Shown: one piece after another, positions 1 to 64,000 of the stretch
How positions within the stretch are numbered: position 1 is the first letter of the stretch
How the letters are laid out: every line of letters starts with the position of its first letter
Program-made: the position numbers and the translations under genes
NCBI RefSeq assembly: GCF_003121295.1
Contig: NZ_PHNC01000035.1
Coordinates: 124,001-188,000 of the forward strand
Direction: 5' to 3'
Length of the DNA stretch: 64,000 nt
Source of the DNA: Streptomyces orinoci
GTDB taxonomy: Bacteria; Actinomycetota; Actinomycetes; Streptomycetales; Streptomycetaceae
Notes under the pieces: model-generated
What the model was told of the DNA's origin: nothing
The model's database searches: none
The model's input: only the letters and a program-made list of their open reading frames with translations

Positions 1-1
1 C

Positions 2-1945
2 GCCTATCCCAACCTGCTGGTCAACGGCTCCTCCGGGATCGCCGTGGGCATGGCGACCAATATGCCGCCGCACAACCTGGGCGAGGTGATCGCCGCCGCC
101 CGGCACCTGATCAAGCACCCCGGCGCCGATCTGGACACCCTGATGCGGTTCATTCCGGGTCCGGACCTGCCCACCGGCGGCCGGATCGTGGGGCTGAGCG
201 GCATCCGGGACGCCTATGAGACCGGCCGCGGCACCTTCAGGATCCGCGCCACCGTCTCGGTGGAGAATGTCACCGCCCGCCGCAAGGGCCTGGTGGTCAC
301 CGAACTGCCCTTCACCGTCGGCCCGGAGAAGGTGATCTCCAAGATCAAGGACCTGGTCGGCGCCAAGAAGCTCCAGGGCATCGCCGATGTGAAGGACCTC
401 ACCGACCGTGCCCATGGCCTGCGCCTGGTCATCGAGGTGAAGAACGGCTTCAACCCCGAGGCCGTGCTGGAGCAGCTCTACAAGCTGACGCCGATGGAGG
501 AGTCCTTCGGCATCAACAATGTGGCCCTGGTGGACGGACAGCCGCTGACGCTGGGCCTGAAGGAGCTGCTGGAGGTCTATGTGGACCACCGCTTCGAGGT
601 GGTCCGCCGGCGCAGCGAGTTCCGGCGCGGCAAGCGGCGCGACCGGCTGCACCTGGTCGAGGGTCTGCTGGTGGCGCTGGTGGACATCGACGAGGTCATC
701 AGAATCATTCGATCGAGTGAGAACGCGGCGGCCGCCAAGGAATCACTCGTGGCACGCTTCTCGCTCTCCGAGGTGCAGACCCAGTACATCCTGGACACCC
801 CGCTGCGCCGGCTGACCAAGTTCGACCGGCTGGAGCTGGAGTCGGAGCGGGACAAGCTCAACCGGGAGATCGAGGAGCTGACCCGGATCCTGGAATCCGA
901 CGCGGAGCTGCGCAAGCTGGTCTCCGGCGAACTGGCCGCGGTGGCCAAGCAGTTCGGCACCGAGCGGCGCACGGTGCTGCTGGAGTCGGCCCCGGCGCCG
1001 GTCTCCGCGGTGCCGCTGAAGGTGGCGGACGACCCGTGCCGGGTGCTGATGTCCTCCACCGGGCTGCTGGCCCGCACCGCCGGGGTGGAGCCCTTCGACT
1101 ACGCCGCCGAGGCCAGGCGCAGCAAGCACGATGTGATCGTCTCCGCGGTGCCGGCCACCGCCCTGGGCGAGGTGGGCGTGGTGACCTCGGCCGGGCGGCT
1201 GCTGCGGCTGCGGGTGATCGATCTGCCACAGCTGCCGGAGACGGCCTCCGCGCCCAATCTGACCGGTGGCGCCCCCGTCTCGGAGTTCCTCTCCTCGCTG
1301 GCCGAGGACGAGCGGGTGGTCTGCCTGACCACGCTGGACGAGTCCTCCCCGGGCCTGGCCGTCGGCACCGAGCAGGGTGTGGTCAAGCGGGTGGTCCCCG
1401 ACTACCCGGCCAACAAGGACGAGTTGGAGGTCATCGCCCTCAAGCCCGGTGACCGTGTGGTGGGCGCGGTGGAACTGCGCACCGGCGAGGAGGACCTGGT
1501 CTTCATCACCGACGACGCCCAGCTGCTGCGCTACCAGGCGTCCCAGGTACGGCCGCAGGGCCGGGCGGCGGGCGGCATGGCGGGGATCAAGCTGTCCTCG
1601 GGGGCGAAGGTGATCTCCTTCGCCGCCGTCGATCCGGCCCAGGACGCGGCGGTGTTCACCGTCGCCGGTGCGGCCGGGGGGCTGCCGGGCGCGGCCTCCC
1701 AGGGCTCGGCCAAGCTCACCCCCTTCGACCAGTACCCGCGCAAGGGCCGGGCCACCGGCGGGGTGCGCTGCCAGCGCTTCCTCAAGGGCGAGGACTGCCT
1801 GGTCCTGGCCTGGGCCGGGGCGACTCCGGCCCGCGCGGCGACCGCGACGGGCGCCCCGGCCGAGCTTCCCGTGCCCGACCCGCGCCGCGATGGCTCGGGC
1901 ACGGCGCTGGCGAAGCCGGTGGCTGTGGTGGCCGGTCCCGTATAG
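2..1945 (+). CDS. parC: DNA topoisomerase IV subunit A, 5'-truncated by the window edge
   Basis: Breakage-reunion subunit of a type IIA topoisomerase. The frame is open from base 2, and the first visible residues (AYPNLLVNGSSGIAVGMATN) are the conserved GyrA/ParC segment downstream of the active-site tyrosine, so the N-terminal winged helix and the tyrosine lie outside the window. 647 residues are visible, covering the tower and coiled-coil region (around residues 200-310) and the beta-pinwheel C-terminal domain. I call ParC rather than GyrA because its partner ParE lies nearby at 12.3-14.4 kb, and because this is the usual position in Streptomyces, where gyrA sits near oriC. The product would decatenate daughter chromosomes together with ParE. 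A hairpin terminator follows the stop. Confidence 0.93.
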   Translation, partial: AYPNLLVNGSSGIAVGMATNMPPHNLGEVIAAARHLIKHPGADLDTLMRFIPGPDLPTGGRIVGLSGIRDAYETGRGTFRIRATVSVENVTARRKGLVVTELPFTVGPEKVISKIKDLVGAKKLQGIADVKDLTDRAHGLRLVIEVKNGFNPEAVLEQLYKLTPMEESFGINNVALVDGQPLTLGLKELLEVYVDHRFEVVRRRSEFRRGKRRDRLHLVEGLLVALVDIDEVIRIIRSSENAAAAKESLVARFSLSEVQTQYILDTPLRRLTKFDRLELESERDKLNREIEELTRILESDAELRKLVSGELAAVAKQFGTERRTVLLESAPAPVSAVPLKVADDPCRVLMSSTGLLARTAGVEPFDYAAEARRSKHDVIVSAVPATALGEVGVVTSAGRLLRLRVIDLPQLPETASAPNLTGGAPVSEFLSSLAEDERVVCLTTLDESSPGLAVGTEQGVVKRVVPDYPANKDELEVIALKPGDRVVGAVELRTGEEDLVFITDDAQLLRYQASQVRPQGRAAGGMAGIKLSSGAKVISFAAVDPAQDAAVFTVAGAAGGLPGAASQGSAKLTPFDQYPRKGRATGGVRCQRFLKGEDCLVLAWAGATPARAATATGAPAELPVPDPRRDGSGTALAKPVAVVAGPV

Positions 1946-1956
1946 TCCCGGCCCCG

Positions 1957-1980
1957 GTGTGGGGGCTCCGGCCCCCGCAC
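1957..1980 (+). terminator. Hairpin terminator after parC
   Basis: Arms GTGTGGGGGC and GCCCCCGCAC pair with one mismatch around a TCCG tetraloop, beginning 11 bases after the parC stop. There is no U-tract, as is usual for Streptomyces terminators. Confidence 0.6.
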
Positions 1981-2023
1981 CTCGGCGGCGTCCACCAGTT
2001 GCGCCGCCCTCCGGGCCTTACGG

Positions 2024-2080
2024 ACCGGGGCGCCCCATCAGGGGCGCGAGGAACTGCGCGACCAGCCGGATACGGCCCGC
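2024..2080. repeat. Copy of an abundant Streptomyces intergenic repeat
   Basis: The segment includes AGGGGCGCGAGGAACTGCGC followed by GACCAGCC and a downstream CGGCCCGC. From memory this is a very common intergenic element in Streptomyces genomes (usual form AGGGGCGCGGGGAACTGCGC). It lies between the parC and cobW-like gene 3' ends. Its function is not established. Confidence 0.5.
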
Positions 2081-2210
2081 GCTTGCAACTCAACGGCCAG
2101 GCGTGGGGCCGCTTCACAGTCCGGGCAAGCCATCGCCGCGTATCCCCGCCCCCGGCGGCACCGCATCAGCCGGGCGAACCGTCCGGCCAGGCCGGCGAGC
2201 AGCGCTCCGC

Positions 2211-3242
2211 TCACCCCTGCGCGTACCGCAGTACCCCCCACATGGCGCGCTCATCGGCCCGCTCCCCCGCCCCCGTATCGCGGCAGGCCGCCAGGCCGTC
2301 CCGCAGCCCGGAAGCGTCAACTCCGCTTCCGATCAGCACCAGTTGGGTGAGCCGCCGCTCGGCACGCCCCCAGGCCGAGGGATAGAACCGCAGGAAATCC
2401 CCCACCGCGTGCAGCGCAAACTTCTGCCGGTGCCCGGCTATGCCGAAATGGACAAAGCCCTTGATCCGGTAGAGCCCCCGCGGCCTGTGGTCGAGAAACT
2501 CCATCAGCCGCCGCGGATGCATCGGCTCCTCGGAGACGAACTCCACACTCTCATAGGCCGTATGCAGATGCCCCTCGTGTTCCCGCCGCTCCGCGCACAG
2601 GTCCTCGAAGGACAACTGCCTTACGGCCTCCAGCCGTTCCTCCCGCGGCCGGCGGTCGAAGAGCAGCTCCGGGTCCACCCGCCCGTACTCCGCGGCCACC
2701 ACCGGTGTGCCGGGCGCCAGCCCGGACAGCGTCCGCAGCAACGCGGCCCGCTCCTCCTCCGCCACCCGGTCCGCCTTGTTGAGCACCACCAGATCGGCGA
2801 TGCCCAGATGACGGTCCAGCTCCGGGTGCCGGGCGCGGGTGCCGGTGAACTCGGCCGCGTCCACCACCTCCACCAGCCCGCCATAGACGATCCGGCGGTT
2901 GTCGCTGGCCAGGATCATCCGGACCAGCTCCTGCGGCTCGGCCAGCCCGCTCGCCTCCACCACGATCACATCGATACGGGCCGAGGGACGCGCCAACCGT
3001 TCCAGGAATCCGTCCAGTTCACTGGTGTCCACCGCGCAGCACAGGCAGCCGTTGCCCAGCGAGACCATGGAGTCCACCTGCCCGGCCACGCTCATGGCGT
3101 CGATCTCGATGCTGCCGAAGTCATTGACCACCACACCGATGCGGCTGCCCCCGCTGTTGCCCAGCAGATGGTTGAGCAGCGTGGTCTTGCCCGAACCCAG
3201 GAATCCCGCCAGCACGATGACCGGAATCTGTCGCTTGGCCAA
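2211..3242 (-). CDS. CobW/G3E-family GTPase, putative metal chaperone
   Basis: G3E GTPase of the CobW/COG0523 group, proteins that insert or deliver metals (Zn, Co or others) at the cost of GTP. The P-loop GFLGSGKT is at about residues 13-20, the metal-binding CLCC at 66-69, and NKAD (guanine specificity) near 165. The CobW C-terminal domain follows. I chose the TTG start at 3242 because AAGGAGG lies 7 bases upstream; the frame stays open further upstream but those residues do not look like family sequence. Length is 343 residues, normal for the family. It is divergent from an iron-box gene. The metal cannot be read from the sequence; Zn is the commonest for this group. Confidence 0.88.
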   Translation of the reverse strand: MAKRQIPVIVLAGFLGSGKTTLLNHLLGNSGGSRIGVVVNDFGSIEIDAMSVAGQVDSMVSLGNGCLCCAVDTSELDGFLERLARPSARIDVIVVEASGLAEPQELVRMILASDNRRIVYGGLVEVVDAAEFTGTRARHPELDRHLGIADLVVLNKADRVAEEERAALLRTLSGLAPGTPVVAAEYGRVDPELLFDRRPREERLEAVRQLSFEDLCAERREHEGHLHTAYESVEFVSEEPMHPRRLMEFLDHRPRGLYRIKGFVHFGIAGHRQKFALHAVGDFLRFYPSAWGRAERRLTQLVLIGSGVDASGLRDGLAACRDTGAGERADERAMWGVLRYAQG

Positions 3243-3348
3243 GGGGGCGCCTCCTTCATCCGTCGAGCACTGCTCAGGGACCCGCCGAGCGTGCTCAAGA
3301 ATAGGCGGCACCCCTGACAACCAGGCGGCGTATGCCAAGGAGGCCGGG

Positions 3349-3367
3349 TCAGGTTAGGCTCACCTAC
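3349..3367 (+). promoter_or_regulatory. Iron box (DmdR/IdeR-type operator)
   Basis: TCAGGTTAGGCTCACCTAC matches the 19-bp actinobacterial iron box TTAGGTTAGGCTCACCTAA at 17 of 19 positions. It abuts the start region of the sucrase/ferredoxin-like gene, so a bound Fe(II)-DmdR repressor should block its transcription when iron is plentiful. Confidence 0.8.
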
Positions 3368-3373
3368 GTGAGC

Positions 3374-4273
3374 ATGTGCGCGACCGTTTCCCGAGAGCTG
3401 ACCGAGCCCATGGCCGGCACCGCCGCCACGGCCCGGACCTGGCTGCTGGTCGAACAGCCGGGGCCCTGGGGCGCCGACGCGCTCTTTGCCAGCCATACCG
3501 ACCCGGAGACCGCCCGGGCACTGGACGCCGCCGCCAAGGGCACGGGCGTACGGGTCGCCCTGATCCGCCGCCCGGGGCGGCACGCGGACTGCCACCGTCC
3601 GGCCGGCCGGCGGATCTTCGCCGCGCATACCGCGCCGGGGCGCTCATGGGTCCGTACCACCCTGCTCGACGATCTCGCCGTACTGCCCGCACTGGACTTC
3701 GCGGCCCTGGGCGCGGGCGAGCACGGCGGCCTCTGGGAGCCGTACACCGGCGATCCGCTGGCCCTGGTGTGCACCAATGGCAAGCGCGACCGCTGCTGCG
3801 CCCTGCTGGGCCGCCCGCTGGCCGCCGAGCTGGCCGCCACCGGGGCGGCCGAGGTCTGGGAGATCACCCATATCGGCGGCCACCGCTTCGCCCCCACCCT
3901 GCTGGTGCTGCCCCATGGCTATGCCTATGGCCGGGCCACCGCGCCGGGGGTGAAGGAGGCGCTGGAGGCGGCCCGCCGGGGCCTGATGGTGACCGCGGAC
4001 TGCCGGGGCCGGTCCTGCTGGGAGCGTCCCGCCCAGGCCGCCGAGCTGGCGGTCCGCCGGCTCACCGGAGAGCGGGCCGCGGAGGCCCTGGATGTCACCG
4101 GCAGCGAGGGCGCGGCCCCCCGCTGGGCGGTGACCGTGGCGCACCGGGACGGCCGCTCCTGGCAGGTGGTGGTCGAACAGGGCACCGCCGAGCCGCCCCG
4201 GCCGGAGAGCTGCGGCCGGGCGCCCGCCACCCCGGCCCGTATGGACGTGGTGGGACTCACCCCGCTTTCTTGA
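3374..4273 (+). CDS. Sucrase/ferredoxin-like family protein, iron-box controlled
   Basis: Member of the Suc_Fer-like family (thioredoxin-like [2Fe-2S] fold). The typical opening ARTWLLVEQPGPWG is present near the N-terminus, with the cysteine cluster CTNGKRDRCC and the signature HIGGHRFAPTLLVLPHGYAY in the middle. The start is uncertain. The operator at 3349-3367 is immediately upstream of GTG 3368 and ATG 3374, so a leaderless or near-leaderless message from one of these is likely; ATG 3410 is also possible. The iron box implies a role in iron limitation, plausibly reduction or handling of iron-siderophore, but the reaction is inference. Its 3' end overlaps the convergent ABC substrate-binding gene by 17 bases. 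Confidence 0.8.
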   Translation: MCATVSRELTEPMAGTAATARTWLLVEQPGPWGADALFASHTDPETARALDAAAKGTGVRVALIRRPGRHADCHRPAGRRIFAAHTAPGRSWVRTTLLDDLAVLPALDFAALGAGEHGGLWEPYTGDPLALVCTNGKRDRCCALLGRPLAAELAATGAAEVWEITHIGGHRFAPTLLVLPHGYAYGRATAPGVKEALEAARRGLMVTADCRGRSCWERPAQAAELAVRRLTGERAAEALDVTGSEGAAPRWAVTVAHRDGRSWQVVVEQGTAEPPRPESCGRAPATPARMDVVGLTPLS

Positions 4274-5321
4274 CGAACTCGGTGGTGTAGGTCTTCGCCA
4301 GGTCCACCTTGGTGTCCTTGAGTGCGGGGTTGAAGGACTTCAGGACCTCATAGACGGTCTGCGGCCCGCCCTCCGGCATCACCCCGTCCTTGGTGAACAT
4401 CGGCAGGGTATTGGCCACGGCCTGGACATAGAGCTCCTTGCCCCCGCCCTTGGCGTAGTCCGGCGGCATCTTGGCGGCGATCTGCTCCGCCTTGTGCTGC
4501 GAGATCCATTTCAGGCCCTTCACCAGGGCGTTGACCAGTTTCTGGACGGTCTCCTTGTGGCCGTCCACCCAACTGGTGTTCATATAGAGGCTGGAGGAGG
4601 GGTAGAGCCCGCCCAGCGCCGCCCTGGACCCGTCGGGAGAGCGCATATCGAGAATGACCTTGCCGGCATTCTTGGCGAGGATCTGCCCCACGGTGGGGTC
4701 GCCGGTCATTCCGCCGTCGATGGAGCCCTTCTGCAGCGCGGAGATAAAGGTCTGGCCGGCGCCCACCGCCACCGGGGTGAACTCACTGGTGTTCACCCCG
4801 TGCTTGACGGCCAGATACTTGGTCAGGAAATCGGTGGACGAGCCCAGTCCGGTGACCCCGAGTTTCTTGCCCTTGAAGTCCTTGGGCGAAGTCAGCTTGC
4901 CGGCCGCCTTGTTGGAGACCACCTCCACCTCGCCCGGCGTCTGCCCCAGCTGTACCACCGATTCCACCTGCTTGCCCTTGGCCTGCAGATCCAGGGTGTG
5001 GTCATAGAAGCCGACGGCGCCCTGCACATCGCCGGAGACCAGTGCGGTGGCGGCCTGCACCCCGGCCGGTTCGGTCAGCAGCTTGACCGAGACGCCCTCC
5101 TGCTGGAAATAGCCCAGCCGCTCGGTGAGCATCATCGGCAGATAGACCACCTTGTCCAGGCCGCCGACCATGATGGTGACGGTGTCCCCCTTGGCGGCCT
5201 CATTGGCCCCGGTAGAGCCGGAGTTGGCGGAGGAGTCGTCGGCACAGCCGGCGAGTGCCAGACACAATGCCCCCACGGCCGTCAGCGCATGGACTCTGGT
5301 GAACTTGCCGAACGTACGCAT
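4257..5321 (-). CDS. ABC transporter substrate-binding lipoprotein (NMT1/SsuA-type)
   Basis: Extracytoplasmic binding protein of the NMT1/THI5/SsuA/TauA type, whose members bind sulfonates, nitrate or thiamine precursors. It has a type II signal peptide with lipobox LALAGC near residue 26, then a ligand-binding fold starting TVTIMVGGLDKVVYLPMMLT. 354 residues, a normal length. It is the last gene of a three-gene operon (ATPase, permease, binding protein) read leftward. The start is supported by AGGA upstream. The substrate is not determinable from sequence alone. Confidence 0.85.
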   Translation of the reverse strand: MRTFGKFTRVHALTAVGALCLALAGCADDSSANSGSTGANEAAKGDTVTIMVGGLDKVVYLPMMLTERLGYFQQEGVSVKLLTEPAGVQAATALVSGDVQGAVGFYDHTLDLQAKGKQVESVVQLGQTPGEVEVVSNKAAGKLTSPKDFKGKKLGVTGLGSSTDFLTKYLAVKHGVNTSEFTPVAVGAGQTFISALQKGSIDGGMTGDPTVGQILAKNAGKVILDMRSPDGSRAALGGLYPSSSLYMNTSWVDGHKETVQKLVNALVKGLKWISQHKAEQIAAKMPPDYAKGGGKELYVQAVANTLPMFTKDGVMPEGGPQTVYEVLKSFNPALKDTKVDLAKTYTTEFVKKAG

Positions 5322-5384
5322 TTGCGGTTCCTAACGGTTCAGAGATCACGAGTCGGGGGGTGTGACCGCGGTGGGGGATACGGA

Positions 5385-6254
5385 TCAGCTACTGCGGTCC
5401 GAGTGCTGGGATTTCCAGCGGAACAGGCGTTTCTCCACAAGGGTGAGCAGCCCCTCCGCCATGAGTGCGACGGCCGCGAGGATGGCCATCCCCGCATAGA
5501 CACCGGCGGGGTTGAAGTTCGCCTGAGCGGTGTAAACCAGCAGGCCGAGGCCCTTGCTGGCGCCGAGGTATTCGCCGACGATGGCGCCGATCAGGGCGAA
5601 GCCGAAACTGACATGAAGACTGGTGAAGATCCAGGAGGTGGCCGAGGGAATCACCACCTGGAGGGTGACTTTCCGGTTACTGGCGCCCAGCACACGGGCG
5701 TTGGCGACCAGATTGCGGTCCACCTCCCGGGCGCCCTGGAAGGCGTTGAAGAACACCGGGAAGAAGACCAGCACCACCGCCGAGGCGACCTTGGAGGCGG
5801 ACCCCAGACCGAACCACAGCAGGAAGATGGGCGCCAGCACAATGCGCGGCAGCGCGTTGAGCACCTTGATGAACGGCCCCACCACCTCGGCCAGGAAGGG
5901 CATCCGGCCGAAGGCGATGCCCAGCGCCACCCCGGCCGCCACCCCGATCACCCAGCCCTGCAAGGCCTCTTGGAGGGTGACCCAGATCTGTTCGCCCAGC
6001 GAGCCCTGGGCGGTGCCATGCATGGTCCACTGCCTGAGTTGGTCCCAGATCTTCGAGGGCATCGAGAAGTTGAAGGAATCGATGACCTCGGTACGGGCCA
6101 GCACCTCCCAGGCCACCAGCAGTCCGGCCAGCAGCAGCACCCGGGCGGCGAGCACCAGCAGTCTGCGGTTACGAGCGGCCCGCACCCTGGCCGCGGTACG
6201 GCCGCCCGCACTCGGCTGCCGCACGGCCGGGGCGGTGACTGAGTCAGGCGACAT
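5385..6254 (-). CDS. ABC transporter permease (SsuC/TauC-type)
   Basis: Inner-membrane permease of the binding-protein-dependent family, about six transmembrane segments in 289 residues. The EAA loop is recognisable around the ...GASNRKVTLQVVIPSATSWI segment, which contacts the ATPase. The start codon lies 11 bases inside the upstream ATPase gene, indicating translational coupling. It should work with the ATPase and lipoprotein encoded either side as an importer. Confidence 0.87.
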   Translation of the reverse strand: MSPDSVTAPAVRQPSAGGRTAARVRAARNRRLLVLAARVLLLAGLLVAWEVLARTEVIDSFNFSMPSKIWDQLRQWTMHGTAQGSLGEQIWVTLQEALQGWVIGVAAGVALGIAFGRMPFLAEVVGPFIKVLNALPRIVLAPIFLLWFGLGSASKVASAVVLVFFPVFFNAFQGAREVDRNLVANARVLGASNRKVTLQVVIPSATSWIFTSLHVSFGFALIGAIVGEYLGASKGLGLLVYTAQANFNPAGVYAGMAILAAVALMAEGLLTLVEKRLFRWKSQHSDRSS

Positions 6255-7086
6255 GACCGGCCCCCCTCTCCCTGGTGATACGGACCTCTTCCCCCAGCGC
6301 GGACCAGATCTCGCGGTAGATCTCGATGAACCGCGCCTCCAGACGCACCGACTCCACCCGGCGGGGCCGGGGCAGGGCGATGGGGAACACCTCCTTGACG
6401 GTGGCGGGTCCGGCCGTCATCACCACCACCCGGTCGGCCAGGGCGATGGCCTCCTCCAGGTCATGGGTGACAAAGACCACCGAGGCCGGGGACCGCCCGT
6501 CCCGCGCACCGCCCCACAGCTCCAGCAGTTCGTCCGACATCAGCGCCCTGGTCTGGACATCCAGCGCCGAAAAGGGCTCGTCCATCAGCAGAATGGCCGG
6601 ATCGTTGACAAAGGTCTGGGCCAGCGCCACCCGCTTGCGCTGGCCGCCGGAGAGCTGGTGCGGGTAGCGGTCGGCGAAGGCCGCCAGCCCCACCCGGCGC
6701 AGCCAGTCCCGGGCCCGCTGCCGGGCTTCCGCCTTGGGCACGCCCCGGAAGCGCGGGCCGGCCATCACATTGGACAGCACGGTCCGCCAGGGGAAGACCG
6801 CGTCCTGCTGGAAGACAAAGCCGACCCCGGGATGGATGCCGTCCACCGGCCGGCCGCCGATCAGCACCTCGCCCTCGGTGGGCTCCTCCAGGCCGCTCAC
6901 CAGGGTGAGGGTGGTCGATTTGCCGCAGCCGGTCGGCCCCACGACCGCCACGAACTCCCCCTGGCGCACGGTGAGATCGAGGTCGCGCACCGCGGTATGG
7001 GCGGCGCCCGACGGCGTACGGAACACCTTGCCGGCGCCGCGCAGTTCGATGGCCGGGGTACCGCCCGGGGGTGTGTCCTTGATCAT
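6244..7086 (-). CDS. ABC transporter ATP-binding protein (SsuB/TauB-type)
   Basis: ATPase energising the adjacent permease. Walker A GPTGCGKST, signature LSGGQRKRVALAQ, Walker B ILLMDEPFSALD and the switch histidine in VTHDLEEA are all visible. 280 residues, normal. GGAGG lies about 7 bases before ATG 7086. First gene of the importer operon; its promoter lies in the 281-bp divergent region shared with the CitA-type two-component pair. Confidence 0.92.
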   Translation of the reverse strand: MIKDTPPGGTPAIELRGAGKVFRTPSGAAHTAVRDLDLTVRQGEFVAVVGPTGCGKSTTLTLVSGLEEPTEGEVLIGGRPVDGIHPGVGFVFQQDAVFPWRTVLSNVMAGPRFRGVPKAEARQRARDWLRRVGLAAFADRYPHQLSGGQRKRVALAQTFVNDPAILLMDEPFSALDVQTRALMSDELLELWGGARDGRSPASVVFVTHDLEEAIALADRVVVMTAGPATVKEVFPIALPRPRRVESVRLEARFIEIYREIWSALGEEVRITRERGAGHVA

Positions 7087-7214
7087 CCATTTGCCTCCGC
7101 TACCGGCTACTTCGGCTCCGCGGCCCTGTGCGGAACGCCGGTGCTGGAGGTTAGGAGGGGCCTACGACGCGTGGGCAGCCTTGTGCGCGCTGTGTGGCTT
7201 GAGTGCACGAACCC

Positions 7215-7244
7215 TGTTCTACTCGTTTTGCTCACGCTAGAACA
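7215..7244. promoter_or_regulatory. Perfect inverted repeat, candidate operator
   Basis: TGTTCTA and TAGAACA form a perfect 7-bp inverted repeat separated by 16 bases, in the divergent region between the ABC importer (starting 7086) and the sensor kinase (starting 7368). The half-site centres are about two helical turns apart, which would suit a dimeric response regulator. No binding protein is known to me. Confidence 0.4.
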
Positions 7245-7367
7245 AGTGACAGGCGTAGAAGTGCTGGGTAACCGGGCATGATCTCAAGGCTGTTCGGTGC
7301 CCGCCCGCCGAATCGGAACTCATGCCGCACTCCGGAATGGGGTGGTGCCGACACGAAAGAGACGCTC

Positions 7368-8981
7368 ATGCGCCCCCGGTGGCCCCGTCGGGTCTTCGCC
7401 CAAGTGCTGTCCGCACAACTGCTGATCATCACCGGAGTGACCCTGCTCGCGGCGGGTCTCTTCCTGGCTCCGCTGAGCTCGCGCCTCGACGATCAGGCAG
7501 AACAAAGGGCGTTGGCCATCGCCCAGGCCACCGCCGCCCAACCCGGCGTAGCCGCCGCGCTGTTGGACGGGCATCCGTCGCCGGACGGCCCGGTGCAGGC
7601 CGCCGCCGAACGCATCCGGCTTGCCACCCAGGCCAGTTATGTGGTGGTCATCGACACTCAGGGGATCCGCTACTCACACCCCAGCCCGGCGCTGATAGGC
7701 CGTCATGTGAGCACCGACCCGGGCCGGGCGCTCTCCGGAGCGGAGTGGACGGGCATCCAGCAGGGCACCCTGGGCCGCTCGGCACGCGGCAAGGTACCGC
7801 TGCGCGACACCGAGGGGGCCATTGTGGGCGCGGTGTCGGTGGGCATCCCCTACCAGAGTGTGCGCCTCACCCTGCTGCACTCGGTGCCGGGCATCCTGCT
7901 GTACGCCGGTGCGGCGCTGGGCGCGGGCGCGCTGGCGGCACTGGCCGTATCCCGGCGGCTGCGCAAGCGCACCCATGGCATCGAACTCTCCGAGATCTCC
8001 GCCCTGCTGGGAGAGCGCGAGGCCATGCTGCACGGCATCCGCGAGGGCGTACTCGCCCTGGACTCCGGCCAACGGATCCGGCTGGTCAATGACGCCGCAC
8101 AGCGGCTGCTGGGGCTGGGGCCCGAGGACGTCGGACGGCCACTGGACGAGGTCCTGCCCGCCGGCCGCACCGCAGATGTGCTGGCGGGCCGGGTGGCGGG
8201 GACCGATCTGCTGGCGGTACGGGACGGGCGGGTCCTGGTCGTCAACCGGATGCGGACGGTTGACGGCGGCGCGGTGGCCACCCTGCGCGACCGTACCGAA
8301 CTGGAGGAGCTGGGCCGGGAATTGGACGGCACCCGGGGACTCACCGAGGCGCTGCGCGCCCAGGACCATGAGCACGCCAACCGGATGCACACTCTGCTGG
8401 GGCTGCTGGAACTGGAGCTCTACCAGGAGGCGGCGGAGTTTGTCGCCGAAGTGGCCGGAACCCAGCGAGCCACCGCCGAACAGCTCACCGAGCGGGTGCG
8501 CGAACCCCTGGTCGGCTCGCTGCTGGTGGGCAAGAGCGCGGTCGCCGCGGAACGCGGGGTGACCTTCCGGGTGAGCCCGGACACCTGGTTACCGGACCGG
8601 GTGACCGACCCCCGCGATGTGGTCACCGTCCTGGGCAACCTGATCGACAACGCCCTGGACGCCGCCGCGGGCACCCGGCGCGACAGCCAACCGCCCTGGG
8701 TGGAAGCCGACTTGCGCGCCGAGGGCGGCACCCTGGTGCTGCGGGTCTCCGACAATGGCCCGGGCGTCCCGGCTCAGGCCCGGGAACTGGTCTTCTCCGA
8801 CGGCTGGAGCACCAAGGAACCCACCGCACACCGCCGCCGGGGCCTGGGCCTGACCCTGGTGCGACGCCTGGCCGAACGCTACGGGGGCACGGCCGGGGTG
8901 ACCGAACGTGGGGGCGGCGGCGCGGTGTTCACCGTCCGGCTGCCGGAAGCAGTGCGCATACTCGAAGAGGTGAACCGGTGA
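7368..8981 (+). CDS. CitA/DcuS-family sensor histidine kinase
   Basis: Membrane sensor kinase. Transmembrane helix about residues 11-34, extracytoplasmic PAS-like sensor (about 35-170), second helix near 170-195, cytoplasmic PAS (HGIREGVLALDSGQRIRLV), then DHEHANRMHTLLG with the phosphoacceptor histidine typical of CitA/DcuS. The ATPase follows with N box LGNLIDNALDAA and G boxes DNGPGVP and GLGLTLVRRL. I prefer ATG 7368, directly before the basic MRPRWPRR stretch and first helix, over the longer frame from 7278. The 3' end overlaps the response regulator by 4 bases. Family members sense C4-dicarboxylates or citrate; the ligand here is unknown. Confidence 0.88.
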   Translation: MRPRWPRRVFAQVLSAQLLIITGVTLLAAGLFLAPLSSRLDDQAEQRALAIAQATAAQPGVAAALLDGHPSPDGPVQAAAERIRLATQASYVVVIDTQGIRYSHPSPALIGRHVSTDPGRALSGAEWTGIQQGTLGRSARGKVPLRDTEGAIVGAVSVGIPYQSVRLTLLHSVPGILLYAGAALGAGALAALAVSRRLRKRTHGIELSEISALLGEREAMLHGIREGVLALDSGQRIRLVNDAAQRLLGLGPEDVGRPLDEVLPAGRTADVLAGRVAGTDLLAVRDGRVLVVNRMRTVDGGAVATLRDRTELEELGRELDGTRGLTEALRAQDHEHANRMHTLLGLLELELYQEAAEFVAEVAGTQRATAEQLTERVREPLVGSLLVGKSAVAAERGVTFRVSPDTWLPDRVTDPRDVVTVLGNLIDNALDAAAGTRRDSQPPWVEADLRAEGGTLVLRVSDNGPGVPAQARELVFSDGWSTKEPTAHRRRGLGLTLVRRLAERYGGTAGVTERGGGGAVFTVRLPEAVRILEEVNR

Positions 8982-9655
8982 TCGACGTCCTGGTCGTCGA
9001 TGACGACTTCCGCGTGGCCGACGTCAACTCCGCCTATGTGGCCAAGGTTCCGGGCTTCCGGGTCACCGCCAAGGCCCATAACGCGGCCCAGGCCCTGTCC
9101 GTGCTGGAACGCGAACCGGTCGATCTGATCCTCCTCGATCACTATCTGCCCGACGAGAGCGGCCTGTCCCTGATCCACCGCCTCCGCCAGCTCGGCCACC
9201 TCACCGACGTCATCATGGTCACCGCCGCCCGCGATATCGCCACTGTGCAGACCGCCATGCGCTACGGCGCCCTGCAATACCTGGTCAAGCCCTTTTCCTT
9301 CGCCGGACTGCGGGTGAAGCTGGAGGCCTATGCCCGGCTGCGGCGAACGCTGGAGCTCACCGCGGAGGCCGAACAGGACCAAGTCGACCAGATCTTCGGC
9401 ACCTTGCGCACCGCCGCCGCCAGCGCCCCCCTGCCCAAGGGCCACTCCGCCCCCACCGCCGAACTCATCCGCCGGGTGCTCTCGGACGCCGCCCAGCCCC
9501 TGTCCGCCCATGAGGTGGCCCTGCGCTCCGGCCTGAGCCGGTCCACCGCCCAGCGCTACCTCAAACGGCTGGAACAGTCCGGCCGGCTCAGCCTCACCCT
9601 CCGCTACGGCGAGACCGGCCGCCCGGAACACCGCTACACCTGGGCCGTCCGCTGA
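8978..9655 (+). CDS. CitB/DcuR-family response regulator
   Basis: Cognate regulator of the preceding kinase, 225 residues. The receiver has acidic pocket VDDD, phosphoacceptor D in LILLDHYLP and lysine in YLVKPF. A C-terminal helix-turn-helix (LSAHEVALRSGLSRSTAQRY) follows, as in DcuR/CitB. GTG start in a GTGA overlap with the kinase stop, preceded by GAAGAGG. A plausible target is the divergent ABC importer, from context only. Confidence 0.9.
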   Translation: MIDVLVVDDDFRVADVNSAYVAKVPGFRVTAKAHNAAQALSVLEREPVDLILLDHYLPDESGLSLIHRLRQLGHLTDVIMVTAARDIATVQTAMRYGALQYLVKPFSFAGLRVKLEAYARLRRTLELTAEAEQDQVDQIFGTLRTAAASAPLPKGHSAPTAELIRRVLSDAAQPLSAHEVALRSGLSRSTAQRYLKRLEQSGRLSLTLRYGETGRPEHRYTWAVR

Positions 9656-9683
9656 CCGCTCACGCCCTCCCCCGGCCGCCGCC

Positions 9684-10448
9684 TCAGCCGCGCTGCGGCC
9701 CCGGCGGCTGGGCGATGCCATGGCGGAAGGCATAGCGCATGGCCTGTGTCCGGTCCCGCAAACCGGCCTTGGCGAAGAGGTTGTTGATATGCGTCTTCAC
9801 CGTCGCCGTGCTCACATGCAGCCGCCGGGCGATCTCCCCATTGGACATTCCCTCGGCCACCAGGGCCAGCACCTCCGCCTCCCGGGCCGTCAGCCCGTCC
9901 GGCAGCGCCCGCGGCCCCGCCCACCCGCCGGCCCCCGCCCCGTCGGCGGCCGGCCCGGCCCCGGAGGCGAGCCGCTCCAGCAGCCTTCGCTGAACCTGCG
10001 GCGACAGCCCGGCATGTCCCGATATCACATTCCGCATCGCCTGCACGATCTCCTCCCCTCCGGCGTCCTTGGTCAGATAACCCCGCGCCCCGGCCTGCAG
10101 GGCCGGGAAGAGCGAATCGTCATCGCCGAAGGTGGTCAGCACCACGACCTGGGTGGCCGGGTACTCGGCCCGGATCCGCCGGGTCGCCTCCACCCCGTCG
10201 CACCGCGGCATCCGCAGATCCATCAGCACGATGTCCGGGGCGTGTTCCGCGACCTGCCGCACGGCCTCCAGCCCGTCTGCTGCCGAGCCGACGACCTCCA
10301 CCCCGGGCAGCAGCCCCAGCAGCATCACAATGCCTTCCCGCACCACCGTCTGGTCGTCGGCAACCACCACCCGCACCGGCCGGTGCCCGTCCCCGCCCAA
10401 CTCCCCGCCCTCCGAAGCCACTTCCCCGCCCCCCGCACTGTGGCTCAC
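9684..10448 (-). CDS. NarL/LuxR-family response regulator
   Basis: Two-component regulator: receiver with VVADDQ, phosphoacceptor D in IVLMDLRMP and K in YLTKDA, then an Ala/Gly/Pro-rich linker and a LuxR-type helix-turn-helix (LTAREAEVLALVAEGMSNGE followed by IARRLHVS and KTHINNLFAKAGL). I chose GTG 10448 because it forms a GTGA overlap with the kinase stop; a GTG at 10466 is also in frame. The linker is longer than usual. The regulated genes are unknown. Confidence 0.9.
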   Translation of the reverse strand: MSHSAGGGEVASEGGELGGDGHRPVRVVVADDQTVVREGIVMLLGLLPGVEVVGSAADGLEAVRQVAEHAPDIVLMDLRMPRCDGVEATRRIRAEYPATQVVVLTTFGDDDSLFPALQAGARGYLTKDAGGEEIVQAMRNVISGHAGLSPQVQRRLLERLASGAGPAADGAGAGGWAGPRALPDGLTAREAEVLALVAEGMSNGEIARRLHVSTATVKTHINNLFAKAGLRDRTQAMRYAFRHGIAQPPGPQRG

Positions 10449-11674
10449 GCCGGCACCCGCAAACACACCACAAAACCCTCCCGATCAGGACCCGCCGGCC
10501 CCGCCTCCAGCGTGCCGCCCAGCAGTTCGGCGCGCTCCCGCATCCCCAGCAGACCGTACCCGGCGCCCGAGGACGCCAGAGCATCGATCTCCCCACGTGC
10601 CCCGCCATCGCGAACCGTCAGCTCCACCTCCCCATCCAGATAGGCGAACCTCATCTCCACCCAGGCCCCGGGCGCGTGCTTACGCACATTGGTCAGGGCC
10701 TCCTGGGCAACCCTGCGCACGGCCAGCGCTGCCTCGGCCGGCAACCGTCTTGGCTCACCGGTCACTTCCAGCCGCGCTCCCTCGGAGGCCGCGACCTCCT
10801 TGAGGAAGTCCTCCGTCTGCGCCAGCTCCCCCCGCAGCGCCGACAGCGCCTGTCTGGTCTCGGCCAGCCCCTGCCGTGCCATCACCCGGGCCGCGGTGAC
10901 CCTCTCCAGGATGCGCGCCCGGTCCGCTCCGCTCTCCACCAGCAGCCGGGCCGCCTCCAGGTGGACCAGCTGGGCGGAGAGGCTGTGCGCCAGCACATCG
11001 TGGATCTCCCTGGCGATCCTGGCCCGTTCGGCCAGGGCCGCCGACTCGGCCTCCGCCCGCCGCGCGGCCCGCTCCTGGGCCAGCAGCCGGAAACCGGCTC
11101 CCCGGGCCTCGTCATCCAGCCGGAGCGAGTACCCCACCAGCAGGACCGCGGCCACCGTCCCGGCGGTCGGCAGGGGACGGTTCATGCCCACCAGGGAGTA
11201 GTAGGCGCTCATGGACACCAGCGCACCGGTCAGCCCGAAGCCCAGCGGCAGCCGTTCCACCGCGATGGCCCCGGCCACGGACCACAGCCCGGCCGCCGCC
11301 ACATGCGCCCCGCCGGCCACCGCGCCGAGCCCGGTCACCACCAGCACCGCCAGCCAGCCCGCCGAAGGCAACAAGCGCTGGGCCAGCGTGGAGTGGAAGT
11401 AGCGCCACACCGCGACCGCACAGAGCAGGAACCCGGCGGTGAAGGGGAGATAGCCCCACCCGTGGACGGCCCCCTCGTGCAGCGCCCCCCAGAGGAACCC
11501 GGCGGCCAGCACGATCCGCACCACCCAGGTCAGCACCCGCCGCCGACGCGGCACCCCCACCCGGGCCAGTGCTTCCCGGGCAGGCCACTCGGTCCAGGTA
11601 TCGATGGGCACGTAAGGTTCCTCCGCCGCCAGGGCACTCTCAGCCACGGACAGGGACACCGTACGCCGGACCAC
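10445..11674 (-). CDS. NarL-type sensor histidine kinase (HisKA_3)
   Basis: 409 residues: several hydrophobic helices (about 48-180), then the HisKA_3 dimerisation segment REIHDVLAHSLSAQLVHLE with the phosphoacceptor H, and an ATPase with RVAQEALTNVRKHA and GYGLLGMRERAELLGG. It phosphorylates the regulator encoded next. GTG 11674 overlaps the upstream membrane-protein gene by 35 bases; GTG 11659 or 11647 are alternatives that reduce the overlap. The signal is unknown. Confidence 0.88.
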   Translation of the reverse strand: MVRRTVSLSVAESALAAEEPYVPIDTWTEWPAREALARVGVPRRRRVLTWVVRIVLAAGFLWGALHEGAVHGWGYLPFTAGFLLCAVAVWRYFHSTLAQRLLPSAGWLAVLVVTGLGAVAGGAHVAAAGLWSVAGAIAVERLPLGFGLTGALVSMSAYYSLVGMNRPLPTAGTVAAVLLVGYSLRLDDEARGAGFRLLAQERAARRAEAESAALAERARIAREIHDVLAHSLSAQLVHLEAARLLVESGADRARILERVTAARVMARQGLAETRQALSALRGELAQTEDFLKEVAASEGARLEVTGEPRRLPAEAALAVRRVAQEALTNVRKHAPGAWVEMRFAYLDGEVELTVRDGGARGEIDALASSGAGYGLLGMRERAELLGGTLEAGPAGPDREGFVVCLRVPA

Positions 11675-12131
11675 CCAGGTCCGCGGTCCGCCGGATCAGC
11701 AGTCCCGTCCGGGCCAGCAGCATCGCCGCCATGGTCAGCAGCACGGCTCCCGCTCCCTGGTGCACCCCGGCCAGCGTGCCCGCCCCGAACAGCCCCAGCC
11801 GCAGCGCGATCCCGCCCAGCCAGACCCCGGCCGTGGCCTTGCCGCCCCGGGCCCATATCGCCCCCGACTCGTCGGCCCATATTCGGGTGGTCCACGCCCA
11901 GGCCGCGCCCACCGCGAGCCCGCTCAGCAGGCCGCCGATCAGCAGCGCCAGGGAGGCCGTGGGGTGCGCGGAATCGATGAGACCCGGCTTGCGCAGAGCG
12001 ACGAACGCCAGCACCGCCGGCAGCAGCCACCAGCGCCTGGCGTCGGCGGACAGCCGCCGCGGCCTGGACTGCCGTACCAGCAGGAAGACCACGGCCGCGA
12101 TGATCACCACCGCGTCGATGGGACCGGACAT
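11640..12131 (-). CDS. Small membrane protein, DUF1453-like
   Basis: 163 residues with about four hydrophobic helices and a short basic loop (RQSRPRRLSADARRWWLL) after the first. It resembles the DUF1453/CcdC-like membrane proteins found beside NarL-type two-component genes in Streptomyces. First gene of an operon with the kinase and regulator, so it may help sensing; that is inference from position. Confidence 0.65.
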   Translation of the reverse strand: MSGPIDAVVIIAAVVFLLVRQSRPRRLSADARRWWLLPAVLAFVALRKPGLIDSAHPTASLALLIGGLLSGLAVGAAWAWTTRIWADESGAIWARGGKATAGVWLGGIALRLGLFGAGTLAGVHQGAGAVLLTMAAMLLARTGLLIRRTADLGGPAYGVPVRG

Positions 12132-12217
12132 CGGAGAGCCTCCGTGAAGTGCGGATCAATGACACATCCGACGTTACGGAGGGTGCGCCCGGGCCCGGAT
12201 CGGCACACGGGTGGGTT

Positions 12218-12244
12218 CCGGGTGGAGATCCTCTCTCCACCCGG
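12218..12244 (-). terminator. Hairpin terminator after parE
   Basis: Perfect 11-bp stem (CCGGGTGGAGA with TCTCCACCCGG) around a 5-base loop, 12 bases beyond the parE stop on its strand. Confidence 0.65.
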
Positions 12245-12256
12245 GGGTGGAGGGAC

Positions 12257-14377
12257 TCAGGCGTCGATGCGCGAACGGTCCAGGGTGGCCGCGGAGTTGG
12301 TGATGAACTCCTTACGGGGCGCCACCTCATTGCCCATCAGCAGGTCGAAGGCCCGCTCGGCGGCCTCCAGGTCGCTGATGTTGATCCGCCGCAGGGTGCG
12401 GTGGCGCGGGTCCATCGTGGTCTCCGCGAGCTGGTCGGCGTCCATCTCGCCCAGACCCTTGTAGCGCTGGATGGAGTCCTTGTACCGGACCCCCTTGCGG
12501 TCCAGCTCCATCAGGGTCTGCCGGAGCTCGTTGTCCGAGTAGGTGTAGATGTACTTGTCCTGGCCCTTCTTGGGGTGGGTCAGCTCCACCCGGTGCAGCG
12601 GCGGCACCGCGGAGAAGACCCGGCCCTCCTCGACCATCGGCCGCATATAGCGCTGGAAGAGCGTGAGCAGCAGACACCGGATGTGCGCGCCATCGACATC
12701 GGCGTCCGCCAGGAAGATGACCTTGCCGTAGCGGGCAGCGTCGATGTCGAAGGTCCGCCCGGACCCGGCTCCTATGACCTGGATGATCGCTCCGCACTCG
12801 GCGTTCTTGAGCATGTCCGAGACCGAGGACTTCTGGACGTTGAGGATCTTGCCGCGGATGGGCAGCAGCGCCTGGAACTCGGAGTTCCGGGCGAGCTTGG
12901 CGGTGCCCAGCGCGGAGTCTCCCTCGACGATGAACAGCTCGCTGCGGTCCACGTCGTCACTGCGGCAGTCGGCCAGCTTGGCCGGCAGCGAGGAGGACTC
13001 CAGCGCCGTCTTCCGCCGCTGGGCCTCCTTGTGCTGACGGGCGGCGATACGGGTGCGGGCGGCCGCAGCGATCTTCTCCAGCACGGCCCTGGCCTGCTGC
13101 TTGGCGTCCCTCTTGGTCGAGGTCAGGAATGCCTTGAGCTCCTTGGCCACCACATTGGCCACGATCCGGGAGGCCGCCGAGGTGCCCAGCACCTCCTTGG
13201 TCTGGCCCTCGAACTGGGGCTCCGCCAGCCGGACCGTCACCACCGCGGTGAGGCCCTCCATGGCGTCGTCCTTGACGACGTCGTCCTCGGCGACCCGCAG
13301 CAGCTTGGCGGCCCGCAGCGCCTCGTTGACGGTCTTGGTGACCGACCGCTCGAATCCGGCCACATGCGTGCCGCCCTTGGGGGTGGCGATGATGTTGACG
13401 AAAGACTTCACGGTGGTGTCGTAGCCGGTGCCCCAGCGCAGCGCGATGTCCACCCCGAGCTCTCGGGTGACCTCGGTGGGGGTCATATGACCGCGGTCGT
13501 CGAGGACCGGCACGGTCTCCTTGAAGGTGCCCTGGCCGGTGAGCCGCAGCACATCGCACACGGCCTTGTCCTGCGCCAGGTACTCACAGAACTCGCTGAT
13601 GCCGCCGTCGTAGCGGAAGATCTCCTCGGAGGTCTCCTCGCCATTGAGCCCCCGCTCGTCGCGGACCACGATGGTCAGCCCCGGCACCAGGAAGGCCGTC
13701 TGCCGGGCGCGCCCGTACAGGGTCTCCAGCGAGAGCCGGGCGTCCTTGAGGAAGATCTGGCGGTCCGCCCAGTAGCGCACCCGGGTGCCGGTGACCGTCT
13801 TGGCCACCTTCTTGCCCTTGAGCAGGCCGTTGGCCGGATCGAACGGGGCGTCCGGGCCGGACTCGGTGAAGATGCCGGGCACTCCGCGGCGGAAGCTGAT
13901 CGAATGCGTCCGGCCGTTGCGGTCCACCTCGACGTCCAGCCGGGAGGACAGCGCATTGACCACCGAGGCGCCCACCCCGTGCAGACCGCCGGAGGCCGCG
14001 TAGGAGCCGCCGCCGAACTTGCCGCCGGCGTGCAGCTTGGTCATCACGACCTCGACGCCGGACAGCCCCGTCTTGGGCTCGACGTCCACCGGGATGCCGC
14101 GGCCGTTGTCCCGGACCTCCACCGATCCGTCGGCGTGCAGAACGACCTCGATGCGGTCGCAGTAGCCGCCCAGCGCCTCGTCCACGGAGTTGTCGATGAT
14201 CTCCCAGAGGCAGTGCATCAGGCCGCGGCTGTCGGTGGAGCCGATGTACATGCCGGGCCGCTTGCGGACGGCTTCCAGTCCCTCGAGGACGAGCAGGTGC
14301 CGCGCGGTGTAGTTGGATCCGTCCCGGTCTGCCCCGGTCAGCACGGCGGTGGACGGCACGGACGTATCGGCGGTCAC
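12257..14377 (-). CDS. parE: DNA topoisomerase IV subunit B
   Basis: ATPase subunit of the type IIA topoisomerase whose A subunit is at the left edge. GHKL ATPase with EIIDNSVDEALGGYCD and DNGRGIPV, the glycine-rich ATP lid GGLHGVGASVVNALS, transducer, then TOPRIM (FIVEGDSALGTAK, DADVDGAHIRCLLL) and the C-terminal GyrB domain with QRYKGLGEMDADQL. 706 residues. I start at GTG 14377 (VTADTSV...) because AGGAG lies about 7 bases upstream; 48 more bases are open but lack a ribosome site. It lacks the insert of Gram-negative GyrB. Called ParE by pairing with parC. Confidence 0.93.
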   Translation of the reverse strand: MTADTSVPSTAVLTGADRDGSNYTARHLLVLEGLEAVRKRPGMYIGSTDSRGLMHCLWEIIDNSVDEALGGYCDRIEVVLHADGSVEVRDNGRGIPVDVEPKTGLSGVEVVMTKLHAGGKFGGGSYAASGGLHGVGASVVNALSSRLDVEVDRNGRTHSISFRRGVPGIFTESGPDAPFDPANGLLKGKKVAKTVTGTRVRYWADRQIFLKDARLSLETLYGRARQTAFLVPGLTIVVRDERGLNGEETSEEIFRYDGGISEFCEYLAQDKAVCDVLRLTGQGTFKETVPVLDDRGHMTPTEVTRELGVDIALRWGTGYDTTVKSFVNIIATPKGGTHVAGFERSVTKTVNEALRAAKLLRVAEDDVVKDDAMEGLTAVVTVRLAEPQFEGQTKEVLGTSAASRIVANVVAKELKAFLTSTKRDAKQQARAVLEKIAAAARTRIAARQHKEAQRRKTALESSSLPAKLADCRSDDVDRSELFIVEGDSALGTAKLARNSEFQALLPIRGKILNVQKSSVSDMLKNAECGAIIQVIGAGSGRTFDIDAARYGKVIFLADADVDGAHIRCLLLTLFQRYMRPMVEEGRVFSAVPPLHRVELTHPKKGQDKYIYTYSDNELRQTLMELDRKGVRYKDSIQRYKGLGEMDADQLAETTMDPRHRTLRRINISDLEAAERAFDLLMGNEVAPRKEFITNSAATLDRSRIDA

Positions 14378-14809
14378 GCGGTTCGCTCCTCGCTGAATTT
14401 CTCGCTGGCCCGACTGCGGGCCCAATGGTTGGCTCAGTGCCGTTCAGAGGGTACCGAGGCCTGATAGAGCCTTTGTGCCGCCACCCGCGGCCACGGCCAT
14501 GCTAGTCGAATATCGGTCACACGTTCGATGACTCTATGGGGTGACGTGCACATCACGTTCCCTTCGAGGCATGAACCATTTAGGCTCCGGGCACGTCCTC
14601 AAGAACAACCCGGCAAGCCAGCCGGTGGACGAAAGCCCCCAGCGACGTGAAACCGTAAGCCCCGAGCACAACGGCTCATTCGCCGCCAAACGTCAAGATC
14701 CGGCTCACTCGGAAGGAAGTTTCGAGGAAAAGCCACGAGCGGGAACGTTTTCGGCCTGGTTGGATGTTGACCCTGGTACGACAGCTCGTCGAGCTAGAGA
14801 AGAGGCGAC
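14378..14809. other. Divergent promoter region between parE and the zinc-finger gene
   Basis: 432 bases with no convincing gene. A 90-codon plus-strand frame at 14541-14813 lacks a ribosome site and recognisable features. A TTGACC hexamer lies at about 14767-14772, but no convincing -10 follows at normal spacing. The region presumably carries the promoters for both divergent genes. Confidence 0.4.
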
Positions 14810-15040
14810 GTGACTACTGTTCTGACCCCCGCGAGCCCGCTGACGGCCGCTGACCGCTGCGACCGGTGCGGCGCTCAGGCATACCTGCGCGTCGTTCTCA
14901 TGAGTGGCGGCGAACTGCTCTTCTGCGCCCACCACGGGCGCAAGTTCGAGCCAGAACTCAAGAAGATCGCCGCGGAGATACAGGACGAGACCGAGCGGCT
15001 CACCGCCGTCCCGGCGTCCGCGTCCGACGAGGACCGCTGA
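14810..15040 (+). CDS. DUF7455-type small zinc-ribbon-like protein
   Basis: 76 residues with DRCDRCGAQAYLRV followed by LLFCAHHGRKFEPEL: a CxxC plus CxxH arrangement suggesting one structural zinc. GTG start preceded by GAAGAGG. This small protein is regularly found between hrdB and parE in Streptomyces. Function unknown; a nucleic-acid or protein-binding role is plausible but unproven. Confidence 0.85.
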   Translation: MTTVLTPASPLTAADRCDRCGAQAYLRVVLMSGGELLFCAHHGRKFEPELKKIAAEIQDETERLTAVPASASDEDR

Positions 15041-15109
15041 GTCCGCAAGTATCGCTGACACATCGCATCCGACGACGAGCGAGGTCCGGCCGGCCAGGGC
15101 CGGGCAGCC

Positions 15110-15142
15110 GCGGGCGGCCGCCCCTTGAGGGAGGCCGCCCGC
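15110..15142. terminator. Bidirectional hairpin terminator
   Basis: Perfect 10-bp stem (GCGGGCGGCC with GGCCGCCCGC) between the convergent zinc-ribbon and protease genes; it could serve both strands. Confidence 0.6.
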
Positions 15143-15152
15143 TCTCGTGCCC

Positions 15153-16292
15153 TCAGCGGCCGGGTTTCGGCGGCGCCGCCGGCGCCGGGGCCGTGGGCCT
15201 CGGCACGGGCGGTCTTACTGCGGGCGGCACTTGCGGCGGCCTGGGAGCGGGCCCGGCCGGGGCGGGCGGCCGCTGGGCAGGCTGCGCCGGAGCGGGAGCA
15301 GGCGGCCGGGCAGGCTGTGCCGGAGCCGGGGCGGGCGGTCTCGGGCCGGGCGGCACCTGCGGCGGCCTGGGAGCCTGCGCGGGCGGCATCTGGGCCGGTG
15401 GCGCCGGAGCCGGGGCGACCGCGGCGGGCGGCGCCGGAGCAGGCTGGGCAGGAACGGGCTGGGCCGGCTTGGCGAAGTCCAGGCTGTGCTCCCTGACCAG
15501 CGGCGCCATGGCCGAGATCCGGGTGTAGACGCCCGGACGGCCGGGCAGTGCACACCCGCTCCCCCAGGACACCAGCCCCACCAGCCGCCCCCGCACCACC
15601 AGCGGCCCGCCACTGTCCCCCTGACAGGCGTCCAGCCGCCCCTGCGGCCAGCCCGCGCAGAGCATGGAGTCCTTGCTGTAGACCCCCTCCGGGCCGCCCG
15701 GATAGGCCTGCTCGCACAGCTCGTCCCCCAGCACCAGCACCGGCGCCCCGTGCAGCGTCTGCGGATAGGCACCGTTGCCCGTCAGATCGCCCCATCCGTA
15801 GACGGCGGCCAGCACACCGGGTGTGTAGGCAGCGTCGCCCAGCTGCGCCATCGGCAGGGCGTACCCCTCGGCCAGCGGCTGCGCCAGGGTGATCACGGCC
15901 ACATCACCGGCGTTGGTACGGGAATCGAAGCCTGGGTTGACCCAGGCGTCCCGTACCGGAATCTCCGCACCCCCGGGGCCCCTCAGATCACTCCGGCCGA
16001 CGATCACCCGGAGGTCCTTGGCCTCGCTCGGCTCGACGCCCAGCGCCTCCCGGGACAGGCAGTGCGCGGCGGTGACCACGGTGACGGTGCCGACCACCAC
16101 ACCGCCGCAGAACTGGCCCGCCCTGATGTCGCCGAAGCGTTCCCGGCTCGCCAGGGCCACAGTCCACGGTGCGTCAGAAATCCTCACCACCTGCCCGCCG
16201 ACCACCGCCCGGTCGTCGGCCGTCGCCGGACCGGGAACCGCCAGCAGCAGCACGATCAGCCCGGCCAACGAGTAGCTCAACGCGGAGCGCAT
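15153..16292 (-). CDS. Secreted trypsin-like serine protease with proline/alanine-rich tail
   Basis: Family S1 protease, 379 residues. Signal peptide of about 25 residues (SLAGLIVLLLAVPGPATA), then mature start VVGGQ. Catalytic triad: H in VTAAHC, D in NAGDVAVITL, S in CQGDSGGPLV; the specificity-pocket segment SWGSGCALPGRPGVYTRIS is intact. The protease domain ends near residue 270 and is followed by about 100 residues of Pro/Ala/Gln repeats, a probable wall-spanning spacer or flexible linker with no anchor after it. AGGAG is well placed before ATG 16292. The substrate is unknown. Confidence 0.9.
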   Translation of the reverse strand: MRSALSYSLAGLIVLLLAVPGPATADDRAVVGGQVVRISDAPWTVALASRERFGDIRAGQFCGGVVVGTVTVVTAAHCLSREALGVEPSEAKDLRVIVGRSDLRGPGGAEIPVRDAWVNPGFDSRTNAGDVAVITLAQPLAEGYALPMAQLGDAAYTPGVLAAVYGWGDLTGNGAYPQTLHGAPVLVLGDELCEQAYPGGPEGVYSKDSMLCAGWPQGRLDACQGDSGGPLVVRGRLVGLVSWGSGCALPGRPGVYTRISAMAPLVREHSLDFAKPAQPVPAQPAPAPPAAVAPAPAPPAQMPPAQAPRPPQVPPGPRPPAPAPAQPARPPAPAPAQPAQRPPAPAGPAPRPPQVPPAVRPPVPRPTAPAPAAPPKPGR

Positions 16293-16371
16293 ACGGTCTC
16301 CTGACGGTCTGAATGCTCTTGCCTACCCAGCGTCAACCCGAAGACCGGCCAGCGCATCCGGAAGATGCGTT

Positions 16372-16405
16372 TGGGCCCGGCCCCTCCGAGGAGAGACCGG
16401 GCCCA
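16372..16405 (-). terminator. Hairpin terminator after hrdB
   Basis: TGGGCCCGG and CCGGGCCCA form a perfect 9-bp stem with a 16-base loop, 24 bases past the hrdB stop on its strand. Confidence 0.6.
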
Positions 16406-16429
16406 GACGGTGTGATCAGTTGGCCGGAA

Positions 16430-17998
16430 CTAGTCCAAGTAGTCCCGGAGTACCTGGGAACGCGACGGGTGACGAAGCTTGGACATCGTCTTCGACTCGA
16501 TCTGGCGGATGCGCTCACGCGTCACCCCATAGACCTTGCCGATCTCGTCGAGGGTCTTGGGCTGACCATCGGTCAGACCGAACCGCATGGAGACCACGCC
16601 CGCCTCACGCTCGCTGAGCGTGTCCAGGACCGAGTGCAGCTGCTCCTGGAGCAGGGTGAAGCTCACCGCGTCGGCCGGCACGACCGCCTCGGAGTCCTCG
16701 ATGAGGTCACCGAACTCGCTGTCGCCGTCCTCGCCCAGCGGGGTGTGCAGCGAGATCGGCTCACGCCCGTACTTCTGGACCTCGATGACCTTCTCCGGGG
16801 TCATGTCGAGCTCCTTGGCCAGCTCCTCCGGGGTGGGCTCACGGCCCAGGTCCTGGAGCATCTGGCGCTGGACGCGCGCCAGCTTGTTGATGACCTCGAC
16901 CATGTGCACCGGGATACGGATGGTGCGGGCCTGGTCGGCCATGGCGCGGGTGATCGCCTGGCGGATCCACCATGTCGCGTAGGTGGAGAACTTGTAGCCC
17001 TTGGTGTAGTCGAACTTCTCGACGGCACGGATCAGACCGAGATTGCCCTCCTGGATCAGGTCCAGGAAGAGCATGCCGCGGCCGGTGTAGCGCTTGGCCA
17101 GCGAGACCACCAGCCGGAGGTTGGCCTCCAGCAGGTGGTTCTTGGCCCGGCGGCCGTCCTCGGCGATGATCTCCAGCTCGCGCTTGAGCTTGGGGGCCAG
17201 CTTGTCGGCATTGGCGAGCTTGTCCTCGGCGAACAGGCCGGCCTCGATGCGCTTGGCGAGCTCGACCTCCTGCTCGGCGTTGAGCAGCGGGACCTTGCCG
17301 ATCTGCTTGAGGTAGTCCTTGACCGGGTCGGCGGTGGCACCGGCCACCGCGACCTGCTGCGCGGGGGCGTCGTCCTCGTCCTCGTCGGACAGGACGAAGC
17401 CCTTGCTCTCGCCGGTCTCGTCCTCGTCGTCACCCTTGCCGGGAGTGGGGGTCTCGTCGACGAGCTCGTCCTCGAGGAGTTCGTCGGCGTCCTTCTTGGC
17501 GGCGGCCTTCTTGGTCGTCGTCTTCTTGGCGGTGGTCTTCTTCGCCACCGTCTTCTTGGCGGCCGTCTTCTTGGCGGCGGCCTTCTTGGCGGGAGTCACG
17601 GCTTCCTCACCCCCGTCGTCCCCGTATCCACCGGACTGGGCGGAGGCGGGGGACGCGGCGGACGCCGTGGCCGCGGCGGACCGGGACGTGGCCGTCTTGG
17701 AGGAAACGGCCTTGGTGGCGGTGCGCTTCGCCGGGCTCTTCGCTGCGACGCTCTTGCGGGTGCGCTTGGGCGCCTCTGCGGCACTGACCATCAGCGTCAC
17801 ACCCTCCTCGTCGAGGACCTGGTTGAGGCTGCGCAGAACATTCTTCCACTGGGTTGGCGGAATCTGGTCAGCCTCGAAGGCCCGACGCACGTCGTCGCCG
17901 GCGATCTGCCCCTCGGCCTTTCCCTGCTCGATGAGCGCCATCAGAGACTCGGATTCGGCGATCTCCGGCGGGAGCGTACGGGATGTGCTGGCCGACAC
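16430..17998 (-). CDS. hrdB: RNA polymerase principal sigma factor HrdB
   Basis: Essential housekeeping sigma-70, 522 residues. The N-terminal region ([20 protein letters not shown]) is typical of HrdB and is followed by a long Lys/Ala/Thr-rich stretch (about residues 85-180, AAKKTxAKKT repeats) and an acidic segment. Region 1.2 begins [16 protein letters not shown]; region 2 contains [20 protein letters not shown] and [17 protein letters not shown]; region 4 ends with the helix-turn-helix [14 protein letters not shown] 17998 is the start because GAGAGG lies six bases upstream and the sequence matches HrdB from there; the upstream open frame is untranslated leader. Confidence 0.97.
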
Positions 17999-18380
17999 GA
18001 ACAACCTCTCGGAACGATGGAAACGGCTTCCGGCTCCGTCCGCGGCGGACTGGAGCCGACGACCGCCGGCAGGGATGAACCGACGGCGCGGGCAATGGTG
18101 CGGTGCAACACAGCGCCTCAAACGAGGCTTGTATTCCCTCCGCGGCCACCACCTCTTTAGTCATCGCGCAGCCTCAAGGAGCGTTACGCCCAATCCCCGT
18201 GGCCCGAGTCACACCGCATAACGGCCTGAAAGGCCACTGAACTGGACAGATCGCCGCGAGGCTCATTGGCCGCGGGCATCACCTGAGGCTGTTCATCCGG
18301 CCCGCGCGCACGGCCGTACGCGGGAGCCGGATGAACAGCCCCGCGCGTACCGTCCCGTCCGTCCGGCCCGATCGCCGCGG
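17999..18380. other. hrdB leader/promoter region and whiH 3' region
   Basis: 382 bases without a gene. About 250 bases next to hrdB should hold its leader and promoters; no confident -35/-10 was assigned. The part near 18287-18340 holds the whiH terminator. Confidence 0.5.
18287..18340 (-). terminator. Strong hairpin terminator between whiH and hrdB
   Basis: GGCTGTTCATCCGGC and GCCGGATGAACAGCC are perfectly complementary 15-base arms, with further CGCG/CGCG pairing inside the 24-base loop. It lies 40 bases past the whiH stop and would isolate hrdB from whiH transcription. Confidence 0.8.
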
Positions 18381-19265
18381 TCAGTGCTCGCGCGGCGCGG
18401 GCACCACCCGCTCGACCTCCGGGTGGGACACGAGGAGTTGACGCATCGCGGCCTCCGCGCCGGCGGCGTCCCCGGCGCCCACGGCGTCCACGATGCGCAG
18501 GTGGTGACCCACCCCGGCCTCGGTGGGCCGGTCACAGCCCCCGGTGGCGGCGCCGGAGACGTGCAGGGCGGCGGAGACGATGCCGGAGAGGTGCTCCAGC
18601 ATGCGGTTTCCCGCCACCTGAAGCAGCAGGGTGTGGAACTCGGTGTCGGCCCGGGAGAAGGTGAGCGAGTCACCCTGGGCGAGGGCGTGCCCCATGATCT
18701 CGGCCATGTCGGCCAGGCGCTGCTGGACCTCCTCGCGGCCGTGGCCGGCGGCCAGCCGGGCGGCCAGCGGCTCGATGATCCAGCGCAGTTCGCACAGCTC
18801 GCGTCGCTGGTCGTCACGCTGGGGACCGAAGGCCCGCCACTCGATGATGTCGGGGTCGAGGAGGTTCCAGTCGCTGACCGGACGGACTCGGGTGCCGACG
18901 TTCGGCCGGGCGCTGACCAGGCCCTTGGCCTCGAGGACGCGCAGGGATTCGCGGACGACGGTGCGGGAGACTTCGAAGCGCTGGCCGATCTCCTCGGGGA
19001 CCAGCGGGCGGTCGGCGCCCAGATCGCCGGAGACGATCATCTGCCCCAGCTGCTGCACGAGTTGGCCGTGCAGGCCCCGGCCGCGGCTTCCGGCGGCGCG
19101 GCGCCCGGCCCGGCCCAGCTCGGCCTCGCCTTCCCAGGCGGTTACGGAGCCGCGGTCCACCCCGGTGGCATCCGCATAGGGGTAACGGTCAAGCTCGCCC
19201 GGGCCCGAAAGGCCGGAGTCGGCGGGGCGAGCCGCGGTCATCATGGTGTGCGCAAGGGTACTCAC
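18381..19265 (-). CDS. whiH: WhiH sporulation regulator (GntR/FadR family)
   Basis: FadR-subfamily transcription factor, 294 residues. An N-terminal extension of about 60 residues precedes the winged helix (HGQLVQQLGQMIVSGDLGA, then EEIGQRFEVSRTVVRESLRV), followed by a C-terminal FCD ligand-binding domain with helices and metal/ligand-site residues (RADTEFHTLLL, GHHLRIVDAV). I recognise it as WhiH from sequence memory (STLAHTMMTAARPADSG opening) and from its place beside hrdB. In Streptomyces WhiH acts in aerial hyphae to allow sporulation septation, and whiH transcription depends on sigma WhiG. GTG 19265 matches that opening; AAGGAAG lies close upstream. Confidence 0.88.
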   Translation of the reverse strand: MSTLAHTMMTAARPADSGLSGPGELDRYPYADATGVDRGSVTAWEGEAELGRAGRRAAGSRGRGLHGQLVQQLGQMIVSGDLGADRPLVPEEIGQRFEVSRTVVRESLRVLEAKGLVSARPNVGTRVRPVSDWNLLDPDIIEWRAFGPQRDDQRRELCELRWIIEPLAARLAAGHGREEVQQRLADMAEIMGHALAQGDSLTFSRADTEFHTLLLQVAGNRMLEHLSGIVSAALHVSGAATGGCDRPTEAGVGHHLRIVDAVGAGDAAGAEAAMRQLLVSHPEVERVVPAPREH

Positions 19266-19559
19266 GCTTCCTTTGTCGGCGACGGGTGGAAGCGCCTTGA
19301 GGTCTTTGGTGAAAAGCACACGAAAGGGTGATCGCCCATTACCTCACAATTGACGCCCAAACGGACACATGGGGGCACGCTCCGGGGTGGCTCGAATACG
19401 GAGAGCAACCAAGGTGGCGGCGGTGAACCGGGCAGCCGGGGACGCCGGCCGGATATCCACTGATCTTGAGCGGCATCCCTTGGGCTCCTTCCTTCTCTCT
19501 GTTCACGCTGCGTTGACCGGTCGTGGCCGGCTCCCGGGTCCGGCCCAATAGCACAGCTC

Positions 19560-21272
19560 TCAGCGTGGGCGGCCCCTGAGGACCGTGAGCACATAGGCCC
19601 CGAGCAGCCCGGTGAGTGCCAACACCAGGGCCCAGCCGATGGGTTGGGACAGCAGCCGCAGCGCGGCCGAGAGGCCCTGGTCCAGCCCGGCGGGCCACTG
19701 CAGCAGGACCGTGGAGCGCAGCCGCTCCGGGAGGCCGATCAGGGACCGGGCCGCGGGCCGGGCGAAGAGCGCGCCGAGCAGCGGCACCGCCAGGGTGGGC
19801 ACCGCGAGCACCGAGAGCAGCCCCAGGACGGTGGAACGGAACAGCCCCGCGGCGGACAGACCGGCCCAGGCGCAGCCCAGGTTGAGGGCGATCCAGCCGG
19901 TGAGCGCCACGGCGGGGGCGCCGGGCAGCGCGATGGCGGAGTTCCCGAACAGCAGCCAGCCCGCCAGGGCGTCGAGGGCGACCGTGACCAGGGCGAGCAG
20001 GACCGCCGCGGTACCGGTGACGACGATCTTGGCGCCGAGCAGCGCCAGGCGGCGGCCGGCGGTACCGCCGTCAGGAGCGAGGGCCGGGTAGCGGAACTCC
20101 TGGCCGAAGGCCAGCGCCCCGAGCAGACCCGCCCCGAAAGCGGCGGGGGGCAGCGGCAGCCGGGCGGGCCAGGCCGTCAGGATGCCGGTGGGCGGGGCGC
20201 CGAAGCGGGCCAGCGGCACGGCGGTGAGCAGGGAAGCCGCGAGGGTGGCGGTGATCACCAGCCAGGGCGTCCGCACCCCGGCGGTCCGGCGCACTTCGTA
20301 CAGCAGCGGCCACACCGGGTTGGGCATGGCCAGGGGTGAGTGCACCTCGCCCTGGGGCGCGGGGGGCGGGGGCTCGGGGGGCTCGCCGGGGGCCGGGCCG
20401 CTGTCGCCGGTCTCCTCCGTCAGCCGGTGCACCAGGATGCCGTGCCGGAAGGCGGCCTCCCCCACGGCGGCGCAGCTGCTGCCGTAGATGAAGAGCCGGC
20501 TGCCGCCGTCCTGGACCACCTCCGCGGGCGGCGCGTCCGGAGCCGGAGGCTCCTGGGACAGGAGGTGGGCGAGGCGGCCGGCGTAGGGGGACTGGACCAC
20601 AATCCGGGGCCGCATCCGGGCGGCGGTGAAGTCGGTGGCGCTCTGGTCGGCGAGGAGGCGGCCCTGGCCGATGGTGACCACCCGGTCGGCGATGCGCGCC
20701 GCCTCCTTGGGTGCCCGGGAGGTGGTCAGGACGGTCCCGCCATGGGCCGCGAAGCCGCGCAGCAGGCCGTACAGCCAGGAGGTCTCCCGGGGCGACAGCT
20801 CATGGGCGGGCTCGTCGAGCACCAGGGTGTGCGGGTCGCCGAGCAGGGCCGCGGCCATCCCCAGCCGGCGGTCCATCCCCCGCGAGAAGTCCCCCAGGCG
20901 CTGCTCGGCCAGCCCGGCGAGGCCGACGACCTCCAGCACCTCGTCCACCCGCTTCAACGGCACTCCGGCGGCCGCGGCGAGCATGCGCAGGTGGTTGCGG
21001 GCGGTACGGGCGGGGTGGCCGGGTACGTCGCCGAGGAGGACGCCGATCTCGCGGGCCGGGTGCTGGATGCGGTCCAGGGGACGGCCCCGGAAGAGGGCGA
21101 CGCCGCGTCCGGGGTCGCGGCGCAGCAGCAGGCGCAGGGCGCTGGTCTTGCCCGCCCCGGGCTCACCCAGCAGCACGGTGATGCGTCCGGGGCGGGCTTC
21201 GAAGGTGAGGTCGGCGACGGCGAGGGGCTGGTTCCGGCGGGGAGCGCTGGTCAGTCCGATGGCCTGGATCAT
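19560..21272 (-). CDS. ABC transporter ATPase-permease fusion
   Basis: 570 residues. N-terminal ATPase (about 1-215): Walker A GEPGAGKTS, Walker B TLVLDEPAHELS. The signature loop is degenerate (FSRGMDRRLGMA, not LSGGQ), as in drug/antibiotic-type exporters. A central region with a proline-rich linker (about 300-325) leads to a C-terminal membrane domain with about six helices from residue 340. I start at ATG 21272 (MIQAIGLTSAP), just before the ATPase fold; the frame is open upstream. This arrangement sits beside whiH in Streptomyces. Its substrate is unknown; export is inferred from the lack of a binding protein. Confidence 0.8.
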   Translation of the reverse strand: MIQAIGLTSAPRRNQPLAVADLTFEARPGRITVLLGEPGAGKTSALRLLLRRDPGRGVALFRGRPLDRIQHPAREIGVLLGDVPGHPARTARNHLRMLAAAAGVPLKRVDEVLEVVGLAGLAEQRLGDFSRGMDRRLGMAAALLGDPHTLVLDEPAHELSPRETSWLYGLLRGFAAHGGTVLTTSRAPKEAARIADRVVTIGQGRLLADQSATDFTAARMRPRIVVQSPYAGRLAHLLSQEPPAPDAPPAEVVQDGGSRLFIYGSSCAAVGEAAFRHGILVHRLTEETGDSGPAPGEPPEPPPPAPQGEVHSPLAMPNPVWPLLYEVRRTAGVRTPWLVITATLAASLLTAVPLARFGAPPTGILTAWPARLPLPPAAFGAGLLGALAFGQEFRYPALAPDGGTAGRRLALLGAKIVVTGTAAVLLALVTVALDALAGWLLFGNSAIALPGAPAVALTGWIALNLGCAWAGLSAAGLFRSTVLGLLSVLAVPTLAVPLLGALFARPAARSLIGLPERLRSTVLLQWPAGLDQGLSAALRLLSQPIGWALVLALTGLLGAYVLTVLRGRPR

Positions 21273-21451
21273 GGGTTCACTCGCGGGACGTGAGACGGCC
21301 CTGCGCTTGGGCGTCGGCGGGCGGATGCGGGGCGTTTCGCGCAGCACCGTAACCCGATATGTCCTATTTGCTGCGGAGCGCAGCCGCTTCCGGCCCGTGT
21401 CACCTCCGGTCGGCGGACCGCTACTCCGCCGACCGGCCCCGGCGGCTCGCC

Positions 21452-22198
21452 TCAGGCCTCCGGGCGGAGCATGGGCGGGTTGAGGAGGGTGGCGCCACCG
21501 GCCCGGAAGAGCTGTGCCGGACGGCCGCCCTGACGCGTGGTGGTGCCTCCGGTGGGCACCAGGAAGCCCGGGGTGCCGGTGACCTTGCGGTGGAAGTTGC
21601 GCGGGTCCAGGGCGACCCCCCAGACGGCTTCGTAGACCCGGCGCAGCTCGCCGACGGTGAACTCCTGGGGGCAGAAGGCGGTGGCGAGCGAGGAGTACTC
21701 GATCTTGGAGCGGGCGCGCTCCACTCCGTCGGCGAGGATGCGGGCGTGGTCGAAGGCGAGCGGGGCGGTGTGCTCGCCCTCCCGTTCGTCGAGCAGCTCG
21801 TTCACCGGGGCCCAGCGGACGCTGTGCGCGTCGCCGCCGGCCCGCGGGGCGGGCAGGTCGGGGGCCAGGGCGAGGTGCGCCACGCTCACCACCCGCATCC
21901 GGGGATCGCGCTTGGGATCACCGTAGGTGGCGAGCTGTTCCAGGTGGGCGGCGTTGGCCGGCGCCGGGCCGGTCTGGTCCTGGACGTGCAGTCCGGTCTC
22001 CTCGGCCAGCTCCCGGGCCGCCGCGGTGGCCAGGTCCTCGTCCCCTCGCACAAAACCGCCGGGCAGCGCCCACCGGCCTTGGAAGGGGGGCTCACCGCGG
22101 CGCACGGCCAGCGCGCACAGCGCATGACGGCGCACGGTGAGCACGACCAGGTCGACGGTGACGGCGAAGGGCGGGAAGGCCGACGGGTCGTAGGGCAT
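21452..22198 (-). CDS. NrtR-like Nudix-domain transcriptional regulator
   Basis: 248 residues. The N-terminal Nudix domain has the box GGFVRGDEDLATAAARELAE followed by ETGL; the C-terminal domain resembles the NrtR winged helix (FTVGELRRVYEAVWG then NFHRKV). This fusion is typical of NrtR, which senses ADP-ribose-type metabolites and represses NAD-related genes; in many actinobacteria the Nudix part is an active hydrolase instead. ATG 22198 begins the conserved MPYDPSAFPPFAVTVDLVV. A palindrome directly upstream suggests autoregulation. Confidence 0.8.
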   Translation of the reverse strand: MPYDPSAFPPFAVTVDLVVLTVRRHALCALAVRRGEPPFQGRWALPGGFVRGDEDLATAAARELAEETGLHVQDQTGPAPANAAHLEQLATYGDPKRDPRMRVVSVAHLALAPDLPAPRAGGDAHSVRWAPVNELLDEREGEHTAPLAFDHARILADGVERARSKIEYSSLATAFCPQEFTVGELRRVYEAVWGVALDPRNFHRKVTGTPGFLVPTGGTTTRQGGRPAQLFRAGGATLLNPPMLRPEA

Positions 22199-22211
22199 GA
22201 CGCGATCATAG

Positions 22212-22226
22212 TCGTCTGCCTGACGA
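22212..22226. promoter_or_regulatory. Candidate NrtR-type operator
   Basis: TCGTC-TGCCT-GACGA, a perfect 5-bp inverted repeat 14 bases upstream of the Nudix regulator start. Position and symmetry suit autoregulation by the encoded protein. The motif is not matched to any documented consensus here. Confidence 0.4.
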
Positions 22227-22297
22227 TAAACAGGCTCTTGACCACGGACGATCCCCATAACCGGCGGACCGGCGCACTGCTCGGCGCGCACTGTCTC

Positions 22298-24337
22298 TCA
22301 CACCCCCAATTGCAGGCCGTCGGCGGCCTCCTCGACCATGCCCAGCCCCAGCCTGCTGACCCGCACCGAGAACGGCTGCTCGGCGACGCGCAGGCCGGTG
22401 AACCGCAACGCGCCCAGCGGAGCGCTGCGCGGGGGGCGGACGGTCACGCTGCGCGCCGGTACATCCGGCCGTACGCCGGCGAAGGCGACCAGCGCCTGGA
22501 CCGCGCCGGCCGCGGCTACGGCGGCGGGGCGGCAGGCCGCCGGGTGGGGCAGCGGAAGGCTGCCGGTGCTGCGCTGCTCGCCCGCGTACATCTCCGGCAG
22601 CCGGTGGCCGAAGGCCTTGGCGGCGTCCAGCATTCCCCTGGCCAGAGCACCCGCCTCCGCCTCGTAACCGGCGGCGGCCAGGCCCGCCACGGCCACGGCG
22701 GTCTCATGCACCCGCACCGCGCCGCCTCGGTGGCCGAAGGGGTTGTATCCCGGCTCTTTGGCACCGAGGCTGCGCAGGCCCCAGCCGCAGTCCAGGGCCG
22801 GGCCGCCGAGGAGCCTGGCCAGCTGTTCGGTCTGCACCTTGTCCAGCAGCCCGGGGGCATGGGCACCGGCGCCGAGCAGTCCGGTGTCCAGCAGGTGAGC
22901 GGCGGTGCTGCCCAGGTGCGGTATGCGGCGGCCGTCGGGGGTCAGCGCCGCCAGCGGCCGTCCGCCGGAGCGGTCCTCGGCCCAGAAGTCCGCCCGGAAC
23001 CGGTGGCGGAGGGCGGCCGCCCACTCCCGCCACTCCTCGGCACCGGGCCGTCCACAGGCCGCCAGGAGGTCGGCACCCAGCAGCGCGGCGCGATGGGCGT
23101 GTGCCTGCACCTCACAGCGATAGGGGCCGCCCGGGAAGGGGTCGGCGAGATAGCCGCGGCGTCCGACGGCCGCCCGCAGCCAGCCAAGACAGCGTTCGGC
23201 GGCGGGCAGGAGGGCCTGTGTCTCCTGCTCGGGCAGGCCCCACCGCCTCGCCTCGGCCAGCACCACCGGAAACAGCAGGGTGGCCTCCACGCCCGTGCAG
23301 CCGGGCGGCAGGTGCGGGCCGGACCGGCGCAGTGCGCCGGGGATGCGGCCGTGGTCGGGGCCGGGCCCGGACACCTGGGCGCGGGCCAGGGCACGCAAGG
23401 TGCCTCCCGCCAGCCGGACGCCCAGCGGGAGGGTCATCCGGGCCGTCCACAGGGCCTCGGCGGGCGCGGGGCGGCCGCACCGCCAGGGCACCCCGGCGGC
23501 GGCCAGGAGTTCCTGGTTTCCGGTGTCCCTGACCAGCAGCGAGCGCAGATCGTCCAGGCCGGTCGCCAGCAGCGCCGCCACCCCTGGATCGTCCCCTTCG
23601 GCCCGTACCTCGTCCCACAGGGTGCCGGAGCGGCCGCGGGCGGCGGGCTCCGGCGGCCGGGGGCGGCCCGGGGCCTCCGGCCGTACGCGCAGCTCGATGG
23701 TCCGGGAGCCGCCGGGCGGCAGCCGTATCTCCCAGCAGAGCAGCCCGGCCGAGGCCAGGACGTCCTCCGCCGGGGGGTCCGCGGTGAGCACCGCGTGCAG
23801 CCCGGGGGCCGGCCAGCGCAGGCCGGAGCCGTGCACCGCGGCCGGGATCTCCGGGCCCGGCCGCCCGGCCGCCACCGCGCCCAGTTCCGCCAGATCGGTG
23901 CCCAGGGCGACCTCGACCGGCAGCCGCAGTTCACGGACGGCGGCGTTGTGCACGGTGATCCGCTCGACGCCCTCCGCATCGCGCAGCCGCTCCACGGTGA
24001 CCACCGGGTCGGGTCCCTCCTCGGTGGGGATGCGCACGGTGCCCATGAACCGTGCCCGGGCCGCGTCCAGCAGCCGCCCCTGCACCGGGACCGGTTCGGC
24101 CTCCGCCACCCGCACCCGGCACCGGGCCAGCAGCCGCCGCCCGTCGCGGTAGAAACCGTCGAGCCCCTGCCCGGTGAGCTGTCCGTGTTCGGCGGAGACC
24201 GCCAGGGCGGGCAGCGCCACACAGACCAGCGCCTGGTGCACCGGCTGCGGCCCGGGCGCCCGGACGGGCCCGGCCCCGGCGGCCCGGGGGGCCGGCGGGC
24301 GGAGCACCGGACGGGGCTGGGCTGCGGTGTCACGCAC
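22298..24337 (-). CDS. Glycogen-debranching-enzyme-like protein
   Basis: 679 residues. The N-terminal beta-rich GDE_N_bis-type domain (AVSAEHGQLTGQGLDGFYRD, RRLLARCRV) is followed by a helical (alpha/alpha) glycosidase-like domain with GVEATLLFPVVLAEARRWG, YLADPFPGGPYRCEVQAHAH and YNPFGHRGGAVRVHETA. These resemble amylo-alpha-1,6-glucosidase-family proteins of actinobacteria acting on trehalose or glycogen-type glycans. GTG 24337 is preferred because AGGGAG lies 7 bases upstream; an upstream frame opens 60 bases earlier. I could not assign catalytic acids with confidence, so activity is unproven. Confidence 0.72.
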   Translation of the reverse strand: MRDTAAQPRPVLRPPAPRAAGAGPVRAPGPQPVHQALVCVALPALAVSAEHGQLTGQGLDGFYRDGRRLLARCRVRVAEAEPVPVQGRLLDAARARFMGTVRIPTEEGPDPVVTVERLRDAEGVERITVHNAAVRELRLPVEVALGTDLAELGAVAAGRPGPEIPAAVHGSGLRWPAPGLHAVLTADPPAEDVLASAGLLCWEIRLPPGGSRTIELRVRPEAPGRPRPPEPAARGRSGTLWDEVRAEGDDPGVAALLATGLDDLRSLLVRDTGNQELLAAAGVPWRCGRPAPAEALWTARMTLPLGVRLAGGTLRALARAQVSGPGPDHGRIPGALRRSGPHLPPGCTGVEATLLFPVVLAEARRWGLPEQETQALLPAAERCLGWLRAAVGRRGYLADPFPGGPYRCEVQAHAHRAALLGADLLAACGRPGAEEWREWAAALRHRFRADFWAEDRSGGRPLAALTPDGRRIPHLGSTAAHLLDTGLLGAGAHAPGLLDKVQTEQLARLLGGPALDCGWGLRSLGAKEPGYNPFGHRGGAVRVHETAVAVAGLAAAGYEAEAGALARGMLDAAKAFGHRLPEMYAGEQRSTGSLPLPHPAACRPAAVAAAGAVQALVAFAGVRPDVPARSVTVRPPRSAPLGALRFTGLRVAEQPFSVRVSRLGLGMVEEAADGLQLGV

Positions 24338-24453
24338 TTCTCTGCGCTCCCTGCGGACAGCTGGAACAGGACGGTCGATCGCGGCCGAGGGGGCCACTCA
24401 GGTGAACGGCGGCGGCCCGGCCGAGGTCACGCCGACCGGGCGCGCGCCCCGGA

Positions 24454-25845
24454 TCAGCGCCGGTCACGCAACCCCCGCCGGCCGGTGTGCCGCCTCGAAC
24501 GCGGCTTTCCGGCAGGCCGGTTGACGGCTTCCGGAGCGGTGGGACCACCTGGCGCTCCGCCCTTCGCGCGCCGGGCCGCCGGCTTCGGGGGCAGCGGCGC
24601 CGGCGGCGTGTGCCCGGCGGTGCCCTCGGCCGGCGGCCCGCCCGCCGTGCCGGAAGTGCCGGAAGTGCCGGGTGAACCGGCGGGCCCGGCCCGGCCCGGA
24701 CGGTCCCGGCGCAGGCAGCGCCGCAGGCGCTCGGGATCCATGCCCTCGTTGCACGCCTGGTGCAGGAGGCGGGCGAAGAGATAGTGCGGGTCGGCGCTCA
24801 GCGCCAGCCCCAGGGCGACCCTGGCCTCGGCGATGCCGCCGGTGGACCAGGCGACCCAGCCGGCCAGGGCCAGCGGGGCGGCGGCGTGTTCGGTGTACGG
24901 CGGGACGCAGCGCCGGGCCAGTGCCCGCCACAGGCGCAGTACGGCGCCCGCCCGCGGCCCCTCCATCCAGGCCGCGGCGTCGTCCCGGGTGGCGCGGTCC
25001 TGCAGGCCGGTCAGGATGGCCGCCGCCTCCGCGTCGGTGACCAGCCCGTCGTCCCGGGCGTCCTGATCGGCCGGGCCGGCCGCCGCCGGGGCCTGGTGCA
25101 GCCGCCGGACCAGCTGATCCGCCAGTTCGAGCGTTTCCCGCCGCACGGTGTCGGCGCCCGGGCCGCTCAGGATGCGCGGGACCAGCTCGGCGGAGGCCGT
25201 GTCGAGCGCCCGCCGCTGGGCCTCGGCCCGGCCGCCGCCGGGCGGTGCGAACCGGGCTTCCAGCTGGCGCAGCGATCCCACGACCTGGACTCCGGCGTAG
25301 GCGGCCGCCGCGGCCATCACCGAGGTGCCCGGGATGGCCAGCGGCGTGCCTTCCGGGGGACAGCAGCGGGCGTCCGAGCAGCAGTAGGACCAGAAGCGGC
25401 CGCCGGAGACGCACAGCGCCTCGAAGACCGGGACGTCCAGCCCGCCGCAGGCCAGCCGCAGGGCCTGGGCCAGGGGGCGCAGGGCCTCCATCACCTCGCG
25501 GCCGGTCCCGTCCGCCGCGGGGTCCCGGCACAGATACAGGACGACGCCGTCGGGCCGGGTGCCTCGCCTGGTGCAGCCGGCGACCAGGGTCTCGGCGAGC
25601 TGTTCGCCCAGCGACGGCCATTCCTCGGGGTCGGCGGGGATGCCGGTGCGCAGGCGGCCGCCGAAGCGCCCGCGGTCACCGTGCAGAGCGATCATGACGA
25701 TCGAGTCATCGGGGTGGTACCCCAGCAAGTAGGGCAGGGCATCGGCCAGTTCGGCCGGGCTGCGCAGGGTGACATGACTTCCGTCGGCCGCTTCCCGGCC
25801 GGAGGACGGGTGGGACGGACGGGCGGGTTCCTCGTGATTGACCAT
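24454..25845 (-). CDS. DUF4192 family protein
   Basis: 463 residues. The family opening is clear: LRSPAELADALPYLLGYHPD then DSIVMIALHGDRGRFGGRLR. The first about 350 residues are the DUF4192 domain, including FWSYCCSDARCCPPEGTPL with clustered cysteines. The last about 90 residues are low-complexity (Gly/Pro/Thr, then Arg-rich). Divergent from the recQ-like gene, with 120 bases between the starts. Function is unknown; it is widespread in actinobacteria. Confidence 0.82.
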   Translation of the reverse strand: MVNHEEPARPSHPSSGREAADGSHVTLRSPAELADALPYLLGYHPDDSIVMIALHGDRGRFGGRLRTGIPADPEEWPSLGEQLAETLVAGCTRRGTRPDGVVLYLCRDPAADGTGREVMEALRPLAQALRLACGGLDVPVFEALCVSGGRFWSYCCSDARCCPPEGTPLAIPGTSVMAAAAAYAGVQVVGSLRQLEARFAPPGGGRAEAQRRALDTASAELVPRILSGPGADTVRRETLELADQLVRRLHQAPAAAGPADQDARDDGLVTDAEAAAILTGLQDRATRDDAAAWMEGPRAGAVLRLWRALARRCVPPYTEHAAAPLALAGWVAWSTGGIAEARVALGLALSADPHYLFARLLHQACNEGMDPERLRRCLRRDRPGRAGPAGSPGTSGTSGTAGGPPAEGTAGHTPPAPLPPKPAARRAKGGAPGGPTAPEAVNRPAGKPRSRRHTGRRGLRDRR

Positions 25846-25902
25846 GGCCCGAGAGTCCCGCGGCTCCGGCCGGCTCCGCCAGCCCTGTGGATACGCCGCA
25901 TA

Positions 25903-25926
25903 TTGTCCTACCGGGATTGTGGACAA
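25903..25926. promoter_or_regulatory. Inverted repeat between DUF4192 and recQ-like genes
   Basis: TTGTCC and GGACAA, perfect 6-bp inverted repeats separated by 12 bases, in the 120-base divergent promoter region. It could be an operator shared by both genes; no consensus is known to me. Confidence 0.3.
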
Positions 25927-25965
25927 CGTTCGCGCCTTGTCAGTGGTCTCGTGTTGCATGGGGGC

Positions 25966-28131
25966 ATGACCAACGAAGCCCTCCGCACCTCGGCCGACGC
26001 CGTCCTCGCCCGGCTGGTGGCCGACCCCACCGGCACGGCCCGGCTGCGCACCGACCAGTGGCGCGCCATCGAGGCCCTGGTGGCCGACCGCCGCCGGGCC
26101 CTGGTGGTGCAGCGCACCGGCTGGGGCAAGTCCGCGGTGTACTTCGTGGCCACCGCGCTGCTGCGGGAGCGCGGCAGCGGCCCCACCGTGATCGTCTCTC
26201 CGCTGCTGGCGCTGATGCGCAACCAGGTGGAGGCCGCCGCCCGGGCCGGCATCCGGGCCCGGACGATCAACTCCTCCAATACCGAGGAGTGGGAAACGGT
26301 GCAGTCGGAGATCTCGGCCGGCGAGGTCGATGTGCTGCTGGTCAGCCCCGAGCGGCTGAACAACCCGGACTTCCGCGACCAGGTGCTGCCCAAACTCGCC
26401 GCCTCCACCGGCCTGTTGGTGGTGGACGAGGCCCACTGCATCTCCGACTGGGGCCATGACTTCCGGCCCGACTACCGCCGGCTGCGCACCATGCTGTCCG
26501 AACTGCCGCCCGGAGTCCCCGTGCTGGCGACCACCGCCACCGCCAACGCCCGGGTGACCGCCGATGTGGCCGAGCAGCTGGGCACGGGCGAGGGCGGCGG
26601 GCAGGCCCTGGTGCTGCGCGGGCCGCTGGACCGGGAGAGCCTGCGGCTGGGCGTTCTGCAACTGCCCGACGCCGCCCACCGGTTGGCCTGGCTCGCCGAC
26701 CACCTGGCGGAGCTGCCGGGCTCCGGCATCGTCTACACCCTGACCGTCGCCGCCGCCGAGGAGGTCACGGCCTTCCTGCGCCACCGGGGGCACACGGTGG
26801 CCTCCTACACCGGGAAGACCGAGAACGCCGACCGCAGACAGGCCGAGGAGGATCTGCTGGCCAACCGGGTCAAGGCGCTGGTGGCCACCTCCGCCCTGGG
26901 CATGGGGTTCGACAAGCCGGACCTGGGCTTTGTGGTCCACCTGGGCTCCCCCTCCTCCCCCATCTCCTACTACCAGCAGGTCGGCCGGGCGGGGCGCGGG
27001 GTGCGCAATGCCGAGGTGCTGCTGCTGCCCGGCCGGGAGGACGAGGCGATCTGGTCCTACTTCGCCTCGCTGGCCTTCCCTCCCGAGGAACAGGTGCGCC
27101 GCACCCTCCAGGTGCTGTCCGCCGCCGGGCGCCCGGTCTCGCTGCCCGCCCTGGAGCCCCAGGTGGAACTGCGCCGCTCCCGGCTGGAGACCATGCTCAA
27201 GGTCCTGGACGTGGACGGCGCCGTGCGCCGGGAGCGCGGCGGCTGGACGGCCACCGGACAGCCCTGGTCCTATGACGGCGAGCGCTACGCCCGGGTGGCC
27301 CGGCAGCGCGAGGCGGAACAGCGGGCGATGCGGGAGTACGCCACCACCACCGGCTGCCGTATGGAGTTCCTGCGCCGGCAGCTGGACGACGAACAGGCGG
27401 CCCCCTGCGGCCGCTGCGACAACTGCGCGGGCCCCCGGTTCACCCCGGAGATCTCCGAAGCGGCGCTGACCGCCGCCCGGGGCGAACTTGGCCGGCCGGG
27501 AACGGAGGTGGAGCCCCGCCGGATGTGGCCCACCGGAATGCCCTCGGTGGGCGTCGCCCTCAAGGGCCGTATCCCCGCCGAGGAACAGGCCGGGCCGGGG
27601 CGCGCCCTGGGGCGGCTCTCGGACATCGGCTGGGGCAACCGGCTGCGGCCACTGCTGGCGCCCCAGGCACCGGACGGGCCGGTTCCGGCCGATGTCGCCG
27701 ACGCGGTGGTCACGGTGCTCGCCGACTGGGCGCGCGGGCCGGGCGGTTGGGCGTCCGGCGAGCCAACCGCCCCCGCCCGCCCGGCCGGTGTGGTGACCAT
27801 CGCCTCCCGGACGCGGCCACGGCTGGTGAACTCCCTGGGCGAACACATCGCCACAGTGGGCCGTATACCGCTGCTCGGCACGGTCGCCTACCGGGAGGGG
27901 GCGGCGGACACCCGGATCTCCCGCACCAACAGCGCCCAGCGGCTGATGGCGCTGGAAGGGGTGCTCACCGTGCCGCCGGCACTCGCCCGGGCGCTGTCCT
28001 CGGCGGACGGCCCGGTGCTGCTGGTGGACGACTTCACCGATACCGGCTGGACGCTCGCGGTGGCGGCCCGGCTGCTGCGCCGGTCGGGGGCGAAGGGGGT
28101 GCTGCCGATGGTCCTGGCCGTGCAGGGCTGA
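25966..28131 (+). CDS. RecQ-family DNA helicase fused to a phosphoribosyltransferase-like domain
   Basis: 721 residues. Helicase core: RTGWGKSAVYF (motif I), VVDEAHCISDWGHDFRPDY (DEAH motif II plus aromatic-rich loop), ATTATAN (III), TSALGMGFDKPD (V), QQVGRAGRGVRN (VI). A RecQ zinc-binding cluster follows (GCRMEFLRR...CGRCDNC, four cysteines, near residues 460-485). There is no HRDC domain; instead residues from about 600 carry a PRTase-like fold with VLLVDDFTDTGWT, the PRPP-binding loop. ATG 25966 is the start; the long upstream frame is antisense to DUF4192. It should unwind DNA 3' to 5' in repair. The role of the C-terminal domain is unknown. Confidence 0.9.
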   Translation: MTNEALRTSADAVLARLVADPTGTARLRTDQWRAIEALVADRRRALVVQRTGWGKSAVYFVATALLRERGSGPTVIVSPLLALMRNQVEAAARAGIRARTINSSNTEEWETVQSEISAGEVDVLLVSPERLNNPDFRDQVLPKLAASTGLLVVDEAHCISDWGHDFRPDYRRLRTMLSELPPGVPVLATTATANARVTADVAEQLGTGEGGGQALVLRGPLDRESLRLGVLQLPDAAHRLAWLADHLAELPGSGIVYTLTVAAAEEVTAFLRHRGHTVASYTGKTENADRRQAEEDLLANRVKALVATSALGMGFDKPDLGFVVHLGSPSSPISYYQQVGRAGRGVRNAEVLLLPGREDEAIWSYFASLAFPPEEQVRRTLQVLSAAGRPVSLPALEPQVELRRSRLETMLKVLDVDGAVRRERGGWTATGQPWSYDGERYARVARQREAEQRAMREYATTTGCRMEFLRRQLDDEQAAPCGRCDNCAGPRFTPEISEAALTAARGELGRPGTEVEPRRMWPTGMPSVGVALKGRIPAEEQAGPGRALGRLSDIGWGNRLRPLLAPQAPDGPVPADVADAVVTVLADWARGPGGWASGEPTAPARPAGVVTIASRTRPRLVNSLGEHIATVGRIPLLGTVAYREGAADTRISRTNSAQRLMALEGVLTVPPALARALSSADGPVLLVDDFTDTGWTLAVAARLLRRSGAKGVLPMVLAVQG

Positions 28132-28380
28132 GGGCGCTGGGCCGGCAGCCGGAGCGGCGGACAGGAAGGTGCGGGGAAAGGCGGAGCGGAGGCGTGGCGG
28201 CGACGGCGGAAGGCGCGATACCGGTCACTGGCGTCAATTGATCGTTGCCGCAGCGTAGTCGGCGCCGCGAGAATTGAACCGGCTCCCCGTTCCCGCCCGT
28301 TGGCCCTCCTGGGGCGTGGTCCCGGTATGCCCTCACTGACGCCGGCCCCGGACCGTGGGCACGCAGACGAAGGGACAATC

Positions 28381-28953
28381 ATGGCCTTCGGCTTGGCTCC
28401 GCCCCCGTCCGCCCAATCCGCCGCTCCCACCGGCCGGTTGCTGGAACCGGCGGAGTGGGCCAGGGCCGGGATCCCGCTGCTGCGCAACCCCCGGGAGGTG
28501 GTGACCGGACTGCACGCCCGCCATCTGCCCACGCCCTTGACCGCCGTGGTCGCCGTGCTCGACCCGGAGGAACGGCTGGTGGCCAGCGCCTCCTTCGGGT
28601 ACCGCGACGCCGGCGCCGACGGCTGGCAGCGCCGCAACGCGCTGCTCGGCCAACTGCGCCGGGTGATCCCTCACGATCTGCGCAGACGCACCCCGGTGCG
28701 GACCGCGGTGCTGCTCTACTGCCGCCAGGGCGAGGCCCATTGGACCCCGGAGGACGGCGCCTGGATGTGGGGGCTGCGCGACGCCTGCATCCTGCACGGG
28801 CTGCGCTGCGGCGCGTACATCACCCTGACCGAGACGGGCTGGCATGTCCTCGGCGAGGGCCGCAGCGGGCGGCAGCCGCGCTCGGCCTCGCCGGTGAGCA
28901 TGCCGCTGTGCCCCGGCACGGCACTGTCCGACGCCCTCCCGGCGGCCCGGTGA
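28381..28953 (+). CDS. Conserved hypothetical protein of actinobacteria
   Basis: 190 residues; ATG 28381 preceded by AAGGGA. No signal peptide or transmembrane segment. The core (LTAVVAVLDPEERLVASASF to GAYITLTETGWHVLGEG) alternates predicted strands and helices like a small alpha/beta domain; the C-terminal 30 residues are disordered. No catalytic motif recognised. It follows the recQ-like gene by 249 bases and is probably separately transcribed. Confidence 0.65.
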   Translation: MAFGLAPPPSAQSAAPTGRLLEPAEWARAGIPLLRNPREVVTGLHARHLPTPLTAVVAVLDPEERLVASASFGYRDAGADGWQRRNALLGQLRRVIPHDLRRRTPVRTAVLLYCRQGEAHWTPEDGAWMWGLRDACILHGLRCGAYITLTETGWHVLGEGRSGRQPRSASPVSMPLCPGTALSDALPAAR

Positions 28954-28979
28954 GCGGCGCGGTCAACGCCGCCCGGGCC
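28944..28979 (+). terminator. Hairpin terminator overlapping the stop codon
   Basis: GGCCCGG/CCGGGCC outer stem and GCGGCG/CGCCGC inner stem form a nested hairpin spanning the TGA of the preceding gene. Confidence 0.5.
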
Positions 28980-29071
28980 CGGCCGCCGGCATACGGCGCA
29001 CCGCCCGGGGTTCCGCCCCGGGTCCCGGCGGGCCTGCTCCGGACGGAGCGGACCGCGGCCGGGGCAGGGCG

Positions 29072-29674
29072 TCAGACGCCCGCCGACAGAAGGCCGTTGA
29101 CCCGCTGCGGATCGCCACAGACGATCAGCAGCGCGCCGGCCAGGCCCAGGGCGGCGGGCAGGGCCTTGGTCACCGAGGCGTCGTCGCCGCCGTTGACGGC
29201 GACCACCACGACCGGGCGGCGGGTGACCCGTCCGGCGTCCGCGGCCGCGTAGAAGACGTCATCGGCGGCCTCGTGCTGCGCCCAGTAGGACGCCTCGCCG
29301 AAGGAGAGTTCATGCGCCGCCCATGGGTGGGGGGCGCCGGTGGTGAGCACCAGGATCTCGCCCGGCGCTCGGCCGGTGTCGAGCAACAGGTCTACGGCTT
29401 CGTCCGCGGCGTCCAGCGCACCCTCCGCGGAGGCGGGTATCAGCTGGATCTGCGGAGTGGCCGGGGCGGCCTGGGCCGGGGCACGGCGCGGTCCGGGGTT
29501 GCCGGGCCGCATCGGTGCCGGACGGGGGCCGGGACCGGGAACGGGGCGGGGGGTCGGCGCGGTGCGGCCGGCGGCCGGAACAACGCGGGGACCCGGGACA
29601 CTCTCGTGAATCTGAGGCTCCTCGGGGATGAGAGGCATGAGTTGATGTCTATCAAACGCCGGTGCGATTCGCAT
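29072..29674 (-). CDS. Hypothetical protein with lone UvrD C-terminal-like segment
   Basis: About 200 residues from ATG 29674 (MRIAPAFDRHQLMPL); ATG 29638 is an alternative, and neither has a clear ribosome site. Residues 15-70 are Pro/Arg-rich and probably disordered. The C-terminal half (IQLIPASAEGALDAADEAVD, then EILVLTTG, RPVVVVAVNGG and GALLIVCGDPQRV) resembles the last RecA-like motifs of UvrD/Rep-type helicases without the ATPase half. It lies about 20 bases downstream of rnhB on the same strand, so it is probably cotranscribed. Function unknown; the helicase-like similarity is a weak impression. Confidence 0.6.
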   Translation of the reverse strand: MRIAPAFDRHQLMPLIPEEPQIHESVPGPRVVPAAGRTAPTPRPVPGPGPRPAPMRPGNPGPRRAPAQAAPATPQIQLIPASAEGALDAADEAVDLLLDTGRAPGEILVLTTGAPHPWAAHELSFGEASYWAQHEAADDVFYAAADAGRVTRRPVVVVAVNGGDDASVTKALPAALGLAGALLIVCGDPQRVNGLLSAGV

Positions 29675-29696
29675 CGGCGGGTGGCCCATCGCGGGA

Positions 29697-30425
29697 TCAG
29701 AACTCGAAGCCGAGCTGACCACTCGCTTCCAGGGCGTTCCTGCCACGGATATCCGGGTCCTCACCACTAGCGGGAGTGATTCGAACCCGCTTCAAATGCT
29801 GCCACTTGGGCAGCGCGTCCAGATAGGCCCAGGACAGCCGGTGATGCGGGGTCGGACCCAGCCGGTCCAGGGCCTCGCGGTGCACCGGCGAGGGATATCC
29901 GGCGTTGTCGCAGAAGCCGAAGTCCGCGTGGTCCAGGCCCAGTTCGGCCATCATGGCGTCCCGGCGCACCTTGGCGATCACCGAGGCGGCCGCGACCGCC
30001 ACGGAGGACTGGTCCCCCTTGATCACCGTACGGACCCGCCAGGGGGCGCCCAGGTAGTCGTGCTTGCCGTCCAGGATGACGGCGTCCGGCCGCACCGGAA
30101 GCCCCTCCAGAGCACGGCACGCGGCCAGCCGGAGCGCCGCCGTCATCCCTAGCTCGTCGATCTCCTCCGGCAGCGAGTGCCCCAGGGCGTAGCAGGTCAC
30201 CCAGGACTCCAGCTCGACGGCGAGCGCGGTGCGCCGCTTGGGAGTCAGCAGCTTGGAGTCGGTGAGACCCTCCGGCGGCCGGCGCAGTCCGGTGACGGCC
30301 GCGCACACGGTGACCGGTCCCGCCCAGGCACCGCGGCCCACCTCGTCGACACCGGCGACGATCTTGGCTCCGGTAGTCGCTCGAAGCGAGCGCTCGGCGC
30401 TGTGGGTGGGCGGTTGGTAGGCCAT
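29697..30425 (-). CDS. rnhB: Ribonuclease HII
   Basis: Cleaves RNA in RNA-DNA hybrids, including single misincorporated ribonucleotides. 242 residues. The catalytic segment [16 protein letters not shown] carries the DE-G-R-G motif, [13 protein letters not shown] the next acidic residue, and [10 protein letters not shown] and SWAYLD further conserved positions. ATG 30425 begins just before the family start; the longer open frame reads repeat DNA. Confidence 0.93.
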
Positions 30426-30500
30426 GGCGCCAGCAAGGTTACGCCCCCGCGGCATCCGGCGTGGCTCCGGGGGCCCCTTCGCCCGAAGGCCGTCCGGAGG

Positions 30501-30574
30501 GCATCCCGGAGCGGTCCGGGATCGGTCAGGGATCGGTCCGGGACGCATCCCGGAGGCCGTCCGGGAGGCATCCC
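30501..30574. repeat. Tandem and inverted repeat cluster upstream of rnhB
   Basis: Three tandem 11-bp units CGGTC(C/A)GGGA(T/C) at 30512-30544, flanked by GCATCCCGGA at 30501-30510 and 30545-30554 and GCATCCC at 30568-30574. TCCGGGAT in the tandem units is complementary to ATCCCGGA in the flanks, so the block can fold into alternative hairpins. Confidence 0.7.
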
Positions 30575-30648
30575 CAGGACGATCCGGCACACCGGGCCGG
30601 TGGCCGCCCCCGGGGTCTCCCGGAGCCATCGTTTCCGGGCGCCCCGGG

Positions 30649-31542
30649 TCAGCGGGGGGCGCTCGGAAGCCAGCCGGGAAGCGCTTCGGTGGCGGCGAGC
30701 CAGTCGCCCGGCGGCGCGCCCCGCCCGGTGGCCGCGACCACCCCGCCGACGATGGCGCAGGTGGTGTCCACATCCCCGCCGGCCTGCGCGGTGGTCCAGA
30801 ACGCCGCCTGGAAGGAGTCCAGATGCCGGGCGGCGGCCCACAGGGCGAAGGGCACGGTGTCCATGGCACTGGTGCGCCGGCCGCAGCCCAGGACAGCCGC
30901 CACGGTGGTGGTGTCCGCGTAGTCCAGCATGTCGCGGGCCCGGCGCAGGGCGGCCTGCACGGCGCTGCGCGGCACCAGGCCGATCACCCCGTCCAGCAGC
31001 GCCTCGGGCTTGGGCGGGCCGTCCGCAGCAGCGGCGAGAGCCGCCGCGGCGGCCACGGCCATGGCGCCGGCCACCGCCTCACGGTGCTGGTGGGTGGTGT
31101 AGGCGGAGATCTCCGCCTGGTGGGTGGCCTGCTCGGGGTCGTCCGCGTACCAGGCGCCCAGCGGGGCGATGCGCATGGCCGCGCCATTGCCCCAGGAGCC
31201 CTGCCCCTTGAACAGGGCGGCCGCCAGCTCCCGCCAGTCACCGCCCTCCCGGATCAGCCGGAGCATCCGGTTGACCGCCGGTCCGTACCCCCGGTCGAAG
31301 TCATGGTGCTCGGCGAAGGACCGGGCCAGGGCGTCCTGATCCACGCGTCCGTGCCCGGCGAGGACGGCCAGCACCGAGCAGGCCATCTCGGTGTCGTCGG
31401 TCCACCGCCAGGGGGCCTGGGGCGTCTGACGGCGCTTGAGCAGCGGGTAGTTGGCGGGTACGAAGAACTGGGAGCCGAGGGCGTCACCTACGGCCAGCCC
31501 GCGCAGGGAGGCCAGGGCCCGGTGGAATCGGTCAGCGGTCAT
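30649..31542 (-). CDS. ADP-ribosylglycohydrolase family protein (DraG-like)
   Basis: 297 residues of the ADP-ribosyl-glycohydrolase fold, which removes ADP-ribose from proteins or small molecules. Metal-site segments visible: [25 protein letters not shown] (TDD) and [17 protein letters not shown] (second Asp cluster). ATG 31542 lies 11 bases after the stop of the phosphatase gene, so the two are cotranscribed. The substrate is unknown. Confidence 0.88.
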
Positions 31543-31553
31543 CGCAGCGAACT

Positions 31554-32213
31554 CTAACCGCTGTAGCCATAGGACTCCGGGGTGCACCAGCGCTCAAAGG
31601 GGCGGTCCAGGTGATAGCGGCCGTCCAGTCCCAGCAGCAGGGCGCGCATCTCGCCATTGCCGGGGTTGGACAGGCTCTCGAACTCGGCCACCGTCCAGTG
31701 CAGCCAGCGCATACAGAACAGCCGCATGGTCAGTCCATGGGTGACCAGCAGGACGTTCGGCGGATGCGCCGGGTCCTCGAAGCTGCGCCACAGGCTCTCC
31801 AGGAAGGCGCCCACCCGGTCATAGACATCGGCCCCCGACTCACCCTGGGCGAAGCGGTAGAAGAAGTGGCCGTAGGCGTCCCGGTAGGCCTTCTGCCGGC
31901 GGACGTCCTCGGGGTCCTGCCAGTTGCCCCAGTCCTGCTCGCGCAGCCGGGGCTCCTCGCGCACCCTGACCCGGCGGGGGTCGAGCCCCAGGGCCTGGAA
32001 GGTCTGGTGGGTGCGGCGGTAGGGGGAGACATAGGCGGAGATCTGCTCGTCCCCGAAGAGCTCGCGCAGCCTGGCCCCGGCCTCCTCGGCCTGCCGGCGT
32101 CCCTTGGCGGTCAGGCTCAGGGCATGGTCGGGCTCCCGCTCGTAGACCGAGTCGTCGATGTTGCCCACCGACTCTCCGTGCCGCAGGAGGACGATGCGCC
32201 GGGGCCGTGCCAT
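31554..32213 (-). CDS. Histidine phosphatase (phosphoglycerate-mutase-like)
   Basis: 219 residues. Signature LLRHGESVGN with the phosphoacceptor histidine, SPYRRTHQTFQAL and LLVTHGLTMRLF with the second catalytic histidine. The family includes phosphoglycerate mutases and broad phosphatases; this branch is probably a phosphatase of unspecified substrate. ATG 32213. Operon with the DraG-like gene downstream. Confidence 0.88.
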   Translation of the reverse strand: MARPRRIVLLRHGESVGNIDDSVYEREPDHALSLTAKGRRQAEEAGARLRELFGDEQISAYVSPYRRTHQTFQALGLDPRRVRVREEPRLREQDWGNWQDPEDVRRQKAYRDAYGHFFYRFAQGESGADVYDRVGAFLESLWRSFEDPAHPPNVLLVTHGLTMRLFCMRWLHWTVAEFESLSNPGNGEMRALLLGLDGRYHLDRPFERWCTPESYGYSG

Positions 32214-32326
32214 GCCGCCACCCTAATTCGAACATCACCCGGAGGCGAAGTGATGTCCGCACCGCACCGGCCCCCGGGCCGGGACCCGGCCCCGGCCTGA
32301 CCCGTACCGGCGGGCCCGGCCGCCGC

Positions 32327-32932
32327 TCAGACCGTCCAGGAGGGTTCTATCCGCACCACATCGCCGCTGATCGCCGCGACATCCGCCTCGGTCTGCGCGC
32401 GCAGCGCCAGCCGCTCCACCCGGTCCGCGCGGTACTTGCCGTGCTCGGCCTCGGAGTTCCACATGGACAGCACCAGGAACTCCGGGCCGGGCGCCTCACC
32501 GAAGACCCCGCGCAGCATGCCCGGCGAGCCCGCCATGGCCGGGTTCCACACCTTCTCCTGCATCAGGGTGAAGTGCTCCACCCGGTCCGCGCGGACCTTG
32601 CAGTGTGCGAACCGCACCAGGTCGGCGTCGGTGAACTGGGGCCGGAAGCCCACCTTCACATCGAGGCGGTGCTCGAACAGCCGCACCTGGACATCCTTGT
32701 AGGTGCCGGCCTGGGCGGCGGCCAGTCTGTCGTGCGACCGCGCCATGAAGGAGTCGTAAAAGGCCCGGCTCTCCCAGAAGTTGAACAGATGGGCCACTCC
32801 GGGACGCCCCCGGCTCCAGCCGCCCCCCTGCCCCCGGAACCCCGGCTCACCCAGCAACCCCGCCCATTTCCGCTGCCCCCGTTCGAAACCGCGGCGGTCC
32901 ACCACGGTGCAGCGAATCCACTTGACCAGCAC
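32327..32932 (-). CDS. YdbC/DUF4937-family protein
   Basis: 201 residues; opening MLVKWIRCTVVDRRGFERGQ followed by a duplicated dimeric alpha-beta-barrel-like pattern (HLFNFWESRAFYDSFM and FLVLSMWNSEAEHGKYR). Such domains resemble antibiotic-biosynthesis monooxygenase-like folds, but no activity is known. GTG 32932. 33 bases after the arylamine N-acetyltransferase stop, so likely cotranscribed. Confidence 0.78.
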   Translation of the reverse strand: MLVKWIRCTVVDRRGFERGQRKWAGLLGEPGFRGQGGGWSRGRPGVAHLFNFWESRAFYDSFMARSHDRLAAAQAGTYKDVQVRLFEHRLDVKVGFRPQFTDADLVRFAHCKVRADRVEHFTLMQEKVWNPAMAGSPGMLRGVFGEAPGPEFLVLSMWNSEAEHGKYRADRVERLALRAQTEADVAAISGDVVRIEPSWTV

Positions 32933-32965
32933 CGGGCCATGGTACGGCGGGGAAGGTGGCGCGCA

Positions 32966-33796
32966 TCACGTAACGACGGAGCACACCCGTACGAGCGTCT
33001 CGGCATCGGCGTCGTCCAGCTCGATCAGGAACTGCGACCGCAGCACCTCGCGCAACTCACCGCCGCCGACGTCCCGTTGCTCACGGCTGCCGTCGGAGCG
33101 CGTCACCTTCAGGGCCCGGCCCACCAGCGACCGGCGTACGCCCTCCTCGGTGCGCTGCACCAGCAAGCGGGAGACGAAGGGCGAGCCGGCATGGGTGGAG
33201 GTGTAGTGGTTCATCACCGCATAGTCGACCGGAAGGCGACGTTCCGGACCAATGGCATAGAGGTCCGACCAGCCTTCGGGGCGCAGGGTACGCAGCACCC
33301 GCACTCCATGGCGCCGCGTTTCGACCGCAAAGCTCCGGCCGTCCTGAGGGACCGGGCCGGCCGGCCGGAGGGGAAGGGGGTCCAGCAGGCCGTCCCCGCC
33401 GAAGCCCACATCGCACAGCCAGTCCTGTCCGCCCGCATGGACCCCCAGCGCCATATGCGTCACCGGCGCCACCCCGCCGTCGTCCCTGCTCACCCGGGCA
33501 GCCAGACCCCAGACGGCAAAGCCGAGGCGCTCCAGCACCGCCGCCAGCAGGAGATTGTGCTCAAAGCAGTAGCCGCCGCGCCGCCGGTCCACCAGCTTCT
33601 CCTGGAGGGCCTTGATGTCCAGCAACACCGGCCGGCCCAGCAGGATTTCCAGGTTCTCGAACGGGAACGCCGCCAGATGAGCACGGTGGATCATCCGCAG
33701 TGTCCCCGGGTCCGGTCCGCCGGCCCGGCCCAGACCGATGCGCCCGAGATAGGCGTCCAGGTCCAACTTGTCGCCGCTGAAGGGGAATTCACTCAT
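32966..33796 (-). CDS. Arylamine N-acetyltransferase
   Basis: Transfers acetyl from acetyl-CoA to arylamines. 276 residues. Catalytic cysteine in RRGGYCFEHN, histidine in VTHMALGV and aspartate in LCDVGFGGDG make the full NAT triad. N-terminal segment RMIHRAHLAAFPFENLEIL is typical. ATG 33796. In Streptomyces such enzymes may detoxify or act in secondary metabolism; the substrate is unknown. Confidence 0.92.
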   Translation of the reverse strand: MSEFPFSGDKLDLDAYLGRIGLGRAGGPDPGTLRMIHRAHLAAFPFENLEILLGRPVLLDIKALQEKLVDRRRGGYCFEHNLLLAAVLERLGFAVWGLAARVSRDDGGVAPVTHMALGVHAGGQDWLCDVGFGGDGLLDPLPLRPAGPVPQDGRSFAVETRRHGVRVLRTLRPEGWSDLYAIGPERRLPVDYAVMNHYTSTHAGSPFVSRLLVQRTEEGVRRSLVGRALKVTRSDGSREQRDVGGGELREVLRSQFLIELDDADAETLVRVCSVVT

Positions 33797-33861
33797 CCAG
33801 GCCGCCCTTCCAAAGACGGGTGAACGATTGCCGGCGTGCGGGCACCGTACGGCCGGAGAAG

Positions 33862-33907
33862 CGGTGAGGCGGAAGGAAACCCTCCGGGTTCTCCTTCCGC
33901 CTCACCG
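33862..33907 (-). terminator. Strong hairpin terminator after nrdJ
   Basis: CGGTGAGGCGGAAGGA pairs perfectly with TCCTTCCGCCTCACCG around a 14-base loop, 19 bases beyond the nrdJ stop on its strand. Confidence 0.85.
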
Positions 33908-33926
33908 TGTTACTCCGGGCGCTCGG

Positions 33927-36803
33927 TCAGCTGCAACCGCTGGTCGAGCCGCAGCCCTCGCACAGATAGCAGCTGCCCGCGCGGCGCATCTTGGTGCCGC
34001 AGGAGAAGCACAGCGGCGCGTCCGCGTTCAGCCCCAGCCGCATCTCCATCAGTTCGGTGGAGTTGTGGGCCTCCTTGGGGGCCTGACCGGCGTTGGCCGG
34101 CTGGGCGGGGAGCTCCGGCTTGGGGCTCTCCAGCCGCGGGGCGGACTGGGCCAGACCCTCGACGTCCACCTCCTCGTCGGCCGGCTCATAGGAGCCGGTC
34201 TCCAGGTGGCGCTGGCGCTCCTCGGCGGAGTGGATGCCCAGCGCGGAGCGGGTCTCGAAGGGCAGGAAGTCCAGCGCCAGGCGGCGGAAGATGTAGTCCA
34301 CGATGGACTGGGCCATCCGCACATCCGGGTCGTCGGTCATACCGGCCGGCTCGAAGCGCATATTGGTGAACTTGGAGACATAGGTCTCCAGCGGCACCCC
34401 GTACTGCAGGCCCACCGAGACGGCGATGGAGAAGGCGTCCATCATGCCCGCCAGGGTGGAACCCTGCTTGGACATCTTCAGGAAGACCTCGCCCAGACCG
34501 TCGTCCGGGTAGGAGTTGGCGGTCATATAGCCCTCGGCGCCGCCGACCGTGAAGGAGGTGGTGATGCCGGGACGGCCCTTGGGCAGCCGCTTGCGGACCG
34601 GGCGGTACTCGACGACCTTCTCCGCGGCGGCGGGGGCCGTGGTCTCGGCGGCCTTCTTCTCCTCCTCCTTCTTCTTGGCGGAGAGCGGCTGGCCGACCTT
34701 GCAGTTGTCGCGGTAGATCGCCAGCGCCTTCAGGCCCAGCTTCCAGCCCTCGAAGTAGACCTCCTCGACCTCCTCGACGGTGGCCGACTCGGGCAGGTTG
34801 ACGGTCTTGGAGATGGCGCCGGAGAGGAACGGCTGGGCGGCGGCCATCATCCGCACATGGCCCATGGCGGAGATCGCCCGCTCGCCCATGGCGCAGTCGA
34901 AGACCTCGTAGTGCTCGGGCTTGAGGCCCGGGGCGTCGATCACATTGCCGTGCTCGGCGATGTGCGCGACGATCGCCTCCACCTGCTCGGCCTGGTAACC
35001 GAGGCGCTTGAGCGCCTTGGGCACCGTGTTGTTGACGATCTGCATCGAGCCGCCGCCGACCAGCTTCTTGAACTTCACCAGCGCCAGGTCCGGCTCGACA
35101 CCCGTGGTGTCGCAGTCCATCATCAGGCCGATGGTGCCGGTGGGCGCCAGGACGGAGGCCTGGGCGTTGCGGAAGCCGTTCTGCTCGCCGAGGCGCAGTA
35201 CGTCCTGCCAGGCCTCGGTGGCCGCGGCCCATACCGGGGTGTCCAGGTCGTCCATCCGCCTGGCGGCGGTGTTGGCGTCGGCGTGCTGCTTCATCACACG
35301 CTTATGGGCGTCCGCGTTGCGGGCGTAGCCCTCGTACGGACCGACGACCGCGGCCAGTTCGGCGGAGCGGCGGTAGGAGGTGCCGGTCATCAGCGAGGTG
35401 ATGGCACCGGCCAGGGCCCGGCCGCCGTCGCTGTCATAGGCGTGGCCGGTGGCCATCAGCAGGGCGCCGAGGTTGGCGTAGCCGATGCCCAGCTGGCGGA
35501 AGGCGCGGGTGGTCTCACCGATCTTCTGGGTGGGGAAGTCGGCGAAGCAGATGGAGATGTCCATCGCGGTGATGACCAGCTCGACGACCTTGGCGAAGCG
35601 CTCGGCGTCGAAGGACTGGTGGCCCGCGTCATCGTCGCGCAGGAACTTCATCAGGTTGAGCGAGGCCAGGTTGCACGAGGAGTTGTCCAGGTGCATGTAC
35701 TCGCTGCACGGGTTGGAGGCGGTGATCCGGCCCGACTCCGGCGAGGTGTGCCAGTGGTTGATGGTGTCGTCGTACTGGATGCCGGGGTCGGCGCAGGCCC
35801 AGGCCGCCTCGGCCATCTTGCGGAACAGCGACTTGGCGTCGATCTCCTCGATGACCTCGCCGGTCAGCCGGGCGCGCAGGCCGAACTTGGAGCCGCTCTC
35901 GACGGCCTTCATGAATTCGTCGTTGACGCGGACCGAGTTGTTGGCGTTCTGGTACTGGACCGAGGTGATGTCCTCGCCGCCCAGGTCCATGTCGAAGCCG
36001 GCGTCGCGCAGGGCGCGCACCTTTTCCTCTTCCTTCACCTTGGTCTCGATGAAGGCCTCGACATCGGGGTGGTCCACATCCAGGACGACCATCTTGGCCG
36101 CGCGGCGGGTGGCGCCGCCGGACTTGATCGTTCCCGCCGAGGCATCGGCGCCGCGCATAAAGGAGACCGGACCGGAGGCGTTGCCGCCGGAGGACAGCAG
36201 CTCCTTGGAGGAGCGGATCCGGGAGAGGTTGAGGCCGGCGCCGGAGCCGCCCTTGAAGATCATCCCCTCTTCCTTGTACCAGTCGAGGATGGACTCCATG
36301 GAGTCGTCGACGGAGAGGATGAAGCAGGCGGAGACCTGCTGGGGCTGGGCGGTGCCGACGTTGAACCACACCGGGGAGTTGAAGCTGAAGATCTGGTGCA
36401 GCAGGGCGTAGGTCAGCTCGTGCTCGAAGATCTCCGCGTCCGCCGGGGAGGCGAAGTACCCGTGCTCCTCACCGGCCTTGCGGTAGGTGCGCACCACCCG
36501 GTCGATCAGCTGCTTGAGGCTGGACTCGCGCTCCGGCGAGCCCACGGCGCCACGGAAGTACTTGCTGGTGACGATGTTGACCGCGTTCACCGACCAGAAG
36601 CCGGGGAACTCCACGCCGCGCTGCTCGAAGTTGACCGAGCCGTCGCGCCAGTTGGTCATGACGACGTCACGGCGCTCCCAGGCCACCTCCTCGTACGGGT
36701 GCACGCCCGGGGTGGTGTGGATGCGTTCGATCCGCAGACCCTTGCCGCCCTTGCTTCCCTTGGAGCGGGAACCACGTGCCGGGCCGCTCGCCGTCTCTGT
36801 CAT
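33927..36803 (-). CDS. nrdJ: Vitamin B12-dependent (class II) ribonucleotide reductase
   Basis: Reduces ribonucleotides to deoxyribonucleotides with adenosylcobalamin, independent of oxygen. 958 residues, normal for the Streptomyces enzyme. N-terminal RIERIHTTPGVHPYEEVAWE; the ten-stranded barrel carries NSPVWFNVG, GGSGAGLNLSRIRSS, NPCSEYMHLDNSSCNLASLN and APTGTIGLMMDCDTTGVEP. The C-terminus ends in a cysteine-rich segment (CFSCGTKM, CYLCEGCGSTSGCS) that binds metal and rereduces the active site. ATG 36803. Forms an operon with nrdR upstream (123-base gap). Confidence 0.97.
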   Translation of the reverse strand: MTETASGPARGSRSKGSKGGKGLRIERIHTTPGVHPYEEVAWERRDVVMTNWRDGSVNFEQRGVEFPGFWSVNAVNIVTSKYFRGAVGSPERESSLKQLIDRVVRTYRKAGEEHGYFASPADAEIFEHELTYALLHQIFSFNSPVWFNVGTAQPQQVSACFILSVDDSMESILDWYKEEGMIFKGGSGAGLNLSRIRSSKELLSSGGNASGPVSFMRGADASAGTIKSGGATRRAAKMVVLDVDHPDVEAFIETKVKEEEKVRALRDAGFDMDLGGEDITSVQYQNANNSVRVNDEFMKAVESGSKFGLRARLTGEVIEEIDAKSLFRKMAEAAWACADPGIQYDDTINHWHTSPESGRITASNPCSEYMHLDNSSCNLASLNLMKFLRDDDAGHQSFDAERFAKVVELVITAMDISICFADFPTQKIGETTRAFRQLGIGYANLGALLMATGHAYDSDGGRALAGAITSLMTGTSYRRSAELAAVVGPYEGYARNADAHKRVMKQHADANTAARRMDDLDTPVWAAATEAWQDVLRLGEQNGFRNAQASVLAPTGTIGLMMDCDTTGVEPDLALVKFKKLVGGGSMQIVNNTVPKALKRLGYQAEQVEAIVAHIAEHGNVIDAPGLKPEHYEVFDCAMGERAISAMGHVRMMAAAQPFLSGAISKTVNLPESATVEEVEEVYFEGWKLGLKALAIYRDNCKVGQPLSAKKKEEEKKAAETTAPAAAEKVVEYRPVRKRLPKGRPGITTSFTVGGAEGYMTANSYPDDGLGEVFLKMSKQGSTLAGMMDAFSIAVSVGLQYGVPLETYVSKFTNMRFEPAGMTDDPDVRMAQSIVDYIFRRLALDFLPFETRSALGIHSAEERQRHLETGSYEPADEEVDVEGLAQSAPRLESPKPELPAQPANAGQAPKEAHNSTELMEMRLGLNADAPLCFSCGTKMRRAGSCYLCEGCGSTSGCS

Positions 36804-36926
36804 GCCGCCTCCCTCTACCGGGCAAAACGCCCTTGTGCGCCCATTTCTTCCGTGACGCGATGTGTGTCTTCCGCCCTGGCGCGCCGTGCGCGCCGGGCTG
36901 GTCCGAGTTGCCGCCGCTTGCCGCGC

Positions 36927-37427
36927 TCAGTCGGCGGCCGCGGCGGGGGCCGGAACCTCGGGTTCCCGGCCGGTGCCGCCGGAAGCCTCCCGCCGCAGTT
37001 CCGCGACGGCGGCCTCGAAGTCCTCGAGCGAGTCGAACGCCTGGTACACGGAGGCGAACCGCAGGTAGGCCACCAGGTCGAGATCCTTGAGCGGGCCGAG
37101 TATGGCCAGGCCCACGTCATGGGTGGTCAGCTCGGCGCTGCCGGTGGCCCGCACCGCCTCCTCCACCCGCTGGCCGAGCTGGGCCAGGGCGTCCTCGGTG
37201 ACCGGGCGGCCCTGACAGGCCTTGCGCACTCCGGAGATGACCTTGTTGCGGCTGAAGGGCTCGGTGACGCCGCTCCGCTTGATCACCATCAGTGACGCGG
37301 TCTCCACCGTCGTAAACCGACGGGAGCAGTCGGGGCACTGCCGGCGTCTGCGGATCGAGCAGCCGTCATCGGTGGTCCGGCTATCGACCACACGACTGTC
37401 GGGGTGCCTGCAGAAGGGGCAGTGCAT
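36927..37427 (-). CDS. nrdR: Transcriptional repressor NrdR
   Basis: Zinc-ribbon plus ATP-cone repressor that senses ATP/dATP and represses ribonucleotide reductase genes. 166 residues: [17 protein letters not shown], then [12 protein letters not shown] (four cysteines), then the ATP-cone [20 protein letters not shown]. The last about 20 residues are Ala/Pro-rich. ATG 37427 starts exactly at the zinc ribbon. Two NrdR boxes upstream indicate autoregulation of nrdRJ. Confidence 0.96.
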
Positions 37428-37569
37428 GGCTCTCCACCCTCCTTCACCCTCGGGTTGCCTCGGCGGCCAGGTACGACTCGCGGCTCCGTCAAGGCCGTTC
37501 ACGGCCCGGCGAAGCAGCCCCAAGCATAGGCGATGGCCGTCACCGGAGATGACCGGGGACCGGCTGAAA

Positions 37570-37582
37570 CCACAACCTGTGG
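37570..37582 (-). promoter_or_regulatory. NrdR box, proximal to nrdR
   Basis: CCACAACCTGTGG, a palindrome resembling the NrdR-box consensus (ACACTATATATAGTGT-like). Paired with a second box whose centre is about 32 bases away, about three helical turns. Confidence 0.65.
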
Positions 37583-37600
37583 GCGACAGCCGCCATCAAA

Positions 37601-37616
37601 GCACTAGATCTGGTAC
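37601..37616 (-). promoter_or_regulatory. NrdR box, distal
   Basis: GCACTAGATCTGGTAC resembles the NrdR-box consensus with a CACTAGATCT core. Its spacing to the proximal box is the tandem arrangement usual for NrdR-controlled promoters. Confidence 0.7.
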
Positions 37617-37866
37617 CCGGCGGCCAGGCGCGCCCTGAGCGTGTCGCCCGGCGGCGGCAGGAGAAGAGCCTACGCGAGGGCCCCGCCGGGCCCGGCGGAG
37701 GGTGCGCGGATGACACACTGGGGCCCGCCGGAAGGGCCCGATGACGGCCCCCAGGACGACGCCGGAGGCGGCCCGGCGGACGGCCCCGCCGCCACCCGGA
37801 GGCGGAGTGATCTCCGCCTGTTACACCCTCCCAGCTGATCGAGTCAGCGAATCAGCGATATTTCAC

Positions 37867-37882
37867 TCGAACGTGTGTTTGG
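37867..37882 (+). promoter_or_regulatory. LexA SOS box upstream of lexA
   Basis: TCGAACGTGTGTTTGG matches the actinobacterial/Gram-positive SOS box (TCGAACRNNYGTTYGA) at all but the final position. It lies 62 bases before the lexA start and predicts autoregulation. Confidence 0.82.
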
Positions 37883-37944
37883 CGCAACCTTTCGAAAGCA
37901 ACTACCGTTGTCCAGCTAGGGAGACAATTTCGAGAGGGGCCGAC

Positions 37945-38730
37945 GTGACCACCACCGCAAACAGCGCCACCATCACCGCCCAGGACCGCTCCCAGAACCG
38001 ACTCGACCAGACACACCCGATGAGCGACAGCACCATGAACGCCGAGGGGCCCAAGCCGGCCCGCTCGCTGCCGGGCCGCCCTCCGGGAATCCGGGCCGAC
38101 AGCTCGGGCCTCACCGACCGGCAGCGCCGTGTGATCGAGGTGATCCGGGATTCCGTCCAGCGCCGCGGCTACCCACCGTCCATGCGCGAGATCGGGCAGG
38201 CGGTGGGGCTCTCCAGCACCTCCTCGGTGGCCCACCAGCTGATGGCCCTGGAGCGCAAGGGCTTCCTGCGCCGGGATCCGCACCGGCCCCGTGCCTATGA
38301 GGTCCGCGGCTCGGACCAGCCCAGCACCCAGCCGACCGACACCACCGGCAAGCCCGCCGCCTCCTACGTCCCCCTGGTCGGCCGGATCGCGGCCGGTGGC
38401 CCCATCCTGGCCGAGGAGTCGGTGGAGGATGTCTTCCCGCTCCCCCGCCAACTGGTCGGCGACGGTGAGCTCTTCGTCCTCAAGGTGGTCGGCGACTCCA
38501 TGATCGAGGCCGCCATCTGTGACGGGGACTGGGTGACGGTGCGCCGCCAGCCGGTCGCGGAGAACGGCGATATCGTGGCGGCCATGCTCGACGGCGAGGC
38601 GACGGTCAAGCGCTTCCGGCGCGAGGACGGCCATGTGTGGCTGTTGCCGCACAACGCCGCCTACCAGCCGATTCCGGGCGACGAAGCCACCATTCTGGGC
38701 AAGGTCGTGGCGGTCCTGCGGCGGGTGTGA
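37945..38730 (+). CDS. lexA: SOS-response repressor LexA
   Basis: 261 residues. An N-terminal extension of about 55 residues ([16 protein letters not shown]) precedes the winged helix [20 protein letters not shown], with the recognition helix in [20 protein letters not shown]. The C-terminal S24 autopeptidase has cleavage site AAGG ([12 protein letters not shown]), catalytic S in [11 protein letters not shown] and K in [12 protein letters not shown] 37945 with GAGAGGGG upstream. RecA-stimulated self-cleavage derepresses SOS genes. Confidence 0.95.
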
Positions 38731-38743
38731 GAGCACCGAGACC

Positions 38744-38777
38744 GGGCCCCGGAGCCACTGCGCCGGTTCCGGGGCCC
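38744..38777. terminator. Bidirectional hairpin terminator, lexA/dinG-like
   Basis: GGGCCCCGGA and TCCGGGGCCC pair perfectly with a 14-base loop between the convergent lexA and dinG-like genes. Confidence 0.7.
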
Positions 38778-38824
38778 CGCCGTGTCCGCGCCCGGCCGCT
38801 TCCTCCGCGCCGGGACCGGACCGG

Positions 38825-40807
38825 CTACTTCCCCTGCTCCCTGGCGGCGGCGTCAATGGCGGCCAGCGACCGGCGCACCTGGTTGCGGTCCGTGGTGTAC
38901 CAGAAGTCCGGCATGGAGGCCCGCAGGAAGGAGCCGTAGCGGGCGGTGGCCAGCCGGGGGTCGAGCACCGCGACCACTCCGCGGTCACCGGTGGCCCGTA
39001 CCAGCCGGCCCGCCCCCTGGGCCATCAGCAGGGCGGCATGGGTGGCGGCCACGGCCATAAAGCCATTGCCGCCCCCTTGCTCCACGGCCCGCTGCCGGGC
39101 ACTCATCAGCGGGTCGTCCGGCCGCGGGAAGGGCACCCGGTCCATCACCACCAGCTGGCAGCTGGGGCCGGGCACATCCACCCCCTGCCACAGCGAGAGG
39201 GTGCCGAACAGGCAGGTCCTGGGGTCGGCGGCAAAGGTCTTGATCAGCTCGCCCAGGGTCTCCTCGCCCTGGAGCAGGATGGGCAGCTCCAGCCGCCCGC
39301 GCAGCTCCTCGGCGGCGGCCTGGGCCGCCCGCATCGAGGAGAACAGGCCGAGGGTACGGCCGCCGGCCGCCTCGATCAGCTCGGCCAGCTCATCCAGCAT
39401 GTCCGAGCGGCTGCCCTCCCGCCCGGGCTGGGAGAGGTGCCGGGCCACATAGAGGATGCCCTGCTTGCGGTAGTCGAAGGGCGAGCCCACATCCACGCCC
39501 TGCCACTCGGGCACATCCTCACCGGTCACGCCCTCGGGAGCCAGGCCCAGGGAGGCGGCCACCCCGTTGAAGTCCCCGCCCAGCTTGAGGGTGGCTGAGG
39601 TGAGGACCACCGAGCGCTCGGCGAACAGCTTCTCCCGCAGCAGCCCGGACACCGACAGCGGCGCCACCCGCAGCGAGGCACCGAAGCGGTCATGGCGCTC
39701 GTACCAGACCACGTCGTACTCCGAGCCCTCGACGATCCGCTCGGCCACCGCGTGCACATTCTCCACCGAGGCCAGGGCCTGCTTGCGGACCGCGTCCTCG
39801 TCCTGGACGGTCTTGTCCCGGGTGTTGCCAATGGCGGAGATCACCGTGCGGGCGGCGTCCCGCAGCATCATCAGCACCTGGGCGAGATCCTCCGGGAGCT
39901 CCTCCAGACGGCCGGGCAGGGCCAGCTCCATCACCCGCTCAAAGCCCTCGGCGGCGGTCTGCAGGGCGTCGGCCGCCTTCTCGTCCACCAGCTTGGCCGC
40001 CCGGCGCACCGCCCGGTTGACCTGGCCGGGGGTGAGCTCCCCAGTGGCCACACCGGTGACCCGGGAGACCAGCTCATGGGCCTCGTCCACGATCAGCACC
40101 TCATGGCCGGGCAGCACCGGGGCGCCCTCGATGGCATCGATGGCCAGCAGGGCGTGGTTGGTCACCACCACATCGGCGAGCTTGGCCCGCTCCCGGGCCG
40201 CCTCCGCGAAACACTCCGCCCCATAGGCGCACTTGGAGGCCGACAGGCACTCCCGGGAGGTGACCGAGACCTGGGACCAGGCCCGGTCGGAAACGCCGGG
40301 GGTGAGATCGTCCCGGTCACCGGTCCCGGTCTCGTCCGCCCAGTCCCGCAGGCGCAGCAGGTCCTGGCCGAGCTTGCTGCTGGGGGCGGCTGCCTCGAAG
40401 GCGTCGAAGAGGCCCTCCTCCTCGTCCTGCGGCACGCCCTCGTGCAGCCGGTGCAGACAGAGGTAGTTGGAGCGGCCCTTGAGCATGGCGAACTCCGGGC
40501 GGCGGCGCAGCAGCGGATGCAACGCCTCCACGGTGCGCGGCAGATCGCGCTCCACCAGCTGGCGCTGGAGCGCCAGGGTGGCGGTGGCCACCACCACGCG
40601 CTCGCCATGCGCCAGGGCGGGCACCAGATAGCCCAGCGACTTACCGGTGCCGGTGCCGGCCTGCACCAGCAGATGCGCATTGTTGTCGATCACTTCGGCG
40701 ACGGCCTCGGCCATGGCGGCCTGGCCTGGGCGCTCGGAGCCTCCGACGGCGGCGACGGCGGCCCGCAGCAGGTCGGTGAGCGAGGGCTTGGAGGAGGTGG
40801 CAGTCAT
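38825..40807 (-). CDS. dinG: DinG/XPD-family ATP-dependent DNA helicase
   Basis: 660 residues. Superfamily 2 helicase with motif I QAGTGTGKSLGYLVPAL, an iron-sulfur cysteine set (YLCLHRL, CLSASKCAYGAECF), DEAH-box VLIVDEAHELVSRV, and C-terminal motifs LWQGVDVPG and GAGRLVRATGDRG. The cysteine spacing suggests a [4Fe-4S] cluster as in DinG/XPD. It would unwind 5' to 3' during repair. ATG 40807. Its neighbour is lexA, but no SOS box was seen upstream. Confidence 0.88.
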   Translation of the reverse strand: MTATSSKPSLTDLLRAAVAAVGGSERPGQAAMAEAVAEVIDNNAHLLVQAGTGTGKSLGYLVPALAHGERVVVATATLALQRQLVERDLPRTVEALHPLLRRRPEFAMLKGRSNYLCLHRLHEGVPQDEEEGLFDAFEAAAPSSKLGQDLLRLRDWADETGTGDRDDLTPGVSDRAWSQVSVTSRECLSASKCAYGAECFAEAARERAKLADVVVTNHALLAIDAIEGAPVLPGHEVLIVDEAHELVSRVTGVATGELTPGQVNRAVRRAAKLVDEKAADALQTAAEGFERVMELALPGRLEELPEDLAQVLMMLRDAARTVISAIGNTRDKTVQDEDAVRKQALASVENVHAVAERIVEGSEYDVVWYERHDRFGASLRVAPLSVSGLLREKLFAERSVVLTSATLKLGGDFNGVAASLGLAPEGVTGEDVPEWQGVDVGSPFDYRKQGILYVARHLSQPGREGSRSDMLDELAELIEAAGGRTLGLFSSMRAAQAAAEELRGRLELPILLQGEETLGELIKTFAADPRTCLFGTLSLWQGVDVPGPSCQLVVMDRVPFPRPDDPLMSARQRAVEQGGGNGFMAVAATHAALLMAQGAGRLVRATGDRGVVAVLDPRLATARYGSFLRASMPDFWYTTDRNQVRRSLAAIDAAAREQGK

Positions 40808-40857
40808 AGCCCGTCCAGCCTACGGGGCGGCACCGACATCGTGGGCCGACTTCCGTC

Positions 40858-41550
40858 TCACCGGCCTTGCAGCACACCGCGCAGCGCGCGTTCCCGCATC
40901 AGCAGTGCGAGCTGCCGACCGGACGGTGCGAGTTGCGTGCCGGACGGTGCCAGTTCGGCGGCCAGCCGGAATCCGGCGCCCAGATGGGCCGCGATGGCGG
41001 GGATATTGCGCAGATCGGGGTCGGCGATGACACGCCCGCAGTGCGGCCGGCGGTCCAGCACCAGATCGGCGACGGTACGCAGCAGCAGGGTGCCCAGGCC
41101 ATGGCCCCGGTCGGCGGTCCGGCCGATCAGCAGCCGGACCCCGGTGTCATGGGGAAGGGCGCGGTAGTGCCGGGCGATGAGGTCCAGATCGGCGCGGTAG
41201 ATCTCCCAGTAGCTCATCACCACCCCGCCCAGCACGCCCAGGCAGGGCACGCTGCGGCCGTCGGTGCGCCGCAGCTCGGCGAGGTGCGCGGCGGTGACGG
41301 TGCGCGGCCCGCCCAGTCCCCAGACAGCGGCCACCGCCGGATCGTTCATCCAGCGGGCGAGCAGCGCCAGGTCGCGTTCCTCCTGCACCGGCACCAGATG
41401 GAAGGGCCCGGCGGCGGTGGCCACCGGCCCCCAGCCGGGCAGGCCGTCCAGCAGGTCGGTGGTGCGCGGGGCGGGCGGGTCACCGGCGATGAACCGACGG
41501 GCCTCCCCGGTGAGCCGCAGATCGAGGGTGTCCTCGGAGTCGGCGCTCAT
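40858..41550 (-). CDS. IucB/RhbD-type siderophore N-acyltransferase-like protein (GNAT)
   Basis: 230 residues. GNAT fold of the siderophore-type branch: FHLVPVQEERDLALLARWMN, VMSYWEIYRADLDLIARHYR and acyl-CoA loop DRGHGLGTLLLR. In relatives this enzyme acylates an N-hydroxyl or amine before NIS assembly. The usual DxGxH segment reads HDTGVRLLIG here, with R in place of the His I remember as important; this needs an alignment. A short duplication, ELAPSGTQLAPSGRQ, occurs near the C-terminus. Its start overlaps the NIS synthetase stop by 4 bases. Confidence 0.78.
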   Translation of the reverse strand: MSADSEDTLDLRLTGEARRFIAGDPPAPRTTDLLDGLPGWGPVATAAGPFHLVPVQEERDLALLARWMNDPAVAAVWGLGGPRTVTAAHLAELRRTDGRSVPCLGVLGGVVMSYWEIYRADLDLIARHYRALPHDTGVRLLIGRTADRGHGLGTLLLRTVADLVLDRRPHCGRVIADPDLRNIPAIAAHLGAGFRLAAELAPSGTQLAPSGRQLALLMRERALRGVLQGR

Positions 41551-43274
41551 CCCGGGGCCGTGGCAAGGGGGTTGGTGATGGTGACCGGTCCGGTGAGCAG
41601 CCCGGCGCGGCAGCGCAGGGTGGGTGAGTCCAGCAGCATGCCGGGCAGGCTGGAGCGCGTCCCGGCGGGCGCCCCGGCGGCCTCCCGCAGAAAGCGGCGC
41701 AGGGCGGCCAGCAGAATGCGCTCATCGGCCAGGCGCTGGGCGCCCAGGGCGCCGATGAGTCCGAGCAGGTTGTCGATGCCCAGGGCGCAGGCGAACTCCT
41801 CGTCCGCCCGGTCGTCGGCGACGGTGGCCGGGCCCGGCGGGTGCAGCCGCTCGCGCAGCCGGTGGTGCAGGCTGCCCCGGTGGCGTCCGCCGGCCGGCCA
41901 GCCCTCGGCGTCCAGCAGCACCAGGGTGTGCTGCCGGTCGGCGCCCAGGACGATCCCGGCGGCACCGTCCAGCCAGAGCAACGGCCGTACCACCGCCTCC
42001 AGATAGCGCAGAAACCACTCGGCGGACACCGCCCCGGCGGGCCGGCCGGTGCGCCGCACCAGGCGGGCGACGATGGCGGCCAGCCGGGAGCAGAGCGCCG
42101 GGTGCCCGGCGGGCGTGGTGCGCCCTGGCCAGGGGCGGGGTGCCAGCAGCCCGGCCAGACAGACGGCGTCGGCGTCCGGGGCGAAGGGGTGGTGCCGGAT
42201 GCCCAGCCCCAGGCCGGGCACCGGGACGCCGTCCGGGGCGTTGACGCCCAGCCAGGCCGGGTCGCGGATCACATCGAAGCCCGGACCACAGGCGGCGTGC
42301 CAGCGTTGGGCGATCCCGCCGCGCAGCATCCGGTGCAACTCCACGCCGGATGCCAGAAGTTGGCGGTCGCTCTCGTTGAGCCGGAGCAGGGCGGGCGCTC
42401 CGCTGCGGTAGACGGTGCGCGGGGCTGTGGTGGCGTACCAGGGCTGGCCATGGGCGCCCAGGTCATGGAGCAGTCCGGCCTCCAGCAGCCGGACGACGGC
42501 CGGCTCGCGGTGCAGCGCCGCCAGGCGCGCGGGATGTACGGGCAGCGGCACGCTGTCCGCCGGGAGCCCGAGGGCGGGCGGGGCCAGCCGGGCGGTCAGT
42601 ACGGCCGCGCCGACGATCCGGCCGCGTTCGGTCCAGGCGGAGTCGGCGGCCAGCAGGGAGCGGTGGACGCCCAGCCAGTGCAGCCGGAAGGGCTCGGCCG
42701 ACTCCGGGGGATGACCTTCGGTCTCCCCCAACGCCGCGCCCGGCAGCGCCTGTTCGCCGTGCAGGAAGTACTCCCCGTCCTCCGGTCCGGGATCCAGCCG
42801 CCGCTGCCGCAGGAAGGCCGTGGTGCGGCGGACCAATTCCGCAATGCGCAGGGTGAGTTCGGCGCCGTGACCGGCCGGGGCGCGGCCGGAGTGCACCGCC
42901 TCCCGGCCGAGCAGGGCGGCCAGGGTGACGGCGTCCAGCGCGGGGGCATCCGCCGGTCCGTCCAGCAGACCGGGCGGACCGAAGCGGTGGCTTCCGGTAA
43001 CGGACCAGTAGGGGACGGGCACATGAAGCACCCGGCCGTCGGCGCTGAGCGGGATGCGCAGACAACTGCCGCCGGGGCGCGCGACATTGGTCTCCCGCAC
43101 CCAGCAGCGCAGCAGCCGCTCCAGCACGGTGGCGTCCGCGGCGCGGGCCGGGTCGGGGTGGTCCAGGGGGTCGGCCGGCGGGCGCGGCCCGGGGAACCCG
43201 GCCTGCCGGGCGACGGCCGCCAGGGCGCCGGGCGCCTTCATGTGGTCCGGTTCATGAGCTGCAACGGCGGACAC
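41547..43274 (-). CDS. IucA/IucC-family NIS siderophore synthetase, apparently degenerate
   Basis: 575 residues, middle gene of the operon. Strong family segments: LHWLGVHRSLLAADSAWTER, FDVIRDPAWLGVNAPDGVPV, VSAEWFLRYLEAVVRPLLWL, LGIDNLLGLIGALGAQRLAD. However, the ATP/substrate motifs appear lost: the HPxHPxxK element after GEQAL is missing (an EGHP stub runs straight into AEPFRLHW); KLSLxxRITNxR is shortened to LLRLNESDRQ; EAHxQNTLV reads GADRQHTLV; RDNQGYY reads RGSLHHR. These comparisons are from memory of the family. Activity is therefore doubtful. GTG 43274 is chosen (5 bases after the previous stop); ATG 43241 is an alternative. Confidence 0.75.
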   Translation of the reverse strand: MSAVAAHEPDHMKAPGALAAVARQAGFPGPRPPADPLDHPDPARAADATVLERLLRCWVRETNVARPGGSCLRIPLSADGRVLHVPVPYWSVTGSHRFGPPGLLDGPADAPALDAVTLAALLGREAVHSGRAPAGHGAELTLRIAELVRRTTAFLRQRRLDPGPEDGEYFLHGEQALPGAALGETEGHPPESAEPFRLHWLGVHRSLLAADSAWTERGRIVGAAVLTARLAPPALGLPADSVPLPVHPARLAALHREPAVVRLLEAGLLHDLGAHGQPWYATTAPRTVYRSGAPALLRLNESDRQLLASGVELHRMLRGGIAQRWHAACGPGFDVIRDPAWLGVNAPDGVPVPGLGLGIRHHPFAPDADAVCLAGLLAPRPWPGRTTPAGHPALCSRLAAIVARLVRRTGRPAGAVSAEWFLRYLEAVVRPLLWLDGAAGIVLGADRQHTLVLLDAEGWPAGGRHRGSLHHRLRERLHPPGPATVADDRADEEFACALGIDNLLGLIGALGAQRLADERILLAALRRFLREAAGAPAGTRSSLPGMLLDSPTLRCRAGLLTGPVTITNPLATAPG

Positions 43275-43278
43275 CCGG

Positions 43279-44838
43279 TCAGGCCGGGAATGCCACGCCT
43301 TCCTCCTTGGGCTGGCTGGGGGCGGGGTGGGGCTCGCGGGGCGCGGGCAGCGGTTCACCGGGGAAGGGCTGGGGCTCACCGGGGGCGGGCTGGCCCTCGC
43401 CAGGCGCAGGTTGAGACTCACCGGGGACGGACCGGCGCTTGCCGGAGACGAGCCGGGACCCGCCGGAGACGGACTGGACCTCGCCAGGCGCAGGTTGAGA
43501 CTCGCCGGGGACGGACCGGCGCTTGCCGGAGACGGGCTGGGGCTCGGCAGGGACGGGCTGGCGCTCGCCGGGGACAGGCTGAGGCTCGCTGAAAACGGGC
43601 CGGGACCCACCCGAGGCGGACTCGGACTCGCCGGAGACGAGCCGGGCCTCACCAGGGACAGACCGGGACCCGCCGGAGACGGACGAGGGCTCACCGGGGG
43701 CGGCCCGGGCCTCACCCGAAACCGACCGGTCCTCATCCGAGACCGACCGGTCCTCACCCGAAACCGACCGGCGCTCGCCGAAAGCCGGGCCGTGGCGGGC
43801 AGGCCGGGAGATCTCGGCCAGCGCGTCGGCCAGCCTGGCGAGTACCGCCTCGGCCTGCTCGTCCGTGATGGTGAGCGGGGGCAGCAGGTGGACCAGCGGG
43901 AAGGGCCGGGTGCCGATCCCGACCATCAGGCCCCGGCGCAGACACTCCTGGCGCAGGGCCTCGGCATGGTCGAGCAGCTCGATCTCCAGCATCAGGCCGC
44001 GCCCCCGCACTCCCCCGACGCACCGGTGTTCCAGCGCCAGGCGGCGCAGCCGGCTGAGCATCCGGCCGCCCAGCACCCGGGCCCGCTCGGCCAGTTGCCG
44101 CTCCCGGACATAGCGCAGGGTGGCCGCGCCCGCCGCAAGCGCCAGCTGGTTGCCCCGGAAGGTGCTGCCCTCGGCGGGCGGCGGGCCCAGATCCTCCCGG
44201 TGCACCACCGCCGCCAGCGGCAGCCCGCCGCCGACGGCTCCCGAGAGCACCATCACATCGGGCACCACCTGGCTGTGCTCCACCGCCCAGAACGCCCCCG
44301 TCCGCCCCACTCCGGTGCGGCTCTCGTCCACCACAAAGGGGACGGAATGCGCGGCAGCGGTGTCCCGCATCCGGCGCAGCCGGTCGTCGGAGGAGACGGT
44401 GGCCGGGGAGACCAGGCAGCCGTCCCGGCCGGTCGCGGCCCGTACCAGCTCCAGGGCGGCGGTGACCGCCTCCCCGTCGCCCGGGCCGCAGAACCTGATC
44501 CGGGCGCTTTCCGCCAGCCCACCCGGCAGGGTGCGCAGCAGCTCGCCGGTGAAGGCGCGCTCCGCGGGGGTGGCCAGGCCCGGCACATACAGCGGGGCCT
44601 GGCCGTCGAGCACGGAGCGGACGGCCTCCAGCACCACCGGGTGGTTATGGCCGAGCACCAGCGCCCCGGCGCCGGGGAAGCAGTCCAGATAGCGGCGGCC
44701 GTCGGCGCCCTCCACGATCAGGCCCCGGGCCCGCACCGGCACGATCGGCAGCGGACAGGCGGGAGCGGCGGACTGCGCCGCGCGGGCCGCTGACGCCGCG
44801 TCGGGCAGCGCCGGCGGCGGTGACTGGGTCAAGCCCAC
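43279..44838 (-). CDS. Class III aminotransferase-like protein without catalytic lysine, with heptapeptide-repeat tail
   Basis: 519 residues, first gene of the siderophore operon. The N-terminal part matches diaminobutyrate-2-oxoglutarate aminotransferases (PLPIVPVRARGLIVEGADGR, LGHNHPVVLEAV), as do DESRTGVGRTGAFWAVEH, FRGNQLALAAGAATL and LLPPLTITDEQAEAVL. Two things are wrong for an active enzyme. The PLP-lysine segment reads MVLSGAVGGGLPLA, with glycine where SKAxGGG is expected. About 80 residues between ATGRDGCLV and the DE motif (the YHGxT and EPVQGEGG segments) are missing. Residues 356-509 are 22 heptapeptide repeats. AAGGAGG upstream supports GTG 44838. Confidence 0.75.
   Translation of the reverse strand: MGLTQSPPPALPDAASAARAAQSAAPACPLPIVPVRARGLIVEGADGRRYLDCFPGAGALVLGHNHPVVLEAVRSVLDGQAPLYVPGLATPAERAFTGELLRTLPGGLAESARIRFCGPGDGEAVTAALELVRAATGRDGCLVSPATVSSDDRLRRMRDTAAAHSVPFVVDESRTGVGRTGAFWAVEHSQVVPDVMVLSGAVGGGLPLAAVVHREDLGPPPAEGSTFRGNQLALAAGAATLRYVRERQLAERARVLGGRMLSRLRRLALEHRCVGGVRGRGLMLEIELLDHAEALRQECLRRGLMVGIGTRPFPLVHLLPPLTITDEQAEAVLARLADALAEISRPARHGPAFGERRSVSGEDRSVSDEDRSVSGEARAAPGEPSSVSGGSRSVPGEARLVSGESESASGGSRPVFSEPQPVPGERQPVPAEPQPVSGKRRSVPGESQPAPGEVQSVSGGSRLVSGKRRSVPGESQPAPGEGQPAPGEPQPFPGEPLPAPREPHPAPSQPKEEGVAFPA
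43312..43773 (-). repeat. 22 tandem 21-bp repeats encoding heptapeptides
   Basis: In-frame coding repeats at the end of the aminotransferase-like gene. Every unit is exactly 7 codons; typical units are RRSVSGE, DRSVSGE, SQPAPGE, PQPVPGE. Pairs such as RRSVPGE-SQPAPGE recur 84 bases apart, so unequal exchange has spread blocks of units. The strand-opposite frame also stays open. The product would be a Pro/Ser/Glu-rich disordered tail. Confidence 0.9.
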
Positions 44839-45046
44839 GACTACGGTCCCTCCTTGTGCGCTGAACGCCGACCGTCCCCCGTACGTACCAACGACGCCGG
44901 ATGCCCCGGAACACGGGCGAGTGCAAGATCCTTCGACCGGGAACCGGGGCCGGGGCCCGCACCGTCCTCCCCGGCACCGGCGTTAGGGTGGCCGTGCCCC
45001 ATCGCCGGGGCGGTGCATGACAACCTAGATCGGGGGATTTCACTCC

Positions 45047-46279
45047 ATGCCATCCCAACGCCCGCGCGCCACCCACCGATACGACGGTTGGCGGGCGCTG
45101 CGTGCCCATGGCTCGCGCACTCTGGCCGCCGCCGCGGTGGCCACCGCGCTGGCGCTGTCGGCCACCGCCTGCGGGCCGTCGGACGACAAGGCCGCCGGCA
45201 ACGACAAGGCCAGCGCTTCCAGCCAGCAGAGCGACAACGTCCTTCAGCTGCCCAAGGGTTTCAGCCTCAAGGACATCGAGAAGTGGAAGAACGGCGACTG
45301 GAAGAACTGGGACCGGGACCGCTGGCTGCGTGAGGCCCGCGACTTCATCAACCCCATCATCAAGGGGCATTGGAAGCCGGACACCATGAAGGACGCCCAG
45401 TCCGACGACAAGAAGCTCGCCGACGCACCGGGCGCAGCTCCCGGCTCCGGCCAGGGCGACCAGGGGGTGACCGACCCGGTGCCGCGCCCGGTGCCGGCCC
45501 AGGCCGTCAAACTCCCCTACCACCAGAGCGTTCCGCCCGTGGGCAAGGTGTTCTTCGACGCCCCGCAGGGCCATATGGTCTGCTCCGGTACGGTCGTCAA
45601 GGACCCGGCACACCCGGGCAAGTCCAACCTGGTGTGGACCGCCGGGCACTGTGTGCACGCGGGCAAGAAGGGCGGCTGGTACCGCAATATCGCCTTTGTC
45701 CCGTCCTACAACGACAAGGGCCTGCCCAGCTCGCGGGTGAACACCGCGCCGGTGCAGGATGTGGCCCCGCACGGTGTGTGGTGGGCCAACTGGGCCCAGA
45801 CCTCCACCCAGTGGATCACCCAGGGCGCCGAGACGGGCGGCCAGGGCGCGCCCTACGACTTCTCCGTGCTGCATGTGGCGCAGGAGAACGGCAGCGGCAA
45901 GTCGCTGGAGGAGACCGTGGGCAGCGCGCTGACCGTGGACTTCAACGCCCCCCAGGTCAAGTCCATCAATTCCATGGGTGCCTGGGGCTATCCGGCCGCG
46001 CCGCCCTTCGACGGGCAGAAGATGTACGACTGCATCGACCGGCCGGGCCGCCTGTCGCTGGACCCCGCCCAGCCGACCATGTACCGCATCGGCTGCACCA
46101 TGACCGGCGGTTCCTCGGGCGGCGGCTGGTTCGCCAAGGGGCCGGACGGCAGGCCGGAGCTGGTGTCCAACACCTCCATCGGCCCCTCCGACAGCCGTTG
46201 GCTGGCGGGACCGCATCTGGGCCCGGAGGCCAAGGGCGTCTATGACGCCATCAGCCAGAAGTTCGCCAGCAAGGGCTGA
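45047..46279 (+). CDS. Secreted trypsin-like serine protease, probable lipoprotein
   Basis: 410 residues. Export signal with lipobox-like LALSATAC (cysteine near residue 42), so likely membrane-anchored outside the cell. A charged, Lys/Trp-rich stem (residues 65-110) precedes an S1-type protease domain: catalytic H in VWTAGHCVHAG, D in GAPYDFSVLHV, S in TMTGGSSGGGWF. ATG 45047 has GGGGGA upstream. Divergent from the siderophore operon. Substrate unknown. Confidence 0.85.
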   Translation: MPSQRPRATHRYDGWRALRAHGSRTLAAAAVATALALSATACGPSDDKAAGNDKASASSQQSDNVLQLPKGFSLKDIEKWKNGDWKNWDRDRWLREARDFINPIIKGHWKPDTMKDAQSDDKKLADAPGAAPGSGQGDQGVTDPVPRPVPAQAVKLPYHQSVPPVGKVFFDAPQGHMVCSGTVVKDPAHPGKSNLVWTAGHCVHAGKKGGWYRNIAFVPSYNDKGLPSSRVNTAPVQDVAPHGVWWANWAQTSTQWITQGAETGGQGAPYDFSVLHVAQENGSGKSLEETVGSALTVDFNAPQVKSINSMGAWGYPAAPPFDGQKMYDCIDRPGRLSLDPAQPTMYRIGCTMTGGSSGGGWFAKGPDGRPELVSNTSIGPSDSRWLAGPHLGPEAKGVYDAISQKFASKG

Positions 46280-46310
46280 GCAACGGCCTGCGAGGCCAAT
46301 CGGCCGAGGA

Positions 46311-46351
46311 AAAGGGCCCGTTCACCGGCTTTCACCGGGAACGGGCCCTTT
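46311..46351. terminator. Bidirectional hairpin terminator with T-tract
   Basis: AAAGGGCCCGTTC and GAACGGGCCCTTT form a perfect 13-bp stem, ending in TTT on the plus strand, between the protease and hflX 3' ends. Confidence 0.85.
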
Positions 46352-46353
46352 CG

Positions 46354-46428
46354 TCCGCCCGGACCGCCCCAGGGGGCCATCCGCTCAGGCCATCCGCCCG
46401 GACCGCCCATGGGGCCGTCCGCTCAAAC
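46354..46428. repeat. Two-copy direct repeat in the hflX 3' region
   Basis: CCGCCCGGACCGCCC, then (C)A(G/T)GGGGCC and TCCGCTCA, occurs at about 46354-46385 and again at about 46396-46428, with a few differences. It lies immediately before the hflX stop. Confidence 0.65.
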
Positions 46429-46435
46429 CGTGCGC

Positions 46436-47938
46436 TCAGGCTCGCGCGGCAGGCGCGAAACGCCGCAGATCCGCGGCGAGTTCCTCGTGCACCCGTGCCT
46501 TGACCAGGGTGCCCTCCGCGGTGTGCTCCTCGGAGATCACCTCACCGTCGGCGTGGATGCGGGCCACCAGCGAACCCTGGGTGTAGGGCAGCAGCGCCTC
46601 GATTTCCACGGCGGGGCGCGGCAGTTCGGCGTCGATCAGCGCCAGCAGCTCGTCGATCCCCTGGCCGGTACGGGCGGAGACCGCGATGGCGCGCCGCTCG
46701 ATGCGCAGCAGCCGCTGGAGCATCAGCGGATCGGCCGCGTCGGCCTTGTTGATCACCACGATCTCCGGTACGTCCAGCGCGCCAACGTCGCGGATCACCT
46801 CGCGGACCGCCGCCAGCTGCTCCTCCGGCGCCGGGTGCGAGCCGTCCACCACATGCAGGATCAGGTCGGAGTCACCGACCTCCTCCATGGTGGAGCGGAA
46901 GGCCTCCACCAGGTGGTGCGGCAGGTGGCGGACAAAGCCGACGGTGTCGGCCAGGGTGTAGAGCCGCCCGCTGGGCGTCTCGGCCCGGCGCACGGTCGGG
47001 TCCAGGGTGGCGAACAGGGCGTTCTCCACCAGCACCCCGGCCCCGGTGAGCCGGTTGAGCAGGGAGGACTTCCCGGCGTTGGTGTAGCCGGCGATGGCCA
47101 CCGAGGGGACCTTGTTGCGGCGCCGCTCCTGGCGCTTGATGTCCCGGCCGGTCTTCATCTCCGCGATCTCCCGGCGCAGCTTGGCCATCTTCTCGCGGAT
47201 CCGGCGCCGGTCCGTCTCGATCTTGGTCTCACCGGGGCCACGGGTGGCCATGCCGCCGCCGGAGGATCCGGAGCCGCCACCGCCCATCTGGCGGGACAGC
47301 GACTGGCCCCAGCCGCGCAGCCTGGGCAGCATGTACTGCATCTGGGCCAGGGAGACCTGGGCCTTGCCCTCCCGGGACTTGGCGTGCTGGGCGAAGATGT
47401 CCAGGATCAGGGCGGTCCGGTCCACCACCTTGACCTTGACGACATCCTCCAGGTGGATCAGCTGGCCGGGGCTGAGCTCACCGTCGCAGACCACGGTGTC
47501 GGCGCCGGACTCCAGGACGATGTCCCGCAGCTCCTGGGCCTTGCCCGAGCCGATATAGGTGGCCGGGTCCGGCTTGTCGCGGCGCTGGATGACGCCGTCC
47601 AGCACCATGGCGCCCGCGGTCTCGGCGAGCGCGGCCAGCTCCGCCAGGGAGTTCTCGGCGTCCTGCACCGTGCCGGAGGTCCAGACGCCGACCAGCACCA
47701 CGCGCTCCAGGCGCAGCTGGCGGTACTCGACCTCGGTGACGTCCTCCAGCTCGGTGGACAGGCCCGCCACCCGGCGCAGGGCGGCGCGCTCGTCACGGTC
47801 GTACTGGTCCCCGTCACGCTCCCCGTCGATCTCGTGGCTCCAGGCGACGTCCTCTTCCATCAGGGCGTCGGCCCGAAGGCTCTCCGGAAGGCTCTGCCGG
47901 CCCTGCCGGTCCTGGGGAAGGGAAGAAGTGGAGGTCAT
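46436..47938 (-). CDS. hflX: GTPase HflX
   Basis: Ribosome-associated GTPase of the Obg-HflX group that splits stalled or hibernating 70S ribosomes. 500 residues. N-terminal HflX domain ([33 protein letters not shown]), helical region with [15 protein letters not shown], then G domain: P-loop [14 protein letters not shown], switch [20 protein letters not shown] and NKAD. ATG 47938 has AAGGA upstream; the longer frame is antisense to the next gene's end. Confidence 0.95.
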
Positions 47939-48069
47939 GTGATCCTTCGCATCCGGGGGGCCGTGCCGCCCCTTGGGCTTTTCCATTGTGGGCAACGCTC
48001 GGCGCCTCCGGGAGATTCCCGCGGCGCCGCTGCCGACCGCTTGATGGTCCCATGGCGGAGGCGGAGGGG

Positions 48070-49530
48070 TCACGCGGGTTTCCGGATGACCTTCCAGTCG
48101 GGGTGGCCGGGCATGGGCGGGGTGGTGGGCGAGTACAGCCAGGGGCGCAGAAAGGACTCCAGGTGGTGCCCGGTGACCCGGGAGGCCATGGTGATGAAGT
48201 CGGCGGTGCTCACGGTGGCGTCCCGGTGGGCGGCGGTCCAGGCCCGCTCCAGGCGCTCGAAGGCGGGGGCGCCGATCTTCTGCCGCAGGGCGTAGAGCAC
48301 CAGTGCGCTGCCGTCGTAGACCACCGGCCGGAAGATGCTGATCTTCCGGCCCGGCACCGGCTTTTTGATCGCGGCCGGCGGGCCGCCGTCCAGGCGCATC
48401 AGGTCGGAGTACTGGTAGGCCACCCGCATCCGGTCCTCGAGCTTGCGGCCGCCCTTCTCCTCCGCGTAGAGCGACTCGTACCAGGTGGCATGGGCCTCGT
48501 TCAGCCAGAGGTCGGACCAGGTGCGCGGGGTGACGCTGTCGCCGAACCACTGGTGGGCCAGCTCGTGCACCATCACCGACTCCACATACCAGGCGGGGAA
48601 GGCGGTGCGGGTGAACAGGTCCTTCTCGAACAGGGAGAGGGTCTGGGTCTCCAGCTCGAAGCCGGTGGAGGCCTGGGCGATCAGCATGCCGTAGTTCTCG
48701 AAGGGGTAGCCGCCGATCCGCCGCTCCAGCCAGGCCAGGTGCTCCGGGGTTTTCGCGGTCCACTTCTCCAGCTGTGCCCGGTCGGCCGCGGGCAGCACAT
48801 CGCGCAGCGGCAGCCCGTGCGGGCCGGTGCCCTCGGCGACCGCGGAACGCCCGATGGAGACCTGGGCCAGCTCGGTGGCCATGGGGTGGCGGGTGCGGTA
48901 CGTCCAGGTGGTGGCGTCGCCCTCGGTGGTACGGCCCGTGGAGACACCGTTGGCGACCACGGTGAGGTCCTTGGGGGCAGTGATACGGAAGGTGAAGTAG
49001 GCCTTCTCCGAGGGGTGGTCGCTGCCGGGGAAGACCCGGTGGGCGGCGTCCGCCTGGTTGGCCATCACCAGGCCGTCGGCGGTACGGATCCAGCCGCCGT
49101 CCCGCCCGCCGCCCGGGTCGCTGGTGTGGTGGACGGTGATGGTGAACCGGTCGCCGCTGTGCGGCACTTCGGCCGGGGTGACGACCAGGTCCTCCTGGAC
49201 GGGGGTGAACTGGGCGGGTTTTCCGTTGACTTCGACGGAACGCACGGTGCCCCGGGTGAAGTCCAGATTGAACCGGCGCAGCCGCTGGGTGGCGCGGGCC
49301 CGGATGGTGGTCACCGCGTCCAGCGGCCGGTCGTTGCCGTGGTAGTCCAGGGCGATGTCATAGGAGGCGATGTGGTATCCCGGATTGCCCAGATAGGGGA
49401 AGAGCCGGTCACCGATGCCCAGCGGACGGGGCGGCGGGGCGGCACCGCCCAGGGCGAGCAGGGCCGCGGTGGCGGTCAGCGCGGCACACAGGCGGCGGAG
49501 GGGGAAGCGGGCCCGGGTTGAGTGCGGCAT
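48070..49530 (-). CDS. Secreted M1-family metallopeptidase
   Basis: 486 residues with a signal peptide (LRRLCAALTATAALLALGGA). M1 aminopeptidase-like fold: beta-rich N-terminal domain, zinc site HELAHQWFGD with the third ligand in WLNEAHATWYE 18 residues on. The usual GxMEN substrate motif is not evident; the equivalent region reads ENYGMLIAQASTGFELETQT. It lacks the long C-terminal helical domain of PepN, so it belongs to the short secreted branch. Substrate unknown. Confidence 0.88.
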   Translation of the reverse strand: MPHSTRARFPLRRLCAALTATAALLALGGAAPPPRPLGIGDRLFPYLGNPGYHIASYDIALDYHGNDRPLDAVTTIRARATQRLRRFNLDFTRGTVRSVEVNGKPAQFTPVQEDLVVTPAEVPHSGDRFTITVHHTSDPGGGRDGGWIRTADGLVMANQADAAHRVFPGSDHPSEKAYFTFRITAPKDLTVVANGVSTGRTTEGDATTWTYRTRHPMATELAQVSIGRSAVAEGTGPHGLPLRDVLPAADRAQLEKWTAKTPEHLAWLERRIGGYPFENYGMLIAQASTGFELETQTLSLFEKDLFTRTAFPAWYVESVMVHELAHQWFGDSVTPRTWSDLWLNEAHATWYESLYAEEKGGRKLEDRMRVAYQYSDLMRLDGGPPAAIKKPVPGRKISIFRPVVYDGSALVLYALRQKIGAPAFERLERAWTAAHRDATVSTADFITMASRVTGHHLESFLRPWLYSPTTPPMPGHPDWKVIRKPA

Positions 49531-49631
49531 GCGCCTACCGCTATCAGCGCCGGCCGGCCGGGCAGCGGCGGCGCGGCGCCGTCTCGCCCGTAAGAGCGGG
49601 CCGGCAGCGCGGGCCGAATCCTTGTCCGGAT

Positions 49632-51776
49632 TCAGGCGCGGGCGGCCCGGGCGGTGGTCACCGGCCAGCCCGCCCGGCCGACGTCATAGACGCCGGGCAC
49701 CCGGCGCATGGCCCGCATCAGCTCCGGAAGCTGGGCCGGATCGGGCAGTTGCAGGGTGTAGGTATGCCGCACCCGCTGCTCATGCGGCGGCTCCACGGCC
49801 GCCGAGATCACCGCGGCGCCCTCGGCGGCGATCACCTCGGTGAGGTCGGCCAGCAGCCGCGGCCTGCTGAAGGACTCGGCCCGCAGGGTCACCCGGCAGT
49901 CGCCCATGGCGACGCCCTCGGCGTCCCGCCAGCGCACCGCCACGGTCTTGCGGCCGGCGGTCACCATCCGCGCCACCACCGGGCACTGCGTCCGGTGCAC
50001 GGTGATGGTCCGCCCGCGTACCGCGAAGCCGGTGACCTCGTCCGGCGGCACGGGGGTGCAGCAGCCGGCCAGGCGGATATGGGCCGTTGCCAGGTCGGCG
50101 CCCTGGGCGGCCACGGCCACCGGCCGGGGCCCGGCCGGGGCGGGGCCACGGCCGGGCGCCCTGGCGGGGGCCGGGGGCAGGGGCGGCGGCGGGGCGACCG
50201 GATCGGGGGCGGGGTGGGTGGCCAGCCAGCGGCCGATGGCGATCCGCGCCACCGGGGTACGGGCGTGCTCCAGCCATTCCGGCGCGGGGCCGGAGGCGGC
50301 GTCCGGCGAGGCGGCCTCCGGGGGCATCAGCAGCTGCAGGGTGTCGCCGTCGCGCAGCACCGTACTCAGCCGTACCAGACGGCCGTTGACACAGGCGCCG
50401 ATGCAGTGGTGGCCGCCCTCCCCGTACTGGGCGTAGGCCGCGTCCACACAACTGGAGCCGGCCGGCAGGCCGATGGTGCCGCCGTCCGCCCGGAAGACGG
50501 TGATCTCGCGGTCCTGGGCCAGTTCATCGCGCAGCGAGCTCCAGAAGGTGTCCGGGTCGGGGGCGGCACGCTGCCACTGCAACAGCCGGGAGAGCCAGCC
50601 GGGGCGGGTGGGGTCGATGCGCTCGCCCTCCGCCTCGGGGGTCTCGGCGGCCGCGTAGGGATTGCCCAGGGCGATCACCCCGGCCTCGGCGACCTTGTGC
50701 ATCTGATGGGTGCGGATGAGGACTTCGGCGGCCTCGCCGCCCTCGCCCGCGATGGCGGTGTGCAGCGACTGGTAGAGATTGAACTTGGGGACCGCGATAA
50801 AGTCCTTGAACTCCGAGATGAACGGCGTAAAACAGGTGTGCAGTTCGCCCAGCACCGCGTAGCAGTCGGCGTCCTCGGCGACCAGCACCAGCAGCCGCCC
50901 CAGGTCGGAGCCGGTCAACTCGCCCCGCTTGAGCCGCACTCGGTGCACCGAGACGAAGTGCCGGGCGCGTACCAGCACTTCGGCGCTGATCCCGGCCTCC
51001 CGCAGCACCGCGCGCACCCGGGCCGCGGTGGCCTGGAGCGGATCGGGGGCGCGGGCGTGGGCCAGCACCAGCTCACGGGTGCGGGCGTACTCCTCGGGGT
51101 GCAGGATGGCGAAGACCAGGTCCTCCAGCTCGGCCTTGAGCACCTGCACGCCCAGCCGCTCGGCCAGCGGGATCAGCACATCGCGGGTCACCTTGGCGAT
51201 GCGGACCTGTTTCTCCGGGCGCATCACGCCCAGGGTGCGCATATTGTGCAGCCGGTCGGCCAGTTTGATGGACATCACCCGGACGTCATTGCCGGTGGCC
51301 ACCAGCATCTTGCGGAAGGTCTCCGGTTCGGCGGCGGCGCCGTAGTCCACCTTCTCCAGCTTGGTGACCCCGTCCACCAGGAAGCGGACCTCCTCGCCGA
51401 ACTGCTCCCCGACCTGATCCAGCGTCAAGTCGGTGTCCTCGACGGTGTCGTGCAGCAGCGAGGCGGTCAAGGTGGTGGTCTCGGCGCCGAGTTCGGCCAG
51501 GATCAGGGTGACGGCCAGCGGGTGGGTGATGTAGGGCTCGCCGCTCTTGCGCGTCTGGCCGCGGTGCGAGGACTCGGCCAGCAGATAGGCGCGGCGCAGG
51601 ATGTCCAGATCGGCGCCGGGATGATGGGCCCGGTGCACCTTGGCCACATGGTCGATGGCGTCCGGCAGCCGGCCCCGGGCGGCGGAGCCGCCCAGCGCGG
51701 CGCGGCCCAGCCGCCGGAGCCCGAGGCGGCCGCGGCCGCGGCGGGGAGGACGTTCGTCCGTGGCCTCTGCGCTCAT
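49632..51776 (-). CDS. rshA: RelA/SpoT homologue RshA
   Basis: 714 residues. HD hydrolase domain with HRGQTRKSGEPYITHPLAVT and LLHDTVEDT (about residues 71-115) and NDVRVMSIKLADRLHNMRTL. The synthetase domain is divergent: RHFVSVHRVRLKRGE in place of the usual R-P-K-H segment, though FKDFIAVPKFNLYQSLHTAI and EVLIRT are kept. TGS (TVFRADGGTIGLPAGSSCVD), zinc-finger-like CCTPVPPDE and C-terminal ACT-type domains follow. In S. coelicolor the rshA product is a second, conditional ppGpp enzyme beside RelA (family knowledge). ATG 51776 has GGAGG 5 bases upstream. Confidence 0.92.
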   Translation of the reverse strand: MSAEATDERPPRRGRGRLGLRRLGRAALGGSAARGRLPDAIDHVAKVHRAHHPGADLDILRRAYLLAESSHRGQTRKSGEPYITHPLAVTLILAELGAETTTLTASLLHDTVEDTDLTLDQVGEQFGEEVRFLVDGVTKLEKVDYGAAAEPETFRKMLVATGNDVRVMSIKLADRLHNMRTLGVMRPEKQVRIAKVTRDVLIPLAERLGVQVLKAELEDLVFAILHPEEYARTRELVLAHARAPDPLQATAARVRAVLREAGISAEVLVRARHFVSVHRVRLKRGELTGSDLGRLLVLVAEDADCYAVLGELHTCFTPFISEFKDFIAVPKFNLYQSLHTAIAGEGGEAAEVLIRTHQMHKVAEAGVIALGNPYAAAETPEAEGERIDPTRPGWLSRLLQWQRAAPDPDTFWSSLRDELAQDREITVFRADGGTIGLPAGSSCVDAAYAQYGEGGHHCIGACVNGRLVRLSTVLRDGDTLQLLMPPEAASPDAASGPAPEWLEHARTPVARIAIGRWLATHPAPDPVAPPPPLPPAPARAPGRGPAPAGPRPVAVAAQGADLATAHIRLAGCCTPVPPDEVTGFAVRGRTITVHRTQCPVVARMVTAGRKTVAVRWRDAEGVAMGDCRVTLRAESFSRPRLLADLTEVIAAEGAAVISAAVEPPHEQRVRHTYTLQLPDPAQLPELMRAMRRVPGVYDVGRAGWPVTTARAARA

Positions 51777-51951
51777 GGGCACCTCCGGCAGTGTCAACCG
51801 GCGGTCGGCTGGCGCCTGACGACCGGTGCTTGATGCTACCGACCCCATCACGCACCGCTCACCCCCTCTCGCCCAGAGTGAACCGGATCACCCATTCGAG
51901 CGAGGCCGCCATCCGGTAACCGGGTAAGCGGACCGGGCCCCCGACGGCCCG

Positions 51952-52830
51952 TCAGCCCAGCAGCGAGGCGTCCAGCAGGCCCTCGGCCACGATCACCGCG
52001 GGGGCGGTCATCTCCACGGTGCCGTCCGGGTTCTCACTGATCACCAGACGGCCGCCGGGGACGTCCACGGTGTAGGTGACCGGGTGGCCGTCGCGGGCCG
52101 GGTCATGACCGTCGCGGCGGGCCGTGGCCACCATCACCGCACAGGCGCCGGTGCCGCAGGAGCGGGTCTCGCCGGAGCCGCGCTCATGCACCCGCATGGC
52201 CACATGCCGCGGGCCGCGGTCGGCCACGAACTCCACATTGACGCCCTCCGGGTAGGCGCTCGCCGGGCTGACCGCGGGGGCGTCGAGCAGCTTCCCGGCC
52301 TCGGCGAGGTCGTCCACGAAGCAGACGGCGTGCGGATTGCCCATATTGACGTTGCGGGCGGGCCAGTTGCGCTCGCCGACCGACACCGTCACCTCGCCCG
52401 CCGGCAGCAGGGCCCGCCCCATGCCGACGGTGATCTCCCCCGGGGCCCCGTCCGGGCCCGGCTTGCCCAGGTGCACCCGGCGGATCCCGGCCCGGGTGGC
52501 CACCGCCAGATCGCCCGCCCCGGCCAGACCGGCCCGCTCCAGATAGCGGACGAAGACCCGGACACCATTGCCGCACATCTCGGCGATGCTGCCGTCGCTG
52601 TTGCGGTAGTCCATGAACCACTCGGCCTCACCGGCCATGGCGCGCGCCTCGGGGTGCGCGGCGGACCGTACGACCCGCAGCACGCCGTCCGCGCCGATGC
52701 CCGCGCGCCGGTCGCACAGCCGCGCCACGGCGGCCGGGGACAGCTCCAGCCCGCCCTCGTAGTCGGGGATGATCACGAAGTCGTTCTCGGTGCCATGACC
52801 CTTGAGGAAGGCGATCCGCGTGCTGTTCAT
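51952..52830 (-). CDS. dapF: Diaminopimelate epimerase
   Basis: Converts LL- to meso-diaminopimelate for lysine and peptidoglycan. 292 residues. Catalytic cysteines in NSDGSIAEMCGNGVRVFVRY and GSGETRSCGTGACA; GHGTENDFVI near the N-terminus and NVEFV later are typical. ATG 52830. Follows the small membrane-protein gene by 29 bases, probably cotranscribed. Streptomyces walls contain LL-DAP, so the enzyme mainly feeds lysine. Confidence 0.95.
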   Translation of the reverse strand: MNSTRIAFLKGHGTENDFVIIPDYEGGLELSPAAVARLCDRRAGIGADGVLRVVRSAAHPEARAMAGEAEWFMDYRNSDGSIAEMCGNGVRVFVRYLERAGLAGAGDLAVATRAGIRRVHLGKPGPDGAPGEITVGMGRALLPAGEVTVSVGERNWPARNVNMGNPHAVCFVDDLAEAGKLLDAPAVSPASAYPEGVNVEFVADRGPRHVAMRVHERGSGETRSCGTGACAVMVATARRDGHDPARDGHPVTYTVDVPGGRLVISENPDGTVEMTAPAVIVAEGLLDASLLG

Positions 52831-52859
52831 GCACCGATGGTACGCAGCACGGACGGCGC

Positions 52860-53309
52860 TCAGCGAAGCCGGGCCACCCGCCAGACGGCCAGCAGCACCA
52901 GCACCGCCACCACGGCCGTGTACGAGGCCACAAAGCGCCAGTCCGGGCGGCCGCCGGAGCCGCGCTGCGGCAGGCCGGGCCAGGTGTAGCCGACCCGGCG
53001 GGCGGCCATCACGCCCCAGCCGGCGGCGCAGCAGCTGATCAGCAGCCCCAGCATGGCCACCACCGGGCCGCCGTCGCCGAAGTCGAAGGCGAGCGGGAAG
53101 GCGAACATCAGCGAGCCGATGGCGGCCAGCAGCACGATCGGGGCCAGCTGCCACAGCCGCAGCCGGCGCGGCGGGCGCAACTCCCGGAAGGAGGCGGGCT
53201 CGGCGCTCTCCGGCACCGTCTCCTCGGTGTCCTCCGGACCGTCCGGTGTCAGTGCCTCCAGGTCCGCACGCGGCGGCTGCTGTGATGTGTCACGAGGGCC
53301 GGCCTCCAT
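52860..53309 (-). CDS. Small membrane protein, conserved hypothetical
   Basis: 149 residues: acidic cytoplasmic N-terminus (about 50 residues), then three hydrophobic helices (APIVLLAAIGSLMFAFPLAF, VVAMLGLLISCCAAGWGVMA, ASYTAVVAVLVLLAVW). ATG 53309. Lies between miaA and dapF, read with both. No recognised motif. Confidence 0.75.
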   Translation of the reverse strand: MEAGPRDTSQQPPRADLEALTPDGPEDTEETVPESAEPASFRELRPPRRLRLWQLAPIVLLAAIGSLMFAFPLAFDFGDGGPVVAMLGLLISCCAAGWGVMAARRVGYTWPGLPQRGSGGRPDWRFVASYTAVVAVLVLLAVWRVARLR

Positions 53310-53417
53310 CGCCACGCGCCCTCCCAACCCCGGACTTCACGGCTCGCTCGAAGCTTGATGATGGCACGCTGCGGAACCGCGGAATGACACCTGGCACTTC
53401 CCGATGCCATCACGTGA

Positions 53418-54356
53418 TCAGGCTGTGACCGCTCGTTCGACCAACGCCAGTGCCAGTCCGGTCAGTTCCGGCCGCCGGGCCGCGGAACCGTCCAGCCAGT
53501 GCACCCGGGAGTCGCGCCGGAACCAGGAGTCCTGACGGCGGGCGAAGCGCTTGGTGGCGCGCACCGTCTCCTCCCGCGCCTCCTGCTCGGTGCACTCGCC
53601 GGCCAGAAAGGCCAGCACCTGCTGGTAGCCCAGCGCCCGGGAGGCGGTGCGCCCCTTGCGCAGCCCGGCCCGCTCCAGCGTGCGGACCTCTTCCACCAGA
53701 CCGTCCGCCCACATCCGGTCCACCCGGGTGGTGATCCGCTCGTCCAGCTCGGGACGGGCCACGTCCACACCGATCTGCACCGCGTCGTACACCGGCGTCT
53801 CGCCCGGGAGGTTGGCGGTGAAGGGGCGGCCGGTGAGCTCGATGACCTCCAGCGCCCGCACAATGCGGCGGCCGTTGCCGGGCAGGATGGCGCGGCCCGC
53901 CTCGGGGTCGGCGGCGGCCAGCCGGGCGTGCAGGGCGCCCGGCCCCCGCTCGGCCAGCTCCGCCTCCAGGCGGGCGCGCACCGCCGGATCGGTGCCCGGG
54001 AACTCCAGGGCGTCGATGGCCCCCTTGATGTACAGACCGGAGCCGCCGACCAGCACGGGGGTACGGCCCTCGGCCAGCAGCCGGTCGATCTCGGCACGGG
54101 CCAGGCGCTGGTACTCGGCGACGCTGGCGGTCTCGGTGACGTCCCAGACATCCAGCAGGTGGTGCGGCACGCCCTGCCGCTCCTGGGGCGTCAGCTTGGC
54201 GGTGCCGATGTCCATGCCCCGGTAGAGCTGCATGGAGTCGGCGTTGACGACCTCGCCGCCCAGCCGCTGGGCCAGGGCCACGCCCAGGTCGGACTTGCCG
54301 GCCGCGGTGGGCCCGACGACGGCGATGACCCGCGGTGCGGGAGCTGCGTTTCTCAC
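53418..54356 (-). CDS. miaA: tRNA dimethylallyltransferase
   Basis: Adds dimethylallyl to A37 of tRNAs reading UNN codons; first step of the ms2i6A pathway. 312 residues. P-loop VVGPTAAGKSDLG, the tRNA/DMAPP segment NADSMQLYRGMDIGTAKLT, GGSGLYIKGAIDAL, and QDSWFRRD at the C-terminus. GTG 54356 starts just before the P-loop; no clear ribosome site. Works in sequence with miaB at 55.9-57.4 kb. Confidence 0.95.
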   Translation of the reverse strand: MRNAAPAPRVIAVVGPTAAGKSDLGVALAQRLGGEVVNADSMQLYRGMDIGTAKLTPQERQGVPHHLLDVWDVTETASVAEYQRLARAEIDRLLAEGRTPVLVGGSGLYIKGAIDALEFPGTDPAVRARLEAELAERGPGALHARLAAADPEAGRAILPGNGRRIVRALEVIELTGRPFTANLPGETPVYDAVQIGVDVARPELDERITTRVDRMWADGLVEEVRTLERAGLRKGRTASRALGYQQVLAFLAGECTEQEAREETVRATKRFARRQDSWFRRDSRVHWLDGSAARRPELTGLALALVERAVTA

Positions 54357-54538
54357 CGCACCAGTCTCGCAAACCCCGGCGCGCCCCCTCGAACGAGCTA
54401 CGTGACGCGACGTCGGCGCTTTCGTTGCCTGTTGCGAGGTTCCGAGAGCCGGTTCCCGCTCCGGTGCCCTGCCAGGCGCGGTGGAGCGTCCCCGGCGACC
54501 CGGGATTTCACTGACCCCAGTAAGGTAATGGAGTAGAT

Positions 54539-54805
54539 ATGGGCGTGTTTTCAAGGTTTCGCCGTCGGACGTCGGAAGCGTCAACGGAGGAGGCCATGAC
54601 GGCCACTGAGACGGCGGAATCGTCCGGCGCCGCGGAGACGTCCGACGTCACAGAGACGGCCGAGGCGGAGCCGGAGGCGGCCGCCGGGGAAGCCGTCGCG
54701 GACGAGGACGGGGCTGCCGAGGGGGGCGAGGGAGTGGACATCCCCAAGCAGCAGTCCGCGGACGAGGCGGCGGACAGCGAGGCCGGTGAGAGCGCCCGTA
54801 AGTAG
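54539..54805 (+). CDS. Small acidic protein, conserved in Streptomyces
   Basis: 88 residues: basic start MGVFSRFRRR, then a long acidic, Ala/Glu/Thr-rich disordered region. GGAG lies five bases before ATG 54539. It resembles small proteins annotated as hypothetical next to miaA in Streptomyces. Function unknown. Followed 31 bases on by the antitoxin-like gene. Confidence 0.7.
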   Translation: MGVFSRFRRRTSEASTEEAMTATETAESSGAAETSDVTETAEAEPEAAAGEAVADEDGAAEGGEGVDIPKQQSADEAADSEAGESARK

Positions 54806-54836
54806 CTCGCTGGATCACGATGAGGGGTAGGTGCCC

Positions 54837-55067
54837 ATGGGCCTGTTCGACGATCTCAAGGCCAAGCTCGAACCGGTGAAGGACAAGGTCGGCGACCTGG
54901 TGCAGCAGCACGGGGGGAAGATCGAGCAGGGGATCGACAAGGCGGCGCGGGTGGTGGACGAGAAGACGGACGGCAGGTACAGCAGCCAGATCCGCACCGG
55001 CACTGGCAAGGCCAAGCAGGCCCTGGACCGGCTGGCCGAGCAGGACGGCCGGGGCGGCCGGGCCTGA
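54837..55067 (+). CDS. MT0933-like antitoxin family protein
   Basis: 76 residues: MGLFDDLKAKLEPVKDKVGD, then helical IEQGIDKAARVVDEKTDGRYSSQI. This matches the MT0933/Rv0909-type antitoxin family (small helical proteins, DKVGDxxxxHGxKIxxGIDKAA pattern). No partner toxin of that type lies beside it, so it is probably an orphan with another role. ATG 54837 with GAGGGG upstream. Confidence 0.8.
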   Translation: MGLFDDLKAKLEPVKDKVGDLVQQHGGKIEQGIDKAARVVDEKTDGRYSSQIRTGTGKAKQALDRLAEQDGRGGRA

Positions 55068-55076
55068 GAGACCCTC

Positions 55077-55123
55077 GACGGCGACGGCCGCGGAGCGCTC
55101 AAGGCTCCGCGGCCGTCGCCGTC
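55077..55123. terminator. Strong bidirectional hairpin terminator
   Basis: Perfect 20-bp stem (left arm begins GACGGCGACGG) with a 7-base loop, between the antitoxin-like gene and the convergent dioxygenase-like gene. Confidence 0.9.
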
Positions 55124-55135
55124 CGCTTTCCGGGC

Positions 55136-55843
55136 TCAGGACCAGGCGGCCACCAGATAGCCGACGCCCAGCGGCGCCTGGTCGTACAGCAGCGCGCCGC
55201 GCAGCCCGGCCCCCTCCCCCGCACCGGCCAGGACCTGCCAGGGCGCGCGCCCGGCGGCCTGCAGCTCGGTGGCCAGGGCGGGGTCGAGGGCGGCCAAGGC
55301 GGCGGTGTCCGCGGCGCCCAGCGCCCGGGCCGCGGCGGCGTCGAAGCCCTCCGCCCGCTCGTCGAGATAGCCCGGGGCCTTCACATCGCGGCAGGCGCTG
55401 CCGTCGCCCATCACCAGCAGGGCCAGCCGCTCGTCCGTGGCCGCCAGGGCCCGGCCCACGGCCAGGCAGTTCCCGGGCGGCGCCTGGGCGGCCACGCCCA
55501 GGCCGGTCACCGGTGCCGCCGACCAGCCGGTACGGGCCAGCAGCCAGGCGCTCACCGCCAGCGGGGCGGGCAGCCGCCGCGTCCCGGGAACGTCCTCGGA
55601 ATCGCCCTCGCCCAGCCGTACATCCAGGTCCACCCCAAAGCCCCGGAAGGAACCCGGGGTGCCCGAGGGGTACTCGCCGTCACCCGTGCCCACCACCACC
55701 AGCCGGTCCGGCCGGGCGGCGGCCAGTACGGCCACCGCGTCCAGACAGGCGGCGCGCAGCGGATCCAGCTCGGGCGCGGCCCCGGCGGCGACCTCGGGAA
55801 CCAGCAGCGGCGGACAGGGGCAGACGGCGGCGGCGACAAGCAT
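55136..55843 (-). CDS. Class III extradiol dioxygenase subunit B-like protein
   Basis: 235 residues. Opening MLVAAAVCPCPPLLVPEVAA and the LigB-like segments VVGTGDGEY and LLVMGDGSACRDVKAPGYLD. In true class III enzymes histidines bind Fe(II); few conserved histidines are visible here, so it may not be an active dioxygenase. ATG 55843. Lies beside miaB, as in other Streptomyces. Confidence 0.78.
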   Translation of the reverse strand: MLVAAAVCPCPPLLVPEVAAGAAPELDPLRAACLDAVAVLAAARPDRLVVVGTGDGEYPSGTPGSFRGFGVDLDVRLGEGDSEDVPGTRRLPAPLAVSAWLLARTGWSAAPVTGLGVAAQAPPGNCLAVGRALAATDERLALLVMGDGSACRDVKAPGYLDERAEGFDAAAARALGAADTAALAALDPALATELQAAGRAPWQVLAGAGEGAGLRGALLYDQAPLGVGYLVAAWS

Positions 55844-55872
55844 GACCGGAACGATACGCGCCGCGGCGCCGG

Positions 55873-57435
55873 TCAGTCGCAGCCGCAGCCGGCGCCGGTC
55901 GGGGCCGGGACGGGCGCGGGAGCGCCGATGGTCGGGATGCCCAGCATCACGCCCTGGGGCTTGGCCTGGGCGGCGGCGTTGCGCTTCTCCCAGGCGTCCC
56001 CGGCCCGGGTACGGCGCACGGCCTTGGCCGGGCCCTCGGCGAGCAGGTGGTGCGGGGCGGCGTAGGTGATCTCCACGGTGACCATGTCACCGGGGCGCGG
56101 AGCGAGCCCGGCGCCATCAGACGCAGTACCGGGACGGACCGGCTCCTCCGGCCTGGCGAAGTGCACCAGGCGGTTGTCGGGCGCCCGCCCGGACATCCGC
56201 CGGGTGGCGTCGTCCTTGCGTCCCTCGCCCTCGGCGACCATGACCTCCAGGGTCCGGCCCACCTGCTTCTTGTTCTCCTCCCAGGAGATCTCCTCCTGGA
56301 GGGCCACCAGGCGCTCATAGCGCGCCTGCACGACCTCCTTGGGAATCTGCCCCTCCATCTCGGCGGCCGGGGTGCCCGGGCGCTTGGAGTACTGGAAGGT
56401 GAAGGCCTGGGCGAAGCGGGCCTCGCGGACCACATGCAGGGTCTGCTCGAAGTCCTCCTCGGTCTCGCCGGGGAAGCCCACGATGATGTCGGTGGAGATG
56501 GCGGCGTCCGGCATGGCGGCGCGCACCTTCTCGATGATGCCCAGGAAGCGCTCCTGCCGGTACGAGCGGCGCATCGCCTTGAGCACGGTGTCCGAACCGG
56601 ACTGCAGCGGCATATGCAGCTGCGGCATCACATTGGGCGTCTCCGCCATCGCCGCGATCACGTCATCGGTGAAGTCACGGGGATGCGGGGAGGTGAAGCG
56701 GACCCGCTCCAGGCCCTCGATCTGCCCACAGGCGCGCAGCAGCTTGGAGAAGGCCTCGCGGTCGCCCATGTCGGAGCCATAGGCGTTGACGTTCTGCCCG
56801 AGCAGGGTGATCTCGGTGACGCCCTCGGCGACCAGCGCCTCCACCTCGGCCAGGATGTCGCCGGGCCGGCGGTCCTTCTCCTTGCCGCGCAGCGCCGGGA
56901 CGATGCAGAAGGTACAGGTGTTGTTGCAGCCGACCGAGATGGAGACCCAGGCCGCGTAGGCGCTCTCCCGCCGGGTGGGCAGGGTGGAGGGGAACGCCTC
57001 CAGCGACTCGGCGATCTCGACCTGCGCCTCCTGCTGGATACGGGCCCGCTCCAGCAGCACCGGCAGCTTGCCGATGTTGTGCGTGCCGAAGACCACGTCC
57101 ACCCAGGGGGCCTTCTTGACGATGGTGTCGCGGTCCTTCTGCGCCAGACACCCGCCGACCGCGATCTGCATCCCCGGGCGCCGGGCCTTCACCGGGGCCA
57201 GCCGGCCCAGGTTGCCGTAGAGCTTGTTGTCGGCGTTCTCCCGCACCGCGCAGGTGTTGAAGACCACGACATCGGCCTCGCCCTCGGCGGTGCCCTCCGG
57301 GGCGCGGACATAGCCCGCGTCCTCCAGCAGTCCGGAGAGCCGCTCGGAGTCGTGGACGTTCATCTGGCACCCATAGGTGCGGATCAGGTAGGTGTTAGGT
57401 GAAAGCACGGCATCGCTTCGGTCGGCACTGGTCAC
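55873..57435 (-). CDS. miaB: tRNA-2-methylthio-N6-dimethylallyladenosine synthase
   Basis: Radical-SAM methylthiotransferase acting on i6A37 made by MiaA. 520 residues. N-terminal cluster cysteines in [24 protein letters not shown] and VGGCLAQ; radical-SAM CxxxCxxC in [12 protein letters not shown]-terminal TRAM domain with LVHFARP and DMVTVEIT. The tail ends in GCGCD. GTG 57435 ([18 protein letters not shown]) is chosen as the family start. Confidence 0.95.
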
Positions 57436-58085
57436 CAGTCCAGGGTACGGGCGCTCCGGGATACCCCTCGTCCCGGCAACCAGGATCCCGGCCCGAGCGG
57501 GCGCCGGTGGCACGGGGGTGTCATGGCCCCTGAAACTGTGACATGCATGTCACACAGCGGGTCCCCGCGGCGCGGGGGGCGTCATTGCTTCCCCCTGCAC
57601 CAGGACGACCGTGGGGGTGCCTGCGCGGACTCGTCCGCGATCAGCACTCCGTCCTCGGCCGCCAGTGCCGCCGCCGCGTCGGCCCGCACCCGGCCCCGCG
57701 GCTCGTCCGCGTCCCGGGCCGCCCTCGCCGGGGAACCCTGCGACCGTCCACACTCGCATGCCCGGCGGCCTGTCCCCGGCTGCCGGAGTTCCTGCCCAGC
57801 ACCTCGCTCAGCAGCCCGCGCACGATGTCGCCCGCGGGTTCTCCCGCCACGCCGGACCCGCGAACACAACGTCCACCGGGGCGCACAACGCCTCCAACTC
57901 CCCTTGCAGCGACCGCATTACGTCCTCTTCCAGCTCGCTCGTACGCACCGCGCCGAACGGCAGCATCAGTCCCGCAAACGGAATGACGAACCAGCCGTCG
58001 TCACATAGCGTGACGTCAGCCCACGGCTGTAGTACCGGTAGGGTCAGGGATCACGAATTCGCTGACCGGGTGGGGGGGGAGAACC
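57436..58085. other. 650-base region between miaB and the WXG100-like gene
   Basis: No intact gene. A frameshifted remnant is recorded separately on the minus strand. A 161-codon plus-strand frame at 57523-58008 looks like the shadow of that remnant. The last 50 bases hold the G-rich ribosome site of the next gene. Confidence 0.6.
57582..58060 (-). pseudogene. Frameshifted gene remnant, unrecognised
   Basis: Reading leftward, protein-like sequence moves through three frames: VTLCDDGWFVIPFAGLMLPF and EALCAPVDVVFAGPAW (stop at a TGA near 57.83 kb), then GEPAGDIVRGLLSEVLGRNS in the next frame, then RVRADAAAALAAEDGVLIAD in the third. Each piece has plausible residue composition, and no single frame covers all. 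There is an in-frame stop at the upstream end and no start. I infer a decayed gene. Its family is not recognised. Confidence 0.45.
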
Positions 58086-58454
58086 GTGAGCGGCAACAGC
58101 GACAAGGACGCGGACCTGCACATACGCGCGGCCGATCTGAAGGCGTCTGCGCCGACCTTCCACGAGCAGAGCAAGGCGCTCCATGACGCGGCCGCGACCC
58201 TCAAGAGCACCCTGGACGGCCTGGGTTCGCCTTGGGGCGACGACGACCCGGGCAAGAAGTTCCACGACAGCTACGGCCCCGGCAAGACCTCAATCGACAA
58301 GGCGGTGGACATCCTCGTCCAGGGCTTGCAGAGCATTTCTGTGGCCATGACGACGATGGCCGAGGGCCACGCCGGCAACGACCATGACATTGCGGCCATA
58401 TTCAAAAAGGCAGCCAAGCAGATGCAGGGCAACAGCCACGGCAACAGCAAGTAA
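58086..58454 (+). CDS. WXG100-like small helical protein
   Basis: 122 residues with no signal peptide. Two predicted helices flank a turn containing SPWGDDDPGKKF, a WxG-type turn as in EsxA/EsxB-like substrates of type VII secretion. GTG 58086 follows a GGGGGGAG ribosome site. It lies 8 bases before the RHS toxin gene, as expected for a dedicated secretion partner. No Ess/Ecc machinery is in the window. Confidence 0.75.
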   Translation: MSGNSDKDADLHIRAADLKASAPTFHEQSKALHDAAATLKSTLDGLGSPWGDDDPGKKFHDSYGPGKTSIDKAVDILVQGLQSISVAMTTMAEGHAGNDHDIAAIFKKAAKQMQGNSHGNSK

Positions 58455-58462
58455 GGGCCGCC

Positions 58463-61400
58463 GTGTTCGGTATTCATCTTCATATCCCCGGCCTCCCCAG
58501 CATCAGGACATGCTGTCACTGGCTCGCCAAGCACATGGGCATGTGGTGGCCCGACGGAGATCCTCACAAGTGCCGTAAGGCCGCTGACGCTTGGCGCACC
58601 TTCGCAAAGGCTGTCGATGATGTCATCAAGCCGGTCGACGGCAAGTCGGCCGCGCTGATTCACAACAACAAGGGTGAAGGGATCGAAGCCTACGCGGAGT
58701 TCTGGCGGCGATATCATGCCGGGCCCGGCAAGGGCTGGTTGGACGATGTGGCCGAGTCGTCCCGTCACATGGCGGAGGCGCTCGACAAATACGCCGATGC
58801 CATTGACCACGCGATCCACCAGATCGAGAAGCGGATCGCGATCGACCTCGCCGTGCTGGGCGCTGGAATCGCGCTCGCCCTGGCGAGTGGCGGTGCGTTG
58901 TCCGGCGCCGCCGCAGGGGTCGCCGCCGAGGTCATCTCGATGGCCGGAGGTCTGGGTCTGGTGGTCTCCGAGGCCGCCGCCGAGGTACTGGGCACCGCGG
59001 TCGCCGCCGCCGCGTTCGGCGGGGTGGAGTCGGTGGTCGTGGATGCCGCCGTGGCCCAGCCGCTGCAGATCGCCACCGGTCTGCGGGACCACTTCAGCCT
59101 CGATGAGCTCAGTTCCTCCGCCAAGGACGGCATGATCTCCGGCGGGCTGTTCGGCGGTATGGGGGCGAGTGCCAAGGTCGCGATCGAGGCGGGCTTGCCG
59201 GGGCTGGCACTCGACGGGGCCATGCCATCGCTGTCGCGGGTCCCCGGGGAACTGAGTGATCTGGGGGCGCTGAACAAGGCGAAGCTTCCCGATCTGGAGA
59301 TGCCCTCCAATCCGGCGATTCGCCCCCAAGGGGACGAAGTACCCGCACGCGCCCGGGAGACCGAGTCCGTCACCTGCGACCGTGACCCGATCGACGTCGC
59401 GACCGGGGCAATGTTCCTGTCGGAGACGGATGCCACCCTTGACGGGGTTCTCCCCCTCATTGTCAAGCGCACTCATGTGTCCTCGTACCGGGCGGGTGGC
59501 TGGTTCGGTCCCACCTGGGCGTCCACGCTCGACGAACGGCTCCAACTCGACGCTCAAGGCGTGGTGTTCGCCGCCGAGGACGGCAAGCTCCTGTGTTACC
59601 CGGTACCGTCGGCGGACGGACCGGTCCTGCCGGAGCAGGGACCGCGGCTGGCCCTGACCTGGGATGGCCGAACGGGCGGCGCGATGACGATCACCGACCC
59701 GGCAACCGGATTGATCCGCACCTTCGCCCAGCCGGTGCGGTCCCCCGCGGGGGAGACCGTTGAACTGCTGCTGGAGTCCATCGAGAACCGCAATGGCGAC
59801 CGCATCGACATCGAGCGCACCCCCACCGGCGTCCCCACCGCGATCCAGCACTCCGGTGGCTACCGCATAGCCATCGACACCCATGGCCCGCGCATCACCG
59901 CACTACGCCTGCTGACCGGCGACCGGATCCCCCGCACCCCGGCAGCGGACGCCGGTGGTGTGCTTCTCGTCCGCTATGGCTACGACGACGCGGGCCACCT
60001 CACCGAAGTCGTCAACTCCAGCGGCAAACCCCTGCGCTTCACCTACGACATCCAAGGACGCATCACCTCCTGGACCGACCGCAACGGCACTTCCTACCGT
60101 TATGTCTACGACGAGCGCGGACGCGTGGTGCGTACCGAGGGAGCGGACGGATTCCTCTCCGGCACACTCGCCTATGACGAGCAGGCCCGTACCACCACAG
60201 TCACCGACTCACTGGGCAAACGGACGGTCTACCAGTACAACACGGCCCGTCAAGTAGTCGCCACCACCGATCCGTTGGGGCATACGGCCCGTACCGAATG
60301 GAACGAACGGGGCGACGCGCGCACCTCTGTCACCGATCCGCTGGGCCGCACCACGCGGTATGAGTACGACGAGGCGGGCAACCTCACCAAGGTCACCCTC
60401 CCCGATGGCTCCACCGCCCGCGCGACGTACAACGCACACTGCCGTCCGGTGGAGGTGGTCGAGCCCGGCGGAACGGTGTGGCGCCACACCTACGACGAGG
60501 CGGGCAATGTCCTCACCACCACCGACCCGCAAGGCGCCCGCACCCACTACACGTACGACGAGCATGGTCATCTCGCCTCGATCACGGACGCTCTCGGTCA
60601 CACCCGTCAGGTGACGTCGGATGCTGCGGGCCTGCCGATCGCGATCACCGACGCTCTGGGGCATACGACGAGGGTGCGCCGTGATCACTTCGGGCGCGTC
60701 GTCGAGACCACCGACCCGCTGGGCCATACGACACGTATGGGCTGGACAACGGAGGGCAAGCCGGCCTGGCGTGAACTCCCGGACGGCACCCGGGAAACCT
60801 GGACGTGGGACGGTGAAGGCAACCTCCTCGCCCACACCGATCCCGTCGGCAACACCACCCGCCAGACTTCCACGCACTTCGACGTCCCCGCCACCCGCAC
60901 CAACGCGGACGGAGCGCAGTACGCGTTCACCTACGACACGGAGGTGCGGCTGACGACGGTCACCAACCCGCAAGGGCTGACCTGGACTTATGAGTACGAC
61001 CAGGCAGGGCGGCTGGCATCGGAGACGGACTTCAACGGCCGTACCCTCACCTACCGGCACAACGCCGCAGGGGAGTTGATATCCCGCACCAATGGCGCGG
61101 GCCAGACGCTGACCTTCACCCGCGACGCACTCGGACGGGTGCTGGAGCAGCGCAGCGACACCGGCGAGGTGACCACATACGCCTACGACACCGCTGGTGA
61201 GCTGGCGCGTGCGAAGAACGCCGATGCCGAGGTGGTCTACGAACGGGACTCCCTCGGGCGCGTGCTGTCGGAGACCGTCGCCGACCGCGCCATCACATAC
61301 ACCTACGACGCACTCGGCCGCCGCACTCACCGCACCACCCCCTCCGGCCTGGTGTCGCAGTGGTCGTACGACGCGGAAGGCCGCCCGACCGAACTGCGCG

Positions 61401-62875
61401 CCGGGGCAGGCACACTGTCCTTCGCCTACGACGCGGCCGGACGGGAAACCGAACGCCACATCGGCGACGGCGTGACGCTGACCCAGTCCTGGGACAAGGC
61501 CGACCGCCTGACCAGCCAGACCGTACGCCGCACCCACGCGGATGCCCCCTGCCTGTTGCAGCACCGGGCGTACGCCTACCGCGAGGACGGCTACCTCACC
61601 GAGATCCGCGAACTCACCTCCGGCACCCGCCGCTTCGACCTCGACCCCACGGGCCGCGTCACAGGCGTCAACGCCCACGGCTGGACGGAGCGTTACGCCT
61701 ACGACTCCACAGGCAATCTCACCCACGCCACCGCCCCAGCACACGAAGCGCCCGGCGACCGAGAATTCACCGGCACCCTCATCCGGAGCGCGGGCCACAC
61801 CACGTACGAGCACGACGCCCAAGGCCGCCTGACGCGCAAGGTCCGCAAGCTCCTCAACGGCCAGACACGGACCTGGACCTTCGTCTGGAACGCCGAAGAC
61901 CGCCTCACCGAGGCCACCACCCCCGACGGCGAACGCTGGCGCTACGCCTACGACCCGCTCGGCCGCCGCATATCGAAACAGCGGCTGACCGACGACGGCG
62001 CGGCGATGGAAACCACCGTCTTCACCTGGGACGGCACCCGCCTCGCGGAACAGACCACAGCCGAAGGCCGCGTCACCACCTGGGACTACGCTCCCGGCTC
62101 CCACCGCCCCCTGACCCAGACCAACCACCGGTCCCTGGTCCGCACCGCAGGCCAATCCCTGATCACCCGCTTCGCCGACACCTCCGACCCCAACGAGACC
62201 ACCCGCTTCCATGCGATCGTCACCGACCTCGTCGGCACTCCCACCGAACTCGTCTCCCCCGCCGGCGAATTGGTATGGCAACGCCGCACCACCCTCTGGG
62301 GCACCCACTACCCATCCGTAACGGACAAGGCCTCCATCGCCTGCCCACTGCGTTTCCCGGGCCAGTACGCCGACCCCGAAACGGGCCTGCACTACAACTA
62401 CTTCCGCTACTACGACCCTGAGTTGGCCCGCTATGCGAGTCCTGATCCACTGGGGATTGAGCCTGCACCGAACCACCACAGTTACGTCGTCAATCCACAG
62501 GCTTGGACCGACCCACTCGGGCTGGCTGGTTGTAAGGACTCGAACGTTGCCCTGCGAGGGTGGCGAAATCAAGAACTCCAGATGGGCCCGCACAGTGTCC
62601 TGCTGGACAAGAAAGGGATGAAACACTTCCTGGATCGTCACCACCCGACGTATTGGGACGGTTCAGTAAAGGCCAGTCAGACGTTCTTCGACAGAACCAT
62701 GACTGTTGAGGATCTGAAGAATGCTGTTCGTGAGGTCCTGAAGCAGAACCGCGAGGAGATCGTGCGGCGCGGCGTACGCGGAATGTACCAAGTTGAGGGG
62801 GAAGTTGATGGAGTGCGGTATACGTTGGGTATAAATAAGGGCCGCATTGGACAGTTCTATCCCCACTCGAACTAG
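58463..62875 (+). CDS. RHS-repeat polymorphic toxin with EndoU-like C-terminal domain
   Basis: 1470 residues. An N-terminal helical, LXG/WXG-like region (about 1-125) and two to three hydrophobic segments (130-200) precede a DUF6531-type segment (CDRDPIDVATGAMFLSETDA, about 310-385). RHS/YD repeats fill about 480-1290 (YDEAGNLTKVT, YDALGRRTHRT). The RHS core ends at YNYFRYYDPELARYASPDPLG and TDPLGLAG (about 1310-1352). The last about 118 residues are variable: MKHFLDRHHPTYW, VRGMYQVEGEVDGVRYTLGI, RIGQFYP resemble bacterial EndoU nuclease, with two histidines and a final YP. The toxin would be released at the RHS core and cleave RNA. Confidence 0.85.
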   Translation: MFGIHLHIPGLPSIRTCCHWLAKHMGMWWPDGDPHKCRKAADAWRTFAKAVDDVIKPVDGKSAALIHNNKGEGIEAYAEFWRRYHAGPGKGWLDDVAESSRHMAEALDKYADAIDHAIHQIEKRIAIDLAVLGAGIALALASGGALSGAAAGVAAEVISMAGGLGLVVSEAAAEVLGTAVAAAAFGGVESVVVDAAVAQPLQIATGLRDHFSLDELSSSAKDGMISGGLFGGMGASAKVAIEAGLPGLALDGAMPSLSRVPGELSDLGALNKAKLPDLEMPSNPAIRPQGDEVPARARETESVTCDRDPIDVATGAMFLSETDATLDGVLPLIVKRTHVSSYRAGGWFGPTWASTLDERLQLDAQGVVFAAEDGKLLCYPVPSADGPVLPEQGPRLALTWDGRTGGAMTITDPATGLIRTFAQPVRSPAGETVELLLESIENRNGDRIDIERTPTGVPTAIQHSGGYRIAIDTHGPRITALRLLTGDRIPRTPAADAGGVLLVRYGYDDAGHLTEVVNSSGKPLRFTYDIQGRITSWTDRNGTSYRYVYDERGRVVRTEGADGFLSGTLAYDEQARTTTVTDSLGKRTVYQYNTARQVVATTDPLGHTARTEWNERGDARTSVTDPLGRTTRYEYDEAGNLTKVTLPDGSTARATYNAHCRPVEVVEPGGTVWRHTYDEAGNVLTTTDPQGARTHYTYDEHGHLASITDALGHTRQVTSDAAGLPIAITDALGHTTRVRRDHFGRVVETTDPLGHTTRMGWTTEGKPAWRELPDGTRETWTWDGEGNLLAHTDPVGNTTRQTSTHFDVPATRTNADGAQYAFTYDTEVRLTTVTNPQGLTWTYEYDQAGRLASETDFNGRTLTYRHNAAGELISRTNGAGQTLTFTRDALGRVLEQRSDTGEVTTYAYDTAGELARAKNADAEVVYERDSLGRVLSETVADRAITYTYDALGRRTHRTTPSGLVSQWSYDAEGRPTELRAGAGTLSFAYDAAGRETERHIGDGVTLTQSWDKADRLTSQTVRRTHADAPCLLQHRAYAYREDGYLTEIRELTSGTRRFDLDPTGRVTGVNAHGWTERYAYDSTGNLTHATAPAHEAPGDREFTGTLIRSAGHTTYEHDAQGRLTRKVRKLLNGQTRTWTFVWNAEDRLTEATTPDGERWRYAYDPLGRRISKQRLTDDGAAMETTVFTWDGTRLAEQTTAEGRVTTWDYAPGSHRPLTQTNHRSLVRTAGQSLITRFADTSDPNETTRFHAIVTDLVGTPTELVSPAGELVWQRRTTLWGTHYPSVTDKASIACPLRFPGQYADPETGLHYNYFRYYDPELARYASPDPLGIEPAPNHHSYVVNPQAWTDPLGLAGCKDSNVALRGWRNQELQMGPHSVLLDKKGMKHFLDRHHPTYWDGSVKASQTFFDRTMTVEDLKNAVREVLKQNREEIVRRGVRGMYQVEGEVDGVRYTLGINKGRIGQFYPHSN

Positions 62876-62883
62876 GAGGACTT

Positions 62884-63342
62884 ATGCTGGCCGCAAAGAC
62901 CTATCTACGAACTCCGGACGGCGAGTTCATTCCTGTTGACGAGGCAAGATTTGCGATTCAGGATCCCGACTACATCGAGGGAGCCCTGGAGCTTTCGGTA
63001 AACGGCGTTCAGATCCTGCCACTTGCCTACTGGGACTACGTGGACCAACTCTGGGCGTACATTGTCAACATGCTTGAAGAACTCAGGCATTCGGGCACCG
63101 CTGCAACCATGCTCCCTGACCAGCCAATTGAGTTGAGCTTTACCAAGAAGGTGCCGCATTCGGTCCTCGTCCAGTCAGCATCCAAGGACGAGACGCGTTC
63201 GGCAATTACCAGTATGTCCGAGCTGCACTCTACGCTTTGCGAATCCGGTGCCGAGTTTTTCCAAGCCATGGAACGACTGGTGCCAGAGTCGGCAAATTTC
63301 TACGCGTCCGAGCGTGAACGAATCTTGAGAATCCAGCAATGA
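62884..63342 (+). CDS. Probable immunity protein for the RHS toxin
   Basis: 152 residues, mixed alpha/beta with no signal peptide (LAAKTYLRTPDGEFIPVDEA, then LPLAYWDYVDQLWAYIVNML). ATG 62884 lies 8 bases after the toxin stop, with strong AGGAGG. Position, size and the lowered third-position GC it shares with the toxin tip are what a cognate immunity gene shows. No immunity family was recognised. Confidence 0.7.
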   Translation: MLAAKTYLRTPDGEFIPVDEARFAIQDPDYIEGALELSVNGVQILPLAYWDYVDQLWAYIVNMLEELRHSGTAATMLPDQPIELSFTKKVPHSVLVQSASKDETRSAITSMSELHSTLCESGAEFFQAMERLVPESANFYASERERILRIQQ

Positions 63343-63436
63343 CTTGTGTAGCTGTAGCGATCCCACCGATTGCCCGGCCATGGAGCCTCTCGGAAAGCCC
63401 ATGACCTCGTAACCGCAGTGAAAGGGAAATCCCAAC

Positions 63437-64000
63437 TTGCGTCCGCGCCCCAACCCGGACGGCATGGTTGACCTCGCCCGAGGCGACGACCCCAGCCGTA
63501 AAACCAAGCTCGCCGAGCGACTGGCTGCCGGCGGACTGGTATTCCTGGGAATGGTGGACCCGGATCGTCCGCTCATCCCGCCGACGCTGGCCGGCATGGC
63601 CACGAGTTATCCCGAATCGGAGAAGTGGCGGACATCGTCCGTCGACAGGGATGCGGCGGATTGCGTTACCAGAGCAAACGAGGGGTGGTTTGACCTGGCC
63701 CGCGAAGGTGGGCTGTTCGGGGACGATCGAGAGTTTCTTGTCGCCGTCGCCATTTCCGAAGAGGATGATTGGTGGGCGCGTGTCAGACTGGCCGAGACAT
63801 GGGATGTGATGGGGGCGGGATCTGCCAATGCTCTCGGCAATGGATTCGGCCTTCCCGCTTTTCATATGCTGTCGCTGACTGGGGATGTCGTCGTCTGTGG
63901 CATGGTGTGGCAGTCGTCCATCGGCACCTACTTGGTAAGCGGCTTCGAAAAGGTCAAGGGTTTTCGCGACAACGCGGAGTGGAAAGCGAACTGGGCCAGA
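63437..64000 (+). CDS. Unrecognised protein, 3'-truncated by the window edge
   Basis: Open from an in-frame stop at 63419-63421 to the end of the window, 188 codons. TTG 63437 has AAAGGGA about 8 bases upstream; ATG 63464 is an alternative. The product (PNPDGMVDLARGDDPSRKTK, then LAGMATSYPESEKWRTS, FGLPAFHMLSLTGDVVVCGM) has mixed alpha/beta composition and no signal or membrane segment. Codon usage is less GC-biased than the core genes. It may be another immunity-type gene or accessory cargo; function unknown. Confidence 0.6.
   Translation, partial: MRPRPNPDGMVDLARGDDPSRKTKLAERLAAGGLVFLGMVDPDRPLIPPTLAGMATSYPESEKWRTSSVDRDAADCVTRANEGWFDLAREGGLFGDDREFLVAVAISEEDDWWARVRLAETWDVMGAGSANALGNGFGLPAFHMLSLTGDVVVCGMVWQSSIGTYLVSGFEKVKGFRDNAEWKANWAR

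Follow-up and report, generated by a model that had tools for sequence, protein, structure and literature searches.

The locus considered here lies within a stretch of 64,000 nucleotides from Streptomyces orinoci, which is called the window and is numbered from its first letter. Its genes are arranged in the order HflX, trypsin-like peptidase (divergent), aminotransferase (AT), IucA/IucC, GNAT and DinG-type helicase. The AT gene (43279..44838, minus strand) is an uninterrupted open reading frame of 519 residues running from a GTG start at 44838 to 43279, and a ribosome-binding-site-like AAGGAGGG (44848..44855, minus strand), read directly, ends 9 nt 5' of the GTG. The second gene (41547..43241, minus strand) codes for a homologue of the IucA/IucC-family NIS synthetases, of 564 residues when counted from the chosen ATG, a putative start which lies 37 nt downstream of the AT stop. 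The third operon gene, for a GNAT acetyltransferase (PF13523; 40858..41550, minus strand), has a 4-nt overlap with the end of IucA/IucC. The flanking genes, which serve below as markers for the species tree, code for a helicase which we take to be DinG (38825..40807, minus strand; PF13307, PF00270), a trypsin-like peptidase (45047..46279, plus strand) recognized by eye from its TAGHC and GGSSGG motifs and lacking a Pfam match at 1e-3, and a HflX GTPase assigned by Pfam (46436..47938, minus strand).

The AT protein has a class-III aminotransferase fold (PF00202, 183.1 bits against a curated cut-off of 30.5) and resembles the diaminobutyrate-2-oxoglutarate aminotransferases (TIGR00709; EctB, 6rl5 and 9s1q), its nearest models, in descent, in predicted fold and in the Asp-Glu pair (D171-E172), but it lacks the lysine and the YHGMT and EPVQGEGG segments of that family, has a fold reduced by about 77 residues and reaches only 217.8 bits in TIGR00709, below the cut-off of 401.6; L013, the intact sister-clade orthologue from S. 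olivoverticillatus, attains 476.2 bits. In an active diaminobutyrate aminotransferase the Schiff-base lysine is expected within SKAxGG. Here codon 200 (44239..44241, minus strand) is GGA for glycine, as judged from the sequence and the orthologue alignment, and residues 198-205 read LSGAVGGG where most orthologues have LSKAIGGS. The lysines of the protein are confined to positions 439, 467 and 511, all in the repeat tail, and residues 1-438, which contain the fold, hold none. The sequence-only reading had reported the loss of the PLP lysine and of about 80 core residues from an intact frame with a ribosome site and a DE motif, and had named a lysine elsewhere in the pocket as the observation that would overturn it; the description holds, and such a lysine is not found in the fold, so that by the translated sequence a substitute for the Schiff-base lysine is absent. 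The distance from the FCxP motif to the DE motif is 51 residues, compared to 128 in intact sister-clade orthologues, which puts the loss at 77 core residues. The site of the deletion is marked by a remnant (residues 140-152, GCLVSPATVSSDD; 44383..44421, minus strand), and the following DESRTGVGRTG (44296..44328, minus strand) has kept the DE pair and, in the alignment, lost the VQ of the usual DEVQTG. The C-terminal tail (43309..43771, minus strand) consists of about 20 units of a degenerate 21-bp (7-codon) repeat, of which none was seen by eye in the four sister AT proteins introduced below. Its end is a K-E-rich stretch common to the sister proteins, which holds an AAGGAGG ahead of IucA/IucC. 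A match of the tail to a grass antifreeze beta-roll family (PF21300, 35.8 bits against 30) was set aside since it sits on the low-complexity repeats.

The neighbouring synthetase, which the sequence-only reading had not remarked upon, is degenerate as well. It still matches PF04183 (83 bits) and PF06276 (67.9 bits) and its frame is open, but GHPxHPxPKSREG is deleted, SVRT has become APRT, KLSLGLRITNSRR has become RLN--ESD and HQQN has become DRQH. The four motifs GHPxHPxPKSR, SVRT, KLSL and HQQN, which we take to be the active-site motifs of IucA/IucC, are all lost in the window only among 47 synthetase loci, the other 46 showing at most one motif altered by small changes (L024, L028, L039, L050). 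Of the features of an NIS siderophore operon, the synthetase gene is thus present in the window and its conserved motifs are lacking. We presume that SCO5799-SCO5801 of S. coelicolor, situated near LexA and including an AT and an IucA/IucC gene, represent the same locus. In the passages seen of the respective papers, SCO5799/SCO5800 are listed under siderophore biosynthesis (PMC6414726) and sco5799-sco5801 are described as a putative siderophore cluster (PMC7324645), which is likewise a small one and differs from the window operon in that AT and synthetase of the latter are both without conserved motifs. A search for an iron box in 550 nt 5' of the AT gene at 51 loci gave as best hit a site with mismatches at 7 of 19 positions, the same as in shuffled sequences; even intact loci of this 'siderophore' operon show no recognisable sign of control by iron.

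The fate of the fold was approached by AlphaFold2 modelling of residues 1-345 with 37 relatives, intact enzymes among them. The model (pLDDT 84.4, pTM 0.81) superimposes with EctB chain 6rl5_A over 315 of 345 residues (2.3 A, Z 31.9), and the Foldseek matches listed for it are class-III aminotransferases and related enzymes. The shortened chain can thus be drawn on the class-III fold, which the model may, however, have borrowed from the intact homologues. The persistence of this predicted fold, together with the invariance of the Asp-Glu pair and of residues in the GRTG region over the 38 aligned sequences, might be taken as a sign that the protein is still an enzyme which binds PLP or another ligand non-covalently and works by a mechanism that needs no lysine. 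However, YHG, EPVQGEGG, the VQ of DEVQTG and the GTD segment, all of which presumably line the PLP pocket, are gone or variable in the lysine-less clade, and we regard such an activity as hardly credible.

A first scan of genome contigs for relatives yielded 59 loci. Lysine loss combined with a short core is common to the AT proteins of S. caatingaensis (L009), Streptomyces sp. AV19 (L010) and Streptomyces sp. I05A-00742 (L012), and in genome G051 (L099/L137) the lysine is lost and an unrelated low-complexity filler replaces the central segment; an orthologue check, as proposed with the original observation, therefore finds the same lysine loss in four other species. None of the five proteins has a lysine anywhere in the aligned AT core. 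A sequencing artefact or strain-specific error is ruled out, as the four relatives were sequenced separately. Over 129 AT rows, the position of the PLP lysine is occupied by K in 122, G in 6 and E in 1; these rows stand for 109 distinct places (102 with K), 20 of the rows being repeats of a genome included twice, and they exclude the distant matches L063 and L067, the remnant L148, in which the region is missing, and scoring genomes without a retrieved locus. Thirteen of the longer AT stretches are without the HflX flank marker and probably represent a second locus. Outside the clade of the window, the lysine is lost in S. meridianus (L038, LSGTIGG) and in L143 of genome G092 (LAEATGG). Intermediate states occur as well: in L138, L139 and L140 the lysine is retained and the central segment gone, and in L036, L057, L064 and L141 the lysine is retained and changes are seen in the DE and YHG motifs. 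A DNA pattern for glycine in place of lysine hit 4 of 295 genomes, once in the AT gene (G051) and three times elsewhere, and missed the window itself because of its GGA codon; it was not used as a count.

In a species tree of 60 loci built from the flanking HflX, DinG and peptidase genes, the window, L009, L010, L012 and L137 form one clade (support 99/98), adjacent to the five-species group being a group in which six of eight members have intact motifs, the exceptions being L140 and L141, whose path length to the window is about the same as that of the clade members. The grouping of the five lysine-less species at high support points to a single loss on their stem; by the simplest account, L038 and L143 each lost the lysine independently. 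The central stretches of the window, L009, L010, L012 and L137 measure 51, 52, 52, 48 and 150 residues and have differing remnants; as far as the alignment can tell, the central segment is a part that eroded differently in each species after the loss of the lysine. The proposal of a very early stage of decay, one of three explanations put forward initially, does not survive these data, as by parsimony the loss is older than the split of the five species and as purifying selection is found on the youngest branches; the flanking-gene tree and the omega values of the youngest tips rule out very recent decay.

Selection was assessed with a home-made codon model (GY94 F3x4, optimisation of up to 60 iterations, all sites alike) on 292 codons of 17 taxa; gappy columns were excluded, and the omega values describe the retained parts only. 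The lysine-less crown has an omega of 0.117 against a background of 0.057; fixing the crown at omega = 1 costs 204 units of lnL, and equating it with the background costs 15. A tip that is older than its lysine loss covers a period in which the enzyme was still active, and the young tips of the clade are therefore the cleanest test. For these, omega is 0.114 (L009/L010) and 0.108 (L012/L137) with a background of 0.070; setting omega = 1 lowers lnL by 45 and 68, respectively. The same constraint costs 22 lnL on the L143 tip and, on the window tip, 34 for the AT and 59 for the IucA/IucC gene, the estimates for the window being unstable with an AT branch length near its bound. The stem omega, above 1, and the window-only omega were unstable and were not used as estimates. 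Pairwise NG86 omega values of the core range from 0.30 to 0.53 between members of the lysine-less clade; most of the other pairs run lie at 0.14-0.17, the exceptions being L058-L061 (0.51), L036-L064 (0.57, L064 being out of frame), window-L058 (0.28) and window-L038 (0.47). The N-terminal block, residues 28-80 (44599..44757, minus strand), has the smallest pairwise NG86 omega of three blocks in six of seven within-clade pairs (0.14-0.28). Hence the retained parts of the AT are under purifying selection, about half as strong as in intact genes. The dN/dS check suggested by the sequence-only reading thus has a double outcome: the retained parts are constrained (omega about 0.11 against 0.057-0.070 in the background), and the constraint is relaxed about twofold. 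Its notion of a pseudoenzyme, here one under selection, is backed by the codon-model tests on lysine-less branches; the repurposed scaffold that it also suggested is a candidate role.

Counts by codon position lead in the same direction. Differences at positions 1, 2 and 3 number 18, 24 and 53 between L009 and L010 and 42, 42 and 94 between L012 and L137. The ratio of second to third positions is 0.45 in both close pairs, and its minimum in neutral simulations (200 at each of six settings, with as much change as separates the closer pair, L009-L010) is at least 0.64. First positions are less telling, as at one setting some simulations fall below the 0.45 of L012-L137. With a high gap penalty, used because a low one introduces many gaps into intact pairs too, the two close pairs show six indels, each a multiple of 3 in length; with the low penalty, two of three gaps in L009-L010 are not multiples of 3, the three together making 15. 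More distant pairs within the clade have frame-breaking gaps in 2 of 4, 2 of 6, 2 of 6 and 2 of 8 cases, each set summing to a multiple of 3, and such compensating gaps occur in several intact pairs too. The frame preserved in close pairs and the 37 nt between the AT stop and the synthetase ATG would fit a translational leader, i.e. an open reading frame retained solely so that ribosomes can reinitiate at the IucA/IucC start. A leader of this kind would keep the frame, not the residues, yet second codon positions are constrained, and in L038 and L143 the lysine-less gene persists without IucA/IucC at the locus, which makes this explanation very unlikely.

The state of the AT gene is mirrored in its partner genes. 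These were compared at 49 loci having the flank marker, an AT and enough downstream sequence, after L017 and L058 (contig ends) and L142 had been set aside. Both the IucA/IucC and the GNAT gene are present in all 42 lysine-keeping loci, none of which misses a partner. In each of the seven lysine-less loci, which represent three independent events, a partner gene is absent or has degenerated. No GNAT match was found at the locus in the four sister species (L009, L010, L012, L137), and neither IucA/IucC nor GNAT is present in L038 and L143; the window has both partner genes, the synthetase being the degenerate one. Seen across the genus, the AT is dispensable and has repeatedly been lost or eroded. 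In a set of 121 genomes it is the operon member most often missing: 104 contain a match to the AT profile (E 1e-50) and 115 a match to the synthetase (E 1e-40), thresholds which mix this locus with a second AT locus whose synthetase is about 50% identical. A synthetase without an AT above threshold occurs in at least 13 of the 121 genomes, an AT without a synthetase in two (G028, on a fragment, and G092) and neither in four. The number 13 is a lower bound since G043, G044 and G089 seem to hold an AT at the second locus only. In these three genomes the second locus pairs its AT with a synthetase that shares about 50% identity with the one considered here, and the first locus seems to be without an AT. 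Thirteen AT-lacking stretches were inspected. Nine have the order peptidase - IucA/IucC - GNAT - DinG without an AT, L156 shows the same up to the contig end, and L149 and L152 are cut at the synthetase by the contig end with no AT visible, so that 12 of the 13 are without any AT (two cut by a contig end). In the remaining one, L148 (5918-6793), only N- and C-terminal parts of an AT are left, in one open frame with eroded motifs. The AT-free operon with peptidase - IucA/IucC - GNAT is seen at ten loci (L144-L147, L150, L151, L153-L156). In six of the 13 stretches, L145, L146, L147, L150, L153 and L155, a further IucA/IucC-like sequence, distant at 26-34% identity, separates GNAT from DinG. In the genome of the window, three diaminobutyrate-type AT paralogues (L002, L003, L004) are intact with respect to the DEVQTG and SKAL motifs, and two of them were scored, both exceeding the TIGR00709 cut-off. 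They could render the operon AT redundant.

These observations keep alive the main rival explanation, a slow dismantling, in which the AT would be a redundant gene of a dying operon, other diaminobutyrate-type ATs would supply the product, GC-rich codons would keep the frame open and constraint would lag behind. The failure to find an AT at the ten loci where IucA/IucC and GNAT stay and the upstream flank is unbroken, the L148 remnant, the degenerate synthetase of the window, the GNAT genes not found in the four sisters, the relaxed omega and the three paralogues (intact by motif, two above the family cut-off) all speak for it. So does the nature of the frame, which the sequence-only reading had noted as intact: it is indeed open, but in DNA with a GC3 of 0.93 this is cheap and lends weak support, the antisense frame of the AT core being stop-free too and another forward frame having a single stop in 308 codons. 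Open frames in high-GC genomes are no proof of function. Slow dismantling accounts better for the repeated losses and fails on the continuing constraint, as neutrality is rejected on the crown, on both pairs of young tips, on the window tip and on the L143 tip, and as the second-position counts deviate from the simulations and the indels, only six in number, are in frame. We give it a substantial chance, though one well short of even.

The reading we prefer, with modest confidence, is that of a dead class-III aminotransferase in an operon being dismantled, whose folded remainder is kept for a non-catalytic job. The protein derives from the diaminobutyrate-type AT of a conserved AT - IucA/IucC - GNAT operon. 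Comparison of the relatives indicates that the PLP lysine disappeared once, on the stem of the five-species Streptomyces clade, and with no lysine in the fold transamination should be impossible by established class-III chemistry. The central segment that cradles PLP shrank or turned to filler, differently per species. Purifying selection continued on the N-terminal segment, on what is left of the large domain and on the small domain at the C-terminus. Since the retained parts are still constrained after the loss of the lysine, a non-catalytic job is probable, which might consist in pairing with an intact AT paralogue or the synthetase; L002-L004 of the same genome and the synthetase are candidate partners. 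Meanwhile the old pathway would have been dismantled gene by gene. The dispensability of the AT, its erosion in several other lineages and the twofold relaxation of selection count against this reading. Lysine-less subunits of PLP fold are known from LCB1/SPTLC1 of serine palmitoyltransferase and from the prozymes of trypanosomes, dead relatives which are kept by selection and which bind and support an active partner. The window AT shares with them the loss of the lysine and purifying selection and differs in that its partner is only a candidate, that of LCB1 and the prozymes being known, and in that its core is truncated as well. A bolder version, which we hold to be unlikely, would have the AT of this operon become a lysine-less partner on three or more occasions within Streptomyces, by K to G in the window clade and in S. 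meridianus and by K to E in G092. Each change would have accompanied the loss of an enzyme from the surrounding pathway, the AT outliving both partner genes at the locus in two of three cases, and its retained halves would serve as a prozyme-like subunit of an intact diaminobutyrate paralogue encoded elsewhere in the genome.

In the literature considered, partly as titles and beginnings of abstracts, none was found on pseudoenzymes in siderophore biosynthesis or on the product of this operon; in PMC6522883 matching terms are confined to the reference list and give no lead, and the passages seen of PMC13136089, which tentatively report schizokinen from Streptomyces, give no tie to the window locus. 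The locus illustrates that genome mining can attach the label 'siderophore cluster' to operons in which the core enzymes are probably unable to function. It is rare to see the stages between enzyme and pseudoenzyme next to each other. At this locus a whole series is found at one fixed genomic address in one genus, from intact through VQ lost, central segment lost but lysine retained, lysine lost and truncated remnant to absent, and it permits a direct test of what selection preserves once catalysis is gone. Two further variations were seen. The AT of Streptomyces sp. GKU 895 (L064) appears by eye to be out of frame near its C-terminus, possibly by an assembly error in this draft genome, and the AT genes of L058, L054, L080, L036 and L057 carry low-complexity, species-specific inserts in the loop ahead of the CLRRGL motif.
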